Source of the DNA: Microbulbifer flavimaris
GTDB taxonomy: Bacteria > Pseudomonadota > Gammaproteobacteria > Pseudomonadales > Cellvibrionaceae
Direction: 5' to 3'
NCBI RefSeq assembly: GCF_001641755.2
Contig: NZ_LRFG02000005.1
Span: 1-64,000 of the forward strand
DNA length: 64,000 bases
In this document: positions 1-64,000 of the stretch, in pieces
Position numbering within the stretch: position 1 is the first letter of the stretch
Layout: every line of letters begins with the position of its first letter
Translations under genes and position numbers: made by a program
Notes under the pieces: generated by a model
The model's input: only the letters and a program-made list of their open reading frames with translations
What the model was told of the DNA's origin: nothing
Databases searched by the model: none

Positions 1-352
1 ATGGTTTCACGACGCTCAGTGGTTTATGGACCCCGGCCTGCGCCGGGGTGACGACGGTGTGTATTGCAGCGCGCTGTGGTCGCCAATCCCACCATCGTCA
101 TGCCGGCGCAGGCCGGCATCCAGTGTTGTGGCTGAGCCAGGGGGTTATGGTTTCACGACGCTCAGTGGTTTGTGGACCCCGGATCAAGTCCGGGGTGACG
201 ACGGTGTGTATAGCAGCGCGCTGTGGTCGCCAATCCCACCATCGTCATGCCGGCGAAGGCCGGCATCCAGTGTTGTGGCTGAGCCAGGGATTATGGTTTC
301 ACGATGCTCAGTGGTTTAGAGACCACGGCTTGCGCCGGGGTGACGACGGTGG
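1..352. repeat. Tandem 146-bp intergenic repeat, about 2.4 copies
   Basis: Units begin at 1, 147 and 293, each with the same opening ATGGTTTCACGA; the third stops near 352. Each full unit holds two palindromes in inverted orientation: a CCCCGG-type stem (31-48; 177-195) and an ATGCCGGC/GCCGGCAT stem (100-119; 247-266). In unit 2 the first stem changed on both arms (GGC/GCC became GGA/TCC), so pairing is kept. The array may continue upstream of the window. It resembles REP-type intergenic palindromes of proteobacteria and has no convincing coding content. Confidence 0.85.
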
Positions 353-729
353 GGCTGGGATCGAAAGGGAGACTCTCGTTTCTTCATGCGCGATGCTGAT
401 CCTGTACCAGCCCAGATCCGAGACCGGTCTCCTGTTTTATTTCTCGCGCTCTCTCCACCTCATTCGCTGAATCAATCGTTCTGGCACCGGTCATTCCCGG
501 ACAAAGAACCAACTGCCAACTCCCCAAAAAAACCTTCAGAATCAGGCCAGATAAGCCTGAACCATAAATGAGGCATCCGTACCAACCCGATCTTTCCAAT
601 TTCTCAGGCGGGCTGGGCAGTCGGCGGCTATACAGATTCTTGTGCCGCGCTTCGCACCACTGATATGCGAAGTGACGAAGTGCAAATAATCAGTAGAAGC
701 CGAAATACGAATTGGGGTGTTGGTGTTTG
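353..729. other. Intergenic region before wecB
   Basis: I see no gene here. The only distinct structure is a perfect 12-bp palindrome, GAGACCGGTCTC, at 420-431. No clear -35/-10 pair could be assigned to wecB, although the promoter of the wec block should lie here unless transcription enters from upstream. Confidence 0.5.
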
Positions 730-1863
730 ATGAAGGTTTTACTCGTTTTCGGTACGCGCCCGGAGGCCATCAAAATGGCGCCGCTGGTACGGACCCTGCG
801 GCAGGATGACCGCTTTCAAGTGCGCGTGTGCGTCACCGGCCAGCACCGGGAAATGCTGGACCAGGTACTGGCCCTGTTTGAGATTGAGCCGGATTACGAC
901 CTGGATATCATGCAAAAAGGGCAGGACCTGTACCAGGTTACTGCGCGGGTGTTGCTCGGTATGCGGGAGGTGCTGGACGACTTCCTGCCGGACAAGGTGT
1001 TCGTGCACGGTGACACCACGACCACGCTCGCCGCTTCATTGGCTGCCTATTATCGCCAGATTCCCGTGGCCCACGTGGAAGCCGGCTTGCGCACCGGCAA
1101 CCTCTACAGCCCCTGGCCGGAGGAGGCCAACCGCAAGCTCACCGGCGCCATCGCCCAGCATCATTTTGCGCCCACCGAGCTTTCCCGCGACAACCTGATT
1201 AATGAATCCGTTTCCAAGGATGCCATCCAGGTAACGGGAAATACGGTGGTGGATGCACTGCTGGAAGTAGTGGAGCGCATCCAGCAATCCGAAACCCTGA
1301 GCCGCAAACTGGCGGATCAGTTCCCGTTTCTCGATGAGAGTAAAAAGCTGATTCTGGTGACGGGCCACCGTCGCGAGAGCTTTGGCCAGGGCTTTGAGGA
1401 TATCTGCTCGGCCATCCGCCAGATTGCAGAGCGGGACGATGTTCAGGTGGTCTACCCGGTACATCTCAACCCGCGGGTCCGCGAGCCGGTCAACCGGCTA
1501 TTGATGGGGCTCGACAACGTGCATCTCATCGAGCCCCTTACCTACCTTCCCTTTGTTTACCTGATGAACCGCAGCTACCTGATCCTGACCGACTCCGGCG
1601 GAATCCAGGAAGAGGCACCGTCACTGGGCAAACCGGTGGTGGTGATGCGCGAGACCACCGAGCGGGTCGAAGCGGTTGCTGCCGGCACGGTCAAGCTGGT
1701 GGGTACCGATGTGGAAAAGATTGTCAGTGCCGTGCAGTTATTGCTGGACGATGACAACGAATACGGGGCCATGAGCCGGGCCCACAATCCGTATGGCGAT
1801 GGCTTTGCCTGCGAAAAAATAGTGGAGGGGATACTCGCGGATGTCCACGAATACACAGTTTGA
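730..1863 (+). CDS. wecB: UDP-N-acetylglucosamine 2-epimerase, non-hydrolysing
   Basis: Cytoplasmic enzyme that interconverts UDP-GlcNAc and UDP-ManNAc, the first committed step towards ManNAcA in surface polysaccharides. The 377-residue product has the family's usual length. It opens with [17 protein letters not shown] and keeps the residues equivalent to the E. coli catalytic set: D95 (FVHGDTTTT), E117 (HVEAGLRTG), E131 (WPEEANRKL) and H213 (TGHRRESFG). The ATG at 730 puts the conserved [11 protein letters not shown] at the N-terminus; an in-frame TTG at 712 would add six atypical residues. The end overlaps wecC by 23 bases, which implies one transcript and coupled translation. Confidence 0.95.
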
Positions 1864-3109
1864 AAGAATCTCTGTCCTCGGACTGGGTTACATCGGTCTG
1901 CCCACGGCGGCGGTGTTTGCCTCACGGGGAGTGGAGGTGGTCGGCGTTGATATCAATCAGCGGGCAGTGGAAACCATTAATGCCGGTCGCGTCCATATCG
2001 TCGAGCCGGACCTGGATATTGTGGTACAGGCCGCCGTCAATACGGGCAAGCTGCGGGCCACGCAAGTGCCGGAGCCTGCCGATGCCTTCTTGATTGCGGT
2101 GCCGACACCGTTCAGGGAAACGCCGGAGGGGCATTCCCGTGAGCCGGACCTGACCTATATCCGCGCTGCGGCGGAGTCGATTGCGCCGATGCTGCAGAAG
2201 GGCAACCTGGTGGTGCTGGAGTCCACCTCCCCGGTGGGCACGACGGAACAGCTGTCGCAATGGTTGCAGCAAGCCCGCCCGGACCTGACTTTCCCCCATG
2301 TATGTGGCGATGCCGCCGATGTGCGCGTGGCGCACTGCCCCGAGCGTGTGTTGCCGGGCAAGGTGTTACAGGAGCTGGTGAGCAACGACCGGATTATCGG
2401 CGGACTCAGCCCCGCCTGCAGCGCTGCGGCTGTGGAACTTTACAAGATCTTCGTGAAAGGGGAATGCATCCTCACCAACGCCCGCACCGCGGAGATGACA
2501 AAGCTCACTGAAAACGCCTTCCGCGACGTGAATATCGCCTTTGCCAACGAGCTCTCGGTGATCTGTGACCAGCTGAAGATCAATGTCTGGGAGCTGGTGC
2601 GCCTCGCCAACCGCCACCCGCGGGTCAATATCCTCAATCCCGGCCCCGGGGTGGGCGGGCACTGCATCGCCGTGGACCCCTGGTTCATTGTCAGCAGCTG
2701 CCCGGACCAGGCCCGTTTGATGAGCCAGGCTCGCGCGGTCAATGACAGCAAACCGGCGTTTGTGGTGGATAAGGTGCGCAAGGTCGCTGAACAGTTCAAG
2801 GAGCCGATCATTGCTTGCCTGGGCCTCTCCTTCAAAGCCGATATCGATGACCTGCGCGAGAGTCCGGCTATGCGCATAGTCGAAACGCTGGCAGAGAGCT
2901 GTTTTGGCGACGTGGTCGCCGTAGAGCCGAATATCAAGGAGCTGCCGGGCAGCCTCTCTGACAAGGGTGTTCGGCTGGTGGACCTGACCACGGCACTGGA
3001 GAACGCCAACGTGGTGGTGGTGCTCGTCGATCACCGGGAATTCCGCAATCTGGATCCCTCACTGTTTGCCGCCAAGGCGGCGATTGATACCCGGGGTGTA
3101 TTCGCCTGA
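1841..3109 (+). CDS. wecC: UDP-N-acetyl-D-mannosamine dehydrogenase
   Basis: Oxidises UDP-ManNAc to UDP-ManNAcA with two NAD+, directly after WecB in the pathway. The 422-residue protein shows the three-part UDP-glucose/GDP-mannose dehydrogenase layout: N-terminal Rossmann fold ([11 protein letters not shown], residues 14-24), central domain with K221 and the conserved [14 protein letters not shown] run, and the catalytic cysteine C275 in [11 protein letters not shown], followed by a UDP-binding C-terminal domain with [15 protein letters not shown]. The start lies inside wecB and is preceded by GGAGGGG at 1824-1830. WecC is favoured over a generic UDP-glucose dehydrogenase because of the adjacent wecB and wecG. 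Confidence 0.93.
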
Positions 3110-3158
3110 TCACAGAATGACACCTCTGCAGGAAGCAACTGATAATTCCAAGGAATGA

Positions 3159-4193
3159 ATGCTTGCCATGAAGACGCTGCTGACGTTGGACTATGAACTC
3201 TTCTTCGGCCCCCGCACCGGCACCGCCGGTACCTGCCTGATTGATGCCACCAACCGCTTGCTGGAAACCCTGAAGCCATTTGATGCGCGCGCGGTGTTTT
3301 TTGTGGATGCAACGTACCTGGTGCGGCTGCGTCACTACGCCCAGACTCATGCACAGGCAGCAAAGGACTACGCCGCTGTGGTGCGGCAGATCCGCCAGCT
3401 GGAAAGCGACGGACACCAGATACAGCTGCATATTCACCCGCACTGGATGGACTCAACCTATGACGGCCAGGCATGGCACCTGGATACGCGCCGTTACCGG
3501 CTCGGCGATTGGAGCCGCGAAGAGACTGAGAAAATTATTGCCGATTGCACCGCGGAGCTGAACCGCCATTTGAAGCACAAAGTGTTTGTCTTCCGCGCAG
3601 GGGGCTGGTGTGTGCAGCCGTGGATGCATATCGGCAAGTTCCTGCAGGACAATGGCATTACGGTGGACTGTACCGTTTACAGCGGTGGCCAGAGCCTTCA
3701 TGCCCCGCATCTGTTCGACTTTTCCAGTTCGCCGTCACTGGGCAGCTGGAAGTTCGAATCGGAGCCGTGCCGGTTGGTGCGCAATGGTGCCTTCACGGAA
3801 ATGCCCATCTCTTCCATGCGGGTTTCGCCAGTGTTCTTCTGGCGGTTTGCGCTCAACCGCCTGTTTGGTGATCTCTCAGAACATCATCCCTTTGGCGATG
3901 GCTGCGCCATGCCCAATGGTCGCAAAGAGCTGCTGCGAAAACTGACCCGCTATTCAAAGATTCCTGTGTCTGTGGATGGCTTTAAATCGTCCCTGCTCTG
4001 CGATGCCTATTTGCGGGCACTTTCCCATGGCAAGACCCACTTTGTTGCCATGGGGCATCCCAAAGCATTGTCGGAATACTCGCTGGGTAACCTGCGCCAG
4101 TGGCTGACGGAAGTGTATTCACGTGATGAGCGCCTGGCGGTTTTCGACCGACCTGTGAAGGTAGAGGCCCCGGCTGTCGCCGAAGCCGTCTGA
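3159..4193 (+). CDS. NodB-like polysaccharide deacetylase family protein
   Basis: Probable de-N-acetylase or related hydrolase acting on the glycan of this cluster. The 344-residue protein starts with TLLTLDYELFF, where D11 fits the first NodB motif, and has LHIHPHW (H91, H93, H95) as a candidate metal-binding motif; FRAGGWCVQPW around residue 150 fits the later RAG/P motif. No signal peptide or membrane segment is visible, so it looks cytoplasmic, unlike most secreted deacetylases. It lies 49 bases after wecC and about 70 before wecG, in the same direction. AGGAATGA precedes the ATG at 3159; an ATG at 3168 (MKTLLTLDYEL) is an alternative start. The substrate is unknown. Confidence 0.75.
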   Translation: MLAMKTLLTLDYELFFGPRTGTAGTCLIDATNRLLETLKPFDARAVFFVDATYLVRLRHYAQTHAQAAKDYAAVVRQIRQLESDGHQIQLHIHPHWMDSTYDGQAWHLDTRRYRLGDWSREETEKIIADCTAELNRHLKHKVFVFRAGGWCVQPWMHIGKFLQDNGITVDCTVYSGGQSLHAPHLFDFSSSPSLGSWKFESEPCRLVRNGAFTEMPISSMRVSPVFFWRFALNRLFGDLSEHHPFGDGCAMPNGRKELLRKLTRYSKIPVSVDGFKSSLLCDAYLRALSHGKTHFVAMGHPKALSEYSLGNLRQWLTEVYSRDERLAVFDRPVKVEAPAVAEAV

Positions 4194-4262
4194 TGAGCGC
4201 GGTGATGGACAGGCCTCGCCCGATCGGTAGTTGGCAGGTGTTTGGATTTAAAAAGGTGGTGT

Positions 4263-5027
4263 GTGGAAAGGATTGAATTGCTGCAGATGCCCATGGATGT
4301 CTCGTCCATGGAGGAGACGGTAACCCTGATCGGGGACCGGGTTGGGCGCAAACAGTTTACCCAGCATGTGGTTGTGAATGTGGCCAAGCTGGTCAATGCG
4401 CGTAAAGACGCGGCGCTGGCCCAGTCCGTAACTGCATGCGACCTGATCAACATCGATGGCATGGGGGTGGTCTGGGGGGCGCGGTTTCTCGGCCATCCGG
4501 TTGCAGAACGGGTGGCCGGCGTGGATCTCTTTCAGCAATTACTGGCCATGAGTGCCAGAAGAAAATTCCCCGTCTTCTTCCTCGGCGCAAAACCCGAGGT
4601 GGTGGAGCAGGCTGCCAGTGTCTGCCGCCAGCAACATCCGGATTTGCAGATTGCCGGCTACCACCACGGCTACTTCTGGGATGACGAGGAAGCGGTGGTG
4701 GAGAAAATCCGCCAGTCCGGAGCACGCTTGCTGTTCGTGGCGATCACCTCTCCCCTGAAAGAAAACTTTATCAACCGCTGGCGACACCGGCTAGGCGTCG
4801 ATTTTGTGATGGGGGTCGGTGGCACCTTTGATGTGGTGGCCGGCAAGGTCAAACGTGCGCCGGAGTGGATGCAGCGCGCCGGGCTGGAGTGGCTCTATCG
4901 GGTAATCCAGGAGCCCCGCCGGATGTGGAAGCGCTACCTGGTGACCAATTCTGCCTTTGCCTGGCTGCTGCTGCAGGAGCGGTTTCACTATGCGTTTGGC
5001 AGTGAGGAGTTCGGGTTTGGGGATTGA
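4263..5027 (+). CDS. wecG: WecG/TagA/CpsF family glycosyltransferase
   Basis: Transfers an N-acetylhexosamine-type sugar, here most likely ManNAcA from UDP-ManNAcA, onto an undecaprenyl-linked acceptor at the inner face of the membrane. The 254-residue protein has the family's core patterns: VVNVAKLVNARKD, CDLINIDGMGVVWGARFLG, a GVGGTFDVVAGKVKRAPEW motif near residue 190, and the basic C-terminal stretch EPRRMWKRY that is thought to aid membrane association. I chose the GTG at 4263 because AAGGTGG ends about five bases before it; a TTG at 4242 would add seven residues. The wecB/wecC neighbours make ManNAcA the natural donor, so the symbol is assigned from context. Confidence 0.82.
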   Translation: MERIELLQMPMDVSSMEETVTLIGDRVGRKQFTQHVVVNVAKLVNARKDAALAQSVTACDLINIDGMGVVWGARFLGHPVAERVAGVDLFQQLLAMSARRKFPVFFLGAKPEVVEQAASVCRQQHPDLQIAGYHHGYFWDDEEAVVEKIRQSGARLLFVAITSPLKENFINRWRHRLGVDFVMGVGGTFDVVAGKVKRAPEWMQRAGLEWLYRVIQEPRRMWKRYLVTNSAFAWLLLQERFHYAFGSEEFGFGD

Positions 5028-5107
5028 TGGCGGATTAGTGTGGAGTTGGTGCTGTTGGTTGACGGTTGCCCAGTAGCCACACTGCAGGGGTGTGATGATG
5101 CGGTGAA

Positions 5108-5139
5108 TTTGGGATGCCGGCCTGCGCCGGCATGACGAC
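5108..5139. repeat. REP-like palindrome, isolated copy
   Basis: A perfect stem, ATGCCGGC (5114-5121), loop CTGC, GCCGGCAT (5126-5133), followed by GACGACGG as in the array at the window start. It is the same family as the palindromes at 100-119 and 247-266 in the opposite orientation. Confidence 0.8.
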
Positions 5140-5205
5140 GGAGAGCATTGGCGTGCTTCCTTGTGCCGAATAAGGGAATAACAGAAAACCGCAATCACAT
5201 AACCC

Positions 5206-5232
5206 CATCATCCCGGCGCAAACCGGAATCCA
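5206..5232. repeat. Degenerate REP-like palindrome
   Basis: The stretch reads CATCCCGGCGCAAACCGGAAT-like with the family's flanks (CATCAT before, CCATC after), but the arms no longer pair fully. It looks like a decayed member of the same repeat family. Confidence 0.55.
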
Positions 5233-5473
5233 TCCCATGTATTGCAGGCAGTTGATAAGGGGCTGACCGCCACTGCAATTTTCAAAGCTAGAAAGACAAT
5301 ACCCTGGCAACTATTCGCGCCTAAAACCGCTTCTGTTCATAACCGACACCTCACCCCACCTGAGTTCACCTTTTCCACCTACACCGCATCGGGCCGCCGT
5401 CTATATACAAGGTTGCACTTGAGTCCCACTTGCAGGTGGTCGGTGTGACGAGGAAAAAATAGTTGGAGCGTTT

Positions 5474-6571
5474 ATGCGAATTCTGGTGACGGGCGGCGCG
5501 GGATTTATTGGCAGCGCGGTGGTGCGTTTCCTGCTACGGGAGACGGGGCACAGTGTGCTGAATGTGGATGCGCTGACCTATGCGGGCAACCTGGCTTCCA
5601 TCCCACTGCTGGCGGGCGGTGCGGCAATCGATCGGCAACGCTATCGCTTTGCCCGGGTCGACATCCGTGATCGCGATGGTCTCGAGCAGTGTTTCAAGAG
5701 CTTCCAGCCCGATGCAATCATGCATCTGGCAGCCGAGACCCACGTAGACCGCTCCATCGACGGGCCGGCGGAATTTGTCAGTGCCAACGTAACCGGCACC
5801 TGCACACTGCTGGAGGTAACACGCAGTTACTGGCGGGGCCTTGCCCCTGAAGCGCGGCAGAATTTCCGCTTCCACCATGTGTCAACGGACGAGGTATTTG
5901 GTGACTTGGGGGCCAATGGCTATTTCAGCGAGGACACCCGCTACGATCCCAGCTCTCCCTATTCTGCCAGCAAGGCTGCCAGCGACCATCTGGTGCGCGC
6001 CTGGCACCGGACTTTCGGCCTGCCGGTGGTGCTGAGCAACTGCTCCAATAATTACGGTCCCTATCAATTCCCGGAAAAACTGATTCCCCTGACGATCACC
6101 AATGCCCTGGCCGGTGAACCCCTGCGGGTCTATGGCGATGGCAGCCAGGTTCGGGATTGGCTCTATGTGGAGGACCATGCGCGAGCACTGTATCGGGTGC
6201 TGACCCGTGGCGCCGTTGGTGAAACCTACAACATCGGCGGCCACTGCGAGCAGCGTAATCTCGAGGTGGTCACCGGCCTTTGCGACATCCTGGAAGAGGT
6301 GGCACCGCACAAGCCTTTCGGCGTCAGTCGCTATCGTGACCTGATCTGCTTCGTGGCGGATCGCCCCGGCCATGATCGCCGCTATGCCATCGACGCGGGC
6401 AAGATCGCCCGCGAGCTGGAATGGATGCCTGCGGAGACGTTTGAAACTGGCCTGCGCAAGACCGTGCTCTGGTATCTCGATAATGAGAACTGGTGGCGAC
6501 GTGCAGACACGCCGCTCTACAGCGGCGAGCGCCTGGGGCTCGGCGAGACACAAGAGGAGATGCGCGAATGA
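5474..6571 (+). CDS. rfbB: dTDP-glucose 4,6-dehydratase
   Basis: Second step of dTDP-L-rhamnose synthesis: converts dTDP-glucose to dTDP-4-keto-6-deoxyglucose with bound NAD+. The 365-residue extended SDR protein has the Rossmann motif GGAGFIG at residues 7-13, the active-site run HVSTDEVFG with T138, D139 and E140, and the YxxxK pair Y163/K167 in YSASKAAS. The stop overlaps the rfbA start (ATGA at 6568-6571), so the two are translationally coupled. It begins the rhamnose block, whose order B-A-C-D differs from the common BDAC order. Confidence 0.96.
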
Positions 6572-7434
6572 AAGGGATTATTCTCGCCGGCGGCAGCGGC
6601 ACGCGCCTGCACCCGATTACCTGGGGGGTGTGCAAGCAGCTACTGCCGGTCTACGACAAGCCAATGATCTATTACCCGCTGACCACGCTGATGCTGGCGG
6701 GTATTCGGGATGTGCTGGTGATCTCCACACCGGATGACACGCCACGCTTTGCGCAGATGCTCGGCGATGGCAGCCGCTGGGGTGTCAATATCCAGTACGC
6801 CGTACAGCCATCACCGGACGGTCTGGCGCAGGCATTCATCATTGGTGAAGAATTTATCGACGGAGACTCCTGTGCCCTGGTTCTGGGTGACAACCTGTTT
6901 TTCGGCCAGGGACTGACGGCGACACTGGAGCGTGCCTCGCAACAGGAACACGGCGCCACCGTGTTTGCCTATCCGGTCAAAGACCCGCAGCGTTTCGGGG
7001 TCGTTTCCTTTGATGCATCCGGACGCGCTATCGATATTCAGGAGAAACCGCAGTACCCCAGTTCCCGCTACGCGGTGACCGGGCTTTATTTCTACGATGA
7101 GAAGGTCGTCGACCTGGCAAAGGAGGTAAAGCCGTCTGAACGCGGCGAGCTGGAGATAACAGACCTCAATCGATTCTACCTCGACAACGGCGAGCTCAAT
7201 GTGGAGATTCTCGGTCGAGGCGCCGCCTGGCTCGATACCGGTACCCACGATTCACTGCTACAGGCGAGCCAGTTCGTACAGGCGATTGAGCATCGCCAGA
7301 GCCTGAAGGTGGCCTGTCCTGAGGAGGTGGCCTGGCGGCGAGGGTGGATTGACCGCGATCAATTACAGTCACTGGCAATGCCACTGATGAAAAGTGGTTA
7401 CGGCGAGTACCTTATGGACCTGCTGGAATACTGA
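6568..7434 (+). CDS. rfbA: Glucose-1-phosphate thymidylyltransferase
   Basis: First step of the dTDP-rhamnose pathway: joins dTTP and glucose-1-phosphate to dTDP-glucose and pyrophosphate. The 288-residue protein begins [18 protein letters not shown], the nucleotide-binding signature of the RmlA family, and has [12 protein letters not shown] with the metal-binding aspartate and [19 protein letters not shown] in the sugar-binding part. The start at 6568 is fixed by the ATGA overlap with rfbB; longer in-frame extensions run into rfbB. RmlA is usually feedback-inhibited by dTDP-rhamnose. Confidence 0.96.
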
Positions 7435-7449
7435 CACGAAAGATTATCT

Positions 7450-8016
7450 ATGGAGATCATCGAAACTTCCCTCGCCGGCGTAAAAATCGTGGAACCCCAA
7501 GTCTTTGCTGACGAGCGGGGTTTCTTCCTGGAGACCTGGCAGCTGACCCGCTACAAACGGGCCCTGGCATTCAGTGCCGGACTTGAGTTTGTGCAGGACA
7601 ACCACTCGCGATCGGCCAGGGGTGTCTTGCGCGGCATGCATTTCCAGCAGCGTTGTCCGCAGGGAAAGCTGGTGCGGGCCGCCCGCGGCGAAATCTACGA
7701 TGTGGTGGTTGATATCGATCCGGTTTCGGTGACTTTCGGTGAGTGGATTGGGGTGCACCTCAGCGAAAAGAACCACCGCCAGCTGTGGATTCCGCCGGGC
7801 TATGCCCATGGGTTTCAGGTGTTGTCTGACTCGGCGGACGTGGAATACAAATGCACCGACTATTATGTACCGACAGATCAGTGCGGGGTGGCATGGAATG
7901 ACCCGCAGTTGGCGATCACGTGGCCGCTCGAGGATCCGCTTGTCTCGGAACAGGATGGGCAGTGGCCGACTCTGGAACAACTCCAAAATCACAACAGGGA
8001 GCGTGTAACGCCGTGA
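7450..8016 (+). CDS. rfbC: dTDP-4-dehydrorhamnose 3,5-epimerase
   Basis: Third step of dTDP-L-rhamnose synthesis: epimerises C3 and C5 of the 4-keto-6-deoxyglucose intermediate. The 188-residue cupin protein has the typical RmlC length and motifs: FADERGFFLE near residue 19, the catalytic histidine region RGVLRGMHFQ (H64), LWIPPGYAHGF near 112, and EYKCTDYY with Y133. It lies 15 bases after rfbA, and its stop overlaps the rfbD start codon by three bases (GTGA at 8013-8016). Confidence 0.95.
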   Translation: MEIIETSLAGVKIVEPQVFADERGFFLETWQLTRYKRALAFSAGLEFVQDNHSRSARGVLRGMHFQQRCPQGKLVRAARGEIYDVVVDIDPVSVTFGEWIGVHLSEKNHRQLWIPPGYAHGFQVLSDSADVEYKCTDYYVPTDQCGVAWNDPQLAITWPLEDPLVSEQDGQWPTLEQLQNHNRERVTP

Positions 8017-8930
8017 AGATCCTTTTATTCGGTGCCAATGGCCAGGTGGGACGTGCCTGCCGGGATGCCTTGCGACAGCCTGGCTGGGAGCTCACTGCCT
8101 TTGGGCGCAAGCAGGCAGATTTCATCTGCCCGGACCAGGTGACCGCCTGTGTGCAGCGGGCCAGGCCGGATATGGTCATCAACGCGGCGGCCTACACCGA
8201 TGTGGAGCGTGCGGAAAAAGAGCCGGATGTCGCCTCCAAGGTGAATGGAGAGTGCGTGGGGGCACTGGCTGCCGCCTGCGCATCCATGAACATACCGTTG
8301 ATTCACCTGTCCACCGACTTTGTCTTTGATGGCCAGGGGTCGCGCGCTTACCGCGAGGATGACCCGGTCGCGCCAATCAACACCTATGGCGCGAGCAAGC
8401 TCAAAGGCGAGCGCCTGCTGCGCGCGGTGCATCCGAAGTATCTGTGTCTGCGCACCAGTTGGGTATTCAGTGCCCAGCCGGGGAATTTTCTCAGTACCAT
8501 GCTGCGGCTTGCGGGCCAGCGCACCACCCTGAGTGTGGTGGGTGACCAGGTCGGCTGTCCGACTTACGCCGGTGATATCGCCGAGGTGATCGCCCATTTG
8601 ATCCGACGCTATGAAGAATTTGAAGACCTGCCGTGGGGGCTCTATCACTGCAGCTCGCCGGAACCCTGCAGCCGCTATGAATTTGCGCGCCATATCTTCG
8701 CCGAAGCCGAGGCGGAAGGGTTGCTGGACCCTGCACCCTGGGTGAAAAAGATCAGCAGCTACCAGTTTCCCACCCTGGCAGCCCGGCCGGCTTACTCGGC
8801 CCTCGACAGCAGTAAGCTGGCGGATCTGCTTGGTCATCCACTACCTCACTGGAACCGGGGCATCCGGCAGGCCTGTCAGGCGCTGGCAAACCGGGATGTG
8901 CCGGCAATCACCCCCTCGGTTCTGAATTAG
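8013..8930 (+). CDS. rfbD: dTDP-4-dehydrorhamnose reductase
   Basis: Last step of the pathway: NAD(P)H reduction of dTDP-4-dehydrorhamnose to dTDP-L-rhamnose. The 305-residue SDR-type protein opens with the cofactor motif LLFGANGQVGRA, carries VINAAAYTDVERAE, HLSTDFVFDG, and the catalytic YGASKLKGE. The GTG start at 8013 is supported by the GTGA overlap with rfbC, by AGGGAG about ten bases upstream, and because the Rossmann motif then lies at the N-terminus as is normal for RmlD. A second, more distant RmlD-like gene lies at 29521-30411. Confidence 0.95.
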   Translation: MKILLFGANGQVGRACRDALRQPGWELTAFGRKQADFICPDQVTACVQRARPDMVINAAAYTDVERAEKEPDVASKVNGECVGALAAACASMNIPLIHLSTDFVFDGQGSRAYREDDPVAPINTYGASKLKGERLLRAVHPKYLCLRTSWVFSAQPGNFLSTMLRLAGQRTTLSVVGDQVGCPTYAGDIAEVIAHLIRRYEEFEDLPWGLYHCSSPEPCSRYEFARHIFAEAEAEGLLDPAPWVKKISSYQFPTLAARPAYSALDSSKLADLLGHPLPHWNRGIRQACQALANRDVPAITPSVLN

Positions 8931-8979
8931 TCTGAAGATTGGCAGGTGGGTTGATCGCGCACTGCGAACGGGTAGTCAG

Positions 8980-9005
8980 CTCCGAGCCCTGGCGCGGCTC
9001 AGGAG
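8980..9005. terminator. Stem-loop after rfbD
   Basis: CTCC-GAGCC pairs with GGCTC-A-GGAG around a seven-base loop. No T-run follows on the + strand, so termination of the rfb transcript here is only a possibility. Confidence 0.3.
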
Positions 9006-9131
9006 TTGATTAAAAAATAGGCTGCTAGTGAGAGGCGAACCTGATAGACTGCGCAGCCTTTTGACCCCCCGCCGCACCAGGCCCCTGCCGATTGTTCGTG
9101 GGCCCCTTTGCAGCCTCAAGTGAAATCCGAA

Positions 9132-10880
9132 ATGACCGATACCCCCGAGCCCGTTGGCTTTGACCAGCTCAACCTGCCCGCCAATATTCTCAGTGCCGTC
9201 CAGAAATTGGGCTACGAGACCCCCTCGCCGATTCAGGCCCAGACCATTCCCTCCCTGTTGGACGGGCGCGACGTACTGGGCCAGGCCCAGACCGGCACCG
9301 GCAAGACCGCGGCTTTTGCGCTGCCGCTGCTGGCACAGCTGGACGTGAGCAACAAGCGCCCCCAGGCACTGGTACTGGCACCGACCCGTGAACTGGCCAT
9401 CCAGGTGGCCGAGGCCTGCCAGTCCTACGCCCAGAACCTCAAAGGTTTTCATGTGGCGCCGATCTACGGCGGCGCGGACTACCGCGGCCAGATGAAGCAG
9501 CTGCAACGCGGCGTACAGCTGGTTGTCGGCACGCCGGGCCGGGTGATGGACCATATGCGCCGTGGCAGCCTCGACCTGTCCAACCTCAAGACCCTGGTAC
9601 TGGACGAAGCCGACGAAATGCTGCGCATGGGCTTTATCGATGACGTGCAGTGGGTATTGGAGCAGCTTCCCGAGCAGCGCCAGATTGCGCTCTTCTCCGC
9701 CACCATGCCGCGAGAGATCGCCCGTATTGCCCGCGATCACCTGCACGATCCGGTAGAGGTCAAGATCAAGGTCAAGACCGAGACCGCCGAAACCATCCGC
9801 CAGCGTTACTGGCCGGTGGGCGGCCTGCACAAGCTGGATGCGCTGACCCGTATCCTGGAAGCGGAGCCGGTGGACGCCACCATTATCTTTGTGCGCACCA
9901 AAAACAGCACCGTGGAACTGGCGGACAAGCTCGCCGCACGCGGTTTTGCCAGTGCCGCATTGAACGGTGACATGGCGCAGAACCTGCGTGAAGGTGTGAT
10001 CGACAAGCTCAAGAAGGGCAAGCTGGATATCGTGGTGGCCACCGATGTGGCGGCCCGCGGTCTGGATGTGAAGCGCATCAGTCACGTAATCAATTACGAC
10101 ATTCCCTACGATACCGAGGCCTATATCCACCGGATCGGGCGTACAGGGCGTGCCGGCCGTGAGGGTGACGCCATCCTGTTTGTGGCACCCCGCGAGCGGC
10201 GCATGCTGCGCATTATCGAGAAGGCCACCAAGAAGTCGATCGAGCAGTTGGAGTTGCCCAGCGCCAAAGCGGTCAACTCGGCGCGTATGCAGCGTTTCCG
10301 CGAGCGTATTACCGGTACCCTGGAAGGTTCTATCGACCTGGCACCGTACCGCCAGCTGGTGGACGAATACCTGTCCATGAATGAGACAGATCCACTGCAG
10401 GTCGCTGCTGCGCTGGCAGCCATGGCCCAGGGTGACCAGCCGCTGTTTGTGAAGGAGCAGGAGCCGAGAAAACGCCGTGAGCGCGATGACGACTTCGAGC
10501 CCCGTGATCGCAAGCAGGGCAGCTTTAAGAAAGACAAAAAAATGTCCTCGCCGGACGAGGGTATGGAGCGCTACCGTATCGAGATTGGCCGCGAGCACGG
10601 TGTGCGCCCGGGCAATATCGTCGGTGCGATCGCCAATGAAGTGGAGCTGGAAAGCTCCTATATTGGCCGTATCGAGATTTATCGGGAGTTCACCACCGTG
10701 GATCTGCCGGAAGGAATGCCGAAGGAAATCTTCCAGCACCTGAAGAAGGTGCGTGTATCCGGCCGGCCGATGAATATCTCCAGGTTCGAGGAAGGCAAGG
10801 GTGGGCCGCCAGCCAGGAGCGGCAAGCGCAAGCCCGGGGCGGGCAAGCCGAAGCACCGCAAAGTAAAGCGCGGTGACTGA
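9132..10880 (+). CDS. deaD: DEAD-box ATP-dependent RNA helicase (DeaD/CsdA type)
   Basis: RNA helicase of the CsdA type, used in ribosome assembly and mRNA remodelling in the cold. The 582-residue protein has all core motifs: AQTGTGKT (about residue 52), PTREL, TPGR, DEAD (158-161), SAT (189-191) and HRIGRTGRAGR. After the helicase core comes a DbpA/CsdA-type RNA-binding domain (YRIEIGREHGV to GRPMNISRFE) and a basic Lys/Gly-rich tail. The start is uncertain: ATG at 9132 gives MTDTPEPVGFDQL; GTG at 9120 and TTG at 9108 are in frame and no strong ribosome-binding site decides. It is a single gene closed by the terminator at 10892. Confidence 0.93.
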   Translation: MTDTPEPVGFDQLNLPANILSAVQKLGYETPSPIQAQTIPSLLDGRDVLGQAQTGTGKTAAFALPLLAQLDVSNKRPQALVLAPTRELAIQVAEACQSYAQNLKGFHVAPIYGGADYRGQMKQLQRGVQLVVGTPGRVMDHMRRGSLDLSNLKTLVLDEADEMLRMGFIDDVQWVLEQLPEQRQIALFSATMPREIARIARDHLHDPVEVKIKVKTETAETIRQRYWPVGGLHKLDALTRILEAEPVDATIIFVRTKNSTVELADKLAARGFASAALNGDMAQNLREGVIDKLKKGKLDIVVATDVAARGLDVKRISHVINYDIPYDTEAYIHRIGRTGRAGREGDAILFVAPRERRMLRIIEKATKKSIEQLELPSAKAVNSARMQRFRERITGTLEGSIDLAPYRQLVDEYLSMNETDPLQVAAALAAMAQGDQPLFVKEQEPRKRRERDDDFEPRDRKQGSFKKDKKMSSPDEGMERYRIEIGREHGVRPGNIVGAIANEVELESSYIGRIEIYREFTTVDLPEGMPKEIFQHLKKVRVSGRPMNISRFEEGKGGPPARSGKRKPGAGKPKHRKVKRGD

Positions 10881-10891
10881 AAAGAGAAATA

Positions 10892-10924
10892 AAAAAAGCG
10901 GGTGAGAAATCACCCGCTTTTTTT
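10892..10924. terminator. Bidirectional intrinsic terminator, deaD / cytochrome b561
   Basis: A-run, stem GCGGGTGA, loop GAAA, stem TCACCCGC, T-run. The symmetrical A and T runs allow it to end both deaD (+) and the cytochrome b561 gene (-), which converge here. Confidence 0.92.
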
Positions 10925-10971
10925 ATGTCTGACGCACGACCCTGGCAGCCTTCCGCAGGGCAGTGCGCCCG

Positions 10972-11517
10972 TCAGCTTTCCCTCCCGCTGGGCAGCATAC
11001 GCCGCAAGGTGGCATCCTTATTGACCAAGTGGTGCCACACTGCGGCAGCCACATGCAGGCAGATCAAAACCAGTAAGGTATTCCAGACCAGCTCCTTGTG
11101 CAGGTATGCCAGCTGTTTGGCAATATCCGTGTTCTTTTCAACGAAGCCGGGAATCTCAAAGAGCCAGAAAATGGTGGTGTCGGAGCCGGCAAACTGTTTC
11201 ATGATCAGGCCAAGGATTGGCATTGCCAGGAGAAGGGCATAAAAGGTAACGTGCGTGATACGGGCCACGATGCGCTCCATGGAGCTGCCCAGCATTTGCG
11301 GCCGTGGGTGGGTGGTGCGCCAGTAGAGACGTAGCGCAACCAGCAGCAGAATGGTGAGACCGATGGAGAAATGCAGGGTCTTCCACCACTCGCGCATCGG
11401 GTCGCCTTTCTGGTAAAACTCATGCAGCTCCACCGAGCCCCAGGCGAACAGCACAAAGATGGCAATTAGCCAGTGCAGACCTTTACTAACTGGGTTCCAC
11501 TGCGATGGAAGCGTCAT
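10972..11517 (-). CDS. Cytochrome b561 family protein
   Basis: Four-helix inner-membrane di-heme cytochrome of the bacterial b561 (YodB/CybB) type, probably moving electrons between quinol and a periplasmic acceptor. The 181-residue product has the family's size, hydrophobic helices around residues 13-30, 47-64, 90-107 and 145-163, and histidines suited to heme binding: H15 (GLHWL), H49 (LHFSIG), H155 (CLHVAAA) and H161/H162. It is transcribed alone towards deaD. The physiological partner cannot be told from the neighbours. Confidence 0.85.
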   Translation of the reverse strand: MTLPSQWNPVSKGLHWLIAIFVLFAWGSVELHEFYQKGDPMREWWKTLHFSIGLTILLLVALRLYWRTTHPRPQMLGSSMERIVARITHVTFYALLLAMPILGLIMKQFAGSDTTIFWLFEIPGFVEKNTDIAKQLAYLHKELVWNTLLVLICLHVAAAVWHHLVNKDATLRRMLPSGRES

Positions 11518-11605
11518 GGAGTAGTTCTCTTTTTCAAATAATCGGGATCTAGAGAATACCTGACGCCAATATAAAACTGCAATCTAAGTAATTTGAAATG
11601 ATCAG

Positions 11606-12268
11606 CTATGGATTTATGCAATTAACCCTTACAGTTTTATAGCTTTGATCTGGTTGCAGTATGTGCGCAGGATGATTCTTCATTGATTCCTGTTCGTATG
11701 TGCAAAGCCAGGGGAGAGCAGTGGTAGCCTGATGCAATTCCACATCATATTTATCTCTCTTGGGTCTCAGAACGAGGGTGCCGTAAACTGTAACCATCCC
11801 GGGTTTTATTTCGATACTACCGATTTGATTCTGGCCATCTCGTTTTTGGCCTTCCGGGATCCATAATGCCGAGCAAAGTGGTGAGCGACCTCGCTTGCAG
11901 AATTTGGGGCCAAAGTCTATGTGACTGATGTTGTAGATCCCTGATTTGAGCTTCATGAGTGCCTGGTCAGGAGGCACGTGTACCAAAGTATTCGAGCTAT
12001 TCCGCAAGAGCGCGACCCACGAAGGTTGCTCTTTTTGTGTGGGTACTGTCACCGCAGTAATCGATAAATAGCCTTCTTCCCCACTAGCTATTGTGGGTGT
12101 AGTGTAAAAGCAGGCGGATAAAGCACATGCAAAAAGACTTGGGAGGAGAGTTGGTTCTGCTGTAGCGCAATATTTCCTTTTTACCCTGGTGCCGATGTGT
12201 TTCCTCTTAAGCAAGTTACGAGCAATCATCATGGGCGCCTTCAGCTTCCGCTTTCTGTAGAAATTCAC
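11606..12268 (-). CDS. Hypothetical secreted protein
   Basis: I do not recognise this 220-residue protein. A basic N-terminus (RKRKLKAP) is followed after about 40 residues by a hydrophobic stretch ending ACFYTTPTIASG, which could be a late signal peptide or anchor; a start at MMIARNLL (12232) would bring it nearer to the N-terminus. The rest has four cysteines, in CKRGRSPLCSALW, PWLCTYE and VNCINP, which suits a disulfide-bonded exported protein. Composition differs from the neighbours (26 G+C in the 60 bases 11641-11700), hinting at recent acquisition. No operon partner. Confidence 0.5.
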   Translation of the reverse strand: MNFYRKRKLKAPMMIARNLLKRKHIGTRVKRKYCATAEPTLLPSLFACALSACFYTTPTIASGEEGYLSITAVTVPTQKEQPSWVALLRNSSNTLVHVPPDQALMKLKSGIYNISHIDFGPKFCKRGRSPLCSALWIPEGQKRDGQNQIGSIEIKPGMVTVYGTLVLRPKRDKYDVELHQATTALPWLCTYEQESMKNHPAHILQPDQSYKTVRVNCINP

Positions 12269-12334
12269 GACCGCGTTGCCTGCGCGGCCGTTGTTAGGGG
12301 TTTTAAGCTGGATGTGAATATCTTGCCCTAGGGG

Positions 12335-14380
12335 TCAATTTGTTGCCACGTCCACCGCCCCATTCAGCCGGAAAGGCACCGATTCGACAAATGGCTTGAT
12401 GCCCATCGCCTGATAAAGCTCATCCGGGCGATACAGATTCTGGCCCTCGATGACCAGTGCCGTGCGACGCAGGGCAGTGATGTCTTCCAGCGGGTTGCCA
12501 TCGAGTAACACCAGATGCGCCTTCTTGCCCACGTTCACGGTGCCACTCTGGTCGAGAGCCCCGACTACCCGGGCGGGCTCGATGGTGGCGGTGCGCAGGA
12601 CATCGGCGTTGGGAATGCCCGCTTCGGCGTAGAGCTCCAGTTCCCGCAGCAGGGTGAAGCCGGGCAGGCCGTCGGTGCCGGCGACCATTGGTACGTTGTG
12701 CTCATGAAGCTTGCGCAGCATGGCCAGCAGTGCGGCGGAGCTTTTGCTGTAATGCTCGCGGTGCTCTGGCTGGATATTCAGCCAGCTGCCAACCAGATTG
12801 CGGCGGGCATTGACAGGCAGGTGGTCGGCCACGGTCTGATACTCCCTGTCCAGCTGGCCAGCCTCGCCCTGTAGCAGCGAGCGGAATACAGTCACCGTGG
12901 CATCCACCACCGTACCCTTGTCGGCCAGCTTATCCAGGAACGCGGCGACTTCCGCGCTGTCCAGGTCAATCTCATGGGCGTGCTCTCCCACCTCGGTGAA
13001 GCGCAACTTCTTGCGGGTATCGATGGAGCCCATGAAGTTGAGGAACAGCATATTGATATGCTGGATTTCGTCGAAGCCCGCATCAACCGCCTCCTCGGCG
13101 GTCATGAACGCCGGGATATGGCCGCTCAGGCGCATGCCGCGCTTGTGGACATGCTCGGCAAGGGGCGCGATCCACTCGGGCTCCATGGAGCTGTAGGTTT
13201 TGATCTGCATGTAGCCGCGCTCGGCATACCAGTCTGCAGCGGCTTTCGCCTCCTCCAGACTCTTTACCGTTTTGCCAAGTCGCATCGCATTTTCACTGTC
13301 GCGATCGATAAAGCCGGCGCGATAGATCGGGCCGCCGATCGCCTTACCTGAATCGAACAGTTTTTCCGTAAGCATGATTTTTTCATGCGCATTGCCGATG
13401 TCACGCACGCTGATGACGCCGGCAGCCATGTTGAGGAGCCCATGCTCAGGGCTCATATGGCCGTGCATGTCCCACAATCCAGGCATCAGGGTCATGCCGC
13501 GTGCATTGATACGGGTAACACCGGGAAAGCGAATCGGCTGCAAGCTGATGCGGGTGATCTTTCCATCTTCGATCAGCAGGTGGCGACCGCGAAGCAGTTG
13601 ACCCTGTTCAACGTCGACGATGTTGACGTTGTTGATGAGTATAGGGGTCTCCGACTGGTGGGTATGTTGGCCCGCCAGTGATTGCAGGTATTCGTTGCTG
13701 GCCTGCATCTCCCGTTCTTTCAATGGTTGCAGGTGGGACTTGTCCCAGCCCTTGCGCAAAATTGCAAAAAAGGCGATGTCATGTGAGGCGAACAGGTCTC
13801 CTTCTTCATCGTACCAGGCGAGAAAGGGAGTGAAGTCGAGCCCGCTGACGCCGTACAGGTAGATGGTTTTTTCCATGTCCCCCTGTGTAACGGTGCGCTT
13901 GTCCAGCTGCTCGAGTCGCGCCTGCCCCTGGGGCAGCAGCTTGAGCGTATGCCCGGGACTCGCCAGCAACGCCTTGGCCAGTTGGGCTTTCATGGCGATG
14001 GTGGGATTTTTGGGGACAAAAAACTGGGATGCGGACGACTTGGCACTGCCTCGTTCATCGCTGCCTTTCCATTCAGCCAGCCCATCGGCAAGGGTGAAGG
14101 TCTCCTCCACCGGTGCCCCACCGGGGCTTATACCTTTTATGTGGATAAATGTGGGAATGCCCTTGGGGCCAAGCTCAAACTCCTCGGTCATCTTGATGCG
14201 CCGGTTGTTCCAGCCCAATTCCAGGGTTCCGGAAACTCGATTGTCCTCGCGAGTGATCACCTCGTGTCCGGCGACACCTTCTGGATCGTAGAAGACATAC
14301 TCGATGGTTTGAGCGGATAGTTTGGACGCCCAGAGAAGCAGGGCGGAGGTGAGTACCACAGCGAAATTCAGAAACTTCAT
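12335..14380 (-). CDS. Secreted amidohydrolase family protein
   Basis: Metal-dependent hydrolase of the amidohydrolase superfamily, exported by a clear signal peptide (hydrophobic residues 5-18, likely cut after KLSAQ near 24). Of 681 residues, the first 230 form a separate domain of unknown role; the amidohydrolase part begins near 247 (ILINNVNIVD). Candidate metal ligands are H306 and H308 (MPGLWDMHGHM), K394 (MQIKTYSS), H421 (SGHIPAF), H441 (IQHINM) and D570 (AGTDG), the usual pattern for imidazolonepropionase/prolidase-like members. The C-terminal DGNPLEDI motif is also typical. Substrate unknown; related secreted proteins cleave dipeptides or cyclic amides. Confidence 0.8.
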   Translation of the reverse strand: MKFLNFAVVLTSALLLWASKLSAQTIEYVFYDPEGVAGHEVITREDNRVSGTLELGWNNRRIKMTEEFELGPKGIPTFIHIKGISPGGAPVEETFTLADGLAEWKGSDERGSAKSSASQFFVPKNPTIAMKAQLAKALLASPGHTLKLLPQGQARLEQLDKRTVTQGDMEKTIYLYGVSGLDFTPFLAWYDEEGDLFASHDIAFFAILRKGWDKSHLQPLKEREMQASNEYLQSLAGQHTHQSETPILINNVNIVDVEQGQLLRGRHLLIEDGKITRISLQPIRFPGVTRINARGMTLMPGLWDMHGHMSPEHGLLNMAAGVISVRDIGNAHEKIMLTEKLFDSGKAIGGPIYRAGFIDRDSENAMRLGKTVKSLEEAKAAADWYAERGYMQIKTYSSMEPEWIAPLAEHVHKRGMRLSGHIPAFMTAEEAVDAGFDEIQHINMLFLNFMGSIDTRKKLRFTEVGEHAHEIDLDSAEVAAFLDKLADKGTVVDATVTVFRSLLQGEAGQLDREYQTVADHLPVNARRNLVGSWLNIQPEHREHYSKSSAALLAMLRKLHEHNVPMVAGTDGLPGFTLLRELELYAEAGIPNADVLRTATIEPARVVGALDQSGTVNVGKKAHLVLLDGNPLEDITALRRTALVIEGQNLYRPDELYQAMGIKPFVESVPFRLNGAVDVATN

Positions 14381-14592
14381 GGTGGTTACCTTTTATTTAT
14401 GGTTTTTTCAGCCGGACAATCCTGAGGACTTTTTGCGGGAGCGACAATGGCATCTGGTGACACGTGGATACTTTGGCGCCATTTACGACGTAAATAGTGG
14501 ATCGTCCGCCAGTGATTCTTGATTGATGAGCTGTGCAGCGGTGGGGTGAGTGGAGTTCAGGCGATGGCGAGTGCCGGGGAGGAAAATGCGAA

Positions 14593-14625
14593 ACCGGCTT
14601 CCCGCCTGTGCGGCGAGAAGCCGGT
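14593..14625 (-). terminator. Stem-loop after pepQ
   Basis: ACCGGCTTC pairs with GAAGCCGGT, with an inner CCGC/GCGG stem. On the minus strand it lies 14 bases after the pepQ stop and is followed by TTTCGCATTTT, a weak T-rich tail. Confidence 0.55.
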
Positions 14626-14638
14626 GTAACTTTGCGGA

Positions 14639-15949
14639 TTACTGCGCGTAGCAGTCCCGGGTCATGTTCTCGATGCGGTCCTCGTGCACGATGACGTTGT
14701 CCTCGATCCGCACACCGCCGAAGGGACGCAGTGCCTCTACCTTGTCCCAGTGCACCTCGCTGGCCAGGTCGCTGTTTTTCAGGTCGGCCAGCAGGCTGTC
14801 GATGAAGTAGAGGCCGGGCTCGATGGTGAAGACCTGGTCTGCTTCCACGGTACGGGACGTGCGCAGGAACGGGTATTGCTCTGGTGGCGGGGTGGTCCCG
14901 CCTTCTGGCGCAGTCTGGTGACCGCCCACGTCGTGGACCTGCAGGCCGAGGAAGTGGCCCAGGCCGTGGGGCATAAAGGGTCGCGTCAAACCACTTTCCA
15001 CCGCGCTCTCGGCGGAGGATTTGATTACACCGAAGCGGTTCAGCAATTCGCCGATCTTGTGATGGCACTCGAGGTGCAGGTCCGGGTAGGGGGTGCCGGG
15101 CTTGAGGCCGGCCACCAGTTCCTGCTCTTTCTCATCCATGGCCGCCACCAGTTCGGCGTACTCCCCGTCCCGGTAGGCATAGCTGCGGGTGATGTCCGCG
15201 CAGTAGCCGTTGTAGTCGGCACCGGCATCGATCAAAAAGCTGCGACGCTCCGCCTCCGGCAGGCGTTTGGTGTTGAGATGGGTGTAGTGCAGGATGGCCG
15301 CGTGCTCGTTCAGACCAACGATATTGCCGTAAGGCATCTGGTTCTCACCCTGGCCGGCGGCATTCAGGTAGGCCAGGTTGATTTCGAACTCGCTGGCGCC
15401 GTCACGGAAGGCCGCCTCGGCAGCGCGGTGGGCCCTGACTGCAATGCGGTTGGCTTCCCGCAGGCAGGCCATCTCATACGGAGTCTTGTAAGCGCGTGCC
15501 CAGTGCAGCCGGGCCAGCAGTTCTTCCGGATTGGGGGTGCCCACGGACCAGCCTTCCAGGCCATCGGCTTCGCCAATAAATGCCGCGTTGTCGGCGCTGA
15601 GGAACTGTTTGGCATCGGCGGGCTTGCTCAGCAGCTCGATGTCGTACTCGTCGCTCCAGAACGTCTGCGGCGCAGGCGGCACGTAGTGCCAGAAGTCCAC
15701 CGGACGGTAGAACAGCAGCTTCGGTTTCTGCCCGCGGCGGTAGATGATCCAGCTATGGGGGTTGTCGGTCACTGGCACCAGGGCCTTGAACTGGGGGTTG
15801 ACCCGAAACGGGTAGTAGTTGTCGTCTAGGAACTGGACCTTGGGCTTACCACTAAATACGTTGAGCGTCTCGTAACCGCACTGCTCGAGGATGTCGTCAT
15901 AGCGGCTCTTGAGTGTGGCGAGATGTTCGGCGTAGAGGTTCTTGTCCAT
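14639..15949 (-). CDS. pepQ: Xaa-Pro dipeptidase
   Basis: Cytoplasmic dinuclear metallopeptidase that cleaves dipeptides with C-terminal proline. The 436-residue protein is colinear with E. coli PepQ: an N-terminal domain with VNPQFKALVPV and HSWIIY, then a pita-bread domain with metal ligands in IDAGADYNGYCADITR (two Asp), HGLGHFLGLQVHDVGG (His), FTIEPGLYFI (Glu) and GGVRIEDNV (Glu). It stands alone, divergent from purU. The family also has organophosphate-hydrolase side activity, which is a general property and not evident here. Confidence 0.95.
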   Translation of the reverse strand: MDKNLYAEHLATLKSRYDDILEQCGYETLNVFSGKPKVQFLDDNYYPFRVNPQFKALVPVTDNPHSWIIYRRGQKPKLLFYRPVDFWHYVPPAPQTFWSDEYDIELLSKPADAKQFLSADNAAFIGEADGLEGWSVGTPNPEELLARLHWARAYKTPYEMACLREANRIAVRAHRAAEAAFRDGASEFEINLAYLNAAGQGENQMPYGNIVGLNEHAAILHYTHLNTKRLPEAERRSFLIDAGADYNGYCADITRSYAYRDGEYAELVAAMDEKEQELVAGLKPGTPYPDLHLECHHKIGELLNRFGVIKSSAESAVESGLTRPFMPHGLGHFLGLQVHDVGGHQTAPEGGTTPPPEQYPFLRTSRTVEADQVFTIEPGLYFIDSLLADLKNSDLASEVHWDKVEALRPFGGVRIEDNVIVHEDRIENMTRDCYAQ

Positions 15950-16061
15950 GGAATTCCTTTATTAGTTGCTCGCGGTCGGCGAGGCGGTGTGATTCAGCTA
16001 ATCCGCTTAGTGTATAGTCTGACATTCCACAACTCCCAGTCATTTGGCCTGAATTTTTGCC

Positions 16062-16898
16062 ATGGAAAAGAAGATACTGCTGACAGATTGCCCCGACGCA
16101 AAGGGCCTGATCGCGAAGATCACCAACATCTGTTACAAGCACCAGCTGAACATCACCAAGAACGATGAATTCGTGGACCGGGAGCGAGGTCGCTTCTTCA
16201 TGCGCACCGCGCTGGAGGGCAACTTCAATGACGAAACCCTGCTGGAAGACCTGGACATGGCACTGCCCCAGGGGGCAGAACGACGCCTGGTTCCCAGCGG
16301 GAAAAAGCGCCTGGTATTACTGGTAACCCGCGAGCCCCACTGCCTGGGGGATATCCTGATGAAGTGTTTTGCCGGGGCACTGGATGTGGAGATTGCGGCG
16401 GTGATTGGCAATCACCCGGACCTGGGCCCCCTCGTCGAGAAGTTCGAGATCCCTTTTTATCACCTGCCAGCGGAGGAGTTGGAGCGCGAGCAGCACGAAG
16501 AGCAGGTGATGACGCTGGTGGATCAGTTCGCCCCGGATTACCTGGTGCTGGCCAAGTACATGCGGGTGCTGACCCCGGCGTTCGTGGCACACTACCGCGG
16601 TCGCATCATCAATATCCATCACTCGTTTCTGCCGGCGTTTATCGGTGCCCGGCCCTACCAGCAGGCCTATGAGCGCGGAGTCAAAATCATCGGCGCCACG
16701 GCGCATTTTGTCACTGATGACCTGGATGAGGGGCCGATCATCGAGCAGGCTGTGATCTCGGTGGACCATGGTTACTCTGCCGAGGGTATGGCCGCAGCCG
16801 GGCGGGATGTGGAAAAATCGGTTTTGAGTCGCGCCCTGCAACTGGTGCTGCAGGAGCGGGTATTTATCCATGGCAACAAGACGGTCGTATTCAAGTAG
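16062..16898 (+). CDS. purU: Formyltetrahydrofolate deformylase
   Basis: Hydrolyses 10-formyl-THF to formate and THF, balancing the one-carbon pool and supplying formate for purine synthesis. The 278-residue protein has an N-terminal ACT domain (about 1-80, opening KKILLTDCPDAKGLIAKIT) and a C-terminal formyltransferase-fold domain with the catalytic residues N184 and H186 in INIHHSFLPAF and D222 in DDLDEGPII. Length and layout match E. coli PurU. The ACT domain suggests control by methionine/glycine, as known for PurU. It sits in a divergent pair with pepQ. Confidence 0.95.
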   Translation: MEKKILLTDCPDAKGLIAKITNICYKHQLNITKNDEFVDRERGRFFMRTALEGNFNDETLLEDLDMALPQGAERRLVPSGKKRLVLLVTREPHCLGDILMKCFAGALDVEIAAVIGNHPDLGPLVEKFEIPFYHLPAEELEREQHEEQVMTLVDQFAPDYLVLAKYMRVLTPAFVAHYRGRIINIHHSFLPAFIGARPYQQAYERGVKIIGATAHFVTDDLDEGPIIEQAVISVDHGYSAEGMAAAGRDVEKSVLSRALQLVLQERVFIHGNKTVVFK

Positions 16899-16921
16899 CC
16901 TGGCAGCAGTAGGAGACGATA

Positions 16922-17353
16922 ATGATAACAATCAACAACAATCGCCGGCTGGGTCGGGCTCTGTGCTTCGCGCCCCTGTCTCTGCTCCTGTTGGCGGGGT
17001 GCGCCAGTGAATCAACAGCGCCGATACCAGGGCTCAGCGAAACTTTCCACACCGAAATCGCTGCCAATGGCGCCAAGCGCTTTACCTATACCCTGGAGAT
17101 GCGCAGCCCGGAATTGCCGCGCCCGGTCACCCGCGAGGATGTGAACCGCGCGCGGATCCAGCGGGAAACCATGTTGCGCACGGGCCAGCGTCCCCGCGGC
17201 CCGCGGATCGATGAAATGGCCTTCAATCGCTCCCTCAATCAAAAACTCACTGAGACCGGGTTTTGCCGCGACGGCTTTTTCGAACTTGACCGCACCCTGT
17301 TCGTCGGAGGGGGGGAGGTACGCGGAGAATGCCGTGATGGTGCCCGGCGCTGA
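16922..17353 (+). CDS. Hypothetical lipoprotein
   Basis: Not recognised. The 143-residue precursor has a charged N-terminus, a hydrophobic core and the lipobox LLAGC at about residues 23-27, so it should be lipidated on that cysteine; the next residues ASE do not suggest inner-membrane retention. The mature part is rich in Arg/Pro, with two cysteines near the end (GFCRDGFFE, RGECRDG) that may pair. TAGGAG lies about seven bases before the ATG. It follows purU by 23 bases and may share its transcript. Confidence 0.7.
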   Translation: MITINNNRRLGRALCFAPLSLLLLAGCASESTAPIPGLSETFHTEIAANGAKRFTYTLEMRSPELPRPVTREDVNRARIQRETMLRTGQRPRGPRIDEMAFNRSLNQKLTETGFCRDGFFELDRTLFVGGGEVRGECRDGARR

Positions 17354-17379
17354 CCAGTGGTGTGTCGGTGAGTGCCACG

Positions 17380-18015
17380 ATGGAATATAAGGGAAGCATT
17401 GCCAGCTGGGATGATGGCCGTGGCTATGGCTTTATCCAGCCTGAAGGTGGTGGCTCGCGCGTGTTTCTCCATGTCAGCGCCTTCGATCGCAGGTATTGCC
17501 GGCCGGAACAGGGAATGGCGGTCAGGTTCAGTTTGGGGCGGGATGATCGCGGCCGACCGAGGGCAGATAGTGCGCGCCCTGCAAATGCAAAGCGCAGCCC
17601 GAATCGCCCGGGGCGACAGCGGCGCAGGGCGCTCCCGCTAGTCGGGGTGTTCTTTGCCGGGCTGGCTGGACTCTCGGTTTGGGGCTGGCTGCCCTGGTCA
17701 ATTACCGGTCTTTACCTCGCGCTCAGTCTCTTGACCCTGCTGCTCTACTTCAAGGACAAGCGGGCTGCGGTGCGCGGGCATTGGCGGACGCCAGAGCAGA
17801 CACTCCACCTGTTATCGTTGCTGGGCGGATGGCCTGGAGCGGCCCTGGGCCAGAGCCTCCTGCGGCACAAGTCCAGAAAAGGGTCCTTCCGGATGGTCTA
17901 CTGGCTGACGGTCGGTCTCAACCTGGCGGCGCTCGGTTACGGCCTTACCGCAGAAGGGCAGCAGTGGCTCCATCAACTGGACAGCTTTTTGATGCGTATT
18001 CCCGCCAACCTGTAA
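17380..18015 (+). CDS. Cold-shock domain / DUF1294 membrane fusion protein
   Basis: A two-domain protein of about 211 residues. Residues 1-60 form a cold-shock OB fold (GSIASWDDGRGYGFIQPEG, then VFLHVSAF), with the aromatic RNP-type motifs that bind single-stranded nucleic acid. A basic linker (about 65-85) leads to a DUF1294 membrane domain with roughly three or four hydrophobic helices and the family motif HLLSLLGGWPGAALGQ followed by RHKSRKGSFR. The combination is known in many proteobacteria but its role is not. I chose the ATG at 17380; in-frame GTG codons at 17362 and 17368 would lengthen it slightly. Confidence 0.85.
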   Translation: MEYKGSIASWDDGRGYGFIQPEGGGSRVFLHVSAFDRRYCRPEQGMAVRFSLGRDDRGRPRADSARPANAKRSPNRPGRQRRRALPLVGVFFAGLAGLSVWGWLPWSITGLYLALSLLTLLLYFKDKRAAVRGHWRTPEQTLHLLSLLGGWPGAALGQSLLRHKSRKGSFRMVYWLTVGLNLAALGYGLTAEGQQWLHQLDSFLMRIPANL

Positions 18016-18281
18016 GCAACAGGCTCGCGGTTCACTGAACGATCATCCCCTGTGGGGATGCAGCCATCGCCATACCGCCCTGTCTGTTCTTTTGTATGGC
18101 CACCTCCACCGCCTCGCGTATCCGTGCAGATTGATCCGACGGCGCGAATGCCGTCTTTGTGCGGCGCCTGAAGTCGTCTCTTCCTCCCCCAATGCGCGTC
18201 TGGCAACCACTTTGGCGTAGCGGTCTTCGTTTGGCTAAAAAACAACCGTTACACTCAAGGGAGGCTATGGAGGGTCGCGTC
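18016..18281. other. Intergenic region before the first YD lipoprotein
   Basis: No gene or repeat is evident. The frame of the downstream gene stays open through much of this stretch, but the lipobox position and comparison with the paralogue at 23718 place the start at its right end. Confidence 0.4.
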
Positions 18282-20585
18282 TTGAGAGGTTTTCTACGCG
18301 GGAGCTTGGTTGTCATTAGCCTGCTTGCGCTCATCGCGTGCGGTGGGGGAGGCGGCGGTGACAGTAAGAGTAGTACTGCGGCAACGACCGCTGCGGTCAC
18401 ATCGACCAGTGCAGCAGCAACAATCCAAACCGGCCGGCTGACGGAAGTCATCATTGCTGGTCTGGCATACCGCACCGAGAGCCAATCCGGTGTTACCAGT
18501 GACACGGGAGAGTTCTCTTACCTGCCGGGAGAGACGATCCAGTTCTTCCTCGGCGATACGCCCATCGGCTTTGCTGTGCGCGCGCAGGAAAGGCTGCGAA
18601 TTCTGGACCTGTTCCCCGATATCCGCCTCTACCGCAACTTCAACCAATTACGGCGGCTATTCAGCGCAGCGCCTTTCAATCGGGAGCGGATCGACTTTAA
18701 CCGCTTCCACAATACCCTGTTCCTGCTCGAGGCATTTGATCGTGATTCGGACCTGGGTAACGGTGTTGTGATCGAGCCGGGCGTTCGTGACCTGCTGGAG
18801 AATATTCTGTTCGATGTCGAAGTCGATGCCCTCGACTATGCCCGCCACTATGTGCCACTGATTTACTTCCGCAACCGGGCCGATGAATTGGGGCTCGTGG
18901 ACTCGGGGGCGGTCCTCGATACCGGCATGGTTCTGGATACCTATTACGAGGCCATCGAGCTGGTCGGCAGCTTTTTCGTACCTGTTTTCAAGAGTCGTGA
19001 CTTCCTCTTTGATGAGATTCTCGATGAGCTTGAACGCTTCGACTATGACGACGACGGCAACATCACCGAACTGGTCACCGAATCCGACCGCGAGATTCTG
19101 AGACGGGTTTCCCGTTTTGCCACTTACGATGGGTTTGGCAATATTCTCACCTGGAGTTTCGAGCCCGATGCCTTTCTTGTCGACGATGAGTTCGCGGAGT
19201 TCGAGTATGACGATGCCGGGAACCTGGTCAGCCTGAGGGAGGACCTCGACGGCAATGGCACCCTCGATCGGGTGAGAAACTGGGCATATGATTTTGGAGA
19301 CCTGTTCTTCTCTGTGACTTACACCGAGGATTCCGACGGGGATAGTGTGGTCGACGAAGAGTTCACCGTTTCATACCAGCTGGATGAACGGGGCCGGCTG
19401 CAGCAAGTGCGCCGCGATGACCAGCTGTTGGCTGAATACACTTTCCAGGAAAACGGACGCACGGCTTCAGAAACAATCTTTTCGCCACGCAGCGGTGAAC
19501 CGTTTCGTGTGATCGAGTTTGACGAGGCGGGCAGGGTCAGTTCGCTGCGTCGACAGCTTGGCGATGCAGGGGAGGGGCTCTGGGAGTTCTTCTACGGTTC
19601 GCGGGATAACCTGGTTCGCGCGCGATTTACCCGCTCCGGTGCCGACTTTGTCGAATACCGGATTCTGGTGGAGTGGGAATATGATATCCAGGGTAACCTC
19701 ACCCTCTATACCGTCGACCTGAGGGAGGACGGGGACACGGATTTCTCCCGGGAGTATGTCTACGACGACAATGATCGCCTGGTGCGTGAAGTCTGGTTCG
19801 AATTTACCGGCGACCTGCGCACCGCAGTCTTCGAAATTGCTTATGCCTACGATACGGATGGTCTGCTGATACGAAAAGTACAGACCAACCTGCTCGCCTC
19901 CGCGCCCCTTCTGCCCAGTACCGATGTGGTGGCCTTTATCTACAGCTATGACGATCGCAATAACCTGGTCTCTGTGGTGCGCGACGATGGCAACAATGGA
20001 TCGCTGGATTTTGAAAAGGCCTTTGAGCTGCGGCGGGAGAACTGGCGGGCGGCACTGCTCTGGATCGAGAACCCCTCGGTTTATTCGGCCTCACCTTTTG
20101 CAGAACTGCCCAGCCGGCAGATTTTGCGCCGGCGCCTTATCGCGGAGCTGGAGACGGAGGACATTGTCGACAGCAGCCTGGAGCGCCTGCTGCGTACTGA
20201 CGAGGAGTTTCGCAGGTTGGCCGGCCTTGAGGTCATAAGCATCAACTGCGAAACGCCCTTCGCGCTCGAGTTTTTCGACAATGGCGAGGTTATTCTGCGG
20301 GATCGCTCGGATGTCCGGGAGGATGCCGTCGTCCTTACCTGGTTCCTGCTCATGCGTGGGGTTGTAGTGATCGAGGATGGTGGGCTGGAGTACAGTTTCC
20401 GCCTCCGGCGCTACCCGGAGATCCCCCGGGTCTACCCACAAGCCGCGGGCCCCGGGGGGACTATCGTTACGCTGGAGCCGCTGGATTTTTATCCGCTGCC
20501 GTACGCATGCAACTATCGGGCGAGATCTGAAAAGGTGGATTTTCGGCCAGTCTGGCGTGAGGAGGTTGATATCAGTCGCAGGTGA
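18282..20585 (+). CDS. YD-repeat lipoprotein with Ca-binding-like loops (paralogue 1)
   Basis: Probable outer-membrane lipoprotein of 767 residues; function unknown. The lipobox LIAC puts the lipidated cysteine at residue 20, followed by a glycine run and a Ser/Thr/Ala linker. A conserved N-terminal domain (GLAYRTESQSG, FSYLPGETIQFFLGD) leads into repeats that alternate tyrosine-aspartate patterns (EYDDAGNLVS) with Asp-rich loops (DLDGNGTLD, DSDGDSVVD), recalling RHS and EF-hand/thrombospondin-3 motifs. A roughly 150-residue C-terminal extension is absent from the paralogue at 23718. I chose TTG 18282 because GGAGGG lies seven bases upstream and the cysteine then falls at residue 20 in both paralogues; ATG 18267 is the alternative. 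Confidence 0.75.
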   Translation: MRGFLRGSLVVISLLALIACGGGGGGDSKSSTAATTAAVTSTSAAATIQTGRLTEVIIAGLAYRTESQSGVTSDTGEFSYLPGETIQFFLGDTPIGFAVRAQERLRILDLFPDIRLYRNFNQLRRLFSAAPFNRERIDFNRFHNTLFLLEAFDRDSDLGNGVVIEPGVRDLLENILFDVEVDALDYARHYVPLIYFRNRADELGLVDSGAVLDTGMVLDTYYEAIELVGSFFVPVFKSRDFLFDEILDELERFDYDDDGNITELVTESDREILRRVSRFATYDGFGNILTWSFEPDAFLVDDEFAEFEYDDAGNLVSLREDLDGNGTLDRVRNWAYDFGDLFFSVTYTEDSDGDSVVDEEFTVSYQLDERGRLQQVRRDDQLLAEYTFQENGRTASETIFSPRSGEPFRVIEFDEAGRVSSLRRQLGDAGEGLWEFFYGSRDNLVRARFTRSGADFVEYRILVEWEYDIQGNLTLYTVDLREDGDTDFSREYVYDDNDRLVREVWFEFTGDLRTAVFEIAYAYDTDGLLIRKVQTNLLASAPLLPSTDVVAFIYSYDDRNNLVSVVRDDGNNGSLDFEKAFELRRENWRAALLWIENPSVYSASPFAELPSRQILRRRLIAELETEDIVDSSLERLLRTDEEFRRLAGLEVISINCETPFALEFFDNGEVILRDRSDVREDAVVLTWFLLMRGVVVIEDGGLEYSFRLRRYPEIPRVYPQAAGPGGTIVTLEPLDFYPLPYACNYRARSEKVDFRPVWREEVDISRR

Positions 20586-20902
20586 TCTGTAAAGGCGTCG
20601 CTGCAACAGAGCAGTGAGAATAATCCGCATCGCAGAAGAGGGGTGGTTTCAGCAAGGCACCTTTCGCTTGGCGCATAAATCCGCATTGTTTTTAACAATC
20701 AAACCAGCTCTCCTCTTAATTTTTTGTGATTTCCATCCGCCGATTGATCCCATTTCGGTATTTCAATAGGCTGCATATCACAACCTCAGCCAGCTTGGGG
20801 TAACGCTCCTTTCGCACTGAACCGACACAGATCACATCGGTCGCGAGCGGGAGCATTGGCTGGACCAGGGGAATAACGAGATAAAAAAGAGGATGAGAGC
20901 CC
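20586..20902. other. Intergenic region before the TonB-dependent receptor
   Basis: No gene is seen. It holds an inverted repeat, ATTGTT-TTT-AACAAT (20685-20699), which could be an operator or a short stem, and an AT-rich patch around 20715-20730. GAGGA at 20889-20893 serves the receptor start. No confident -35/-10 pair. Confidence 0.4.
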
Positions 20903-23497
20903 ATGAAGACCTTCTCACTCAAGCCACTTTCTCTGGCTGTTGCCGCTGTATTGACGCTGCCAGTGTCGGCTTTTGCACAGCAGTCTGGTGAATCACAAGC
21001 CGATGACGGCCGTATGGAAGAGGTGATTACCACCGGTACCCGCGTCGAGGGCCTGTCGCCCACCGAGACGCTGTCCCCCGTCGACGTGCTTGGCGGCGAA
21101 AACCTGTCCGACCAGGCCAGCTTTGACCTGACCGAGTCCCTGGCCAAAATTGCGCCTTCTTTCAACACCCAGCGCTTCCCGATTGCGGACGGTACTGCCT
21201 TTATCCGCCCGGTGACCCTGCGCAACCTGTCTCCCGACCAGACCCTGGTGCTGGTCAATGGCACCCGCCGCCATCGCTCCGCGCTGGTCAACCTGCAGAT
21301 TGCACCGCTGGGTACCGTCAACCAGGGCGCCCAGGCGGTGGACTTTGCCGCGCTGCCGTCGGCCGCCATCGAGCGGGTTGAAGTGCTGCGCGACGGTGCC
21401 TCGGCCCAGTATGGCTCCGATGCCATTGCCGGGGTGGTCAATGTGATCCTGAAGGATGACGCTGAGGGCGTGAGTGTCTCCGCCCAAACTGGCGAGTACT
21501 TCGAAGGCGACGGTGCCCGCACCAGCCTGGCTGCCAATGCCGGCTTTGCCCTTGGTGACCAGGGCTTTGTAAATACCACCATCGAACACTCCACCGCCGA
21601 GAAGACCTGGCGCGGTGCTGCCCGTCCGGATGCAGAATTTGTTGGTAGCGTGGTGGGCGTGGAGAATGTGCCGCTGGACGGTCTGGGCCAGCGCTGGGGT
21701 GACCCGGATGTGGAAGCGCTGAAACTGTTTGTGAACACTGGCTATGAGCTGGATAACGGTGTCGAGCTGTACGGCAATGTCGGCTACTCGGAGAACGAGA
21801 CCATCTCCGACTTCTTCTACCGCGGCCCGGTACTGGACCCGCAGTACGAGTTCGGCGCCCGTGCGACTTTGCAGGCCGATGGTGATGGCGACTTCATGCC
21901 GGATGCGGCGCCGCAGTCCCTGATCAATTCCATTACCGCCCAGGGGCTGAACCCGGGGGACTACCTGGTGGCGGATGCCTCCAGTGCAAGCGGTTACGTA
22001 CTGCGCAACCCGATCTACACCCAGTTCCCCGGCGGCTACAACCCGCAGTTCGGTGCGGACATCAGTGACTTTTCTGCCGTCTTTGGCGCTCGCGGTGAGC
22101 TGGCTTCCGGCATGAGCTGGGATCTCCGCGCGCGCTCCGCGGAGAACGAAGTTTCTTACGTGCTGAAAGACTCCATCAACCCGAGCCTGGGTGCCCTGTC
22201 CCCGACGACCTTCAATCCGGGCACCCTGACCCAGGAAGAGACCAGCGTGAACGCGGACTTTGTCCAGCCGGTGGATATCGATGGCCTGGCTTCGCCCCTG
22301 AACGTCGCCTTCGGGGCGGAATGGCGCGATGAGACCTACAAGATTGGTGCCGGGGATGATGCCTCCATTGCTGTAGGTCCTACCGCGGCCGTGTTCGGTG
22401 TGGGTTCTGATGGCTTCCAGGGCTTCCCCACCGATGCCGCCGGCAGCTTCAGCAGTGAGAGCATGGCTGCCTACGTGGATCTGGAAGCGGATGTCACCGA
22501 TCAATTCACTGTCGGTGCGGCGCTGCGCTTCGAAGACTACGATGCATTCGGCTCGACCTCTGACTGGAAGCTGTCCGGGCGCTACGACTTCAACGAGCGC
22601 TTCGCGCTGCGTGCCACGGCCAATACCGGCTTCCGTGCCCCGACTCCGGGCCAGGTGAACACGCTGAACGTCACCACCACAGCCGATGCCAGCGGTAACC
22701 TGATCCCGAACGGGACCTATCCGGTGGACAACCCCGTGGCCCTGGCGCTGGGTGCCAAACCGCTGACACCGGAAGAGTCCACCAGCTTTACCCTCGGCGC
22801 AGTCATCAATCCACTGGATAACACCAGCGTGACCCTGGACTACTACCGCATCAATATCGACGATCGACTCGCACTGCGTAACAACACCATCGGTGCCGGC
22901 GAGGTGGCTTTGCTGGAGGGCGCCGGTGTGGCGAATGCCTCCCTGCTGCAGGGCAGCAACGCCAACTTCTTCGTCAATGCGTACGACTCCGAGGTGAGCG
23001 GTATCGATATCGCGGTCACCAGCGACTTCGAAGTGGCTGGCAACCTGCTGGTGGTGGATCTGCGTCACAATCACAACCAGCAGGAAGTGAGCAATGTGGC
23101 CCCGAATACTATCAATGATTCGCGGGTGTATGACCTGGAGAACCAGGTGCCGAGCGATCGCACGACCCTGACCTTCAACTACGACACCGGCAGCCTGTTT
23201 AATAGCTACCTGCGCCTGAACCGCTACAGCGGCTGGGAGTCCACCTTCGGCCTGTTCGGTCCGGGTGATGCCTCCGATGCCACCAGCTATGGCAGTGAGA
23301 TCCTTGTGGATGTTGAGGCGACGTTCACCCTCGCCGACAACTACAAGGTTTCCGTCGGTGGTGAGAATATCTTCGATACTCTGCCGGACGAAGAGGCTGA
23401 TCCCACCCTGCAGTTCCTGGGGGTGCGTCAGTCCCTCACCTCTCCGTTCGGGTTTAATGGTGGCTTCTGGTACCTGCGTGCCAGTGCAGAGTTCTGA
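20903..23497 (+). CDS. TonB-dependent receptor
   Basis: Outer-membrane active transporter of 864 residues; it imports a scarce ligand using TonB-ExbBD energy. A signal peptide ends near SAFA (residue 25). A TonB-box-like MEEVITTGTR follows near 38, then the plug domain with the conserved RVEVLRDGASAQYGSDAIAG and VVNVILKDD, and a beta-barrel ending in an aromatic residue (LRASAEF). No siderophore, vitamin or sugar enzyme lies beside it, so the ligand is unknown. It sits between two paralogous lipoproteins on the same strand and is followed by its own terminator. Confidence 0.92.
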   Translation: MKTFSLKPLSLAVAAVLTLPVSAFAQQSGESQADDGRMEEVITTGTRVEGLSPTETLSPVDVLGGENLSDQASFDLTESLAKIAPSFNTQRFPIADGTAFIRPVTLRNLSPDQTLVLVNGTRRHRSALVNLQIAPLGTVNQGAQAVDFAALPSAAIERVEVLRDGASAQYGSDAIAGVVNVILKDDAEGVSVSAQTGEYFEGDGARTSLAANAGFALGDQGFVNTTIEHSTAEKTWRGAARPDAEFVGSVVGVENVPLDGLGQRWGDPDVEALKLFVNTGYELDNGVELYGNVGYSENETISDFFYRGPVLDPQYEFGARATLQADGDGDFMPDAAPQSLINSITAQGLNPGDYLVADASSASGYVLRNPIYTQFPGGYNPQFGADISDFSAVFGARGELASGMSWDLRARSAENEVSYVLKDSINPSLGALSPTTFNPGTLTQEETSVNADFVQPVDIDGLASPLNVAFGAEWRDETYKIGAGDDASIAVGPTAAVFGVGSDGFQGFPTDAAGSFSSESMAAYVDLEADVTDQFTVGAALRFEDYDAFGSTSDWKLSGRYDFNERFALRATANTGFRAPTPGQVNTLNVTTTADASGNLIPNGTYPVDNPVALALGAKPLTPEESTSFTLGAVINPLDNTSVTLDYYRINIDDRLALRNNTIGAGEVALLEGAGVANASLLQGSNANFFVNAYDSEVSGIDIAVTSDFEVAGNLLVVDLRHNHNQQEVSNVAPNTINDSRVYDLENQVPSDRTTLTFNYDTGSLFNSYLRLNRYSGWESTFGLFGPGDASDATSYGSEILVDVEATFTLADNYKVSVGGENIFDTLPDEEADPTLQFLGVRQSLTSPFGFNGGFWYLRASAEF

Positions 23498-23520
23498 TCA
23501 AACCTGACTGATGAAGTGAA

Positions 23521-23546
23521 AAAGGCCGGCGAATGCCGGCCTTTTT
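23521..23546 (+). terminator. Intrinsic terminator after the TonB-dependent receptor
   Basis: Stem AAGGCCGGC, loop GAAT, stem GCCGGCCTT with a T-run ending in TTTTT. It separates the receptor transcript from the second YD lipoprotein. Confidence 0.9.
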
Positions 23547-23717
23547 CATTTGGTGACAGGGTGGGTTTTTCACAGAAAAAAGTATCTTTACTGAGCTTAT
23601 TTTGTGTTGATTAATTCGTGGTTGGTGATATTTTCGGAATTTATGATTTTCAGTTTGTAAATGTTTGTCAGTGGTAGGAGTCCAATATCGTAAGCTTGTA
23701 GAAAATTAGGAGAAACC

Positions 23718-25559
23718 GTGAAAGAAGGATTTAGAAGGGCATATTGCCTAATCTCAGTGGTGATACTTTGTGCCTGCGGTGGTGGAGGTGGTGGGGGCAG
23801 TAGTCCAAGTTCTTCTGAGGCAGAGGGGAGCTCGAACAGTGATAATCAACTCTTAACCGGGAAGCTAATTGCTCCCCAGATAGCCGGGTTGAGATATGTA
23901 ACGGATAGCCAATCAGGTTACACTAATTCCAGTTCTGAATTTTCTTATAAGAGCGGGGAGCAGGTCCAATTTTACCTTGGTGATACTGTAATTGGAGAGA
24001 CAATAGGAGCTATTGGTGATTTAAGTTTCAGAGATTTGTTTCCTGCCTACAAAGATTATTCTAATTTCCATGAGATCAAGACGCTTTATTCCCTGAGCCC
24101 CAATTCTGAGGAAAGAAAAGCGTTTAATCGCTTTCACAACACATTGGCGTTACTTGCTGGATTCGACAGTGACGCGGACTTTTCAACAGGGATTGATTTG
24201 GTGGATGGGGTCAGTGAAACCCTTGATGGTGTTATTTTTGCCCTTGAAACAGATGTTCAAGCGTTCTCGCATGTTGACCCCGCTTTTTTTTACTATAGAA
24301 ATGTTGCTTTTTCTAAAGGGGAAGTCGCTACTGCTGCGAACCGGGCAGCGGGAACCGTAGCGGACGCTTATTACTCCACCATTGGTTCTGGCTTCGATTT
24401 CTCGTTGCCTACTTACGAGACCGCAGATTATAACCAGGATGGTGTTCCGGAAAGAGTTGAGAAGTACTCTTATGATGCTCGCGGCAATCGAATTTTAGAG
24501 GCATACAGCAATACCGGTTCCGGGCCGCTTATCGGTAGCTCCCTGACCTACGATGAATATGGTCGCGTCCTCACTATTTCTTATGACGCTGACGGGGACG
24601 GAGTGAATGATTCATACTCTGAATATGAGTACAGCGTGGCGGGTAACTTAGTCGGTATCAGCGTGGATAGTAATGCTGACGGAGATTTTGATAGATCCCA
24701 GACTCGCTCGTATGAGTTTCAAGATAAATCCTATATTTATCGCTATAGAGAGGATCAAGATGGAGATGGTATAACTGATCTCGCCTATACATTGGAATAC
24801 AAGCTTTCTCCGGTGGGGCTGCTCGAGTCAGTCCTTTTGGATGAAGTGAAAGTTTTGGCTCTAGAGTATCAATCTGACGGAACGCTTGTTGCAGAGCATA
24901 CCTATCGTTGGACCGGGGAGCTGGACCGCACCAAGACCTATGATGACTTTGGCAGGCTTGTGTCAGATGAGACTTTCTTTGGCCCTTTCGGACCAGGTGA
25001 CGGGTATCGGTGGGACTATACCTACGACGCCCAAGGTAACCGGGTTCAGGCGAAGTATCAGGAGCTGGGGTTGTCTCCCAATCAGTCGTTTCTGATTAAT
25101 AATGAGTTTGACGAGTCAGGAAATTTATTGGAATTTACGCAAGACTTTTATCTCGATGGTAGTGTCGAGCAGAAAAGAGAGTACATTTACGACGAGGGTG
25201 GTAACTTGACCCAGGAGAAGTGGTACGAAGTCACTCAAGGGGGGCAGGTTACCGATTGGCCCAGCAAAACGGTTTCGTACAGCTACAATGAGCAGGGCTT
25301 GGTTAGTGAGAAGTTCACAGAGGACTATACCTACGATGCCCCAGATGATCCGAATGGTGGGAAAGAGAGGACGGTATATCAATATGATCCGGGTGCAAGT
25401 CTAACCTATCTGGGGCGCGATTCTGGTGCAGACGGGAGTGTGGATTACGAGTTCAAGTATGATTTAGAGTTGCTAGGGTGGCGGGCTGCGCTTGAATGGG
25501 CCCCCTCGCTTCACCAGTTTGCGAAACTGCCGTTCGAGGAGAAACTGTACAGCGACTGA
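23718..25559 (+). CDS. YD-repeat lipoprotein with Ca-binding-like loops (paralogue 2)
   Basis: Probable outer-membrane lipoprotein of 613 residues, clearly homologous to the product of 18282-20585. The lipobox LCAC places the cysteine at residue 20, followed by seven glycines. The shared N-terminal domain reads GLRYVTDSQSG, FSYKSGEQVQFYLGD and FNRFHNTLALLAGFD. The repeats contain YDARGNRI and YDEYGRVL with Asp-rich loops (DADGDGVND, DQDGDGITD). It ends soon after GWRAALEW, the point where paralogue 1 continues. Base composition is lower in G+C than the neighbours (25 of 60 in 24061-24120 against 37 of 60 in 19201-19260). AGGAG lies a few bases before the GTG start. Confidence 0.75.
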   Translation: MKEGFRRAYCLISVVILCACGGGGGGGSSPSSSEAEGSSNSDNQLLTGKLIAPQIAGLRYVTDSQSGYTNSSSEFSYKSGEQVQFYLGDTVIGETIGAIGDLSFRDLFPAYKDYSNFHEIKTLYSLSPNSEERKAFNRFHNTLALLAGFDSDADFSTGIDLVDGVSETLDGVIFALETDVQAFSHVDPAFFYYRNVAFSKGEVATAANRAAGTVADAYYSTIGSGFDFSLPTYETADYNQDGVPERVEKYSYDARGNRILEAYSNTGSGPLIGSSLTYDEYGRVLTISYDADGDGVNDSYSEYEYSVAGNLVGISVDSNADGDFDRSQTRSYEFQDKSYIYRYREDQDGDGITDLAYTLEYKLSPVGLLESVLLDEVKVLALEYQSDGTLVAEHTYRWTGELDRTKTYDDFGRLVSDETFFGPFGPGDGYRWDYTYDAQGNRVQAKYQELGLSPNQSFLINNEFDESGNLLEFTQDFYLDGSVEQKREYIYDEGGNLTQEKWYEVTQGGQVTDWPSKTVSYSYNEQGLVSEKFTEDYTYDAPDDPNGGKERTVYQYDPGASLTYLGRDSGADGSVDYEFKYDLELLGWRAALEWAPSLHQFAKLPFEEKLYSD

Positions 25560-25604
25560 AAGGCTGGTAGTTGAGCTATCTCTAAAAGCGTTTTGTCGGG
25601 ATAA

Positions 25605-25635
25605 AAAAATGGCGAGCCCAGGGCTCGCCATTTTT
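25605..25635. terminator. Bidirectional intrinsic terminator, YD lipoprotein / gcvP
   Basis: AAAAATGGCGAGCC, loop CAG, GGCTCGCCATTTTT. The A and T runs on both sides fit termination of the convergent lipoprotein (+) and gcvP (-) transcripts. Confidence 0.92.
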
Positions 25636-25651
25636 CGTTTCAGGACCGGTC

Positions 25652-28543
25652 TCAGTCCATATAGCTCTCTACCGGCGGGCAGGAGCAGATCAGGTTGCGG
25701 TCGCCGAAGACGTTGTCGATGCGGTTGGACGCCGGCCACACCTTGTGTGCCTTCAACCAGGCCGCGGGGCGAGCCGCAACGTCACGGGAATAGTTGTGCG
25801 GCCACTGGTCGGCCATCACGTCCTCGAGGGTGTGCGGTGCATTGTGCAGCGGGTTGTCGTCCGCGCTGTAAACACCGTTGGCCACGTCTTCCACTTCCTT
25901 GCGGATGATGGCCATCGCCTCGACAAAGCGGTCCAGCTCTTCCTTGGATTCACTCTCGGTGGGTTCGATCATCAGGGTGCCCGCCACCGGGAAGGACATG
26001 GTGGGCGCGTGGAAGCCGAAGTCCATCAGGCGCTTGGCGATGTCTTCCTCGCTGATGCCGCTGGTCTCCTTGAGCGGGCGCAGGTCGACCAGGCACTCGT
26101 GGGCGATGAAGCCGTTGGTGCCGGTGTAGAGCAGCGAGTAGTGCTCGGACAGGCGCTTGGCCATGTAGTTGGCGTTAAGGATGGCGGTCTCGGTGGCCTG
26201 CTTCATACCGGTCTTGCCCATCATACGGATATACATCCAGCTGATCGGCAGGATGCTGGCAGAACCCCAGGGCGCGGCAGAGATGGTGCCGTTGGTCGGG
26301 TCCGTCTCCGGTACCTCGGTTACCGGGTGGCCGGCCAGGTAGGGCTTCAGGTGTTCGCCCACGGCGATCGGTCCCATGCCCGGGCCGCCGCCACCGTGCG
26401 GGATGCAGAAGGTTTTGTGCAGGTTCAGGTGCGATACATCGCCACCGAACTTACCCGGGGCGGCCACGCCGATCAGGGCGTTCATGTTGGCGCCATCGAT
26501 GTAGACCTGGCCTCCAGCTTCGTGAATCAGGTCGCAAATTTCGCGGATGCCTTCCTCGAACACGCCGTGGGTGGAGGGGTAGGTGACCATCAGCGCGGCG
26601 ACGCGGTCGCCGTGTTCTTCCACCTTGGCCTTCAGGTCGGCCATGTCCACGTTGCCCTTGTTGTCACAGGCAACGACCACCACCTTCATGCTCACCATCA
26701 TGGCAGAGGCCGGGTTGGTACCGTGGGCGGAAGCGGGGATCAGGCAGATATCGCGCTGGCCCTCGCCCTTGGCTTCCAGGTATTTCTTGATGGCCACCAG
26801 GCCTGCATATTCACCCTGGGAGCCGGCATTGGGCTGCAGGCTGACGGCGTCATAGCCGGTACAGGCGGACAGCATCTGCTGCAGCTGCTTGAACATCTCC
26901 GCATAGCCCTCGGCCTGACTGGTCGGGGCAAAGGGGTGCAGCTTGCCGAACTCGGGCCAGGTCACCGGGATCATCTCCGCGGTGGCGTTGAGCTTCATGG
27001 TGCACGAGCCCAGCGGGATCATGGAGTGGTTCAGGGCGATGTCTTTGGACTCCAGGGTCTTCAGATACCGCAGCATCTCCGTTTCGGAGTGGTAGGTGTT
27101 GAAGACCGGGTGGGTCAGGAATTCGGTATCGCGAACGAGGGATGCCGGGACGCCCTGCGGGCCCTTGGCCGCAATCTCGCTGTCCAGTGCGTGCAGGTCC
27201 AGGCCGTGATCACCGTCGGTGAAAGCCTTGAGGATGTCGGATACGTCGTCCAGGCTGGCGGTCTCGTGCAGGCTGATGCCCAGGGCATCTTCGCCGACCT
27301 TGCGCAGATTGATTTCTGCAGCCAGGGCGCGCTGGTAGATAGCGTCGCGCTGGTCGCCGGCCACTACGGTGAGGGTGTCGAACCAGGTATCGTGAGTCAG
27401 GTTGAAGCCCTGCTTTTCCAGGCCCAGAGCCAGAATATCCGCCAGCCGCTGAATACGCGCGGCGATGGTCTTTAGCCCTTCGGGACCGTGGTAGACGGCA
27501 TAAAAGGCGCTCATGACCGCCAGCAGCACCTGGGAGGTACAGATGTTGGAGTTGGCCTTCTCGCGGCGGATATGCTGTTCGCGGGTCTGCATGGCCATAC
27601 GCAGGGCGCGATTGCCCTTGCTGTCTACGGAGACACCGATAATGCGGCCGGGTGCGGCACGCTTGTACGCTTCGCGGAAGGCAAAGAAGCCGGCGTGCGG
27701 GCCGCCGTAACCCATGGGGATGCCGAAGCGCTGGTTGCAGCCGACAACGACGTCAGCGCCCATTTCGCCCGGCGCCTTGAGGGTAACGAGGCTCATCAGG
27801 TCGGCAGCCACGGTCACCAGGCCGTTGGCCTCGTGCACCTTGTTGATGATGTCAGTGAGGTCGCGAACCACACCGGTGGAGCCCGGGTACTGGAACAGGG
27901 CGCCAAACAGCTCGCCGGGCAGGTCCTTTTCCACGTCGCCCACCACGATTTCGAAACCGAAGTGCTCGGCGCGGGTCTTGATCACGGCGATGGTCTGCGG
28001 GTGGCAGTCGGCGTCCACAAAGAAGACATTGGACTTGTTGCGCTTGGCCTGGCGCTTGCACATGGCCATGGCCTCAGCGGCGGCGGTGCCCTCGTCCAGC
28101 ATAGAGGCGTTGGCCAGTTCCATGCCGGTCAGGTCCATGATCATCTGCTGGAAGTTCAGCAGGCCTTCGAGACGGCCCTGGGCGATCTCCGGCTGGTAGG
28201 GGGTGTAGGCGGTATACCAGCCCGGGTTTTCCAGCACGTTGCGCAGGATGACATTGGGCGTGATGGTGTCGTGGTAGCCCATGCCGATAAAGGTGCGGTA
28301 GATCTTGTTGCGCTGGGCCAGGCCGCGCAGCTCTGCCAGCGCTTCCTCTTCGTTCACCGCGTCTGCCAGGTCCAGCTCATCGGTCTTGCGGATGGCGGCG
28401 GGGACTGTTTTCTCGATCAGTTCTTCCAGGCTGGCGACACCGAGGGTTTCCAGCATCTCTTTCACCTGGGCCTCATCCGGGCCGATATGGCGGTGAATAA
28501 ATGCGTCGTGTTGTTCCAACTGCTGAAGAGATGGCTGGGTCAT
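25652..28543 (-). CDS. gcvP: Glycine dehydrogenase (aminomethyl-transferring), P protein
   Basis: PLP enzyme of the glycine cleavage system: decarboxylates glycine and passes the aminomethyl group to the lipoyl arm of the H protein. The 963-residue single-chain form is colinear with E. coli GcvP: N-terminal half from [25 protein letters not shown], and a C-terminal half with the PLP lysine K710 in [19 protein letters not shown]. It stands alone; gcvT and gcvH are not in the window. Regulation is unclear: I looked for a glycine riboswitch upstream and saw none. Confidence 0.97.
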
Positions 28544-29091
28544 AAACTTCGTTCCTGTATCGCAGGGAGTAGTCGCTGGAATTGCGCCCCGGCGCGGGTT
28601 AGCGGCACCGGGTAAAAATAGCAGAGCGCTGCGGTATTCCCGCCGTCCGCTGTGCCCGGGGGTTGGGCAGCGGGCGCACTCGCAAGAGGCTTGCGGCCGG
28701 GCCTGGTAAGCGCGCCTGGCCGGTCATTCCACTCATGGCCGGGGCTAAGGACCGTGGCGCCCGGTCGAGCCGCGCGCATCTTAGCAATCGCAAGGCCGCC
28801 GGGCAATCTGTGCTTATTTGGCGGTGAAACTGCTAAAAATAGCCCTGAACAGTGATAATCGTCCTCTAAAGTATCGCTTGTCCGGATTTTATGTCACGGC
28901 TGGGGCTCAGCTCCCGCCTGGCGCCCGGTTAAACCCGACATACGATGAGTAATACGCGCGCCTGAGGCGGCTGGACTATGGTGAAAGATACCCGCGGCGT
29001 TTGTAGTTGGCTGTCTCCGCGGGAAGCCACATAAGGATAAATGGGCATTGCTGACGCGAATAGCCAGCAGGGATTGCGGAAACTTCTCACC
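28544..29091. other. Divergent intergenic region, gcvP / DUF2007 gene
   Basis: No gene is convincing. The region must hold the promoters of gcvP (leftward) and of the DUF2007 gene (rightward). The left 250 bases are very GC-rich. The in-frame stretch 29041-29091 could extend the DUF2007 protein. Confidence 0.4.
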
Positions 29092-29394
29092 ATGGCGCAC
29101 AGACTTTACATCGCCAGTGACCAGCTGATGGTCTTTCACCTTCACAACGTCCTGGAAAATGCGGGCATCTCCGCCCTCACGCAGAAAGCGGCGGTAGACG
29201 TACCCCAGGAAGAGGGTGCACCGCTGGCCTGGTACTCGGAACTCTGGGTTTTACACGACGGCCAGCTGGCCGCGGCCCGGCGCCTTCTGGAGCAATTCCT
29301 GGCCAGCGAGACGCCGGATGACTCTTCGGACCTGACCTCCCTCAGCAAGCGCCCTCCCTGTCCGCCATCGGCCTTCAGCGCTGAAATCGCCTGA
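29092..29394 (+). CDS. DUF2007 domain protein
   Basis: A 100-residue cytoplasmic protein of the DUF2007 family, a small alpha/beta fold once suggested to act in signal transduction; no reaction is known. The family pattern is visible in HRLYIASDQLMVFHLHNVLENAGI and, later, ELWVLHDGQLAAARRLLEQFL. The last 25 residues are a Ser/Pro-rich tail without clear structure. I chose the ATG at 29092 because it gives the family's usual N-terminus; ATG 29041, preceded by AAGGA, would add 17 residues. Confidence 0.75.
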   Translation: MAHRLYIASDQLMVFHLHNVLENAGISALTQKAAVDVPQEEGAPLAWYSELWVLHDGQLAAARRLLEQFLASETPDDSSDLTSLSKRPPCPPSAFSAEIA

Positions 29395-29520
29395 CGCGAC
29401 TTCCATACCTCCAAGTGCGTGGTTTCCCCGGGTCCAGTCCAGAGATCCCGCATGTTGAGTTTGCCCCTTTTACTCACCCCAACTGCTGCGGATGGCGGCA
29501 CCTTGCTAATCCGGAGACTT

Positions 29521-30411
29521 CTACGCCAGGAAGGGCGCAATGGCGCGCTCCAGCTGTTGCTCAAGAGAATCCTTTCCTCGGATACCCAGGTTGGTGAGGC
29601 GCGACTTGTCCAGCTGGCAGTTCTGCGGGCGGGGTTGTTCGAATTGGGGTGCGGTATCCGGGCTCAGGTGGCTGCTATCCAGCCCGGCAATCTCAGCGAT
29701 TTTCAGTGCCAGTTCATAGCGGGTGCAGGCGCTATCGCCGCTCCAGTGGTAAATCCCGGAAAACTGCTCACCTTCGAGCGCCCTGGACAGAGCCTGGGCG
29801 AGGATCTCTGCCACTTCCTCCACGCTGGTAGGGAAACGGATGGCCCAGTGATCCAGCGCCTGCGGTGCTCGGCTCTGTAGCGTTTCCAGAAGTCCGGTGA
29901 CGCCCGACTCTCCGGGATATTGCGCGGGACCGAACAGCAGGGGCAGGCGCAGTGCCCAGTGATGCCCGGATCGCAGGATGACCCGCTCACCGGCGAGTTT
30001 GCTGCGACCGTAAAAATTGAGGGGATTGGGGGTGTCATCGACGGCGTAGGGTGGAGCGCTGCCGTCAAAGACATAATCGGTGGAGATGTAGATCAGTCGC
30101 GCCCCAGTGGCCTCGCACTGGCGGGCGAGTGACTCGGTGGCCTGGACGTTCAGTTGCCAGCTGCGCTCCGGCGCTTCCGCGCATCGATCGGGCCAGCGCT
30201 CGGCGGCGCAGTGAATGACCACGCCTGGCTGCAGCGAATCGAGCGCGTCGCTCACCGCCTTACTGTCATTGAGATCCAGCGCTACCAGATCATTGTTAGC
30301 GCGCGAGAGAGCGCTGCCGGTGACACGCAAGCGGGGGTCGCGCTGGAGGCGGCCGAGAACACTGCGGCCCAGCAGGCCGGAGGCGCCGGTCACGAGGACA
30401 TTCATGGGCAT
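29521..30411 (-). CDS. RmlD-like NAD(P)-dependent sugar reductase
   Basis: SDR superfamily protein of 296 residues related to dTDP-4-dehydrorhamnose reductase and to the MAT2B-like branch. It has the cofactor motif LVTGASGLLGRS, the VVIHCAAERWPDRCAE run, YISTDYVFDGS and the catalytic YGRSKLAGE. It is not in a sugar cluster: argS lies upstream on the same strand, about 80 bases away. Since rfbD proper is at 8013, a different or broader role is likely. A start at 30405 (MNVLVTG) is equally possible. Confidence 0.8.
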   Translation of the reverse strand: MPMNVLVTGASGLLGRSVLGRLQRDPRLRVTGSALSRANNDLVALDLNDSKAVSDALDSLQPGVVIHCAAERWPDRCAEAPERSWQLNVQATESLARQCEATGARLIYISTDYVFDGSAPPYAVDDTPNPLNFYGRSKLAGERVILRSGHHWALRLPLLFGPAQYPGESGVTGLLETLQSRAPQALDHWAIRFPTSVEEVAEILAQALSRALEGEQFSGIYHWSGDSACTRYELALKIAEIAGLDSSHLSPDTAPQFEQPRPQNCQLDKSRLTNLGIRGKDSLEQQLERAIAPFLA

Positions 30412-30492
30412 ATTTCCTTCGCCAGGGTGCGGCCGGGAGGCGGTCAGTCGGCGCGGCCCCGGAGGCGCGCGCCGGAGACAGGAAAAAGTGGC

Positions 30493-32229
30493 TTACATTT
30501 TCTCCATGACTTCGATACCCAGCAGGTCCAGCCCGGTGGACAGGGTGCGGGCAACAAGGTCGCAGAGGCGCAGGCGGCTCTGCTTGTCTTCTTCGCTCAC
30601 GCCTTCCTTCAATACCGGGCAGGCCTCGTAGAAGGCCATGTAGGCACTGGACAGGTCATAGAGATAGCCGCAGAGCACGTGGGGATAGGTGTCCCGGGCG
30701 ACCTGCTCCAGCACTTCTCCGAACTGGCACAGTTTGATGGCCAGGGCGCGCTCTTCCGGCGTCTTCAGTGTGATGGCGCCGGTCAGCTCGGCCGGCTCCA
30801 GGCCGGCGCGGCGGAAGATGCTGCGGACTCGGGTATAGGCATACTGCAGGTAGGGGGCCGTGTTGCCCTCGAAGCTGAGCATGGCGTCCCAGTTAAAGAC
30901 ATAGTCATTGGTGCGGGTTCTGCTGAGGTCGGCGTACTTCACCGCACCAATACCCACCTTGCGGCTGATCTCGGCGCAGGCTGCCGCATCCAGATCGGGG
31001 TTCTTTTCTGCCACCAGTTTCTGCGCCCGCTCGATGGCCTCGTCCAGCAGGTCCGCGAGCTTGACGGTGCCGCCGGTGCGGGTTTTGAACGGTTTGCCGT
31101 CTTCGCCCATCATGGTGCCGAAAGCGCAGTGTTCCAGGGTGACGGATTCCGGCAGGAAGTCCGCCTTGCGCGCGGCGGTAAACGCCTGCTGCAGGTGCAG
31201 GGACTGGCGCGCGTCCACCACGATGAGGATACGGTCCGCGTGCAATTTGTTGGCGCGGTAGCGGATACCCGCCAGGTCGGTGGTGGAATAGAGGTAACCC
31301 CCGCCGCGTTTCTGGATGATCATCGGGCTGGGATTGCCTTCCTTGTCCGCCATCTCCTCAAGGAACACGACGACGGCGCCCTGATCGCGCACCGCGATGC
31401 CTTTTTCCAACAGCTCATCCACCAGCACCGGCAGGTCCGGGTTGTAACGGCTCTCGCCGTAGACGTCGCTGCGCTTCAGGGTGACGTTGAGCTTGTCGTA
31501 GATCTCTTCGCTGTGGCTGATGGAGATATCGATGAACTGCTGCCAGAGTTTCAGGCACTTCGGGTCGCCGCTCTGCAGCTTGACCACGTAGTCCCGCGCG
31601 CGGTCGTCGAAACCCTCCTCCTCGTCGAAGCGGATCTTGGCCTCGCGGTAGAAGACCTCCAGGTCCGCCAGGGCCACTTCGGCGTCGTTCTTCTCCAGTT
31701 TGTCCGACAGGTGCGCCAGCAGCATGCCGAACTGGGTGCCCCAGTCGCCCATGTGATTCTGGCGGATCACTTTATGACCTTGGAATTCCAGCAGGCGCGC
31801 CAGGGCGTCGCCGATGATGGTGGAGCGCAGGTGGCCCACATGCATCTCTTTGGCCAGGTTGGGGCTGGAGTAGTCGATCACCACCGTCTGCGGCTCGCCT
31901 TCGGCAGCGACATTGAGACGGGAGTCACTCTCGGCCGCAGACAGTTGGTCTGCCAGCCACTGTTCGCTCAGGTGCAGATTGATAAACCCGGGGCCGGCGA
32001 TCTCCGCCTTCTCTATCATCTCGCCCTTGTCCAGCTGCTCGACGATCTTGGCCGCCAGCTCTCGCGGGTTGGTGCCCATGCGCTTGGCCGCGGCCATGGC
32101 GCCGTTGGCCTGGTAATCGCCAAAGCCCGCTTTCTTGGCCGGGGCGACGACCGGTCCGCATTCTTCGGGGATACCGGCGGCGATCATGGCGGCCTGAACT
32201 TTGTCGGTAAGGAGCTGGCGAATATTCAT
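30493..32229 (-). CDS. argS: Arginyl-tRNA synthetase
   Basis: Class I synthetase charging tRNA-Arg; 578 residues, the usual bacterial length. The N-terminal Add1-type domain covers about residues 1-110, the HIGH motif is HVGH at 130-133 (preceded by [10 protein letters not shown]), and the C-terminal anticodon-binding domain contains [11 protein letters not shown]. The canonical KMSKS is absent; the equivalent loop is [11 protein letters not shown], which is normal for E. coli-type ArgS and not a defect. The sbcB gene diverges from it 138 bases away. Confidence 0.97.
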
Positions 32230-32366
32230 AGGAGAGGATGCTGCCGTAATTCGTGGAAACGCGGAATTTTAAAGCGCCGCGGGGGCTTTGCAACCGGCAC
32301 AGCGCCGGCGGCGTCGGGATTCAGGGGGCACGATGATATGATGCCCGCAAATAAAAGGGGGGACCC

Positions 32367-33806
32367 GTGAGCGCAACCACACTCTACTGGCACGATTATG
32401 AGACCTGGGGCACAAACCCCGGCGCCGACAAGCCATCCCAGTTCGCCGGCATCCGCACCGACGAGGACCTGAACATTGTAGGTGAGCCGCTGATGCTCTA
32501 CTGCCGGCCCGCGGACGACTGCCTGCCGCAGCCGATGGCGAGCCTTGTGACCGGCATCAGTCCGCAGCGCGCGCTGGAAGAGGGCGTGCCGGAGTTGCAG
32601 TTCATCCAGCGGATCCTGGAGGAGCTGGGAGCGCCCGGTACCTGCGGGGTGGGGTACAACAGCCTGCGTTTCGATGATGAAGTGACCCGCCACACGCTCT
32701 ATCGCAACCTGCTCGATCCCTACGAGCGGGAGTGGCGCTCTGGCAACAGTCGCTGGGATATCATCGATATGGTGCGCCTGACCTACGCGCTGCGTCCAGA
32801 AGGTATCGAGTGGCCGCAGCGTGAGGGTGCCAACGGGGAGAAAGTGCCGTCTTTTCGGCTGGAGGAGCTGACCGCGGCCAATGGTATCGCCCACGAGGGG
32901 GCGCACGACGCGCTTTCCGATGTGCGCGCCACCATCGATATGGCCCGCCTGATCCGCCAGCGGCAGCCCCGCCTTTACGATTATGTTTTCCGTCTGCGCA
33001 ACAAGCGCGAGGCGGCCGCAATGATCGACCTGCAGGCGCGCAAGCCGCTGTTGCATGTGTCGGGCAAGGTGCCGGCCAGTCAGGGCCACCTCACTTACAT
33101 TCTTCCGCTGGCGGCGCATCCGGTAAACCGCAACGCCATCATCGCCGCCAACCTGGCCATGGATCCGGAGCCGATTCTGAACCTCGACGCCGATGCCCTG
33201 CGCGAGCGTCTCTATACGGGGCGGGACAAGCTGGCTGAGGGTGAGCTCCCGGCCGGACTCAAGCTGATTCACCTCAACCGCTGCCCGGTGCTGGCGCCGC
33301 CGAACATGCTCGATGACAAACGTGCGGTCGAGCTTGGCATCGACAAGGAGGCCTGTGAGCGCCATTGGCAGGCGCTGAAATCGAAAGACCTGCGCGAGAA
33401 GCTGCAGCAGGTATTCGCCGATGGGGATTTTCCCGAGCGGGATGTGGAGGCAAGTCTTTACAGTGGGTTCCTCGCTGACGCGGACCGGGATTTGTGCCGA
33501 CAGCTGCATCGGGAACTGCAGACCCGTGGCCCCGAGGCCCTGGCTGCGCCCATCCCGTTCACCGATACGCGCCTTCCGGAATTGCTGTTCCGGCTGCGGG
33601 CGCGGAATTTCCCGGACACGCTCTCTGCGGAAGAGCAGCAGCGCTGGCAGGAGTGGCGCTATCGCCGGCTGACCGACCCGGCTGCCGGGGCCAGCATTAC
33701 CCTGGAGCCCTATTTCGAGCAGATCGCCGAGTTGCGGGAGCAGTATCCGGAGAGGGCGGGGCTGTTGGACCAGCTGGAAGCCTGGGGAGATGGTTTGTTG
33801 GTTTGA
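32367..33806 (+). CDS. sbcB: Exodeoxyribonuclease I
   Basis: Processive 3'-5' single-strand DNA exonuclease used in recombination and mismatch repair. The 479-residue protein matches E. coli ExoI in length and order: the DEDD exonuclease fold begins with YWHDYETWGTNPGADKPSQF (D10, E12), has a second motif in YNSLRFDDEV and the final HDALSDVRATI, followed by the SH3-like and helical C-terminal parts. The GTG start at 32367 follows an AAGGGGGG run and is divergent from argS. Confidence 0.96.
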   Translation: MSATTLYWHDYETWGTNPGADKPSQFAGIRTDEDLNIVGEPLMLYCRPADDCLPQPMASLVTGISPQRALEEGVPELQFIQRILEELGAPGTCGVGYNSLRFDDEVTRHTLYRNLLDPYEREWRSGNSRWDIIDMVRLTYALRPEGIEWPQREGANGEKVPSFRLEELTAANGIAHEGAHDALSDVRATIDMARLIRQRQPRLYDYVFRLRNKREAAAMIDLQARKPLLHVSGKVPASQGHLTYILPLAAHPVNRNAIIAANLAMDPEPILNLDADALRERLYTGRDKLAEGELPAGLKLIHLNRCPVLAPPNMLDDKRAVELGIDKEACERHWQALKSKDLREKLQQVFADGDFPERDVEASLYSGFLADADRDLCRQLHRELQTRGPEALAAPIPFTDTRLPELLFRLRARNFPDTLSAEEQQRWQEWRYRRLTDPAAGASITLEPYFEQIAELREQYPERAGLLDQLEAWGDGLLV

Positions 33807-33855
33807 CCGAAACCTGCATGTAATTTTATTGGCGGCTCTGTCTAGGCTCAGGGGC

Positions 33856-33966
33856 GGCCTTGGCAGCCGGTACATCTCGCGAGACACGCTGTAAATACGT
33901 CCCTGTACGCTCGGCGTCGGCATCCTGCCTCCGACGGTCCCGCGAGATGTACCGGCTACCAAGGCC
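33856..33966. repeat. Inverted-repeat element A (MITE-like)
   Basis: Arms of 26 bases, 33856-33881 and 33941-33966, are complementary with one mismatch (start GGCCTTGG, inner end CTCGCG). The 59-base interior contains a further small stem, CGTCGG/CCGACG. The part at 33879-33907, read on the minus strand, matches 34136-34164 of element B at 26 of 29 bases, so the two belong to one family in opposite orientation. No open frame for a transposase. Confidence 0.85.
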
Positions 33967-34080
33967 TGCGGGGCTGGTCCTCTGCTTTCTCTCAGGGAAA
34001 GTACTTGTTTGCTTGGTCAGACCGGTACGAACTGTCGAATCTCAGTCAAAAACGGCACTGGTCGATGCCTTTAAGGGGGC

Positions 34081-34182
34081 GCTGCCGGGGGGAGTCCGGA
34101 GAGACTGTCTGCGAGAGGGATCTCGCAGACAAGCCTACAGGGATGTATTCACGGCGTGTCTCGCCTGACTCCCCCCGGTAGC
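34081..34182. repeat. Inverted-repeat element B (MITE-like)
   Basis: Outer arms 34081-34105 and 34158-34182 pair with three mismatches around a core CGGGGGGAGTC. Inside is a perfect hairpin, GTCTGCGAGA-GGGA-TCTCGCAGAC (34107-34130), then the conserved block TACAGGGATGTATTCACGG beginning at 34136, which is shared with element A on the other strand. Confidence 0.85.
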
Positions 34183-34423
34183 GGGCCCGCCACGGTGCCA
34201 ATTCCATGCCAATAACCCGTGAGCTTGATCATTCTGCATCGGCGCTGGTGCTGAATCGAGACATTCCACCCCGCCCCTCCAGGGTGTCCAGTGGATGAGC
34301 TGAATAGTGATCGAAGCTGAGCGGCTCTAATCTGCAACAATATCGGGATGGGCCGCGGGCCATTTTCCAGTAGAATGCGCCCCGGTAAAGCAAGCGCCGG
34401 CCGGCGCAGTCAGTGGAGTAGCG

Positions 34424-35440
34424 ATGGACTTTATCGGAGCCAATATCCTTTCCGTCAGCCAGTTCGAGCGGGCTGATATCGACCGCATCTTTGAGGTGGC
34501 AGACACCATGGGGCCCTACGCGCGCCGTGAGAAAGTCACCCGCGTGCTGGAAGGCGCCATTCTCGGCAATATGTTCCTGGAGCCCAGCACCCGTACACGC
34601 CTCAGTTTCGGCGCCGCCTTCAACCTGCTGGGCGGTACCGTGCGGGAAACGGTCGGCATCACTGCCAGTGCCATGGCCAAGGGGGAATCCCTCTACGATA
34701 CCGCCCGGGTGCTGTCCGGTTACAGCGACGTGATCTGCATGCGCCACCCGCAGTCGGGGTCGGTGGCGGAGTTCGCCGCCGCCAGCCGGGTACCGGTGGT
34801 GAACGGTGGCGATGGGGCCAACGAGCACCCCACCCAGGCGTTGCTGGACCTGTATACCATCCGCAAGGAGCTGGCAGGCAATGGGCGTGCACTGGATGAC
34901 TTCCGCATCGCCATGATCGGCGACCTGAAGCACGGCCGCACCGTCCACTCCCTGTGTAAACTGCTGTGCCTGTTCAAAAAGGTGCACCTGACTTTTGTCT
35001 CGCCGCCTGAGCTGGCCATGCCGCAGGCGCTGGTGGAGCAGTTGCGGGCGGTGGGTCACACGGTGGAGGTCACCGACCACCTGGAGAACAGCATTGCACA
35101 GGTGGATATTGTGTATTCCACCCGTATTCAGGAAGAGCGCTTCTCCTCCCAGGAGGAGGCCAACCTGTACCGTGGGCGCTTCCGGCTGAACCGTGAAATC
35201 TTTACCCGTCACGCCCAGCCCAACACCGTCATCATGCACCCGCTGCCGCGGGATTCCCGCGCCGAGGCCAACGAGCTGGATACCGATCTCAACGAGCATC
35301 CCAGCCTGGCGATTTTCCGCCAGACCGACAACGGCTTGCTGGTCCGTATGGCGCTGTTCGCCCTGCTCCTGGGGGTGGAGGATCAGGTAGACGATTACTC
35401 CTACCCGGTTCGTTGGCACAGTCGCCGCAACCCGGCCTGA
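34424..35440 (+). CDS. pyrB: Aspartate carbamoyltransferase
   Basis: Condenses carbamoyl phosphate with aspartate in pyrimidine synthesis. The 338-residue protein has the carbamoyl-phosphate motif STRTR at residues 55-59, K85/E88 in MAKGESL, HPTQ at 135-138, and HPLPRDSRA near the aspartate site. No pyrI or pyrC follows: the gene is closed by a terminator and ggt comes next, so allosteric control by a PyrI subunit encoded here can be excluded. Length is slightly above the 305-310 of the E. coli catalytic chain owing to an extended C-terminus. Confidence 0.95.
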   Translation: MDFIGANILSVSQFERADIDRIFEVADTMGPYARREKVTRVLEGAILGNMFLEPSTRTRLSFGAAFNLLGGTVRETVGITASAMAKGESLYDTARVLSGYSDVICMRHPQSGSVAEFAAASRVPVVNGGDGANEHPTQALLDLYTIRKELAGNGRALDDFRIAMIGDLKHGRTVHSLCKLLCLFKKVHLTFVSPPELAMPQALVEQLRAVGHTVEVTDHLENSIAQVDIVYSTRIQEERFSSQEEANLYRGRFRLNREIFTRHAQPNTVIMHPLPRDSRAEANELDTDLNEHPSLAIFRQTDNGLLVRMALFALLLGVEDQVDDYSYPVRWHSRRNPA

Positions 35441-35445
35441 TTTGT

Positions 35446-35485
35446 GAGTCCCTGCCCGCACCCAGCAGCGGGCAGGGGACTTTTT
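35446..35485 (+). terminator. Intrinsic terminator after pyrB
   Basis: AGTCCC-TGCCCGC pairs with GCGGGCAGGGGACT with one bulged base, followed by TTTTT. It lies six bases after the pyrB stop. Confidence 0.85.
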
Positions 35486-35641
35486 CCGGTTTGTCCGCTC
35501 TGAGCAATGAACTGCTGAGCGCCTTCACTTTTCTTCGCCCCGCGCCAGCGCCACCACCCCCTGACGGCCTCTGTCCCCGCTTATTGCGTTTGTCGTGATG
35601 CAGGGTTAGTTTGCTTGCAAACAATAAACGGAAGGCCGGTC

Positions 35642-37324
35642 GTGCGTATTACTGTTTTCTCTTTCCTGATTTTCTTCGCGATTTCCTCGGCATCACTGGC
35701 AGCGCCGCGCCAGGCAGCGGTTGCCATGCCCGACAGCTTCAGCGCCGACGTGGCCAGTGAGGTATTGGCCAGCGGTGGTAATGCGGTGGATGCGGCCATC
35801 GCTGCCCAGTTCGTGCTCGCGGTCACCCTGCCGGAAGCGGGCAATATCGGTGGTGGCGGCTTCATGCTGATTCACAAGGACAGCGAGCAGTATTTCCTCG
35901 ACTACCGCGAGATGGCACCCGCGGCGGCCAGCCGGGACATGTACCTCGATGATGACGGCAATGTAATCCCGAACCTCTCCCTTTACGGTGTGCTGGCTTC
36001 CGGTGTACCGGGCACGGTTGCCGGTATGTGGCAGGCGCACCAGCGCCACGGGACAAAACCCTGGGCTGAGCTGGTTGAGCCGGCAGTAAAACTCGCCGCC
36101 GGGGGTTTTGCCGTGCCGGCACCCCTGGCCCGTTATGCAAGCGCGTTCGCGCGCAAGGTTGAGGGTAAGCATCCATCGGTCAATTTTGCCCGTTACTTCG
36201 GTGCGATGGAGGCCGGCGAGCGTTTTCGTCAGCCGGAATTGGCGGCGACCCTACGTCGTATCCGCGACCAGGGGCCGGATGGCTTTTACCGTGGCGAGAC
36301 CGCAAAGATCATCGCTACGTTTATGCGAAAGAATCGTGGCCTGATCACCGAGGCGGATCTGGCTGCCTACGAGGCAAAATGGCGCGAGCCCATCGTTGCC
36401 CACTGGCGTGATCTGCAGGTGGTGTCGGCGGCTCCGCCCAGCTCTGGCGGTATTGCGGTAGTGCAGTGGCTCAAGATGTATGACCGCGCACTCGCCGCGA
36501 ACCCCCGACCCGCGCACAACAGCAGCGAGTACCTGCATTTGTTGGCGGAAGTGGGCAAGCGTGTGTTTGCCGACCGGGCAGAGTATCTGGGCGATCCGGA
36601 TTTCTACCCGGTGCCGGTGGCCGAGTTGCTGGCGGATGAGTACATCGCCATGCGCGCCGGTGAGTTGAATCTGGCTGCCATCTCGCCGACGCCGGCGATT
36701 CAGCCGGGTCTGCAGGAAAGCGAGGAAACCACCCACTTTTCCATCGTCGACCAGTGGGGCAATGCGGTCTCCAATACCACTACCATCAACCTGGGTTTTG
36801 GCAGCGGTGTGGTGGTCGATGGGGCAGGTTTTCTGCTCAATGATGAGATGGATGACTTTAGTGCCAAGCCGGGAGTGGCCAATGCGTTCGGCGCATTAGG
36901 TGGCGAAGCCAACGAGGTGCAGCCGTTCAAGCGTATGCTGTCTTCGATGAGCCCTACCATTGTGCTGCGGGATGGTAACGTAAAAATAGTGACCGGCTCC
37001 CCGGGCGGTACCACGATTATCAGCAGCGTGTATCAGTCCATTCTCAATGCGGTGGAGTTCGGTATGGATGCCCAGAAGATTGTGGACAGCCCGCGTTTTC
37101 ACCACCAGCTGTGGCCACGGGACGTGATCCGGCACCATACGGGGCTCGATGCAGCGACACGGGCGGAACTGCAGGCGATGGGGTACAAGCTGGATGATCG
37201 CGGTTTTGGCGACCTGCAGGTGATTGTGGAGCGGCACGGCCAGCTCGAGGCTGCTTCCCAGTCCAGCGGACGCGGCGCTACCAGTGTAATTTCCATCGAG
37301 TGCCCTGCTAAACATTGCCTGTGA
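35642..37324 (+). CDS. ggt: Gamma-glutamyltranspeptidase
   Basis: Periplasmic Ntn-hydrolase that removes or transfers the gamma-glutamyl group of glutathione and related peptides. The 560-residue precursor has a signal peptide ending near ASLAA, the conserved GGNAVDAAIAAQF and GGGGFMLIH runs of the large subunit, and the self-cleavage site before T363 in ETTHFSIVDQWGNAVS, the threonine that becomes the nucleophile of the small subunit. GSPGGTTIIS near the end forms the oxyanion region. The GTG start at 35642 has GGAAGG upstream and gives a clean signal peptide; the TTG at 35615 is less likely. Confidence 0.95.
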   Translation: MRITVFSFLIFFAISSASLAAPRQAAVAMPDSFSADVASEVLASGGNAVDAAIAAQFVLAVTLPEAGNIGGGGFMLIHKDSEQYFLDYREMAPAAASRDMYLDDDGNVIPNLSLYGVLASGVPGTVAGMWQAHQRHGTKPWAELVEPAVKLAAGGFAVPAPLARYASAFARKVEGKHPSVNFARYFGAMEAGERFRQPELAATLRRIRDQGPDGFYRGETAKIIATFMRKNRGLITEADLAAYEAKWREPIVAHWRDLQVVSAAPPSSGGIAVVQWLKMYDRALAANPRPAHNSSEYLHLLAEVGKRVFADRAEYLGDPDFYPVPVAELLADEYIAMRAGELNLAAISPTPAIQPGLQESEETTHFSIVDQWGNAVSNTTTINLGFGSGVVVDGAGFLLNDEMDDFSAKPGVANAFGALGGEANEVQPFKRMLSSMSPTIVLRDGNVKIVTGSPGGTTIISSVYQSILNAVEFGMDAQKIVDSPRFHHQLWPRDVIRHHTGLDAATRAELQAMGYKLDDRGFGDLQVIVERHGQLEAASQSSGRGATSVISIECPAKHCL

Positions 37325-37448
37325 CCCCAATGGTTGGCGAGCCGGGCTCTCGAGCCGGCGCGGTCCACGGCCCGAGAGTTTCGCTGTCGCCTGGGGCTAT
37401 TTCTGATAACCTCCAGTAACCGACATTCTCGCAGCCAGGATTGGTGCC

Positions 37449-38921
37449 ATGCTGAAGTGGATTTCAGAAAGAATGTACCTGCCCAGACGCGGCGTGTTTG
37501 CGTTGATTTTGCTGGGTATTCTCGCGTCCCTGGCAATCGCCCAGCAGGAGCGCACTCCCCATGTTGCGAAGTTCTCCATCGATGGTGCCATCGGCCCGGC
37601 CACCACGGACTATCTCGAACGCGCCATGGAAGAAGCCGAGGAGCAGGGCGCCCGCCTTTTCGTGCTCCAGATGGATACCCCCGGGGGGCTGGATGCGGCC
37701 ACCCGAGACATCATCCAGAATATTCTCGCTTCCGATATTCCCGTCGCCACACTGGTCTATCCCGCCGGCAGCCGTGCGGCCAGTGCCGGAACCTACATCC
37801 TGTATGCCAGCCATGTCGCAGCCATGGCACCCTCGACCACCCTCGGTGCCGCCACGCCGGTGCAGATGGGCGGGGCACCCGGACAGCCCCAGCCGGGCCA
37901 GCAACCTGATCAGGAACGCCGTGCGGGCAGTGCCGGGAAAAACTCTGATCAGGACAGTAGCGGCGAAAAGTCTGCCGACGACGCCGAGAGTGAGGGGGCC
38001 AGTAAAGAGGGCGACAGTACAGCGCCCAAGCCGGGCAGCGCTATGGAACGCAAGGTGATCAACGATTCGGTTGCCTATATACGCGGCCTCGCCAACCGCT
38101 ATGGCCGCAACGCCGACTGGGCCGAAAAAGCGGTGCGGGAAGCCGCCACCCTGACGGCACGGGAGGCGCTGGAAGAGAACGTCATCGATATCGTTGCCAA
38201 GAACCCCGAGGACCTCATTGCCCAGCTGGCTGGACGCAAGGTCCAGCTGGAATCCGGTGAGGTTACCGTGCAGGAGGATATCGCGGAATTGCCAGTGCGG
38301 GAGTTTGAGCCGGACTGGCGCAATGAACTGCTGGCGCTGATCACCAATCCCCAGGTGGCCTATATTCTCTTGCTGGTCGGCATCTACGGGCTCATCTTCG
38401 AGGGATATAACCCTGGCGCCCTGGTGCCCGGGATCGTGGGCGTTATCTGCCTGCTATTGGCTTTCTATGCCCTGCAGGTGCTGCCCATCAACTATGCCGG
38501 CCTGGCACTGATCATCGTGGGGGCACTGCTGATTGTTGCCGAAGTCTTTATGCCCAGCTTTGGCGCGCTGGGCATCGGGGGCGTGATCGCGTTGGTAATC
38601 GGCTCTGTCATGTTGATCGACAGCGATGTGCCGGGCATGCAGGTATCCCGCAAGTTGATCGGTGCCGTTGCCGGTGTCAGTGGTCTCGCCATGCTCGGCC
38701 TGCTGATGGCGGTGGGACGCAGCCTGCGCAAGCCCCGGGTCGCCATCGACCATGCGATGGTGGGGCGTACGGCGACGGTGAAGTCGGTTGAGAAAGATGA
38801 GGTGCTGGTGATGATCGGTGGTGAGATCTGGAGCGCCCACAGTGACGCAGAGCTGGTGCCGGGGCAGCAAGTGAAGGTCATCGCAGAGCAGGGGCTGTGG
38901 CTGCAGGTGGAGCCAGAATAG
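37449..38921 (+). CDS. NfeD-family membrane serine protease (ClpP class)
   Basis: Membrane-bound protease of the NfeD1b type, known in archaea and bacteria as the partner of stomatin. The 490-residue protein has a signal-like helix (15-31), a ClpP-fold domain with the nucleophile S112 (RAASAGTYILY) and probable base K202 (ERKVINDS), four or five membrane helices (about 285-430), and a C-terminal OB fold (VGRTATVKSV to WLQVEPE). Between S112 and K202 lies a Ser/Glu/Gly/Pro-rich insert (about 140-198) lacking in compact members. The SPFH gene follows after 49 bases on the same strand. Confidence 0.9.
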   Translation: MLKWISERMYLPRRGVFALILLGILASLAIAQQERTPHVAKFSIDGAIGPATTDYLERAMEEAEEQGARLFVLQMDTPGGLDAATRDIIQNILASDIPVATLVYPAGSRAASAGTYILYASHVAAMAPSTTLGAATPVQMGGAPGQPQPGQQPDQERRAGSAGKNSDQDSSGEKSADDAESEGASKEGDSTAPKPGSAMERKVINDSVAYIRGLANRYGRNADWAEKAVREAATLTAREALEENVIDIVAKNPEDLIAQLAGRKVQLESGEVTVQEDIAELPVREFEPDWRNELLALITNPQVAYILLLVGIYGLIFEGYNPGALVPGIVGVICLLLAFYALQVLPINYAGLALIIVGALLIVAEVFMPSFGALGIGGVIALVIGSVMLIDSDVPGMQVSRKLIGAVAGVSGLAMLGLLMAVGRSLRKPRVAIDHAMVGRTATVKSVEKDEVLVMIGGEIWSAHSDAELVPGQQVKVIAEQGLWLQVEPE

Positions 38922-38970
38922 CTGCCCTGAATAATTCGATACGGAATAACAGCAACAAGGGAGTGAAGTC

Positions 38971-39732
38971 ATGGTGAGTTATTTTCTGGGGTTGTTGATC
39001 GCAGCCATCGCACTGCTGCTGATGTATGCGATCCGCATCCTGCGCGAGTATGAGCGGGCGGTGGTGTTTTTCCTCGGCCGCTTTCAGGCCGTCAAGGGGC
39101 CGGGCCTGATCATCATCATTCCGGTGATCCAGACCATGGAACGTGTCGATCTGCGCACGGTGGTCATGGATGTGCCGACCCAGGATGTGATCAGCCGTGA
39201 CAACGTTTCGGTGAAAGTAAACGCGGTGGTCTACTACCGTGTGATCGATCCCCAGTCAGCCATCATCAACGTGGAAAACTACCACGAGGCGGTGAGCCAG
39301 CTGTCGCAGACCACGCTGCGCTCCGTACTCGGTAAGCACGAGCTGGACGAGATGCTGTCAGAGCGGGACAAGCTCAATGTGGATATCCAGAAAATTCTCG
39401 ATGAACAGACCGATGCCTGGGGCGTGAAGGTCACCAATGTCGAGATCAAGCATATCGACCTGGACGAAAGCATGATACGCGCCATTGCGCGTCAGGCTGA
39501 AGCCGAGCGCTCCCGTCGCGCCAAGGTCATCCACGCCGAGGGTGAAGCGCAGGCGGCACTGAAGTTGACCGAGGCGGCCGATGAGCTGTCGAAGAACTCC
39601 AATGCGATCACGCTGCGCTATATGCAGACACTGATTGATATTGCCGGTGAGCAGAATTCGACCATTGTCTTCCCGTTGCCCCTCGACTTGATCCAGCCGA
39701 TGATGAAAAACCTCACCGGGGAAAAGGCGTAG
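38971..39732 (+). CDS. SPFH domain protein, slipin/stomatin type
   Basis: Membrane scaffold protein of 253 residues that oligomerises in ordered lipid domains. It has a short N-terminal hydrophobic segment (1-20), then the SPFH core starting [16 protein letters not shown], with [15 protein letters not shown] and [12 protein letters not shown], and ends with a helical stretch rich in Glu/Ala/Arg ([20 protein letters not shown]), the stomatin hallmark. In the archaeal model the NfeD protease cleaves the C-terminal part of its stomatin; the sequence here ends [12 protein letters not shown], a hydrophobic tail of the kind cleaved. Same operon as the NfeD gene. Confidence 0.93.
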
Positions 39733-39770
39733 CCGTAAACGGCCGTGCCTGAAGTGATCAGCCCGTGATA

Positions 39771-39800
39771 GGCAGCTGGAGGGGAAACCCTCCAGCTGCC
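39771..39800. terminator. Perfect stem-loop between convergent SPFH gene and pgi
   Basis: A 13-bp stem without mismatch, GGCAGCTGGAGGG / CCCTCCAGCTGCC, closed by GAAA. There is no T-run on either strand, so if it ends transcription it is not a textbook intrinsic terminator; it could also protect the 3' ends. Confidence 0.6.
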
Positions 39801-39806
39801 AGCCGC

Positions 39807-41429
39807 TCAGAACAGGCGCGCGAGTAGTTCCCGACTGGAACCATCCCATTCTGCCGGGGCTTCTTTGCCGATAGCCTCGTGCACCGCGTTTCCAAGCAGT
39901 TTGCCCAGCTCCACACCCCACTGATCGAACGGGTTGATGCCCAGCAGGCAGCCCATGGTGAAGACCTTGTGTTCGTACAGTGCCAGCAGGGCACCCAGGT
40001 GGTGGGGGTCCAGCTTCTCCACAACCAGGGTGTTGCTGGGGCGATTCCCCGGCACGGCCTTGTGCGGGGCCAACGCGTGGGCCTCGCGGTGGGTATAGCC
40101 CTGTGCTTCCAGTTCTTCGCGGGCTTCCTGCTGGCTCTTGCCCTGCAGCAGCGCCTGGCTCTGGCTGATGCAGCAGGCCAGTAACCAGCGATGTTGTTCT
40201 TCCAGTTCTGACGTGGGCTGCCGGACGGCGATAAAGTCCGCCGGGATCAGGTCTGTGCCCTGGTGTAGCAGCTGGTGGAAAGAGTGCTGGCCATTACTAC
40301 CCTCCGCGCCCCAGATCACACTGCCAGTGGGATAGTTCAGGTGGTGTCCATCGCGATCCACGCCCTTACCGAGACTCTCCATATCCAGCTGCTGCAGCCA
40401 CGCGGGGAATTTTGCCAGTCGCTGAGCATAGGGCAGCACCACCTGGCTGCTGGTGTGCCAGCACTGGCGGTACCAGAAATGGATAAGGGCCATCAGAACC
40501 GGCACGTTGTCTGACAATGGCGCCTCGGCAAAATGGCGATCCATAGAGTGGGCGCCTGCCAGGAGTTGCTCGTAGGCATCAAAGCCACAACCCAGTGCGA
40601 TGGGCAGGCCAATGGCCGACCAGAGTGAGTAACGCCCGCCCACCCAGCTCCACATGGGGAAAATATTCTCCGCGGCAATGCCGAAATCCTGCGCCGCGAC
40701 AATGTTGCTGCTCACCGCCACGAAGTGCTGTGCGAGCTGATCCTCGCGGCAGCCGGCATCCAGCATCCACTGGCGGGCGGACAGGGCGTTCTGGCGGGTT
40801 TCCAGCGTAGAGAAGGATTTTGACGCAACGATGAACAGTGTGTTTTCTGCTGGCAGGGTCGCCAGTGTGTCACTCAAATCAGCACCATCGATATTGGCCA
40901 CGAAGTGCACCGAGAGCGCGTTTTTATTGCAGGGGCGCAGGGCCTCCATCACCATGCGCGGGCCCAGGTCTGAACCGCCGATACCGATGTTCACTACGTG
41001 GTGAATGGGTTCACCGGAAAAACCGGTCCAGCTCTTGCTGTGGACCTGCTCGACAAAGCGGCGCATCTGCTCGCGGCAGTCTGCAACGGCTTGTTCGTGT
41101 TCCGTGCGCGGTTCCCCCTGGAAGCGCAGAGCCGTGTGGAGGGCGGGGCGATGCTCGGTATTGTTCACCGTCGCACCGGCCAGCAGTTCTTGAATCTGCT
41201 GGCGCAGCTCGATGTCTTCGGCGAAACCCAGCAGTAGGTCGAGGGTTTCCTGTCGCAGGTGATTTTTGCTGTAGTCCAGGTAGATGCCGGCGGCTTCGGT
41301 GCTCAACGCCCTGGCCCGGTCTGGAGAGGCGCTGAAAAGTTCGCGGAGCGACCATTTGTGTTTTTCTTTATGGGACTGGAGTCGGGCAATGGCTGCGGTG
41401 CGGTCAACCGTCGGGGTTTCGGTGGTCAT
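39807..41429 (-). CDS. pgi: Glucose-6-phosphate isomerase
   Basis: Interconverts glucose-6-phosphate and fructose-6-phosphate. The 540-residue protein shows NIGIGGSDLGPRM, the family signature WVGGRYSLWSAIGLPIAL, the catalytic histidine region HSFHQLLHQG and the C-terminal FDQWGVELGKLLGN with the catalytic lysine in VHEAIGKEA. Length fits the bacterial type. It is a single gene, convergent with the SPFH gene. It can feed glucose-1-phosphate for the rhamnose block through phosphoglucomutase, which is not in the window. Confidence 0.97.
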   Translation of the reverse strand: MTTETPTVDRTAAIARLQSHKEKHKWSLRELFSASPDRARALSTEAAGIYLDYSKNHLRQETLDLLLGFAEDIELRQQIQELLAGATVNNTEHRPALHTALRFQGEPRTEHEQAVADCREQMRRFVEQVHSKSWTGFSGEPIHHVVNIGIGGSDLGPRMVMEALRPCNKNALSVHFVANIDGADLSDTLATLPAENTLFIVASKSFSTLETRQNALSARQWMLDAGCREDQLAQHFVAVSSNIVAAQDFGIAAENIFPMWSWVGGRYSLWSAIGLPIALGCGFDAYEQLLAGAHSMDRHFAEAPLSDNVPVLMALIHFWYRQCWHTSSQVVLPYAQRLAKFPAWLQQLDMESLGKGVDRDGHHLNYPTGSVIWGAEGSNGQHSFHQLLHQGTDLIPADFIAVRQPTSELEEQHRWLLACCISQSQALLQGKSQQEAREELEAQGYTHREAHALAPHKAVPGNRPSNTLVVEKLDPHHLGALLALYEHKVFTMGCLLGINPFDQWGVELGKLLGNAVHEAIGKEAPAEWDGSSRELLARLF

Positions 41430-41586
41430 GGTAAATCTTGGTTATTGCTCTTTGGATGGTGGCCGTGTCAGGGCGAAAGCCGTCTGATCAGCGGGCCAGG
41501 ACGAAGTGACCAATGCTAGCGGGAATTTGTTGGGGGAGCCAGCGGGAAGGCTGTTGGTAAGCGTTTTGTCAGGGCTGGAAAAGCAA

Positions 41587-41608
41587 ATGCCGCTTCGAAA
41601 AGCGGCAT
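41587..41608 (-). terminator. Stem-loop after the small lipoprotein gene
   Basis: ATGCCGCTT-CGAA-AAGCGGCAT, nine perfect pairs. On the minus strand it is followed by TTGCTTTTCC, a modest T-rich tail, and lies about 65 bases after the lipoprotein stop. Confidence 0.6.
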
Positions 41609-41674
41609 TGCTAGTCAGAACAGGTCGCGTAGGGACCTTTCAGGAAAACTGCGAGAGCAACCTGAAAAGTTACC

Positions 41675-41869
41675 TTACTTGACCACTTTCATGCAGCGTA
41701 CGTTGTCGGATGCCATCCAGCAATCCGCGTCAGCAGGGCATGCCATTGAAAGCGGAATCTGCTCAGAGCCCGGAGGACAGGAAGCTGGCGGTGTTGGCGC
41801 TGCACAGCATCCTGCCAGAACCAGTGCACTGATAATTCCGAGTAAGTACTTGGCTGGAGTGAAATTCAT
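41675..41869 (-). CDS. Small cysteine-rich lipoprotein
   Basis: A 64-residue precursor, not assigned to a family. The lipobox LVLAGC places the lipidated cysteine at residue 21, immediately followed by a second cysteine. The mature peptide of about 44 residues carries further cysteines (ASCPPG, MACPAD, DCWMAS, VRCMKV), so disulfides are likely. AAGGAG lies about eight bases before the ATG on the minus strand. The neighbours pgi and the DUF3549 gene are not functionally related. The good ribosome-binding site, lipobox and downstream stem-loop together support a real gene despite its size. Confidence 0.7.
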   Translation of the reverse strand: MNFTPAKYLLGIISALVLAGCCAAPTPPASCPPGSEQIPLSMACPADADCWMASDNVRCMKVVK

Positions 41870-42242
41870 CCCCTAACTCCTTTCCGTTGATGTTAGCTAT
41901 CAGCATAGCCAATAAAACGTCACCTGTTTGGTCAGCTTTGTAAAAATATTTTCTACAAAGATACCGCCCAATGGAGTGTAATAGGCACGCGGTTTAAATA
42001 GCCGCCAAGGGGTAACTCTGGATAATTTTTGCGCCAGTTTGTCGCCGGCAGATACCTAAATTCAAGGGGTTTTCTGCCAAAACCGTTCAGGAACTGTTGC
42101 GGGGCGTTGTGATTTTTTTTGTCCGCTGCAAAAAAAAGAATTTCGCAAAAAAATTTTGGTGCTTTCAGGCGACAGAAGAGTTAATTGCCCGTCTCAGCGA
42201 AAGTAAAGATAGCCCGTTGTGCGTGACTTTTTCGGGAGTGTT
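41870..42242. other. AT-rich intergenic region
   Basis: No gene is seen. It contains homopolymer tracts T8 (42113-42120), A8 (42130-42137) and A7 followed by T4 (42147-42157), and a small stem GGTTTT-CTGCC-AAAACC (42068-42084). It should hold the promoter of the small lipoprotein on the minus strand and the 3' region of the DUF3549 gene. Confidence 0.5.
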
Positions 42243-43304
42243 TCAGTGAACGGGTCCACTACCGTGGAGGAAGTTGCCAAATGCCCGGGCGACATCCTCC
42301 GGACGCTGGGGGTCCCTCACGGCGTTCAGAATCGCGCCGCGCACCCCGGGCAGGTACATGAGATCGGTCATTAACAGGTTGAAGGTGTTCTGGCTCTGGG
42401 AGGAAGACACCGCCTCAAGCCACACCCGAACCAGCGTTTCATCCGCCAGATCGTCGGCACAGCGGCTGCCGATTGCCGCCAGGACCTCACTGTCGCTGGC
42501 GGCTGTGGATTCCAGCACGTCCGTCAGGAACTGGCGGCGCAACCCGCTCGCGATGGAATGCGACAGGCCGCGCACGGCAGCGGCGACTTCCGCCCTGTTA
42601 CCGGCCGCGTCAGCCATGACAGTGCGCCCGCGCCTGGCAATCGCGCCGGCAATGCGGTGATCGACAGCCTCGCTTTCCAGGCACTGGCACAGGGTAATGA
42701 AGACCGGTGGCGCAAGGTCCGGTATGCGGCGCTCGAGCAGGTCCCGGTGTTTTTCCCAGCGGGCCGCCAGGTCGGCAATGCCCTGGAGTGCCAGCTGGTC
42801 CCAAGCCACTTTCTCTGGTTCCTGAAGGTGGGCAAGTGCCCTGGCATAATGGTCACTGGGAGGCCGCTGGAGCAGCATCGAGGAGTGTGCATGGAAGGAG
42901 GCCTGGCGCTCCTGGGCCGGTTCGAACAGCAGTCCGCTGGCCTGAAGAGCGGCGTCCAGAGCCTCCGCGGAAGGTGGCTCAACCGGCTTTCCATCACTCC
43001 CGGCCGCGCGCAAAGCCTCATCCAGTCGGCGCAGGAACCCGTCGCGCACGGGTAGTTGCAGTTTGCCCTGTTCGTCCAGAGGCAGGCGCAGGAACCAGAC
43101 GACCGCCTCACCGCCCTCCCGGGGCCAGAGCAGGAGCCCGGTCCAGGCGTGGCGCAGGTAGGGGTGGGGCCAGGGCGCGGTACCGTTCTCGAAAGCTTCG
43201 GCGTCGGCACGGGAAACAGTCTGCACCCGGCGGCCCAGGTCGAACCAGCGGAGGTTGAAGTCTGCTTCTGCAATCAGTGCGCTAAGGGTTCCAGCAGTGC
43301 TCAT
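42243..43304 (-). CDS. DUF3549 family protein
   Basis: A 353-residue cytoplasmic protein of the DUF3549 family found in marine gammaproteobacteria and pseudomonads; function unknown. The family's opening pattern is present (LSALIAEADFNLRWFDLGRRV), followed by WPHPYLRHAWTGLLLWP and a helical, HEAT-like C-terminal half. Its start overlaps the stop of the NhaC gene by four bases (ATGA on the minus strand), so the two are co-translated. Confidence 0.85.
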   Translation of the reverse strand: MSTAGTLSALIAEADFNLRWFDLGRRVQTVSRADAEAFENGTAPWPHPYLRHAWTGLLLWPREGGEAVVWFLRLPLDEQGKLQLPVRDGFLRRLDEALRAAGSDGKPVEPPSAEALDAALQASGLLFEPAQERQASFHAHSSMLLQRPPSDHYARALAHLQEPEKVAWDQLALQGIADLAARWEKHRDLLERRIPDLAPPVFITLCQCLESEAVDHRIAGAIARRGRTVMADAAGNRAEVAAAVRGLSHSIASGLRRQFLTDVLESTAASDSEVLAAIGSRCADDLADETLVRVWLEAVSSSQSQNTFNLLMTDLMYLPGVRGAILNAVRDPQRPEDVARAFGNFLHGSGPVH

Positions 43305-44791
43305 GCGCGACTGAGTTCTCCTTCACTCTTGGGGGTTGCCGACTCTGCCAGCGGCATCTGTTTGAAGTGCAGCCAGCCGTAAGCGATGGCCAACAACGGG
43401 CAGAGAATATTGAAGATCGCAAAGGGCGCGTAAGTGAATGTGGCGATACCCAGGGTGGCACTCATATAGGCGCCGCAGGTGTTCCAGGGGATCAGCACGG
43501 AGGTGATAGTGCCGGAGTCCTCGAGAGTACGCGACAGGTTGAGGGCGTTCAGGCCCTTGTCGGTATAGGCATCGCGGAACATGCGTCCGGGAATGATAAT
43601 CGCCATGTACTGGTCGCCGGCGGCGGCGTTCATGCCGAAACAGGTGAGCACGGTGGTGCTGATGAGACCGCCCACGGTTTTGACGCCGGACAGTGTCCAG
43701 TCGACGATCCGCTCGAGAAAGCCGGCACGTTCCATGACGCCGCCAAACGCCATGGCGGAGACGATCAGCCAGACGGTGTTGAGCATGCTGCTCATGCCGC
43801 CCTTCGAAAGCAGTGCGGCCACGTTCTCATTGCTGGAGGTGGACTTGTAGCCATCAAAGAGGCTGTACCAGGCGCCTTTCAACCCGGCCAGCGGGCCCTC
43901 ACCGCCGCCCAGGCGGCGCGCTGTCTCCGGCTCGAAAATCAGCGCGATCACGCAGCCCACCAGGGCACCGATGATCAGAGTGGGGTAGGCGGGGATCTTG
44001 CGCCAGGCCATGAACAGCAGCAGTGCCAGGGGCAGCAGGCTGACCAGCGAAATATTGAATTCTTCTTTCAAAGCGCCCAGCAGCAGCTGGATGTCGGAGG
44101 CGGAGGCGTTGCCGGTTTCTGCGGTCAGGCCGATCACCGCGAATACCACCAGGGCAATCAGGAAAGCCGGCATGGTGGTCCACAGCATATGGCGGATGTG
44201 CAGGAACAGGTCGTTGGAGGTGACTGCCGCGGCCACGTTGGTGGTGTCGGACAGCGGAGACATCTTGTCGCCGAAATAGGCACCGGAGATGACCGCGCCG
44301 GCGGTCACTGCCGGGGAAAGCCCCAGTGCGGCGGCGATGCCCATCAGGGCGACGCCCAGGGTGCCGGCGGTGGTCCAGCTGGAGCCGATACTGAGGCCGA
44401 CAATGGCGCAGATAATACAGCTGGCGGCGTAGAACCACTGCGGCGACAGGATCTGCACACCGTAGTAGATCATTGACGGTACCGTGCCGGCGAGGATCCA
44501 GCTGCCGATCAGGGCGCCCACCGCCAACAGGATCAGAATGGCACCAAACACCAGGCCGATGCCGTGCAGCATGCCGCCCTCCATGTCGTCCCAGGTGCGG
44601 CCGTTTTTCATGCCCATCAGCGCAGCCACACCGGCGCAGAGCAACAGGGCGATCTGGTTGGGGCCGTAGGAGGAGTCGGCGCCATAGAAGTAGACCGACA
44701 GTGACAGTAGGACGATCAGTATGCCGAGGGGGATCAGTGAGTCCCGAAGGCTGGGCTTCCGGGCCTCGATGGTGGTGTCTGGCTGGCTCAA
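43301..44791 (-). CDS. nhaC: NhaC-family Na+/H+ antiporter
   Basis: Inner-membrane antiporter of about 496 residues with roughly eleven to twelve hydrophobic helices. The NhaC hallmark GAYFGDKMSPLSDTTNVAAA lies near residue 175, and FGMNAAAGDQYMAI with NTCGAYMSATLG mark the second half. It probably exports Na+ in exchange for protons, which fits a marine habitat. The start is not fixed: I chose TTG 44791 because AGGAG lies six bases before it and it gives MSQPDTTIEARKPSL; a TTG at 44857 would add 22 residues. Precise cation specificity cannot be read from sequence. Confidence 0.88.
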   Translation of the reverse strand: MSQPDTTIEARKPSLRDSLIPLGILIVLLSLSVYFYGADSSYGPNQIALLLCAGVAALMGMKNGRTWDDMEGGMLHGIGLVFGAILILLAVGALIGSWILAGTVPSMIYYGVQILSPQWFYAASCIICAIVGLSIGSSWTTAGTLGVALMGIAAALGLSPAVTAGAVISGAYFGDKMSPLSDTTNVAAAVTSNDLFLHIRHMLWTTMPAFLIALVVFAVIGLTAETGNASASDIQLLLGALKEEFNISLVSLLPLALLLFMAWRKIPAYPTLIIGALVGCVIALIFEPETARRLGGGEGPLAGLKGAWYSLFDGYKSTSSNENVAALLSKGGMSSMLNTVWLIVSAMAFGGVMERAGFLERIVDWTLSGVKTVGGLISTTVLTCFGMNAAAGDQYMAIIIPGRMFRDAYTDKGLNALNLSRTLEDSGTITSVLIPWNTCGAYMSATLGIATFTYAPFAIFNILCPLLAIAYGWLHFKQMPLAESATPKSEGELSRA

Positions 44792-45132
44792 GCTGTACTC
44801 CTGCTCTAATGCGGTGCCCTGCGGGCTCGTTATCGTTGTTTTGGCGTCTGAGCGCAATTAAGCCGGTTATTCTCCCGGCTGCGCCGCCGGCTGTCCACAC
44901 CGGTGGGTCGCGCCGCGTGCTGGCAGTTCCGCGGCGCTTCCGGTATGTTCTGCGCCGGCGCGGCCTCCGGGCCGCCGATCGCGTGCCGCCCGACCGCCGG
45001 GCGGACCCTTCTGTTTCGAGCCCGATTTCGGAGCCCACGGCTCCCTCGGGCGCGAACCAGTACACTAGGATCAAATAAGAATGAGCCCAGAGCGCTGGCC
45101 CACAGCGCCGCAGTAGGCAGGTAAGTGATTCC
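44792..45132. other. Divergent intergenic region, nhaC / acyltransferase
   Basis: No gene is seen. It is GC-rich on the left and contains a short stem GGAGCC-CAC-GGCTCC (45030-45044). A TACACT near 45061 could be the -10 element of the acyltransferase promoter, without a clear -35. Confidence 0.35.
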
Positions 45133-46302
45133 ATGAGAGCAAGTGAGTTGGATCCCGCCCAGTTTGAGGATATGCGCCCGTACCGGGATGATGAGGTACG
45201 AGATGCCCTCAAGCGATTGATCGCGGACCCGGAGATGTCCCACGCCGCCGCCCATTTCCTGGTGCCGAAGCTGGCCAAGCTGGAAGGGCCGGTGGCCTGG
45301 CTGGTGCGACAGTTCCTGCGCTTCGAGTTCCGCAAGGCCAATGACGTGCGCGGTGTGCAGGATGTGGTGTCCAAGTACATGGACATGGTGGTCAACCGCA
45401 CCAGCGACGGGCTGACCATCTCCGGTCTGGATACCCTTCCAAAGGACCGCGCCTGCCTGTTTGTCAGCAACCACCGCGATATCGCCATGGACCCGGCACT
45501 GTCCATCCTCTCCATGTACAAGGAGGGGCATGAGACTGCCCGCATCGCCATCGGCGACAACCTGCTCAGCAAGCAGTTCGCCACCGATATCATGAAGCTG
45601 AACAAGTGCTTCACGGTAAAGCGCAAGTCCAGTAACCGGCGTGAGAAGCTCGAGGCGGCGACCAAGCTGTCCAACTATATCTACCACTCGGTGGTCAATG
45701 ACAACGAGCACGTCTGGATCGCCCAGCGCTCCGGACGGGCGAAGGACGGCCTGGACCGCACCAATCCCGCCCTGTGCGCCATGTTCGCCATGACCAAGGA
45801 CAAGGAGACCTCCTTTGCCGAGTTCTGGCGCAAGCTGCATATCGTGCCCCTGTCCATCTCTTACGAGTGGGATCCCTGCGACATGCAGAAGGCGCGTCAG
45901 ATCTTCTTCGAGGCAAATCCCGAGGGCTACAAAAAGAGCAAGCACGAGGACCTGAAGTCCATCGCCAAGGGCGTGGTCGGGCAGAAAGGCCACGTGCATG
46001 CGGCCTTCGGAGAGCCCATCGAGGGAGACTACTCCGACGTGGCCGCCATTGCCGAGGAGATCGACCGCCAGATTATCGGCAACTACGTGCTGCACCCCAC
46101 CAACCTGATCGCTTACGAGATGATCTATGGTGAGGCGCCGCCCATGACGGTTTCCTGGCCCCCGCGGGAGTGGCATCCCGACGAGCACGAGGAGATCCGG
46201 CAGAAGTTCGAACAGCGCATGGCGCGAATCGACGAACGCTGGCGTAAGCAGGCGATCCAGTCCTACGCCAACCCCGTCGTCTCCAAGCTGGCCTACGAAT
46301 AA
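45133..46302 (+). CDS. PlsC/PlsB-like glycerolipid acyltransferase
   Basis: Probable acyltransferase of 389 residues acting on a glycerol-phosphate lipid precursor at the membrane face. The acyltransferase motif I is LFVSNHRDIAMDPAL (H114, D120), and ERVWIAQ-type substrate residues appear as HVWIAQRSGRAKDG (motif III); VPLSISYEWDPCDM fits motif IV. In motif I the histidine and aspartate are separated by five residues, not the usual four. No membrane helix is obvious, so it may be peripheral. It is followed by dinG on the same strand. Confidence 0.75.
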   Translation: MRASELDPAQFEDMRPYRDDEVRDALKRLIADPEMSHAAAHFLVPKLAKLEGPVAWLVRQFLRFEFRKANDVRGVQDVVSKYMDMVVNRTSDGLTISGLDTLPKDRACLFVSNHRDIAMDPALSILSMYKEGHETARIAIGDNLLSKQFATDIMKLNKCFTVKRKSSNRREKLEAATKLSNYIYHSVVNDNEHVWIAQRSGRAKDGLDRTNPALCAMFAMTKDKETSFAEFWRKLHIVPLSISYEWDPCDMQKARQIFFEANPEGYKKSKHEDLKSIAKGVVGQKGHVHAAFGEPIEGDYSDVAAIAEEIDRQIIGNYVLHPTNLIAYEMIYGEAPPMTVSWPPREWHPDEHEEIRQKFEQRMARIDERWRKQAIQSYANPVVSKLAYE

Positions 46303-46393
46303 GCGCCCAGCACAGCCGTTGAAGCGCGCGGTGGAGCCCCCGAATCGGTTACCATGGCGCGTTTCCAGTTATACAACCCTGCCGGCGTCCCCT

Positions 46394-48532
46394 GTGCTTA
46401 GCGATCAACAGAAGAAATCCATCCAGTCCGCGTACAGTCAGTTCCTGGCCGGCCGCTCCCTGCAGGCCCGCTACGGGCAGAAGCTGATGGTGGCCGCCAT
46501 CGCCCGTACGCTGGGTGGAATTGCCCACGACGGTGCCGGTGAACGCGACCGGGAAAAGACCGACGGTGAACACATCTGTGTGGTGGAGGCGGGCACCGGC
46601 ACCGGCAAGACCGTCGCCTACCTGCTGGCTGCCATTCCCCTGGCACAGGCGCACGAAAAAACACTGGTGGTGTCTACCGCGACCGTGGCCCTGCAGGAGC
46701 AGATCATCCACAAGGATCTGCCGGAAGTGGCCCGCCACAGCGGGCTCGAGTTCGATTTCAGCCTGGCCAAGGGCCGGGGGCGTTATCTCTGCCTTAGCAA
46801 GCTCGACCAGCTGCTCTCCGGTTTCAGTGAGGGTGGTGCCGGGGCCAGTATGGGCCTGTACGAGGACGAACTGCCCCAGGTGGGCGAGGGCAGCGTCAAG
46901 CTCTATCGCGACATGGCGGACAAACTGGCAACCGGGTCCTGGGACGGCGATCGGGACAACTGGTCCGACACCATCGAGGTCGAGGACTGGAGCCGGGTGA
47001 CTACCGACCACCGCCAGTGCAGCGGCCGCCGCTGTCCCCACGTGACCAACTGCAGCTTCTTTCGCGCCCGGGAGAGCCTGGGGAAGACCCGGGTGATCGT
47101 CGCCAACCACGACCTACTGCTCGCAGACCTGGCCCTGGGCGGCGGGGCTATCCTGCCGCCGCCGGAGGAGTCCATCTACATCCTCGATGAGGCCCATCAC
47201 CTGCCCGACAAGGCGCTCAACCACTTCTCCCATCACAGCCGGGTCGGCGCCTCTAGCGGCTGGCTCGACCAGGCCAACAAGAATCTCGGCCAGATGCTGG
47301 GTGAGATCGGTGACGGCGCCGAGATCGATCGCTGCGGCGAGCAGCTGCCTGCGGTGCTGACCTCGGCCAAACAGGGCCTGGAGCAGATGTGGCCGCTGAT
47401 CGAGGACCTGTGTGAGTTCGAGGACGAGCGGGGCAATACAGTCCGTCACCGCTTCGAAGGGGGCGTGGTACCCGAGTCCCTGATGCAGCTGGCTGAGAAG
47501 CTGCGGGAAGATTTTGATGAGCTGGAGGCGTTGCTGGGCAAGATGCTGCAGGCGGCCCAGCGGCTGCTGGATGACCCGCACTCGCCTGTGCCGGCAGTGG
47601 ACCTGGAGCGCTGGTACCCCCAGCTGGGCAGCTGGTATGGCCGCGCAGAGGCGAATCTGCAGTTATGGGCCAATTACGCACGCGCGGATGCGGAGGGGGC
47701 GCTGCCCCAGGCCCGTTGGGTGACGCTGGTGGACTGGGGCGGTTCGACGGACTTCGAGGTATGCAGCTCACCGATCCTGGCCGGCAAGACCCTGGAATAC
47801 AGCCTCTGGCGGCGCTGTTTTGGTGCGGTGCTGACCTCTGCAACACTGACGGCGCTGGGGCGCTTCGACCGGCTCAAGATGCGCGCCGGCACGCCCGACA
47901 ATGCCAGTTACCAGGTGGTGCCGAGTCCGTTCGATTTTTCCCGCGCACAGCTGCAGGTCCCGTCCTGCGCCGTGGACGCCGGCAACGCCGACGCCCACAC
48001 CGACGCGGTGATTGACGCCCTGCCGGAACTCCTGGAGGGGGGTGGCGGTGCGCTGGTGCTGTTCTCCTCCCGCCGGCAGATGGAAACCGTATATGAATCC
48101 CTGCCCGGGACCTGGCGCAATCGCATCCTGATGCAGGGGCAGCAGTCCAGGCAGCGGCTGCTGGAGCTGCACCGGGAAGCGGTGGACGGCAGCGGGCGCA
48201 GTGTGCTGTTCGGCCTCGCCAGTTTTGCCGAGGGGGTGGACCTGCCCGGGGATTACTGTCGCCATGTGATAATCGCCAAGCTGCCATTTGCCGTGCCGGA
48301 CGATCCCATCGAGGCGGCACTGGCGGAGTGGATCGAGGCGCGCGGTGGCAATCCCTTCATGCAGATCACGGTTCCCGACGCCGCACTGAAATTAGTGCAG
48401 GCCTGCGGCCGCCTGCTGCGGACAGAAAAGGATGAGGGCACGGTGACCCTGTTGGATCGCCGAGTCGTGACCCGTCGCTACGGCCGCGCCATTCTCGATT
48501 CGCTGCCGCCCTTTACCCGTCATATCGTTTAG
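46394..48532 (+). CDS. dinG: ATP-dependent DNA helicase DinG
   Basis: XPD-like iron-sulfur superfamily 2 helicase that unwinds 5'-3' and resolves R-loops and stalled forks. The 712-residue protein has Walker A EAGTGTGKT (65-73), four cysteines placed as Fe-S ligands (C133 in RYLCLSK; C209, C214 and C220 in QCSGRRCPHVTNC), the DEAH box (265-268) in YILDEAHHLPD, and C-terminal motifs FASFAEGVDLPG-like (LASFAEGVDLPG) and QACGRLLRTEKDEG. I chose GTG 46394, giving MLSDQQKKSIQSAYSQFL as in relatives; a TTG at 46319 would add 25 unlike residues. The Fe-S cluster links it functionally to the isc genes further on. Confidence 0.94.
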   Translation: MLSDQQKKSIQSAYSQFLAGRSLQARYGQKLMVAAIARTLGGIAHDGAGERDREKTDGEHICVVEAGTGTGKTVAYLLAAIPLAQAHEKTLVVSTATVALQEQIIHKDLPEVARHSGLEFDFSLAKGRGRYLCLSKLDQLLSGFSEGGAGASMGLYEDELPQVGEGSVKLYRDMADKLATGSWDGDRDNWSDTIEVEDWSRVTTDHRQCSGRRCPHVTNCSFFRARESLGKTRVIVANHDLLLADLALGGGAILPPPEESIYILDEAHHLPDKALNHFSHHSRVGASSGWLDQANKNLGQMLGEIGDGAEIDRCGEQLPAVLTSAKQGLEQMWPLIEDLCEFEDERGNTVRHRFEGGVVPESLMQLAEKLREDFDELEALLGKMLQAAQRLLDDPHSPVPAVDLERWYPQLGSWYGRAEANLQLWANYARADAEGALPQARWVTLVDWGGSTDFEVCSSPILAGKTLEYSLWRRCFGAVLTSATLTALGRFDRLKMRAGTPDNASYQVVPSPFDFSRAQLQVPSCAVDAGNADAHTDAVIDALPELLEGGGGALVLFSSRRQMETVYESLPGTWRNRILMQGQQSRQRLLELHREAVDGSGRSVLFGLASFAEGVDLPGDYCRHVIIAKLPFAVPDDPIEAALAEWIEARGGNPFMQITVPDAALKLVQACGRLLRTEKDEGTVTLLDRRVVTRRYGRAILDSLPPFTRHIV

Positions 48533-48588
48533 AGAGATGTGGTGACGAGCTGTTTTAATCATGGGGTTAGCCCCGCACGGAGTTGCTG

Positions 48589-48912
48589 ATGCAATCGATT
48601 TATCTGGAAGTCTCGGACCAGCTGCTGCAGCTCGAAATGGAGCTGCGCCGCCAGGACCTCTGGCAGGCCGAGCCCCCGGCGCCGGAGGCGCTGGCCAGCA
48701 CGGAGCCCTTCTGTGTCGATACCCTCACCCTGCCGCAGTGGCTGCAGTTCATTTTCCTGCCGCGTATGAGCCAGCTGATCGAGCTGGAGCAGCCCTTGCC
48801 CCGGCAGTGTGGTATCGCCCCGGTTGCGGAGGAATTTTTCCGCAATACCGATGGCGCCGAACCGTTGATCAAATTGCTGGCAGACATCGATGCGCGGCTC
48901 CAGCAAGGCTGA
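48589..48912 (+). CDS. yqcC: YqcC family protein
   Basis: A 107-residue helical cytoplasmic protein of the YqcC (DUF446) family. It shows the family pattern in QLLQLEMELRRQDLW, ALASTEPFCVDTLTLPQWLQ and FLPRMSQLIELEQPLP. In enterobacteria yqcC lies beside truC and may affect that protein; here no truC is near, so its job cannot be read from context. GGAG is six bases before the ATG at 48589; a TTG at 48583 is possible. It follows dinG by about 56 bases. Confidence 0.88.
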   Translation: MQSIYLEVSDQLLQLEMELRRQDLWQAEPPAPEALASTEPFCVDTLTLPQWLQFIFLPRMSQLIELEQPLPRQCGIAPVAEEFFRNTDGAEPLIKLLADIDARLQQG

Positions 48913-49156
48913 AGGTCAGTGATAGAGCGGGCTGCAGGTCTATACTGCCCCTCTCAATTCACCCTTCGTGGCAGGGAATGGCAATGAAGTGACGATGTCT
49001 GGATGGTCGGTCGCTGTTCAGGTGAGGCATGGATGCGGTAATATCCGCCTTTTGCGCAAAACGGGGACGGGATCTCTCCGGCGTCAGAGAAGCACGGAAA
49101 GCCAGGTTGCGATGATCGCAAATGGACGGCCAAGTGGCCCAAGGTAGTTAACAAGA
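48913..49156. other. Intergenic region before the retropepsin-like lipoprotein
   Basis: No gene, repeat or convincing terminator is visible. It should contain the promoter for the three-gene locus that follows. Confidence 0.35.
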
Positions 49157-49846
49157 ATGCGGACTTCTCCTTTAATCCTACTGCTGCTTGCACCGCTTAT
49201 CGGTGGTTGCGAGTCGCTTCACTTCCCCTGGCAAAAATCCTCCCCGGCGGCTGTCGAGGCCACTGCTCCAGCTGAAACTGCCGCATTGCCGGAAGCGGCA
49301 CAGCAGTGTCCACCGGTACAGGAGGTCGTCTGCGCAGAGCCCGAAGTCAAAGTCGTTGAACGGGTCATTGAACGAACGTTTGAGAAAGTCGTCGAAGTGC
49401 CCGTCGCCAAGGACAAGCTGGTGCTCGGCAGCGTCGAGATGGTGGCCATAGAGCCAGGCGGCCTGCTGCTGGAATCCCTGATCGATACCGGCGCCCCCAC
49501 GTCCTCCCTGAGTGTGGGTGGGCTGAAGCCCTTTGAGCGGGACGGCAAGGAATGGGTGCGCTTCAAAGTGAGCGTCGGCGACGAAGATGACGCTCTCTCA
49601 GTGGAACTGCCGGTCAAACGCTATGTGCGCGTGGCTAGGCCGGGTTTTGATACCCAGCGCCGACCGGTGGTGGATATGAGCCTGACCGTCGGCGAGGTCA
49701 CCCATATGGTGGAGGTGAACCTGACTGACCGCACCAGCCTGGATTACCGCCTGCTGGTGGGACGCAACTTTCTGAAGGACGCGGCGGTGGTCGATGTGAG
49801 CCGTCGCAAGGTGCAGGGGCAGCCGCGTCCACCAGCGCCAAAATAA
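49157..49846 (+). CDS. Retropepsin-like lipoprotein (putative ATP-dependent zinc protease family)
   Basis: A 229-residue lipoprotein; lipobox LIGGC with the cysteine at residue 18. After a linker with a charged EVKVVERVIERTFEKVVEV stretch (about 62-82), residues 86-225 form the single-domain aspartyl-protease fold of the family misnamed ATP-dependent zinc protease (RimB-like): D110 in SLIDTGAPTSSL is the catalytic aspartate, and DYRLLVGRNFLKD near the C-terminus is the conserved family end motif. Export to the periplasm suggests it cuts or trims a peptide there. It starts a locus with a UUP1-type membrane protein and an ATP-grasp enzyme. Confidence 0.88.
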   Translation: MRTSPLILLLLAPLIGGCESLHFPWQKSSPAAVEATAPAETAALPEAAQQCPPVQEVVCAEPEVKVVERVIERTFEKVVEVPVAKDKLVLGSVEMVAIEPGGLLLESLIDTGAPTSSLSVGGLKPFERDGKEWVRFKVSVGDEDDALSVELPVKRYVRVARPGFDTQRRPVVDMSLTVGEVTHMVEVNLTDRTSLDYRLLVGRNFLKDAAVVDVSRRKVQGQPRPPAPK

Positions 49847-49876
49847 CAACGGAAAATGCTAACCGCGGGTGACGGG

Positions 49877-49911
49877 TATAATCGTCCCCGCTTGCAAACG
49901 GGGACTGGCGA
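49877..49911 (+). promoter_or_regulatory. TATAAT box and leader stem-loop before the UUP1 gene
   Basis: A consensus -10 hexamer TATAAT occurs at 49877-49882, without a recognisable -35. Directly after it GTCCCCG (49884-49890) pairs with CGGGGAC (49899-49905), covering the only purine-rich ribosome-binding candidate before the ATG at 49912. Confidence 0.4.
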
Positions 49912-51444
49912 ATGTCGCCACGCGCTCAGGTATATATTCTTGCCGCACTGCTCGCGCTGATGGGCGCCGGCCTGACCATTTACAAAAACCAGGAGCTGGG
50001 CTTCCCGCTGCTGCCGGGCGAGTACCGCACGGTCTGGACCATCGAGGCCAAGGTGCGCTTCACCGCAGAGGGTGGGCCGGTCAAAGCCTCCCTGACGCTG
50101 CCCCGCGCACAGCGCAATATGGAAGTGCTGGGAGAAACGTTCAGTTCCTCCGGCTATGGCTTCAACATCGTCCGCGACGATAACGAGTACCGCGCAGTGT
50201 GGTCGCGTCGCTCGGCGACCGGTAACCAGTCCCTTTTTTACCAGCTGGACGTGCACCAGACCCCCGGGGCTCCACTGGAGCAGCCACTGGAACTCAGCAC
50301 CGAGGTGGAGACGCCCTTTCTCGGTGCCCGTGAGCAGGAGGCGGTGCGACAGGCGATCTACAGCCTTGTCGGTAGTGCCCGCGAGCGCTCGGCCGACACC
50401 AAGACATTCACCGGACAACTCCTCACTGCCCTCAATGACCCCCGCAACCAGGATCGCAACCTGATCTTTGGCTATTACAAGGATCGCACCCTGGTTGATG
50501 TAGCCCTGCTGGTGCTGGCGGCGGCGGACATTCCGGCCCACCGCATCCGCGGCCTGTATCTGGAAGATGATCGCCGGCGCCTGGATCCGGAGGACCTGCT
50601 GGAAGTCTATGACGGCCGCCGCTGGGTGGTGTTCGAGCCCAACACCGGCAACCCGGGCGTGCCCAAAAACTTCTTTATCTGGCAGCGTGGTGGTAAGAGC
50701 CTGCTGGACGTGGAGGGGGGGCGCAATTCCCGCGTGACCTTCTCTGTGATCTCAAACGACGTCCCCGCGCGGGATGTAGCGATGCTCAGCACCAGCAACG
50801 AGAAAGAGGCGCTGGTGGACTTCTCCATCTACAGCCTGCCCATCGAGCAGCAAAGTATTTTCAAGCTGATCCTGCTGGTACCCGTGGGCGCGCTGGTGGT
50901 GGTGTTGCTGCGCGTCTTTGTGGGGCTGCGCACCTCCGGCACCTTTATGCCGGTGCTGCTGGCTATCGCCTTCATCGAGACGCGACTGTTCACCGGCCTG
51001 GCCATCTTCGTGTTGATTCTGGTGCTGGGCCTGTGGGTGCGTTTCTACCTGAGCAGGCTCAACCTGTTACTTGTGGCGAGGATCGCCGCGGTGGTGGTCA
51101 CCGTGGTGATATTAATGGGGGCCATCAGTGTCGTGAGCTATAAACTCGGTATCGAGCAGGCGCTGACGGTGACCTTCTTCCCGATGATCATTCTCGCCTG
51201 GACCATCGAGCGAATGTCGATCGTATGGGAGGAGGACGGGCCCTACGAAGTAGTGGTTCAGGCGGGCGGCAGCCTGCTGGTGGCGGTGCTGGCCTGGTGG
51301 GTGATGACGAACCGTTTTGTCGAACACTGGACTTTCAACTTCCCGGAACTGTTGCTGGTATTGCTGGGCTTTATCCTGATTGTGGGCAACTACACCGGCT
51401 ACCGACTCGGTGAGCTCATGCGTTTCCGCCAGCTGGTGCGCTAG
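49912..51444 (+). CDS. Inactive transglutaminase / 7TM membrane protein (UUP1 family)
   Basis: Inner-membrane protein of 510 residues with an N-terminal anchor (about 6-24), a periplasmic region of some 280 residues and about seven C-terminal helices (from about 310). The periplasmic part resembles a transglutaminase fold: LVDVALLVLAAADIPAHRIRGLYLE and WVVFEPNTG match the usual Cys, His and Asp regions, but the cysteine position is occupied otherwise, hence inactive. It probably binds peptides without cleaving them. It lies 65 bases after the retropepsin gene and 4 bases before the ATP-grasp gene. This three-gene order is widespread in gammaproteobacteria. Confidence 0.88.
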   Translation: MSPRAQVYILAALLALMGAGLTIYKNQELGFPLLPGEYRTVWTIEAKVRFTAEGGPVKASLTLPRAQRNMEVLGETFSSSGYGFNIVRDDNEYRAVWSRRSATGNQSLFYQLDVHQTPGAPLEQPLELSTEVETPFLGAREQEAVRQAIYSLVGSARERSADTKTFTGQLLTALNDPRNQDRNLIFGYYKDRTLVDVALLVLAAADIPAHRIRGLYLEDDRRRLDPEDLLEVYDGRRWVVFEPNTGNPGVPKNFFIWQRGGKSLLDVEGGRNSRVTFSVISNDVPARDVAMLSTSNEKEALVDFSIYSLPIEQQSIFKLILLVPVGALVVVLLRVFVGLRTSGTFMPVLLAIAFIETRLFTGLAIFVLILVLGLWVRFYLSRLNLLLVARIAAVVVTVVILMGAISVVSYKLGIEQALTVTFFPMIILAWTIERMSIVWEEDGPYEVVVQAGGSLLVAVLAWWVMTNRFVEHWTFNFPELLLVLLGFILIVGNYTGYRLGELMRFRQLVR

Positions 51445-51448
51445 ATCG

Positions 51449-52471
51449 ATGGGTCGGTTTGATTTCAGTCAGTTTGTCGCCAAGCTACGGGGAGGTTTTG
51501 TATCCCCGTTTGCCCTCCGGCGTCTCGGTGTCCTGGGCATGAACGCACGCAACGTGCACTACATCGCCCGCTACAACGACCGTGATCTTTACCCTATTGT
51601 CGATGACAAGCTGAACACCAAGCACGCGGCCAGGCGACACGGTATCCAGGTGCCGGAGCTGATCGCCGCCTTCGAAAGCCAGCCCAGTCGCCGCCGGGTG
51701 CTGGAGGTCATCGACCCGCTCTGGCAGTTCGTGATCAAGCCCGCGCGGGGCTCCGGCGGCAAGGGTATTCTGGTGGTGGTCGGCCGGGAGGGCGACACCT
51801 ATCTCAAGCCCTCCGGCGCGGCAGTGACCCGCGAAGACGTCCTCCGTCATGTCAGCAATATTCACAGTGGCCTTTACAGTCTGGGCGGCAAGCCGGACCG
51901 GGTAATGATTGAAGCCCTAGTGGATTTCGATCCGGTGTTCGACAAGTACTCCTTCGAGGGAGTGCCGGATATCCGTGTCATCGTCTTCCGCGGTTTCCCG
52001 GTGATGGCGATGCTGCGCTGCTCCACGCACTCCTCGGATGGCAAGGCGAACCTTCACCAGGGCGCCGTGGGTGTGGGCATCGACCTGGCCACGGGCAAGA
52101 GTTGCCACGCCGTGCAGCGTGGTTTGCGTATCAGTCGTCACCCCGACACGGAAATGCCCTTCGGCGAGCTGGTTGTGCCCGGCTGGCGCGACCTGTTGCG
52201 CCTGGCCTCCAGGTGTTACGAGATGACAGGCCTCGGTTACCTCGGTTGCGATATCGTGCTGGATCGCAAACGCGGTCCCCTGCTGCTCGAGGCCAACGCG
52301 CGCCCGGGTCTGGCAATTCAGGTGGCCAATGGCGTAGGCCTGCGCACCCGCCTGAAGCATGTCGAGGCCATGGATCTGGAGCAGCTGGAAAAGTCCGTGG
52401 AGGAGCGTGTGAGCTATTCCATGCAGGAGTTCGCTGCGGCCCGCACCCTGGAGCAGGCGGCCTCTGCCTGA
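51449..52471 (+). CDS. ATP-grasp alpha-L-glutamate ligase-like protein
   Basis: Cytoplasmic ATP-grasp enzyme of 340 residues, expected to form an amide bond between a carboxylate and an amine, such as peptide tagging or extension. The ATP-grasp layout is visible: LNTKHAARRHGIQVPE, WQFVIKPARGSGGKGILVV (ATP-binding lysine and glycine loop), DIRVIVFRG, and the metal-binding end LLLEANARPGLAIQ. The ATG at 51449 follows the UUP1 stop by four bases; a longer frame from 51380 would overlap that gene and is unlikely. Substrate unknown; the retropepsin and inactive transglutaminase partners suggest a peptide. Confidence 0.88.
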   Translation: MGRFDFSQFVAKLRGGFVSPFALRRLGVLGMNARNVHYIARYNDRDLYPIVDDKLNTKHAARRHGIQVPELIAAFESQPSRRRVLEVIDPLWQFVIKPARGSGGKGILVVVGREGDTYLKPSGAAVTREDVLRHVSNIHSGLYSLGGKPDRVMIEALVDFDPVFDKYSFEGVPDIRVIVFRGFPVMAMLRCSTHSSDGKANLHQGAVGVGIDLATGKSCHAVQRGLRISRHPDTEMPFGELVVPGWRDLLRLASRCYEMTGLGYLGCDIVLDRKRGPLLLEANARPGLAIQVANGVGLRTRLKHVEAMDLEQLEKSVEERVSYSMQEFAAARTLEQAASA

Positions 52472-52538
52472 CCCGTCCACACCTGTTGCGGCACAGGCCG
52501 GCGGAATCCCGCACCCTGATTCGAGCTTTTTCGAGGCA

Positions 52539-52566
52539 TAAAAAAGGCGAGCCTGGTGGCTCGCCT
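52539..52566 (-). terminator. Intrinsic terminator after the desaturase
   Basis: AGGCGAGCC-TGGT-GGCTCGCCT with six As on its left, which read as a T-run on the minus strand just after the desaturase stop. It may also act on the ATP-grasp transcript, though that strand lacks a T-run. Confidence 0.85.
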
Positions 52567-52591
52567 CTCTGCGTTTTCCCGGGGAGGCCGA

Positions 52592-53737
52592 TCAGGTGGC
52601 GGCTGCCGGGGAAAGGTGGAACTGATCCATCATGATGGACAGACGCTTGCGCTGCATCTTCAGGCTGTATTCCAGCTCTTTGACGCGGGTGCGAATCGCT
52701 GCGCTTTCCCACTTGGCCAGCAGACGCTCGCGCGCGTTTTCGTAACGGCGGGACTGCAGCTCTTTCCACTCTCCCAGTGCGGCAGAAAATTCCTGCGCTT
52801 CTTTCTCCAGCAGTTCGCGCCAGCTGTCCTTGTGACTGGATTGCTGCAGCTTCTGCTCCGCCCGCTTGAATTGCATGTCCAGCATGGCGCGCTGGATACG
52901 CATGGCGGGAACGGTCTTCAGGTTGCGGGCCAGGCCCACCCAGCTGGCGGTCTTGATCAACCACTTGGTGGGGTCCCAGTGGTACCAGCGGATACCGTTG
53001 CGGTAGTCGGTCTGAAAGATGTGGTGGTAGTTGTGGTAGCCCTCGCCGAAAGTGAAGAACGCCAGCAGGTCGTTGTCGCGGGCGGTGTTCTCATCGGTGT
53101 AGGGGCGACGACCCCAGATATGCGCCAGGGAATTAATGAAAAAGGTGGTGTGGTGGTTGACCACTATCCGCAGAACGCCTGCCAGTAGCAGCATACCGAT
53201 GATGTCGCCGGCCCAGAGGCCCAGCAGCAGCGGCAGGCCGATGTTCATGGCCAGGGTGATCGGGATGTAATGGTTGTGCTGGAACATGACAATCTTGTCA
53301 CGCTGCAGGTCTTTGGCGTTGTCGAAATCCACCTTGCCGCTCGGGTAGTCACGCAGCATCCAGCCGATGTGGGAGAACCAGAAGCCGCGCTTGGCGGAAT
53401 AGGGGTCGTGATCATTATCGTCCACATGGCGGTGGTGGCGACGGTGGCCGGAACACCAGATCAGGATGGAGTTCTGCAGCGAGGCGGCACCAAACAGGGC
53501 GAACAGCCAGCGCAGGGACCAGTGCGCCTCGTAGGTGCGGTGGGACCAGAGGCGGTGGTAGCCCGCCGTGATGGAGAGTCCACAGAGAGCGCCGTAAACG
53601 GCGAAGGCCGCCCAGGCCTGCCACTGGTAGCCATGCAAGATGCCGTACAGGGGGACAAGTGTGAGGGCCACCAGGGCGGTAGTGGCGAATAATATGGTGG
53701 TGACCCAGATTCTTGGGGCCTCGGAAACTGTCTTCAT
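52592..53737 (-). CDS. Membrane fatty-acid desaturase (delta-9 type) with C-terminal coiled coil
   Basis: Di-iron acyl desaturase of 381 residues introducing a double bond into acyl chains, used to keep membranes fluid. The three histidine boxes are present: HRLWSH (61-66), HRRHH (98-102) and HNYHH (235-239), with membrane helices at about 12-32, 43-58, 75-92, 160-178 and 181-200. After residue 275 the protein continues for about 100 charged, mostly helical residues (QRAMLDMQFKRAEQKLQQ and onward), an addition most delta-9 desaturases of this type lack. Start ATG 53737 has GAAGG seven bases upstream. Confidence 0.9.
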   Translation of the reverse strand: MKTVSEAPRIWVTTILFATTALVALTLVPLYGILHGYQWQAWAAFAVYGALCGLSITAGYHRLWSHRTYEAHWSLRWLFALFGAASLQNSILIWCSGHRRHHRHVDDNDHDPYSAKRGFWFSHIGWMLRDYPSGKVDFDNAKDLQRDKIVMFQHNHYIPITLAMNIGLPLLLGLWAGDIIGMLLLAGVLRIVVNHHTTFFINSLAHIWGRRPYTDENTARDNDLLAFFTFGEGYHNYHHIFQTDYRNGIRWYHWDPTKWLIKTASWVGLARNLKTVPAMRIQRAMLDMQFKRAEQKLQQSSHKDSWRELLEKEAQEFSAALGEWKELQSRRYENARERLLAKWESAAIRTRVKELEYSLKMQRKRLSIMMDQFHLSPAAAT

Positions 53738-53939
53738 TTTACAACCTTCGTTATGCGCTGCAGCGGTCAGGTGGCCCGTAAACGGGCAGGTCGGCCTTGC
53801 TGCCGGCAACCTCGCGCGAGACTTCCACTGCTGACTCTGATCCTAACCGATCGGCATGAGTATGGCACCCCCGTGCCGGCACTAATAGGACTAGATTTGC
53901 GCATTTGGTCACGGCTGCGTACTTTTGGTGCGTAGTAGA

Positions 53940-54257
53940 GGAAAACTGTGCCGACTTGGATCACGGGAAGGGCCAGCGACAACAGGAAACGGTCGTTTGC
54001 GGATGGAAAATGGCAGCCAAGGTTTGAAAACGCTTATTGCATGGCCCGGAAGGAGGCGATAGCCCGGGTGTGGCAAACTTGGCATGGCGGTTGCAAATAC
54101 CAGAGTGTGGGTCGCGAGACCCGCGCTCCGGGAATCCCTCACGGGGTTTATGACAGCGCGTCGGCCAGGGGTCGACAGACGGTTTATAACACTGCGTGTC
54201 TTCCCGTTTTCTCTCATCATCGCTGATTCAGGCCCCGCTTTGCGGGGCCTTTTTTTT
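53940..54257 (+). ncRNA. Candidate small regulatory RNA
   Basis: A rightward intrinsic terminator (54231-54257) has no clear protein gene before it. The preceding 290 bases hold short stems, among them CGAC-(loop)-GTCG at 53977-53995 with ACAGGA in the loop, and GGGTC-GCGA-GACCC around 54109-54122. Eight GGA triplets occur between 53958 and 54133, as in Csr/Rsm-type RNAs. No known RNA family was recognised, and the 5' end is a guess. An alternative is a small protein gene whose frame ends at 54226, but its third-position composition is unlike the neighbours. Confidence 0.35.
54231..54257 (+). terminator. Strong orphan intrinsic terminator
   Basis: GGCCCCGC-TTT-GCGGGGCC followed by eight Ts. 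It points rightward and is not downstream of any recognised + strand gene, since the gene on its left is on the minus strand. Confidence 0.92.
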
Positions 54258-54401
54258 GCCTGATCCTCACTGGCAATCATTTACAGCGGGTCAACCCTGT
54301 GACCACAGAGCACTCTGGCGATACCTCACGGCTCTTTTACTGGCGCCGGTTTAGTGCTTCACTTGACTCGCAGAGCCATTTGCCGGCTCAACAACTAAAA
54401 A

Positions 54402-56423
54402 GTGGCAAGCGTGTCTGAGCTCCCCCCTGATCAAGTCACCGATGGACCCCTGCAACTGGCGGCTCTGGACGAGCTGGAAAGCCTGGACGCAGAGGCCTTG
54501 CGCAGTCAGGTTCACTACCTGCAGCGACTGTTGCTGGATGTGGACTCGGGTTATTTCGAGTGGCATCCCCAGTCCGGCCTGTGCCGCGCGGAGGGCGCGG
54601 TGTGGTCCCAATTCAACCCCGAAAGCAGCCGGGCTGTAGAGAAGCTCTTTGCCGGTGAGGCCCTTGCGCTGGTGCACTCTGATGATCGTGACCGGTTGAG
54701 TGCGATGCGAGGGCGGCTCGAGCGCCCCGGTGGGCTGGCCGACGCCACTTTCCGTGCTTACGACAGCTCGGGTCACCTGCGCTGGCTGCGTATCTGGGCG
54801 CGCTCCTTCGAGCCCCGGGGCTCGGCCGGCAATTTGGCCCACTTTGTTATTGGCGGCTGCGCCGACTACACCGAATCCCTGGCGGGGCGGGATGCCGCGA
54901 GCCTGCCCGCCGATCGTCCGCTGCAGACTCTGGCAGGCGTTGGCGATGGCCTGTGGGAATGGGATCTGCGCGCGGATGAAGTGCTGCTGGACGATGCCTG
55001 CTGGGCGCTGATCGGTTTCGAGCCCGGTACCATGGATGCCGACCCGCGCAGCGGGTTGAAGCTGTGGAAGCGCCGCATCCTGCCGGAGGATTACGACCGG
55101 CTCAAACAGGCGATGCAGGATCATGTGCAGGAGCGAATCCCGCTGGATGTGGAGTACCGGCTATGGCATCGGGATGGCAGCATCGTCTGGCTTCGCTGCA
55201 GGGGACAGGTGCAATGCAACCGCAAGGATGAGCCGCTCCGTGTGCTGGGTACCCTGCAGGATGTCACCAGTGGTCGCGAAGCGCTCTCACGGGCGGAGCG
55301 GGAGCTGCAGAGCCTGCGCAGTGAGAGCGAGCACCGCGCGGGCCTGCTGTTCAGCCTCAGCCACGAGCTCCGCACCCCGCTCAATGCCATTCTCGGTTAC
55401 AGCCAGATGGTGGAGCTGGACCAGACCCTGAGTACCGATCAACGGAAGCGCCTGCTGGAAATCCGCCGTGCCGGGCAGCATCTGCTGCATCTCGTTGGGG
55501 ACGTGCTGGAGCTCGCCCGTATCGATACGAACCGCGTAGGTCCTGCCATGGAGGCAGTGCAGCCGGCGAGTCTCGTCAATGACTGCAAGCGCCTGCTGGA
55601 GCCGCTGGCGGAGACGCGCAAGGTCTCGCTGATCTTCGAGCCCCTCGGGTGGGAGTCCGCATTCATTCGCGTGGACCCGGTACGCTTCAAGCAGGTGGTT
55701 CTCAATCTCGCTGGCAACGCGGTCAAGTACAACCGGGAGGGCGGGCGCGTTGTCATGAACTTTGCCCCGCAGTCGGAGGGCTGGTTGCGGCTCTCGATCC
55801 TCGATACCGGCTCGGGTATTGCCGAGGAGCGGCGCAGCGAGGTCTTCGAGCCGTTTAATCGACTCGGCGCGGAAAAGAGTCAGATTGAGGGCACCGGTGT
55901 GGGGCTGGCAATCGCCAAGCGGCTGACGGAGGCTATGGGGGGGCGTATCGATTTCGATAGCCACGAAGACCAGGGGTCGGTGTTCTGGATCGAATTTCCC
56001 CTGATTGATGCCCCGAGCGATGTATTGAGGCTGCGTCCCGAGCCGGGGAAAGCGCTTACCTTTCCAGAGTGCTGTTTGCTGGTGGTGGAAAATCGTCCGG
56101 CTGCGGTCGCGCGACTGCGCGGGGTCCTGGCAGATGCCCCTCAGGTAAAGTTGTTGGTGGCCGCCGATGTGGTGGAGGCCATCTTCACCGCACGCAGCCG
56201 CGATGTGGATGCGGTGCTCTTCGACAGCAGCGTGCCGGGATTATCCGCAGCGGATCTGTCCGAGGTGTTCAGTGGGGATCCGCGCACTGCCGGCATCCGG
56301 CTGATTGAGGTGGGCGGGGGAGGCTGTGATGCGGTCGATGCCACACTGCCGACAGAGTACGGCCCGGCAGAACTTGCCCGGGCCCTGGAAAAATCGGGCG
56401 CGGGCGCTCAGGAAGAAGGGTAG
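54402..56423 (+). CDS. PAS sensor histidine kinase with degenerate receiver domain
   Basis: Soluble sensor kinase of 673 residues with no membrane segments. Two PAS-like domains (about 42-160 and 172-292; DGLWEWDL, WHRDGSIVWLRCRG), a short coiled coil, the HisKA domain with H321 in SLSHELRTPLN, and the HATPase domain with N-box LNLAGNAVKYN, DTGSGI and GTGVGLAIAKRL. Residues 565-665 look like a receiver fold, but the acidic pair is replaced (LVVENRP) and the conserved lysine is not evident, so phosphotransfer there is doubtful. GTG 54402 is the start used; GTG 54411 is close behind. No response regulator gene lies beside it. Confidence 0.88.
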   Translation: MASVSELPPDQVTDGPLQLAALDELESLDAEALRSQVHYLQRLLLDVDSGYFEWHPQSGLCRAEGAVWSQFNPESSRAVEKLFAGEALALVHSDDRDRLSAMRGRLERPGGLADATFRAYDSSGHLRWLRIWARSFEPRGSAGNLAHFVIGGCADYTESLAGRDAASLPADRPLQTLAGVGDGLWEWDLRADEVLLDDACWALIGFEPGTMDADPRSGLKLWKRRILPEDYDRLKQAMQDHVQERIPLDVEYRLWHRDGSIVWLRCRGQVQCNRKDEPLRVLGTLQDVTSGREALSRAERELQSLRSESEHRAGLLFSLSHELRTPLNAILGYSQMVELDQTLSTDQRKRLLEIRRAGQHLLHLVGDVLELARIDTNRVGPAMEAVQPASLVNDCKRLLEPLAETRKVSLIFEPLGWESAFIRVDPVRFKQVVLNLAGNAVKYNREGGRVVMNFAPQSEGWLRLSILDTGSGIAEERRSEVFEPFNRLGAEKSQIEGTGVGLAIAKRLTEAMGGRIDFDSHEDQGSVFWIEFPLIDAPSDVLRLRPEPGKALTFPECCLLVVENRPAAVARLRGVLADAPQVKLLVAADVVEAIFTARSRDVDAVLFDSSVPGLSAADLSEVFSGDPRTAGIRLIEVGGGGCDAVDATLPTEYGPAELARALEKSGAGAQEEG

Positions 56424-56425
56424 TA

Positions 56426-57229
56426 TCAGCGGATGCTGCCCAGGTTCTTGCCGACGATTTGCAGCAGCGGCTTGAACACCTTGGGTGAGCCGCATACCAG
56501 GTGGCCGGAATCCAGGTAATCCTCACCGCCGCGGAAGTCACTGATCAGTCCACCGGCCTCTTTTACCAGCAGGGCACCGGCTGCAATATCCCACTCATTC
56601 AGGTACATCTCCCAGAAACCGTCGAAGCGTCCTGCTGCCACGTAGGCCAGGTCCAGGGCTGCGGCACCCGGGCGGCGAATGCCGGCAGTCTGGCCGGCGA
56701 TCTCTTTCAGGGCGGTCAGGTACGGGTCGATATTTTCCAGCGCCGGGCCGTTGAAGGGAATGCCGGTGCCGATCAGCGCCCCGCGCAGCCCCTGGCGCGG
56801 GGAGACACGGATGCGGCGGCCATTCAGGGCCGCACCGCGGCCGCGGCTGGCGGTGAATTCTTCGCGCTTGATGGGGTCCAGAACCACGGCGTGCTCGATG
56901 CGACCGCGGTAGCGGCAGGCAATGGAGATGCAGAACTGCGGAACGCCGTGGATAAAGTTGGTGGTGCCGTCGAGAGGGTCGATGATCCACTCGTAGTCCG
57001 GCTCGGCACCCTCGAGGATGCCGCTCTCTTCAGCGCGGATGCTGTGTTTTGGATAGGCTTTACGCAGGTGATAGATGATCTCCTGCTCGCTGGCCCGATC
57101 CACCTCAGTGACGAAATCGTTGCGGCCCTTTTCCTCGAGCCTGGTCAGGTCGCTGCGCTCCCAGGACCGCTCGATCAGTTCTCCGGCCTTGCGCGCCGCG
57201 CGCAGGGCAATGTTCAGCATGGGTTCCAT
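56426..57229 (-). CDS. suhB: Inositol-1-monophosphatase family protein SuhB
   Basis: Mg-dependent phosphatase of 267 residues; in E. coli SuhB also joins the rRNA antitermination complex. Metal-binding residues are present: E67/E68 in RAEESG, D84 and D87 in WIIDPLDGTTNF, and the late WDIAAGALLVKEAGG motif. Convergent with the sensor kinase, only two bases apart at their stops. Its divergent neighbour is trmJ, and suhB-trmJ-iscR is a conserved order in gammaproteobacteria. Confidence 0.94.
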   Translation of the reverse strand: MEPMLNIALRAARKAGELIERSWERSDLTRLEEKGRNDFVTEVDRASEQEIIYHLRKAYPKHSIRAEESGILEGAEPDYEWIIDPLDGTTNFIHGVPQFCISIACRYRGRIEHAVVLDPIKREEFTASRGRGAALNGRRIRVSPRQGLRGALIGTGIPFNGPALENIDPYLTALKEIAGQTAGIRRPGAAALDLAYVAAGRFDGFWEMYLNEWDIAAGALLVKEAGGLISDFRGGEDYLDSGHLVCGSPKVFKPLLQIVGKNLGSIR

Positions 57230-57424
57230 AACTAAGTCCGCACTGTGTGGTTTCGGGGTTAAAAAGCGGGAGGCGTAGGGACCTCCGGGGCCGGGCTTGC
57301 CGGGTGCGCGGATTGTAGGGATTCCTGTGCAATTTTGCTACACTCGCGCGCCGCCGTAACTCATAGGCGAAGTTTAGGGTGTTTGTGCGCTGCGCATCCA
57401 CCGGCCAACCTCGGTAACAGCAAG

Positions 57425-58204
57425 ATGGCTCAGTCCCCCATGTCCGCTCTCGATAATATCCGCGTCGTGCTGGTCAACAGCGCCCACCCCGGCAATATCG
57501 GTGGTGCTGCCCGCGCCCTGAAGAACATGGGCTTGAGTCAGCTCTACCTGGTGGCGCCGCGGGAGTTTCCCGCCGCCAATGCGATCTGGCGTGCCGCCGG
57601 CGCTGCAGACCTGCTGGAGAGCGCTGTGGTGGTCGATACGCTGGAGGATGCGGTGGCGGATTGCGGCCTCGTGGTCGCCACCAGTGCCCGCGAGCGCCGC
57701 ATTCCGTGGCCCCTGCTGACCCCGCGGGAGTGCGGCGAGAGGGCTGTGGCAGAGGCGGCCAGCCATCCTGTTGCCCTGGTGTTTGGCCGCGAGGACCGTG
57801 GCCTCACCAACGAGGAATTGCAGGCCTGCAATTTCCACGTCCATATTCCCGCCAATCCGGAATACAGCTCCCTCAACCTTGCCACCGCCGTGCAGGTGCT
57901 GGCCTACGAGGTACGGATGGCCGCGCTGGAGGCGGAGCAGGGCGCCCCGATCAGCTACGCCGACTGGGATCGCCCGCCCGCGAAGGCGAGCGATATGGAA
58001 CTGTACTACGAGCACCTGCAGCAAGCGCTCGGGGAGCTCGGTTTTATCGATCCGGACAATCCCCGCCAGACCATGACCCGCCTGCGTCGACTGTTCAGTC
58101 GCGTGCGGCCGGACGATATGGAGCTGGGCATTTTGCGCGGCATGCTGACCGCCATCCAGAACTATATTCACCGCACCGGTGGCAAGGGGCGGCCCGATTC
58201 CTGA
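57425..58204 (+). CDS. trmJ: tRNA (cytidine/uridine-2'-O-)-methyltransferase TrmJ
   Basis: SPOUT-class enzyme that 2'-O-methylates position 32 of several tRNAs. The 259-residue protein has the fold's knot motifs: IRVVLVNSAHPGNIGGAARA, VALVFGREDRGLTNEEL and IPANPEYSSLNLATAVQVLAYE, then a helical C-terminal extension as in E. coli TrmJ. I chose ATG 57425 (MAQSPMSALDN); an ATG at 57443 is possible and a longer frame from 57335 lacks family similarity. It lies upstream of iscR as in many relatives; a cysE between them, frequent elsewhere, is missing here. Confidence 0.94.
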   Translation: MAQSPMSALDNIRVVLVNSAHPGNIGGAARALKNMGLSQLYLVAPREFPAANAIWRAAGAADLLESAVVVDTLEDAVADCGLVVATSARERRIPWPLLTPRECGERAVAEAASHPVALVFGREDRGLTNEELQACNFHVHIPANPEYSSLNLATAVQVLAYEVRMAALEAEQGAPISYADWDRPPAKASDMELYYEHLQQALGELGFIDPDNPRQTMTRLRRLFSRVRPDDMELGILRGMLTAIQNYIHRTGGKGRPDS

Positions 58205-58215
58205 AGTGGCGATCA

Positions 58216-58240
58216 ATACCTGAGTGGAGTACCCGGGTAT
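58216..58240 (+). promoter_or_regulatory. IscR type 1 binding site, distal
   Basis: A 25-base near-palindrome, half-sites ATACCTGAGT and ACCCGGGTAT with a five-base centre. It agrees with the type 1 consensus at the ATA-YY-GA and C-RR-S-TAT positions. It directly abuts the second site. Confidence 0.65.
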
Positions 58241-58265
58241 ATACTTGACTGTGTAGGTGGGTTAT
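58241..58265 (+). promoter_or_regulatory. IscR type 1 binding site, proximal
   Basis: The left half ATACTTGACT fits the consensus ATASYYGACT fully; the right half GGTGGGTTAT is weaker. It overlaps the -35 element of the predicted iscR promoter, the position needed for repression by [2Fe-2S]-IscR. Confidence 0.72.
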
Positions 58266-58273
58266 TCCATACT
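58245..58273 (+). promoter_or_regulatory. Predicted sigma-70 promoter of the isc operon
   Basis: -35 TTGACT (58245-58250), 17-base spacer, -10 CATACT (58268-58273), leaving about 40 bases of leader to the iscR start. Confidence 0.6.
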
Positions 58274-58314
58274 CGCGGCCGTTCGTAAGGGCTGTACCAC
58301 AGTCGGGAGCTGAA

Positions 58315-58794
58315 ATGCGTTTGACAACCAAGGGCCGCTACGCGGTCACAGCAATGCTGGATCTGGCACTGCATGCCGGTCGCGGGCCGATTAGCCTGGC
58401 GGATATTTCCAAGCGCCAGGGCATCTCTCTCTCTTATCTGGAGCAGCTCTTCTCCCGGCTTCGGCAGTCGGGGCTGGTATCGAGTGTGCGCGGTCCCGGC
58501 GGCGGCTACCGCCTGGCGCGGGACGGCGCAGAGATTTTCGTGGCGCAGATCGTCGATGCGGTCAACGAGTCGGTGGATGCCACCAGTTGTGGCGGTAACA
58601 GCGATTGCGCGGGCGGTGAGCAGTGTCTCACACACTATTTATGGTGTGACCTCAGCGCCCAGATTCACAGTTTCCTGAGTGGTATCAGCCTGGCCGACCT
58701 CGTCGCCCGGGCCGAAGTTCAGGAGGTCGCGCGCCGGCAGGACATGCGCGAGGCAGTGAAAGAAGAGACAGTGGCGGTGCTCGGCGGCCTCTAA
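58315..58794 (+). CDS. iscR: Fe-S cluster assembly transcription factor IscR
   Basis: Rrf2-family repressor of 159 residues that senses Fe-S sufficiency by carrying a [2Fe-2S] cluster. The winged-helix DNA-binding part is [18 protein letters not shown] to [10 protein letters not shown]; the cluster ligands C92, C98, C104 and H107 fall exactly at the E. coli positions (CGGNSDC, EQCLTH). The two IscR-type sites 50-100 bases upstream indicate autorepression. First gene of the isc operon. Confidence 0.97.
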
Positions 58795-58863
58795 GCGGGC
58801 GGTCCGGCGCAGCTGAAACAGAGCACATGAGCAACCAGAGTTAGTGCGCAGAGAGATTTGAAT

Positions 58864-60078
58864 ATGAAGCTTCCCATTTACCTGGACTATTCCGCTACCT
58901 GCCCGGTGGACCCGCGCGTGGCCAAGAAAATGGCGGACCAGCTGACGATGGAGGGTAACTTCGGTAACCCGGCATCCCGCTCCCACTTGTTCGGCTGGAA
59001 GGCTGAAGAGGCCGTGGAAGATGCGCGCCGTCATGTGGCGGAGCTGGTGAATGCCGATCCGCGCGAAATCGTGTGGACGAGCGGCGCCACCGAGTCCGAC
59101 AACCTGGCCATCAAAGGTGCTGCGCACTTTTACCAGGGCAAGGGCAAGCACATCATCACTTCAAAGATCGAGCACAAAGCGGTGCTGGATACCTGCCGCC
59201 AGCTGGAGCGCGAAGGCTTTGAAGTGACCTACCTGAATCCGCGCGAGGACGGCATTGTCTATCCGGAGCAGGTGGAAGAGGCGATGCGCGACGACACCAT
59301 TGTCGTCAGCCTGATGCACGTCAACAACGAGATCGGTGTAATCAATGATATCGCCGCGATCGGTGAACTCTGTCGCGCACGCAAAGTGATTTTCCATGTG
59401 GACGCCGCCCAGAGCGCTGGCCGGCTGCCCATCGATCTGGCGGAGATGAAAGTGGACCTCATGTCCTTCTCCGCCCACAAGATGTACGGCCCCAAGGGTA
59501 TCGGTGCCCTGTACGTGCGCCGCAAGCCGCGGGTGCGCCTGGAAGCCCAGATGCACGGTGGTGGCCACGAGCGTGGTATGCGTTCCGGTACGCTGGCGAC
59601 GCACCAGATCGTCGGCATGGGTGAGGCCGCCCGTCTCGTCAAAGAAGAGATGGCAGCGGAGAGCAAGCGCATCCTCGCCCTGCGCGATCGCTTCTGGGAT
59701 CAGATCAAGGACATGGAAGAAGTTCACGTGAATGGCTCCTGGGAGCAACGCGTGGCCGGCATCCTCAATGTGAGCTTTGCCTTCGTGGAGGGCGAGAGCC
59801 TGATCATGTCCCTGAAGGACCTGGCGATTTCCTCCGGCTCCGCCTGTACCTCTGCGAGCCTCGAGCCAAGCTACGTGCTGCGAGCCCTGGGCGTAAACGA
59901 CGAGCTGGCCCACAGCTCACTGCGTTTCAGCTTTGGTCGCTTCACGACTGAACATGAGGTGGATACCGCTGCTGCGGAAGTACGCAAGGCCGTCGAAAAG
60001 CTGCGCGAACTGTCGCCGCTTTGGGATATGTACAAAGACGGTATCGACCTGAACACCATTGAGTGGGCCGCCCACTAA
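58864..60078 (+). CDS. iscS: Cysteine desulfurase IscS
   Basis: PLP enzyme that takes sulfur from cysteine and hands it as persulfide to IscU and to tRNA thiolation. The 404-residue protein is colinear with E. coli IscS: H104 (KIEHKAV), PLP lysine K206 (FSAHKMYGP) and the persulfide cysteine C328 ([15 protein letters not shown]) are at the same residue numbers. The ATG at 58864 gives [18 protein letters not shown]; a TTG two codons earlier is unlikely. Last residues [10 protein letters not shown]-type through WAAH match the IscU-contacting tail. Confidence 0.97.
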
Positions 60079-60107
60079 GCGCACCAGCAAGAGTTAGGAG
60101 AAAAGTC

Positions 60108-60515
60108 ATGGCCTATAGCGACAAAGTCATCGATCACTACGAGCATCCCCGCAACGTTGGCCGCATGGATGACAAGGCGGAAAACGTGGGCACCGGTATG
60201 GTCGGTGCTCCCGCCTGTGGCGACGTAATGCGCCTGCAGATCCAAGTCAACGACAACGGCGTGATCGAGGATGCAAAATTTAAAACCTACGGTTGTGGTT
60301 CCGCCATTGCCTCCAGCTCCCTGCTGACCGAGTGGGTAAAGGGCAAGACCATCGATGAGGCAGAGCAGATCAAGAACACTGCCATTGCCGAAGAGCTGGC
60401 CCTGCCGCCGGTGAAGATCCACTGCTCGGTTCTCGCCGAGGACGCGATTAAAGCCGCGGTGCGCAATATCCGCGAGAAGCGCGGCGAGGCAGTGAAGGAA
60501 GAAGCGGCCGAATAA
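60108..60515 (+). CDS. iscU: Fe-S cluster scaffold protein IscU
   Basis: Scaffold on which the [2Fe-2S] cluster is built. The 135-residue protein has the three ligand cysteines C37 (GAPACGD), C63 (TYGCGSA) and C106 (KIHCSVLAE), with D39 and H105, and the HscA recognition motif LPPVK at 99-103. TAGGAG lies eight bases before the ATG at 60108. It sits between iscS and iscA, as in the standard operon. A longer frame beginning at 60063 overlaps iscS and is not supported. Confidence 0.97.
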   Translation: MAYSDKVIDHYEHPRNVGRMDDKAENVGTGMVGAPACGDVMRLQIQVNDNGVIEDAKFKTYGCGSAIASSSLLTEWVKGKTIDEAEQIKNTAIAEELALPPVKIHCSVLAEDAIKAAVRNIREKRGEAVKEEAAE

Positions 60516-60531
60516 GCAGTAAGGCGAAATA

Positions 60532-60855
60532 ATGGCAATTACCATGACGGCCGCGGCTCAGGAACATGTTGCGCGCCAGCTGACCAAACGCGGGAAGGGT
60601 ATCGGTATCCGGGTTGGTGTGCGCACTGCCGGATGCTCGGGCATGGCTTATGTGCTCGAATTCGTCGATCAGGCGGAAGCCGAGGATGAGGTCTTCGAGC
60701 AGGGCGGTGTCAAGCTTGTGGTTGACCCGAAAAGCCTGGCCTACCTGGACGGAACCGAGCTCGATTTCGTCAAGGAAGGGTTGAACGAGGGTTTCGCGTT
60801 CAACAACCCCAATGTGAAAAATGAGTGTGGCTGCGGCGAAAGCTTCCACGTGTGA
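60532..60855 (+). CDS. iscA: Iron-sulfur assembly protein IscA
   Basis: A-type carrier of 107 residues that delivers Fe or Fe-S clusters, mainly to [4Fe-4S] targets. The three conserved cysteines are C35 (TAGCSGMAY), C99 and C101 (NECGCGESF). It follows iscU by 16 bases. A stem-loop with a T-run comes after it, before hscB. Confidence 0.97.
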
Positions 60856-60874
60856 AGCAGCTGCAGCGCAAACG

Positions 60875-60908
60875 GGGCCGGCTGCTTTTGTGCAGGCCGG
60901 CCTTTTTT
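60875..60908 (+). terminator. Intra-operon terminator-like stem-loop, iscA-hscB
   Basis: GGGGCCGGC-TGC pairs with GCA-GGCCGGCC around a TTTTGT loop with small bulges, followed by six Ts. It lies 20 bases after iscA and about 95 before hscB, so it may attenuate the distal genes. Confidence 0.7.
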
Positions 60909-61003
60909 CTTGGTGTTCAATGGAAACCCTTTCGCACCGTGCGTCGCTCACGATAACCCGGGTGATCGGCGGGTGCCGGATCAATTGAGGATAGAGGGCA
61001 GAT

Positions 61004-61528
61004 ATGTCGGAGCAGCAGACCTATTTCGATATTTTCGGTCTCAAGCCCGCTTTCGAAGTGGACCGGTCGGCCCTGTCCCAGCGTTACCGGGAGCTACAGC
61101 GGGAGTTTCACCCGGATAAGTACGCTTCGAAGTCCTCCCGCGAGCAGATGCTGGCCATGCAATACGCGACGCGAATCAACGAGGCCCACACCACCTTGCG
61201 CGACCCGGTGCGGCGCGCCGCTTATCTGCTCTCGCTGGCCGGTGTGGAAGTGAGTCCCGAGCAGACCACCGCCGATGCGGACTTCCTGATGCAGCAGATG
61301 ATGCTGCGGGAACAGTTGGAAGAGGTGCGCGACGCAGCGGATCCCGCCGCGGCACTGGACGATCTCGCCGACGAGGTGGGCGGGCTGTTCAGGGCCGAGC
61401 AGCAGGTCTTTGCTTCGGCTTTTGCTGGTGGCCAACTGGAAGATGCGAAAAATTCCCTGCTGAAGATGCAGTTTCTGTCGAAGCTGCAGCGGCAGGTTGA
61501 AGAACTGGAAGAAGATTTACTGGATTGA
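61004..61528 (+). CDS. hscB: Co-chaperone HscB
   Basis: J-domain partner of HscA that brings IscU to the chaperone. The 174-residue protein has an N-terminal J domain ([16 protein letters not shown] at residues 36-38, [14 protein letters not shown]) and a C-terminal helical IscU-binding domain from about 85. The ATG at 61004 follows AGGGCAG; the frame is open further upstream but without family similarity. The stop is two bases before the hscA start. Confidence 0.96.
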
Positions 61529-61530
61529 AC

Positions 61531-63390
61531 ATGGCGCTACTGCAGATTTCCGAACCCGGCCAGACTCCCGAGCCCCATCAGCGCAAACGCGCGGTGGGTA
61601 TCGATCTCGGTACCACCAACTCGCTGGTGGCAACGGTGCGCAGCGGTTCTACCGAGGCGGTCGCGGCAGCCGATGGCAGTGTGATTCTGCCCTCCGCAGT
61701 CCACTACAGCTCCGAAGGTGTGTCTGTGGGGGCCGGCGCCCGTGCCCGTGCTGCTGCTGATCCCTACAACACCATGCTCTCCATCAAGCGCCTGATGGGG
61801 CGGGGTGTTGCCGACGTGAAGAGTTTTGGTGAGCAGTTGCCCTACCGGTTCGCCGACAGCGATGGCGGTATGCCGCAGATCGAGACAGTGGCAGGCAGCG
61901 TGAATCCGGTGCAGGTTTCCGCAGAGATCCTCAAAGTGCTCGCCCAGCGCGGCAGTGAAGCGCTGGGCGGAGAGCTGGACGGTGCAGTAATTACCGTGCC
62001 GGCCTATTTCGACGATGCCCAGCGCCAGGCCACCAAAGACGCGGCGCGCCTGGCCGGTCTGCATGTCCTGCGACTGCTCAACGAGCCCACTGCCGCGGCA
62101 GTGGCCTACGGTCTCGACCAGGGCGAGGAGGGTGTCATCGCCGTCTACGACCTGGGCGGCGGCACTTTCGATATTTCCATCCTGCGACTGTCCAAAGGCG
62201 TCTTCGAAGTGCTGTCCACTGGCGGCGACACGGCGCTCGGTGGTGATGACTTCGACCGCGCCATTGCCAGCTGGATTGCCGAACAGGCCGGACTGGGCAC
62301 GGACCTGGACGTGAAGACACAGCGGGCGTTGCTGGATACTGCCTGCTCCGCAAAAGAAAAACTGGCAATCGAAGAGTCCGTGAGCGTGAGCTACGGCGAT
62401 TGGCGCGGCACTCTCGATCGCGCTGCCATGGCGGAGATTCTCGATTCTCTGATCGACAAGACCCTGCGTGCCTGCAAGCGGGCGCTCCGTGACGCCGACC
62501 TGGCTGTCGAAGAGGTTGGTGAAGTGGTGCTGGTGGGGGGATCCACCCGCACCCTGCGGGTGCGCGAGCGGGTAGAAGCATTTTTCGGCCGCAAGCCCCA
62601 CGCGGAAATCGACCCGGATCAGGTGGTCGCCATCGGCGCGGCCCTGCAGGCGGACGTGCTGGTCGGCAACAAGTCCGGTGAGGATCTGTTGTTGCTGGAT
62701 GTGATCCCGTTGTCACTCGGTATCGAGACCATGGGCGGGCTCACGGAGAAACTGATCCCGCGCAATACCACCATCCCGGTGGCCAAGGCCCAGGAGTTCA
62801 CCACGTTCAAAGACGGCCAGACCGCCATGGCCATCCACGTGGTGCAGGGCGAGCGGGAGCTGGTGAACGACTGTCGGTCACTGGCTCGTTTTGAGCTGCG
62901 GGGTATTCCACCCATGGTGGCCGGCGCGGCCCACATCCGGGTGACCTTCCAGGTAGATGCCGACGGTCTGCTGTCGGTGACCGCCATGGAAAAGAGCAGC
63001 GGTGTCAGCGCAGATATTACCGTCAAGCCCTCCTACGGGCTCGAGGACGAGGACATCACCCGCATGCTCAAGGACTCCTATGCCCATGCCGAGCAGGATA
63101 TGGCGGCGCGGGCCCTGCGGGAGGCGCAGGTGGAAGCGGAACGCGCACTGGAGGCGCTACTGGTGGCCCTGCAGGAAAATGGTGCAGAGCTGCTGAGTGA
63201 AAAAGAGCTGGATGCCATGGAGCGTGCCATGGAGGCCCTGCGCCTGGCCCATAACGGTGGTGACGCCGAGGAGATTCATGAGCGTATCGAGGCGCTCAAT
63301 GAGGTGTCCGAGCCCTTCGCCGCGCGCCGTATGGATGCCTCCATCCGGCGGGCCATGCAGGGCCATACCCTGGATGAATTTGATCAATAA
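61531..63390 (+). CDS. hscA: Fe-S assembly chaperone HscA
   Basis: Specialised Hsp70 of 619 residues that binds the LPPVK loop of IscU and drives cluster transfer with ATP. The protein starts [20 protein letters not shown] and has the Hsp70 nucleotide-binding motifs [25 protein letters not shown] and VVLVGGSTR, then the peptide-binding domain (LELRGIPPM-like [12 protein letters not shown]) and helical lid. Start and length match E. coli HscA. Coupled to hscB by a two-base gap. Confidence 0.97.
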
Positions 63391-63474
63391 CACGCGGTTC
63401 CCGTAGATAGAGAACCGCCGCTGTCGCCACTTTCGTGCGGCGACGCCATTGAGACCATAGCGAGTTGGAAGCCC
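63391..63474 (+). other. Short spacer with two small stems, hscA-fdx
   Basis: GCGGTTC/GAACCGC (63394-63418) and a following GTCGCC/GGCGAC stem. No T-run, so probably processing or stability elements. Confidence 0.4.
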
Positions 63475-63813
63475 ATGCCTAAAATCGTATTTTTGCCCCA
63501 CGCCGAGATCTGCCCGGATGGCAAGGTAGTCGAAGTGGAGAACGGCGTGAGTGTCTGTGATGCGGCGCTGGAACACGGTATCGAGATCGAGCATGCCTGT
63601 GAGAAGTCCTGTGCTTGCACCACCTGTCACGTGATCGTCCGGGAGGGGTTCGATTCCCTGAATGAGCCGGACGAGCTGGAAGAGGACCTGTTGGACAAGG
63701 CCTGGGGCCTGGAGCCGGAATCCCGTCTCTCCTGCCAGGCCATCGTGGACGATGAGGATCTCGTGGTCGAGATTCCCAAGTACACCATCAACCAGGTTTC
63801 GGAAAAACACTGA
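63475..63813 (+). CDS. fdx: Isc-type [2Fe-2S] ferredoxin
   Basis: Electron donor for Fe-S assembly, 112 residues, adrenodoxin type. Cluster ligands C42, C48, C51 (EHACEKSCACTTC) and C87 (RLSCQAI). The conserved [20 protein letters not shown]-like acidic helix is present, used to dock IscS and reductase. An additional cysteine, C46, is also conserved in this group. It follows hscA by 84 bases and precedes iscX. Confidence 0.97.
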   Translation: MPKIVFLPHAEICPDGKVVEVENGVSVCDAALEHGIEIEHACEKSCACTTCHVIVREGFDSLNEPDELEEDLLDKAWGLEPESRLSCQAIVDDEDLVVEIPKYTINQVSEKH

Positions 63814-63850
63814 CGAAGCGGTCATCGCTGTCGCCAACGGAGATTGACGG

Positions 63851-64000
63851 ATGAAATGGACGGATATCAACGACATCGCCATCGAGCTGGTGGAAGCCCA
63901 CCCGGATGTCGACCCCCTGCGGGTGAACTTTGTCGACCTGCGCAACTGGGTGATCGAGCTGCCCGGCTTTGACGATGATCCGGCGCGCTGCGGTGAGAAG
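63851..64000 (+). CDS. iscX: IscX, partial (3' end beyond the window)
   Basis: The first 50 codons of a small acidic protein that modulates IscS, last gene of the standard isc operon. The start MKWTDINDIAIELVEAHPD and the later RVNFVDLRNWVIELPGF follow the IscX (YfhJ) family closely; about 15 more residues are expected. The window ends inside it. Confidence 0.93.
   Translation, partial: MKWTDINDIAIELVEAHPDVDPLRVNFVDLRNWVIELPGFDDDPARCGEK

Follow-up and report, generated by a model that had tools for sequence, protein, structure and literature searches.

Two RHS/YD-repeat lipoproteins with an SslE/AcfD-type N-terminal domain appear to adjoin a TonB-dependent receptor by chance in Microbulbifer flavimaris

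We examined a 64,000-nucleotide stretch of Microbulbifer flavimaris DNA (contig NZ_LRFG02000005.1, positions 1 to 64,000; hereafter, the window), in which a TonB-dependent receptor (TBDR) gene lies between two lipoprotein genes, LP1 and LP2. All three are on the + strand, as an earlier note on this DNA had described. The features of the locus are as follows.

18267 to 20585, + strand: LP1, a 772-aa YD-repeat lipoprotein whose lipobox Cys (residue 25) precedes GGGGGGD
20127 to 20582, + strand: C-terminal part of LP1 (approximately residues 621-772), kept in two sister species and without a Pfam domain
20744 to 20772, + strand: putative promoter belonging to the receptor, TTGATC-17-TAGGCT, spotted by eye in alignments
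20903 to 23497, + strand: TBDR of 864 aa, Plug plus beta-barrel, found in most genomes of the genus
23515 to 23550, + strand: terminator-like hairpin directly 3' of the receptor (-27 kcal/mol, z -8)
23718 to 25559, + strand: LP2, a YD-repeat lipoprotein of 613 aa; Cys at residue 20, followed by GGGGGGG
23847 to 24026, + strand: N-terminal beta domain of LP2 (residues 44-103), common to SslE/AcfD
24399 to 25475, + strand: YD-repeat beta meander of LP2 (residues 228-586)
25605 to 25634, + strand: terminator-like hairpin (-21.9 kcal/mol, z -4.2) in the gap that separates LP2 from the convergent gcvP

The two lipoproteins are paralogs, as had been proposed, with 35% identity over 573 aligned positions (E 1e-100), and both carry the poly-Gly stretch as CGGGGGG. 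The lipobox had been placed at C20 in each; this holds for LP2, but in LP1 the ATG at 18267, which is conserved in two sister species, puts the cysteine at residue 25, and C20 would need a later start. LP1 also has a C-terminal stretch of about 150 residues that is absent from LP2, and the GC content of LP2 is 0.475, versus 0.602 for the window. The YD repeats seen in both proteins were upheld: Pfam RHS_repeat scored 34.2 bits in LP1 and 37.5 bits in LP2 (cut-off 22), and motifs of the type [YF][DNE]xxG occur seven and nine times, respectively; 1000 shuffles of the same residues of each protein averaged 1.3 and 1.7, and none reached as high. Four DxDxDGxxD-type loops in LP2 (shuffle mean 0.02; 0 of 1000 as high) are plausible calcium loops, in keeping with the earlier description, but LP1 holds only one (18 of 1000 shuffles as high). 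Loop 317-325 of LP2 is the sole one whose Asp/Gly pattern is intact in all five proteins of one alignment, the remaining three being missing from some of them; perhaps these predicted loops bind calcium.

Predicted from a 27-sequence alignment, the LP2 fold reached a pLDDT of 86.2 and a pTM of 0.82; an earlier prediction with only five sequences was poor (pLDDT 57.4). The top Foldseek matches of the model are Rhs proteins (Rhs effectors and TcC-type proteins) and teneurins, with E values down to 6.4e-15, and the earlier view that the repeats belong to no recognised kind must give way, as both Pfam and the fold match identify them as RHS/YD repeats. TM-scores by model length are low for these hits, at 0.08-0.26, so we do not extend the likeness to the overall curvature of a known shell. 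LP1 and LP2 resemble RHS/YD-repeat proteins, including teneurin-like ones, in their YD repeats and beta meander; they differ in the shorter sheet of LP2 (~360 residues), and neither a core-end motif nor a toxin was seen. The shared N-terminal domain that had been noticed in both proteins is confirmed, and is found in SslE/AcfD as well: it gave a profile match to residues 277-345 of PDB chain 23px_A (E 2.2e-9), which, if the numbering agrees, lie inside the NT2 region of PMC8881592. NCBIfam NF037974 matched LP1 at E 4e-4, far below its cut-off. Like the T2SS surface lipoproteins SslE/AcfD, LP1 and LP2 show a Gly/Ser-rich stretch after the lipobox, as well as an N-terminal beta domain; unlike them, they carry a YD-repeat sheet, and Pfam found no M60 metalloprotease domain in either. 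The best reading of the two proteins is that they are RHS/YD-repeat lipoproteins with an SslE/AcfD N-terminal domain.

The residues behind the lipobox resemble a cell-surface signal. At least five of the seven residues after the cysteine are G, S, D or N in 19 of 22 family members, versus three of 16 other lipoproteins, a limited set that includes some orthologs; two of those three carry the same N-terminal domain as the family. Altogether, 27 family members were examined, of which the lipobox script found the 22 and missed five, including LP2, which were read by eye. PMC12802150 describes T2SS-exported lipoproteins as having GGG or ND(N/D) behind the cysteine, a pattern that LP1 and LP2 both show, and GspN as necessary for T2SS lipoprotein export in Acinetobacter. 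The M. flavimaris genome has a T2SS operon: nine of ten proteins scanned match T2SS families (Pfam: C, D, E, F, G, I, J, K and L), with H and M named from gene order. GspN (PF01203) gave no match in this genome (the same search was positive in two of 14 control genomes), and we found no GspN-sized frame behind gspM. LP1 and LP2 are like the InvL/PulA type of T2SS-exported lipoprotein in the GGG after the cysteine, and unlike it in that no GspN was found and their export is a prediction. We consider that they are probably displayed on the cell exterior, and that, by analogy of their glycine-rich signal with that of known T2SS lipoproteins, T2SS may be their route to the surface.

The receptor, whose Plug (66.6 bits) and beta-barrel (106.5 bits) Pfam domains mark it as a TBDR, seems to bring its own promoter. 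A promoter-like block, TTGNNN-17-TACTCT, lies upstream of many of its orthologs at unlinked loci, while seven of 30 receptor leaders have a different upstream region, and a strong terminator hairpin separates the receptor from LP2; consensus scans called neither the promoter nor the hairpins. We also considered a structured RNA leader for the receptor and set it aside: the leader in the window folded no better than shuffles (z -0.57), an alignment of 20 of the 30 leaders gave no consensus structure, and the other ten gave ten pairs, three with change on both sides, which is too weak to claim. Four Rfam matches in the gap between the receptor and LP2 were likewise rejected, because each scored under its gathering threshold and the matches overlap the hairpin.

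An ortholog of the receptor (at least 66% identity) was found in 41 of 48 Microbulbifer genomes, a count in which absences are not firm, since only some first-look candidates were scored in most genomes. Close relatives of LP1/LP2 occur in five of the 48, and any match to the family profile in 21. The earlier note had proposed a lipoprotein/receptor uptake module; the distribution speaks against it. All 38 receptor orthologs outside the three-species clade of the window, which sit in several gene contexts, lack a family lipoprotein nearby (tblastn with four family lipoproteins; at least 6 kb on either side for 37 of them, one contig stopping 190 bases downstream), leaving receptor and family lipoprotein together in three of the 41 genomes with the receptor. 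Conversely, the note had named, as evidence that would count against its module, relatives whose lipoproteins lie far from any receptor, and two genomes, G025 and G063, are of this kind: each has a single relative between an MHYT gene and gcvP, with the receptor on another contig or ~450 kb off. In the two sister species, the position of LP2 is occupied by an acyltransferase-like gene. Because sister species show receptor and lipoproteins to be usually apart, their neighbourhood looks like chance rather than a new uptake machine.

The nearest relative of LP2 (52%) is a lone copy before gcvP, and a tree of 20 proteins places LP2 together with the single G063 protein (100/99), and LP1 apart on a deep branch of its own. 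The order LP1-receptor is kept in all three species of the clade, whose gcvP genes are 94-96% identical; relative to the window, the sister receptors are 96-97% and the LP1 copies 77-86% identical, an unequal evolutionary pace. Further afield, LP2 alone found nothing in a scan of named genomes, an alignment scan found 12 loci, and tblastn of a plasmid collection with LP2 returned one weak record, a cyanobacterial plasmid.

One fact, a second Microbulbifer locus, keeps the partner idea alive. There, in eight of 16 genomes, another TBDR lies on the opposite strand next to YD-lipoproteins that are more distantly related, and in two genomes one stands on each side of the receptor; the receptor profile behind this count may miss some receptors (it kept 29 versus the 34 above the Pfam cut-off). 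By coordinates, 14 of 22 copies of this receptor (at least 59%) are not beside such a lipoprotein. In the eight genomes without a neighbouring receptor, gene lists inspected by eye held none, and tblastn with two receptors found nothing in seven; at loci L025, L027, L029, L030, L031, L132, L134 and L135 it gave no receptor match, and at L132 no match at all. The chance of at least two adjacent loci in seven is roughly 0.008, a post hoc figure with an assumed gene number, and under the chance reading the second locus must count as coincidence. A genome-wide baseline of lipoproteins beside receptors was dropped, as it undercounted receptors (29 versus 34), used crude gene starts and a crude lipobox pattern, raised false flags and missed LP2. 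That YD-lipoproteins with an SslE-type N-terminal domain are new, promiscuous surface partners of TBDRs, separately transcribed and exchangeable extracellular capture scaffolds at the two loci, is the least probable of the readings considered here; our open-access literature searches, which included Microbulbifer, SslE/AcfD and RHS/T2SS topics, found no title on pairing of a YD-repeat lipoprotein with a TBDR.

Scarcely more credible is the more specific reading of LP1 and LP2 as extracellular lids or capture proteins for this receptor, like SusD or other TBDR surface lipoproteins. Same-strand adjacency, the LP1-receptor pair kept in three species and the second locus speak for it, and as in SusC/SusD pairs a lipoprotein gene adjoins a TBDR gene. 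Unlike those pairs, LP1 and LP2 gave no match to the SusD family (Pfam, NCBIfam), the receptor scored 18.9 bits against a cut-off of 46.2 for the SusC/RagA signature TIGR04057, the transcription signals are separate, with a hairpin between receptor and LP2, and pairing is not conserved: 38 of 41 receptor orthologs lack a lipoprotein neighbour, G025 and G063 have the lipoprotein without the receptor, the receptor is more widespread than close or profile-level relatives of LP1/LP2, and the second-locus receptor lies on the opposite strand and mostly away from such lipoproteins. A recently assembled functional pair of LP1 and receptor, peculiar to the three-species clade and with LP2 as a bystander, is unlikely, if less so than the readings above. 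It would explain why LP1-receptor order persists in all three species while an acyltransferase-like gene takes the place of LP2 in two; but three such close genomes are effectively one event, the 317-base gap between LP1 and receptor contains the promoter-like block, and the two genes differ in identity to the window.

A role for LP1 and LP2 as polymorphic toxins of the RHS type, or as surface toxin carriers of the teneurin-like kind, is also quite improbable, despite the repeats and the Foldseek matches noted above, which include Rhs effectors, TcC-type proteins and teneurins. RHS cores end in a DPxG motif. This motif is absent from LP1 and occurs once in LP2, inside the sheet, and LP2 ends shortly after the YD sheet. 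The C-terminal part of LP1 has no Pfam family and is kept in three species rather than being variable, and there is no clear immunity gene: no + strand frame of at least 80 aa lies in the 317 bases behind LP1, and none begins within the 92 bases that follow LP2. Predicted lipoprotein signals are also ascribed to Gram-negative teneurin-like proteins in PMC13018210, which favours a toxin carrier.

We favour, with a probability of about 0.6, the reading that LP1 and LP2 are RHS/YD-repeat outer-membrane lipoproteins that serve as an adhesion or matrix scaffold, and that the receptor is an independent Microbulbifer TBDR; the lipoproteins probably work in adhesion or in the matrix and not as partners of the receptor. 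In this picture the long YD beta sheet, carried by the SslE-like N-terminal domain together with a small helical segment, might form a rod or scaffold for attachment or for contact with the matrix, and a calcium loop, or a few of them, may stiffen it; we recognised no toxin portion in either protein. The receptor, with its own promoter, would have arrived in the common ancestor of the three sister species, at a variable site preceding gcvP, a direction of gene movement that we infer.

The locus is mainly of value as a warning: paralogy, proximity and a common strand hinted at a module that its relatives dissolve, and here the last two do not imply that function is shared. If the surface reading is true, this family would join an SslE-type N-terminal domain and a YD sheet, with no recognised toxin, on a lipoprotein, and would offer a tractable case both for possible T2SS delivery of lipoproteins in genomes that yield no GspN match and for the roles of YD sheets when no toxin is enclosed.

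The 3.64 Mb genome that contains the window carries the lipoprotein-receptor stretch on contig G000:C5, as follows:

18267-20585, +: LP1, YD-repeat lipoprotein
20903-23497, +: TonB-dependent receptor (TBDR)
23718-25559, +: LP2, YD-repeat lipoprotein paralogous to LP1
25652-28543, convergent to LP2: gcvP (Pfam GDC-P)

The sequence features described in an earlier note were confirmed: the order LP1, receptor, LP2 on the forward strand, the paralogy of the lipoproteins (35% identity), YD motifs in excess of shuffles in both, and Ca-loop-like motifs in excess of shuffles in LP2. RHS_repeat scored above the Pfam cut-off in both proteins. Across A1, an alignment of five LP1/LP2-type proteins, a single Ca-loop-like motif was conserved in all five; the other loops were not.

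The proposal that lipoproteins and receptor form an uptake module was not borne out by their distribution among 48 Microbulbifer genomes. A receptor ortholog (at least 66% identity) is present in 41; of the remaining seven, four contain relatives of only 38-41% and three yielded no receptor match at E 1e-100, in a search that scored, in most genomes, just part of the first-look candidates. When the flanking regions of each of the 38 orthologs beyond the three-species clade (the window's genome and its sister species, G021 and G035) were searched by tblastn with four family lipoproteins, none gave a match to such a lipoprotein (one contig stops 190 bases past the receptor), and the same search matched both sister-species loci. 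The neighbors of this receptor, an ordinary TBDR, vary by genome; examples are aminotransferase with amidase, flavin reductase with GDPD, and a gene of the DNA polymerase III alpha type. The A1 profile, in turn, gave some match at E 1e-10 in 21 of the 48 genomes, and over most of its length in five. The LP1-receptor pair was found in one small clade, and the full trio in the window's genome alone: in G021 and G035 a 409-aa protein, which in G035 matches HGSNAT_cat, takes the position of LP2.

G025 and G063 each encode one lone LP1/LP2-type lipoprotein, between an MHYT gene and gcvP, with the receptor on another contig (G025) or approximately 450 kb distant (G063). LP2 is 52% identical to the lone G063 protein, and the two grouped (100/99) in a tree of 20 lipoproteins in which LP1 formed a separate deep branch. 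Together, these relationships indicate that, at the slot before gcvP, the LP2 type probably came first and the receptor arrived later. In G021, the MHYT gene before LP1 (L021:8326-9068) gives two separate partial matches, each in its own frame, and may be broken; in the window, no MHYT gene is listed from 18015 to LP1.

The receptor seems to bring its own promoter, judging from a TTGNNN-17-TACTCT-like block that, with a similar ribosome-binding stretch (GAGAGGACGGG-like in many), was seen by eye 5' of many orthologs at unlinked loci (window 20744-20902, leaders L034-L063). The window's receptor is preceded by a variant form of the block, and seven of the 30 leaders have a different upstream region. 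A promoter scan made no call within the LP1-receptor gap. Hairpins lie directly 3' of the receptor (-27 kcal/mol, z -8) and between LP2 and gcvP (-21.9 kcal/mol, z -4.2); a simple terminator scan called neither. The leaders form a few groups, with possible hairpins and no firm covariation.

One result favors the uptake-module idea, namely, repeated lipoprotein-TBDR closeness at a second conserved site, where more distant LP1/LP2 relatives (631-757 aa as called) occur in 16 genomes, adjoining some common genes (Pyr_redox_2, CitMHS-type transporter, CBS). In eight of these genomes a different TBDR, assigned by Pfam for the two proteins examined, is found at a distance of one or two genes, on the opposite strand every time; it is flanked by two YD-lipoproteins in G025 and G063, and adjoins one in six more:

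L024:8011-14410, TBDR on opposite strand: TBDR between two YD-repeat lipoproteins
L127:6145-12608, TBDR on opposite strand: TBDR between two YD-repeat lipoproteins

By a rough, post hoc estimate with gene number assumed, the chance of at least two TBDR-adjacent loci among seven is 0.008. This TBDR has 22 copies (at least 59%) in 21 genomes; by coordinates, 14 copies lack an adjoining YD-lipoprotein, and six of these 14 belong to genomes in which the lipoprotein profile matched nothing. Outside the genus, no receptor was found in the stretch at three Halioglobus YD-lipoprotein loci (L086, L158, L159), and L165 has one three genes from the lipoprotein.

Other receptor neighborhoods were also noted. 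In G059 (L136:6241-11935), a 947-aa TBDR is directly followed, on its own strand, by an 823-aa lipoprotein that has an SslE-type N-terminal domain and matches BNR_2 weakly. The window's genome encodes a protein with the same domain and BNR_2 matches (L128), with no receptor seen in the L128 gene list. It also has four TBDR genes inside 14 kb (L176, G000:C2:193500-213400), preceded by a gene for a possible FecR-type protein, judging from its start.

The AlphaFold model of LP2 (27 relatives; pLDDT 86.2, pTM 0.82) predicts a small beta domain at the N terminus, then a helical region, and after it 26 strands. Rhs proteins and teneurins were the top Foldseek matches (E 6.4e-15 and weaker, low TM-scores), and next came OspA with its single-layer sheet; VIA-align likewise placed Rhs proteins and a teneurin first (Z up to 11.0), but unrelated proteins, LptD and TarM among them, ranked just below at Z 9. 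The N-terminal domain of the lipoproteins matches residues 277-345 of a solved AcfD homolog (SslE/AcfD; E 2.2e-9), suggesting that this domain is more widely distributed. Both lipoproteins belong to known kinds, here joined in one chain.

An Acinetobacter study (PMC12802150) reports that lipoproteins exported by the type II secretion system (T2SS) carry GGG or ND(N/D) after the Cys, with GspN required for their export. Such stretches follow the Cys in LP1, LP2, and most family members. A T2SS operon (G000:C1:887000-903000; L215, L216) and GGG-type lipoproteins are encoded in the window's genome, but GspN was not detected there. Weighing these points, surface display of LP1 and LP2 is likely and the T2SS a plausible route; our best guess is that they would act as scaffold or adhesive proteins.

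The LP2-type genes of three genomes (window 23718-25559, L020, L126) have GC contents of 0.475, 0.475, and 0.425, 14-18 points below the neighboring gcvP (0.605-0.626), which hints at uptake of foreign DNA into the site before gcvP. LP1 has diverged faster (77% and 86% identity to G021 and G035) than the receptor (96% and 97%). We infer that low GC in LP2-type genes and fast change in LP1 reflect a pattern frequent among surface accessory genes.
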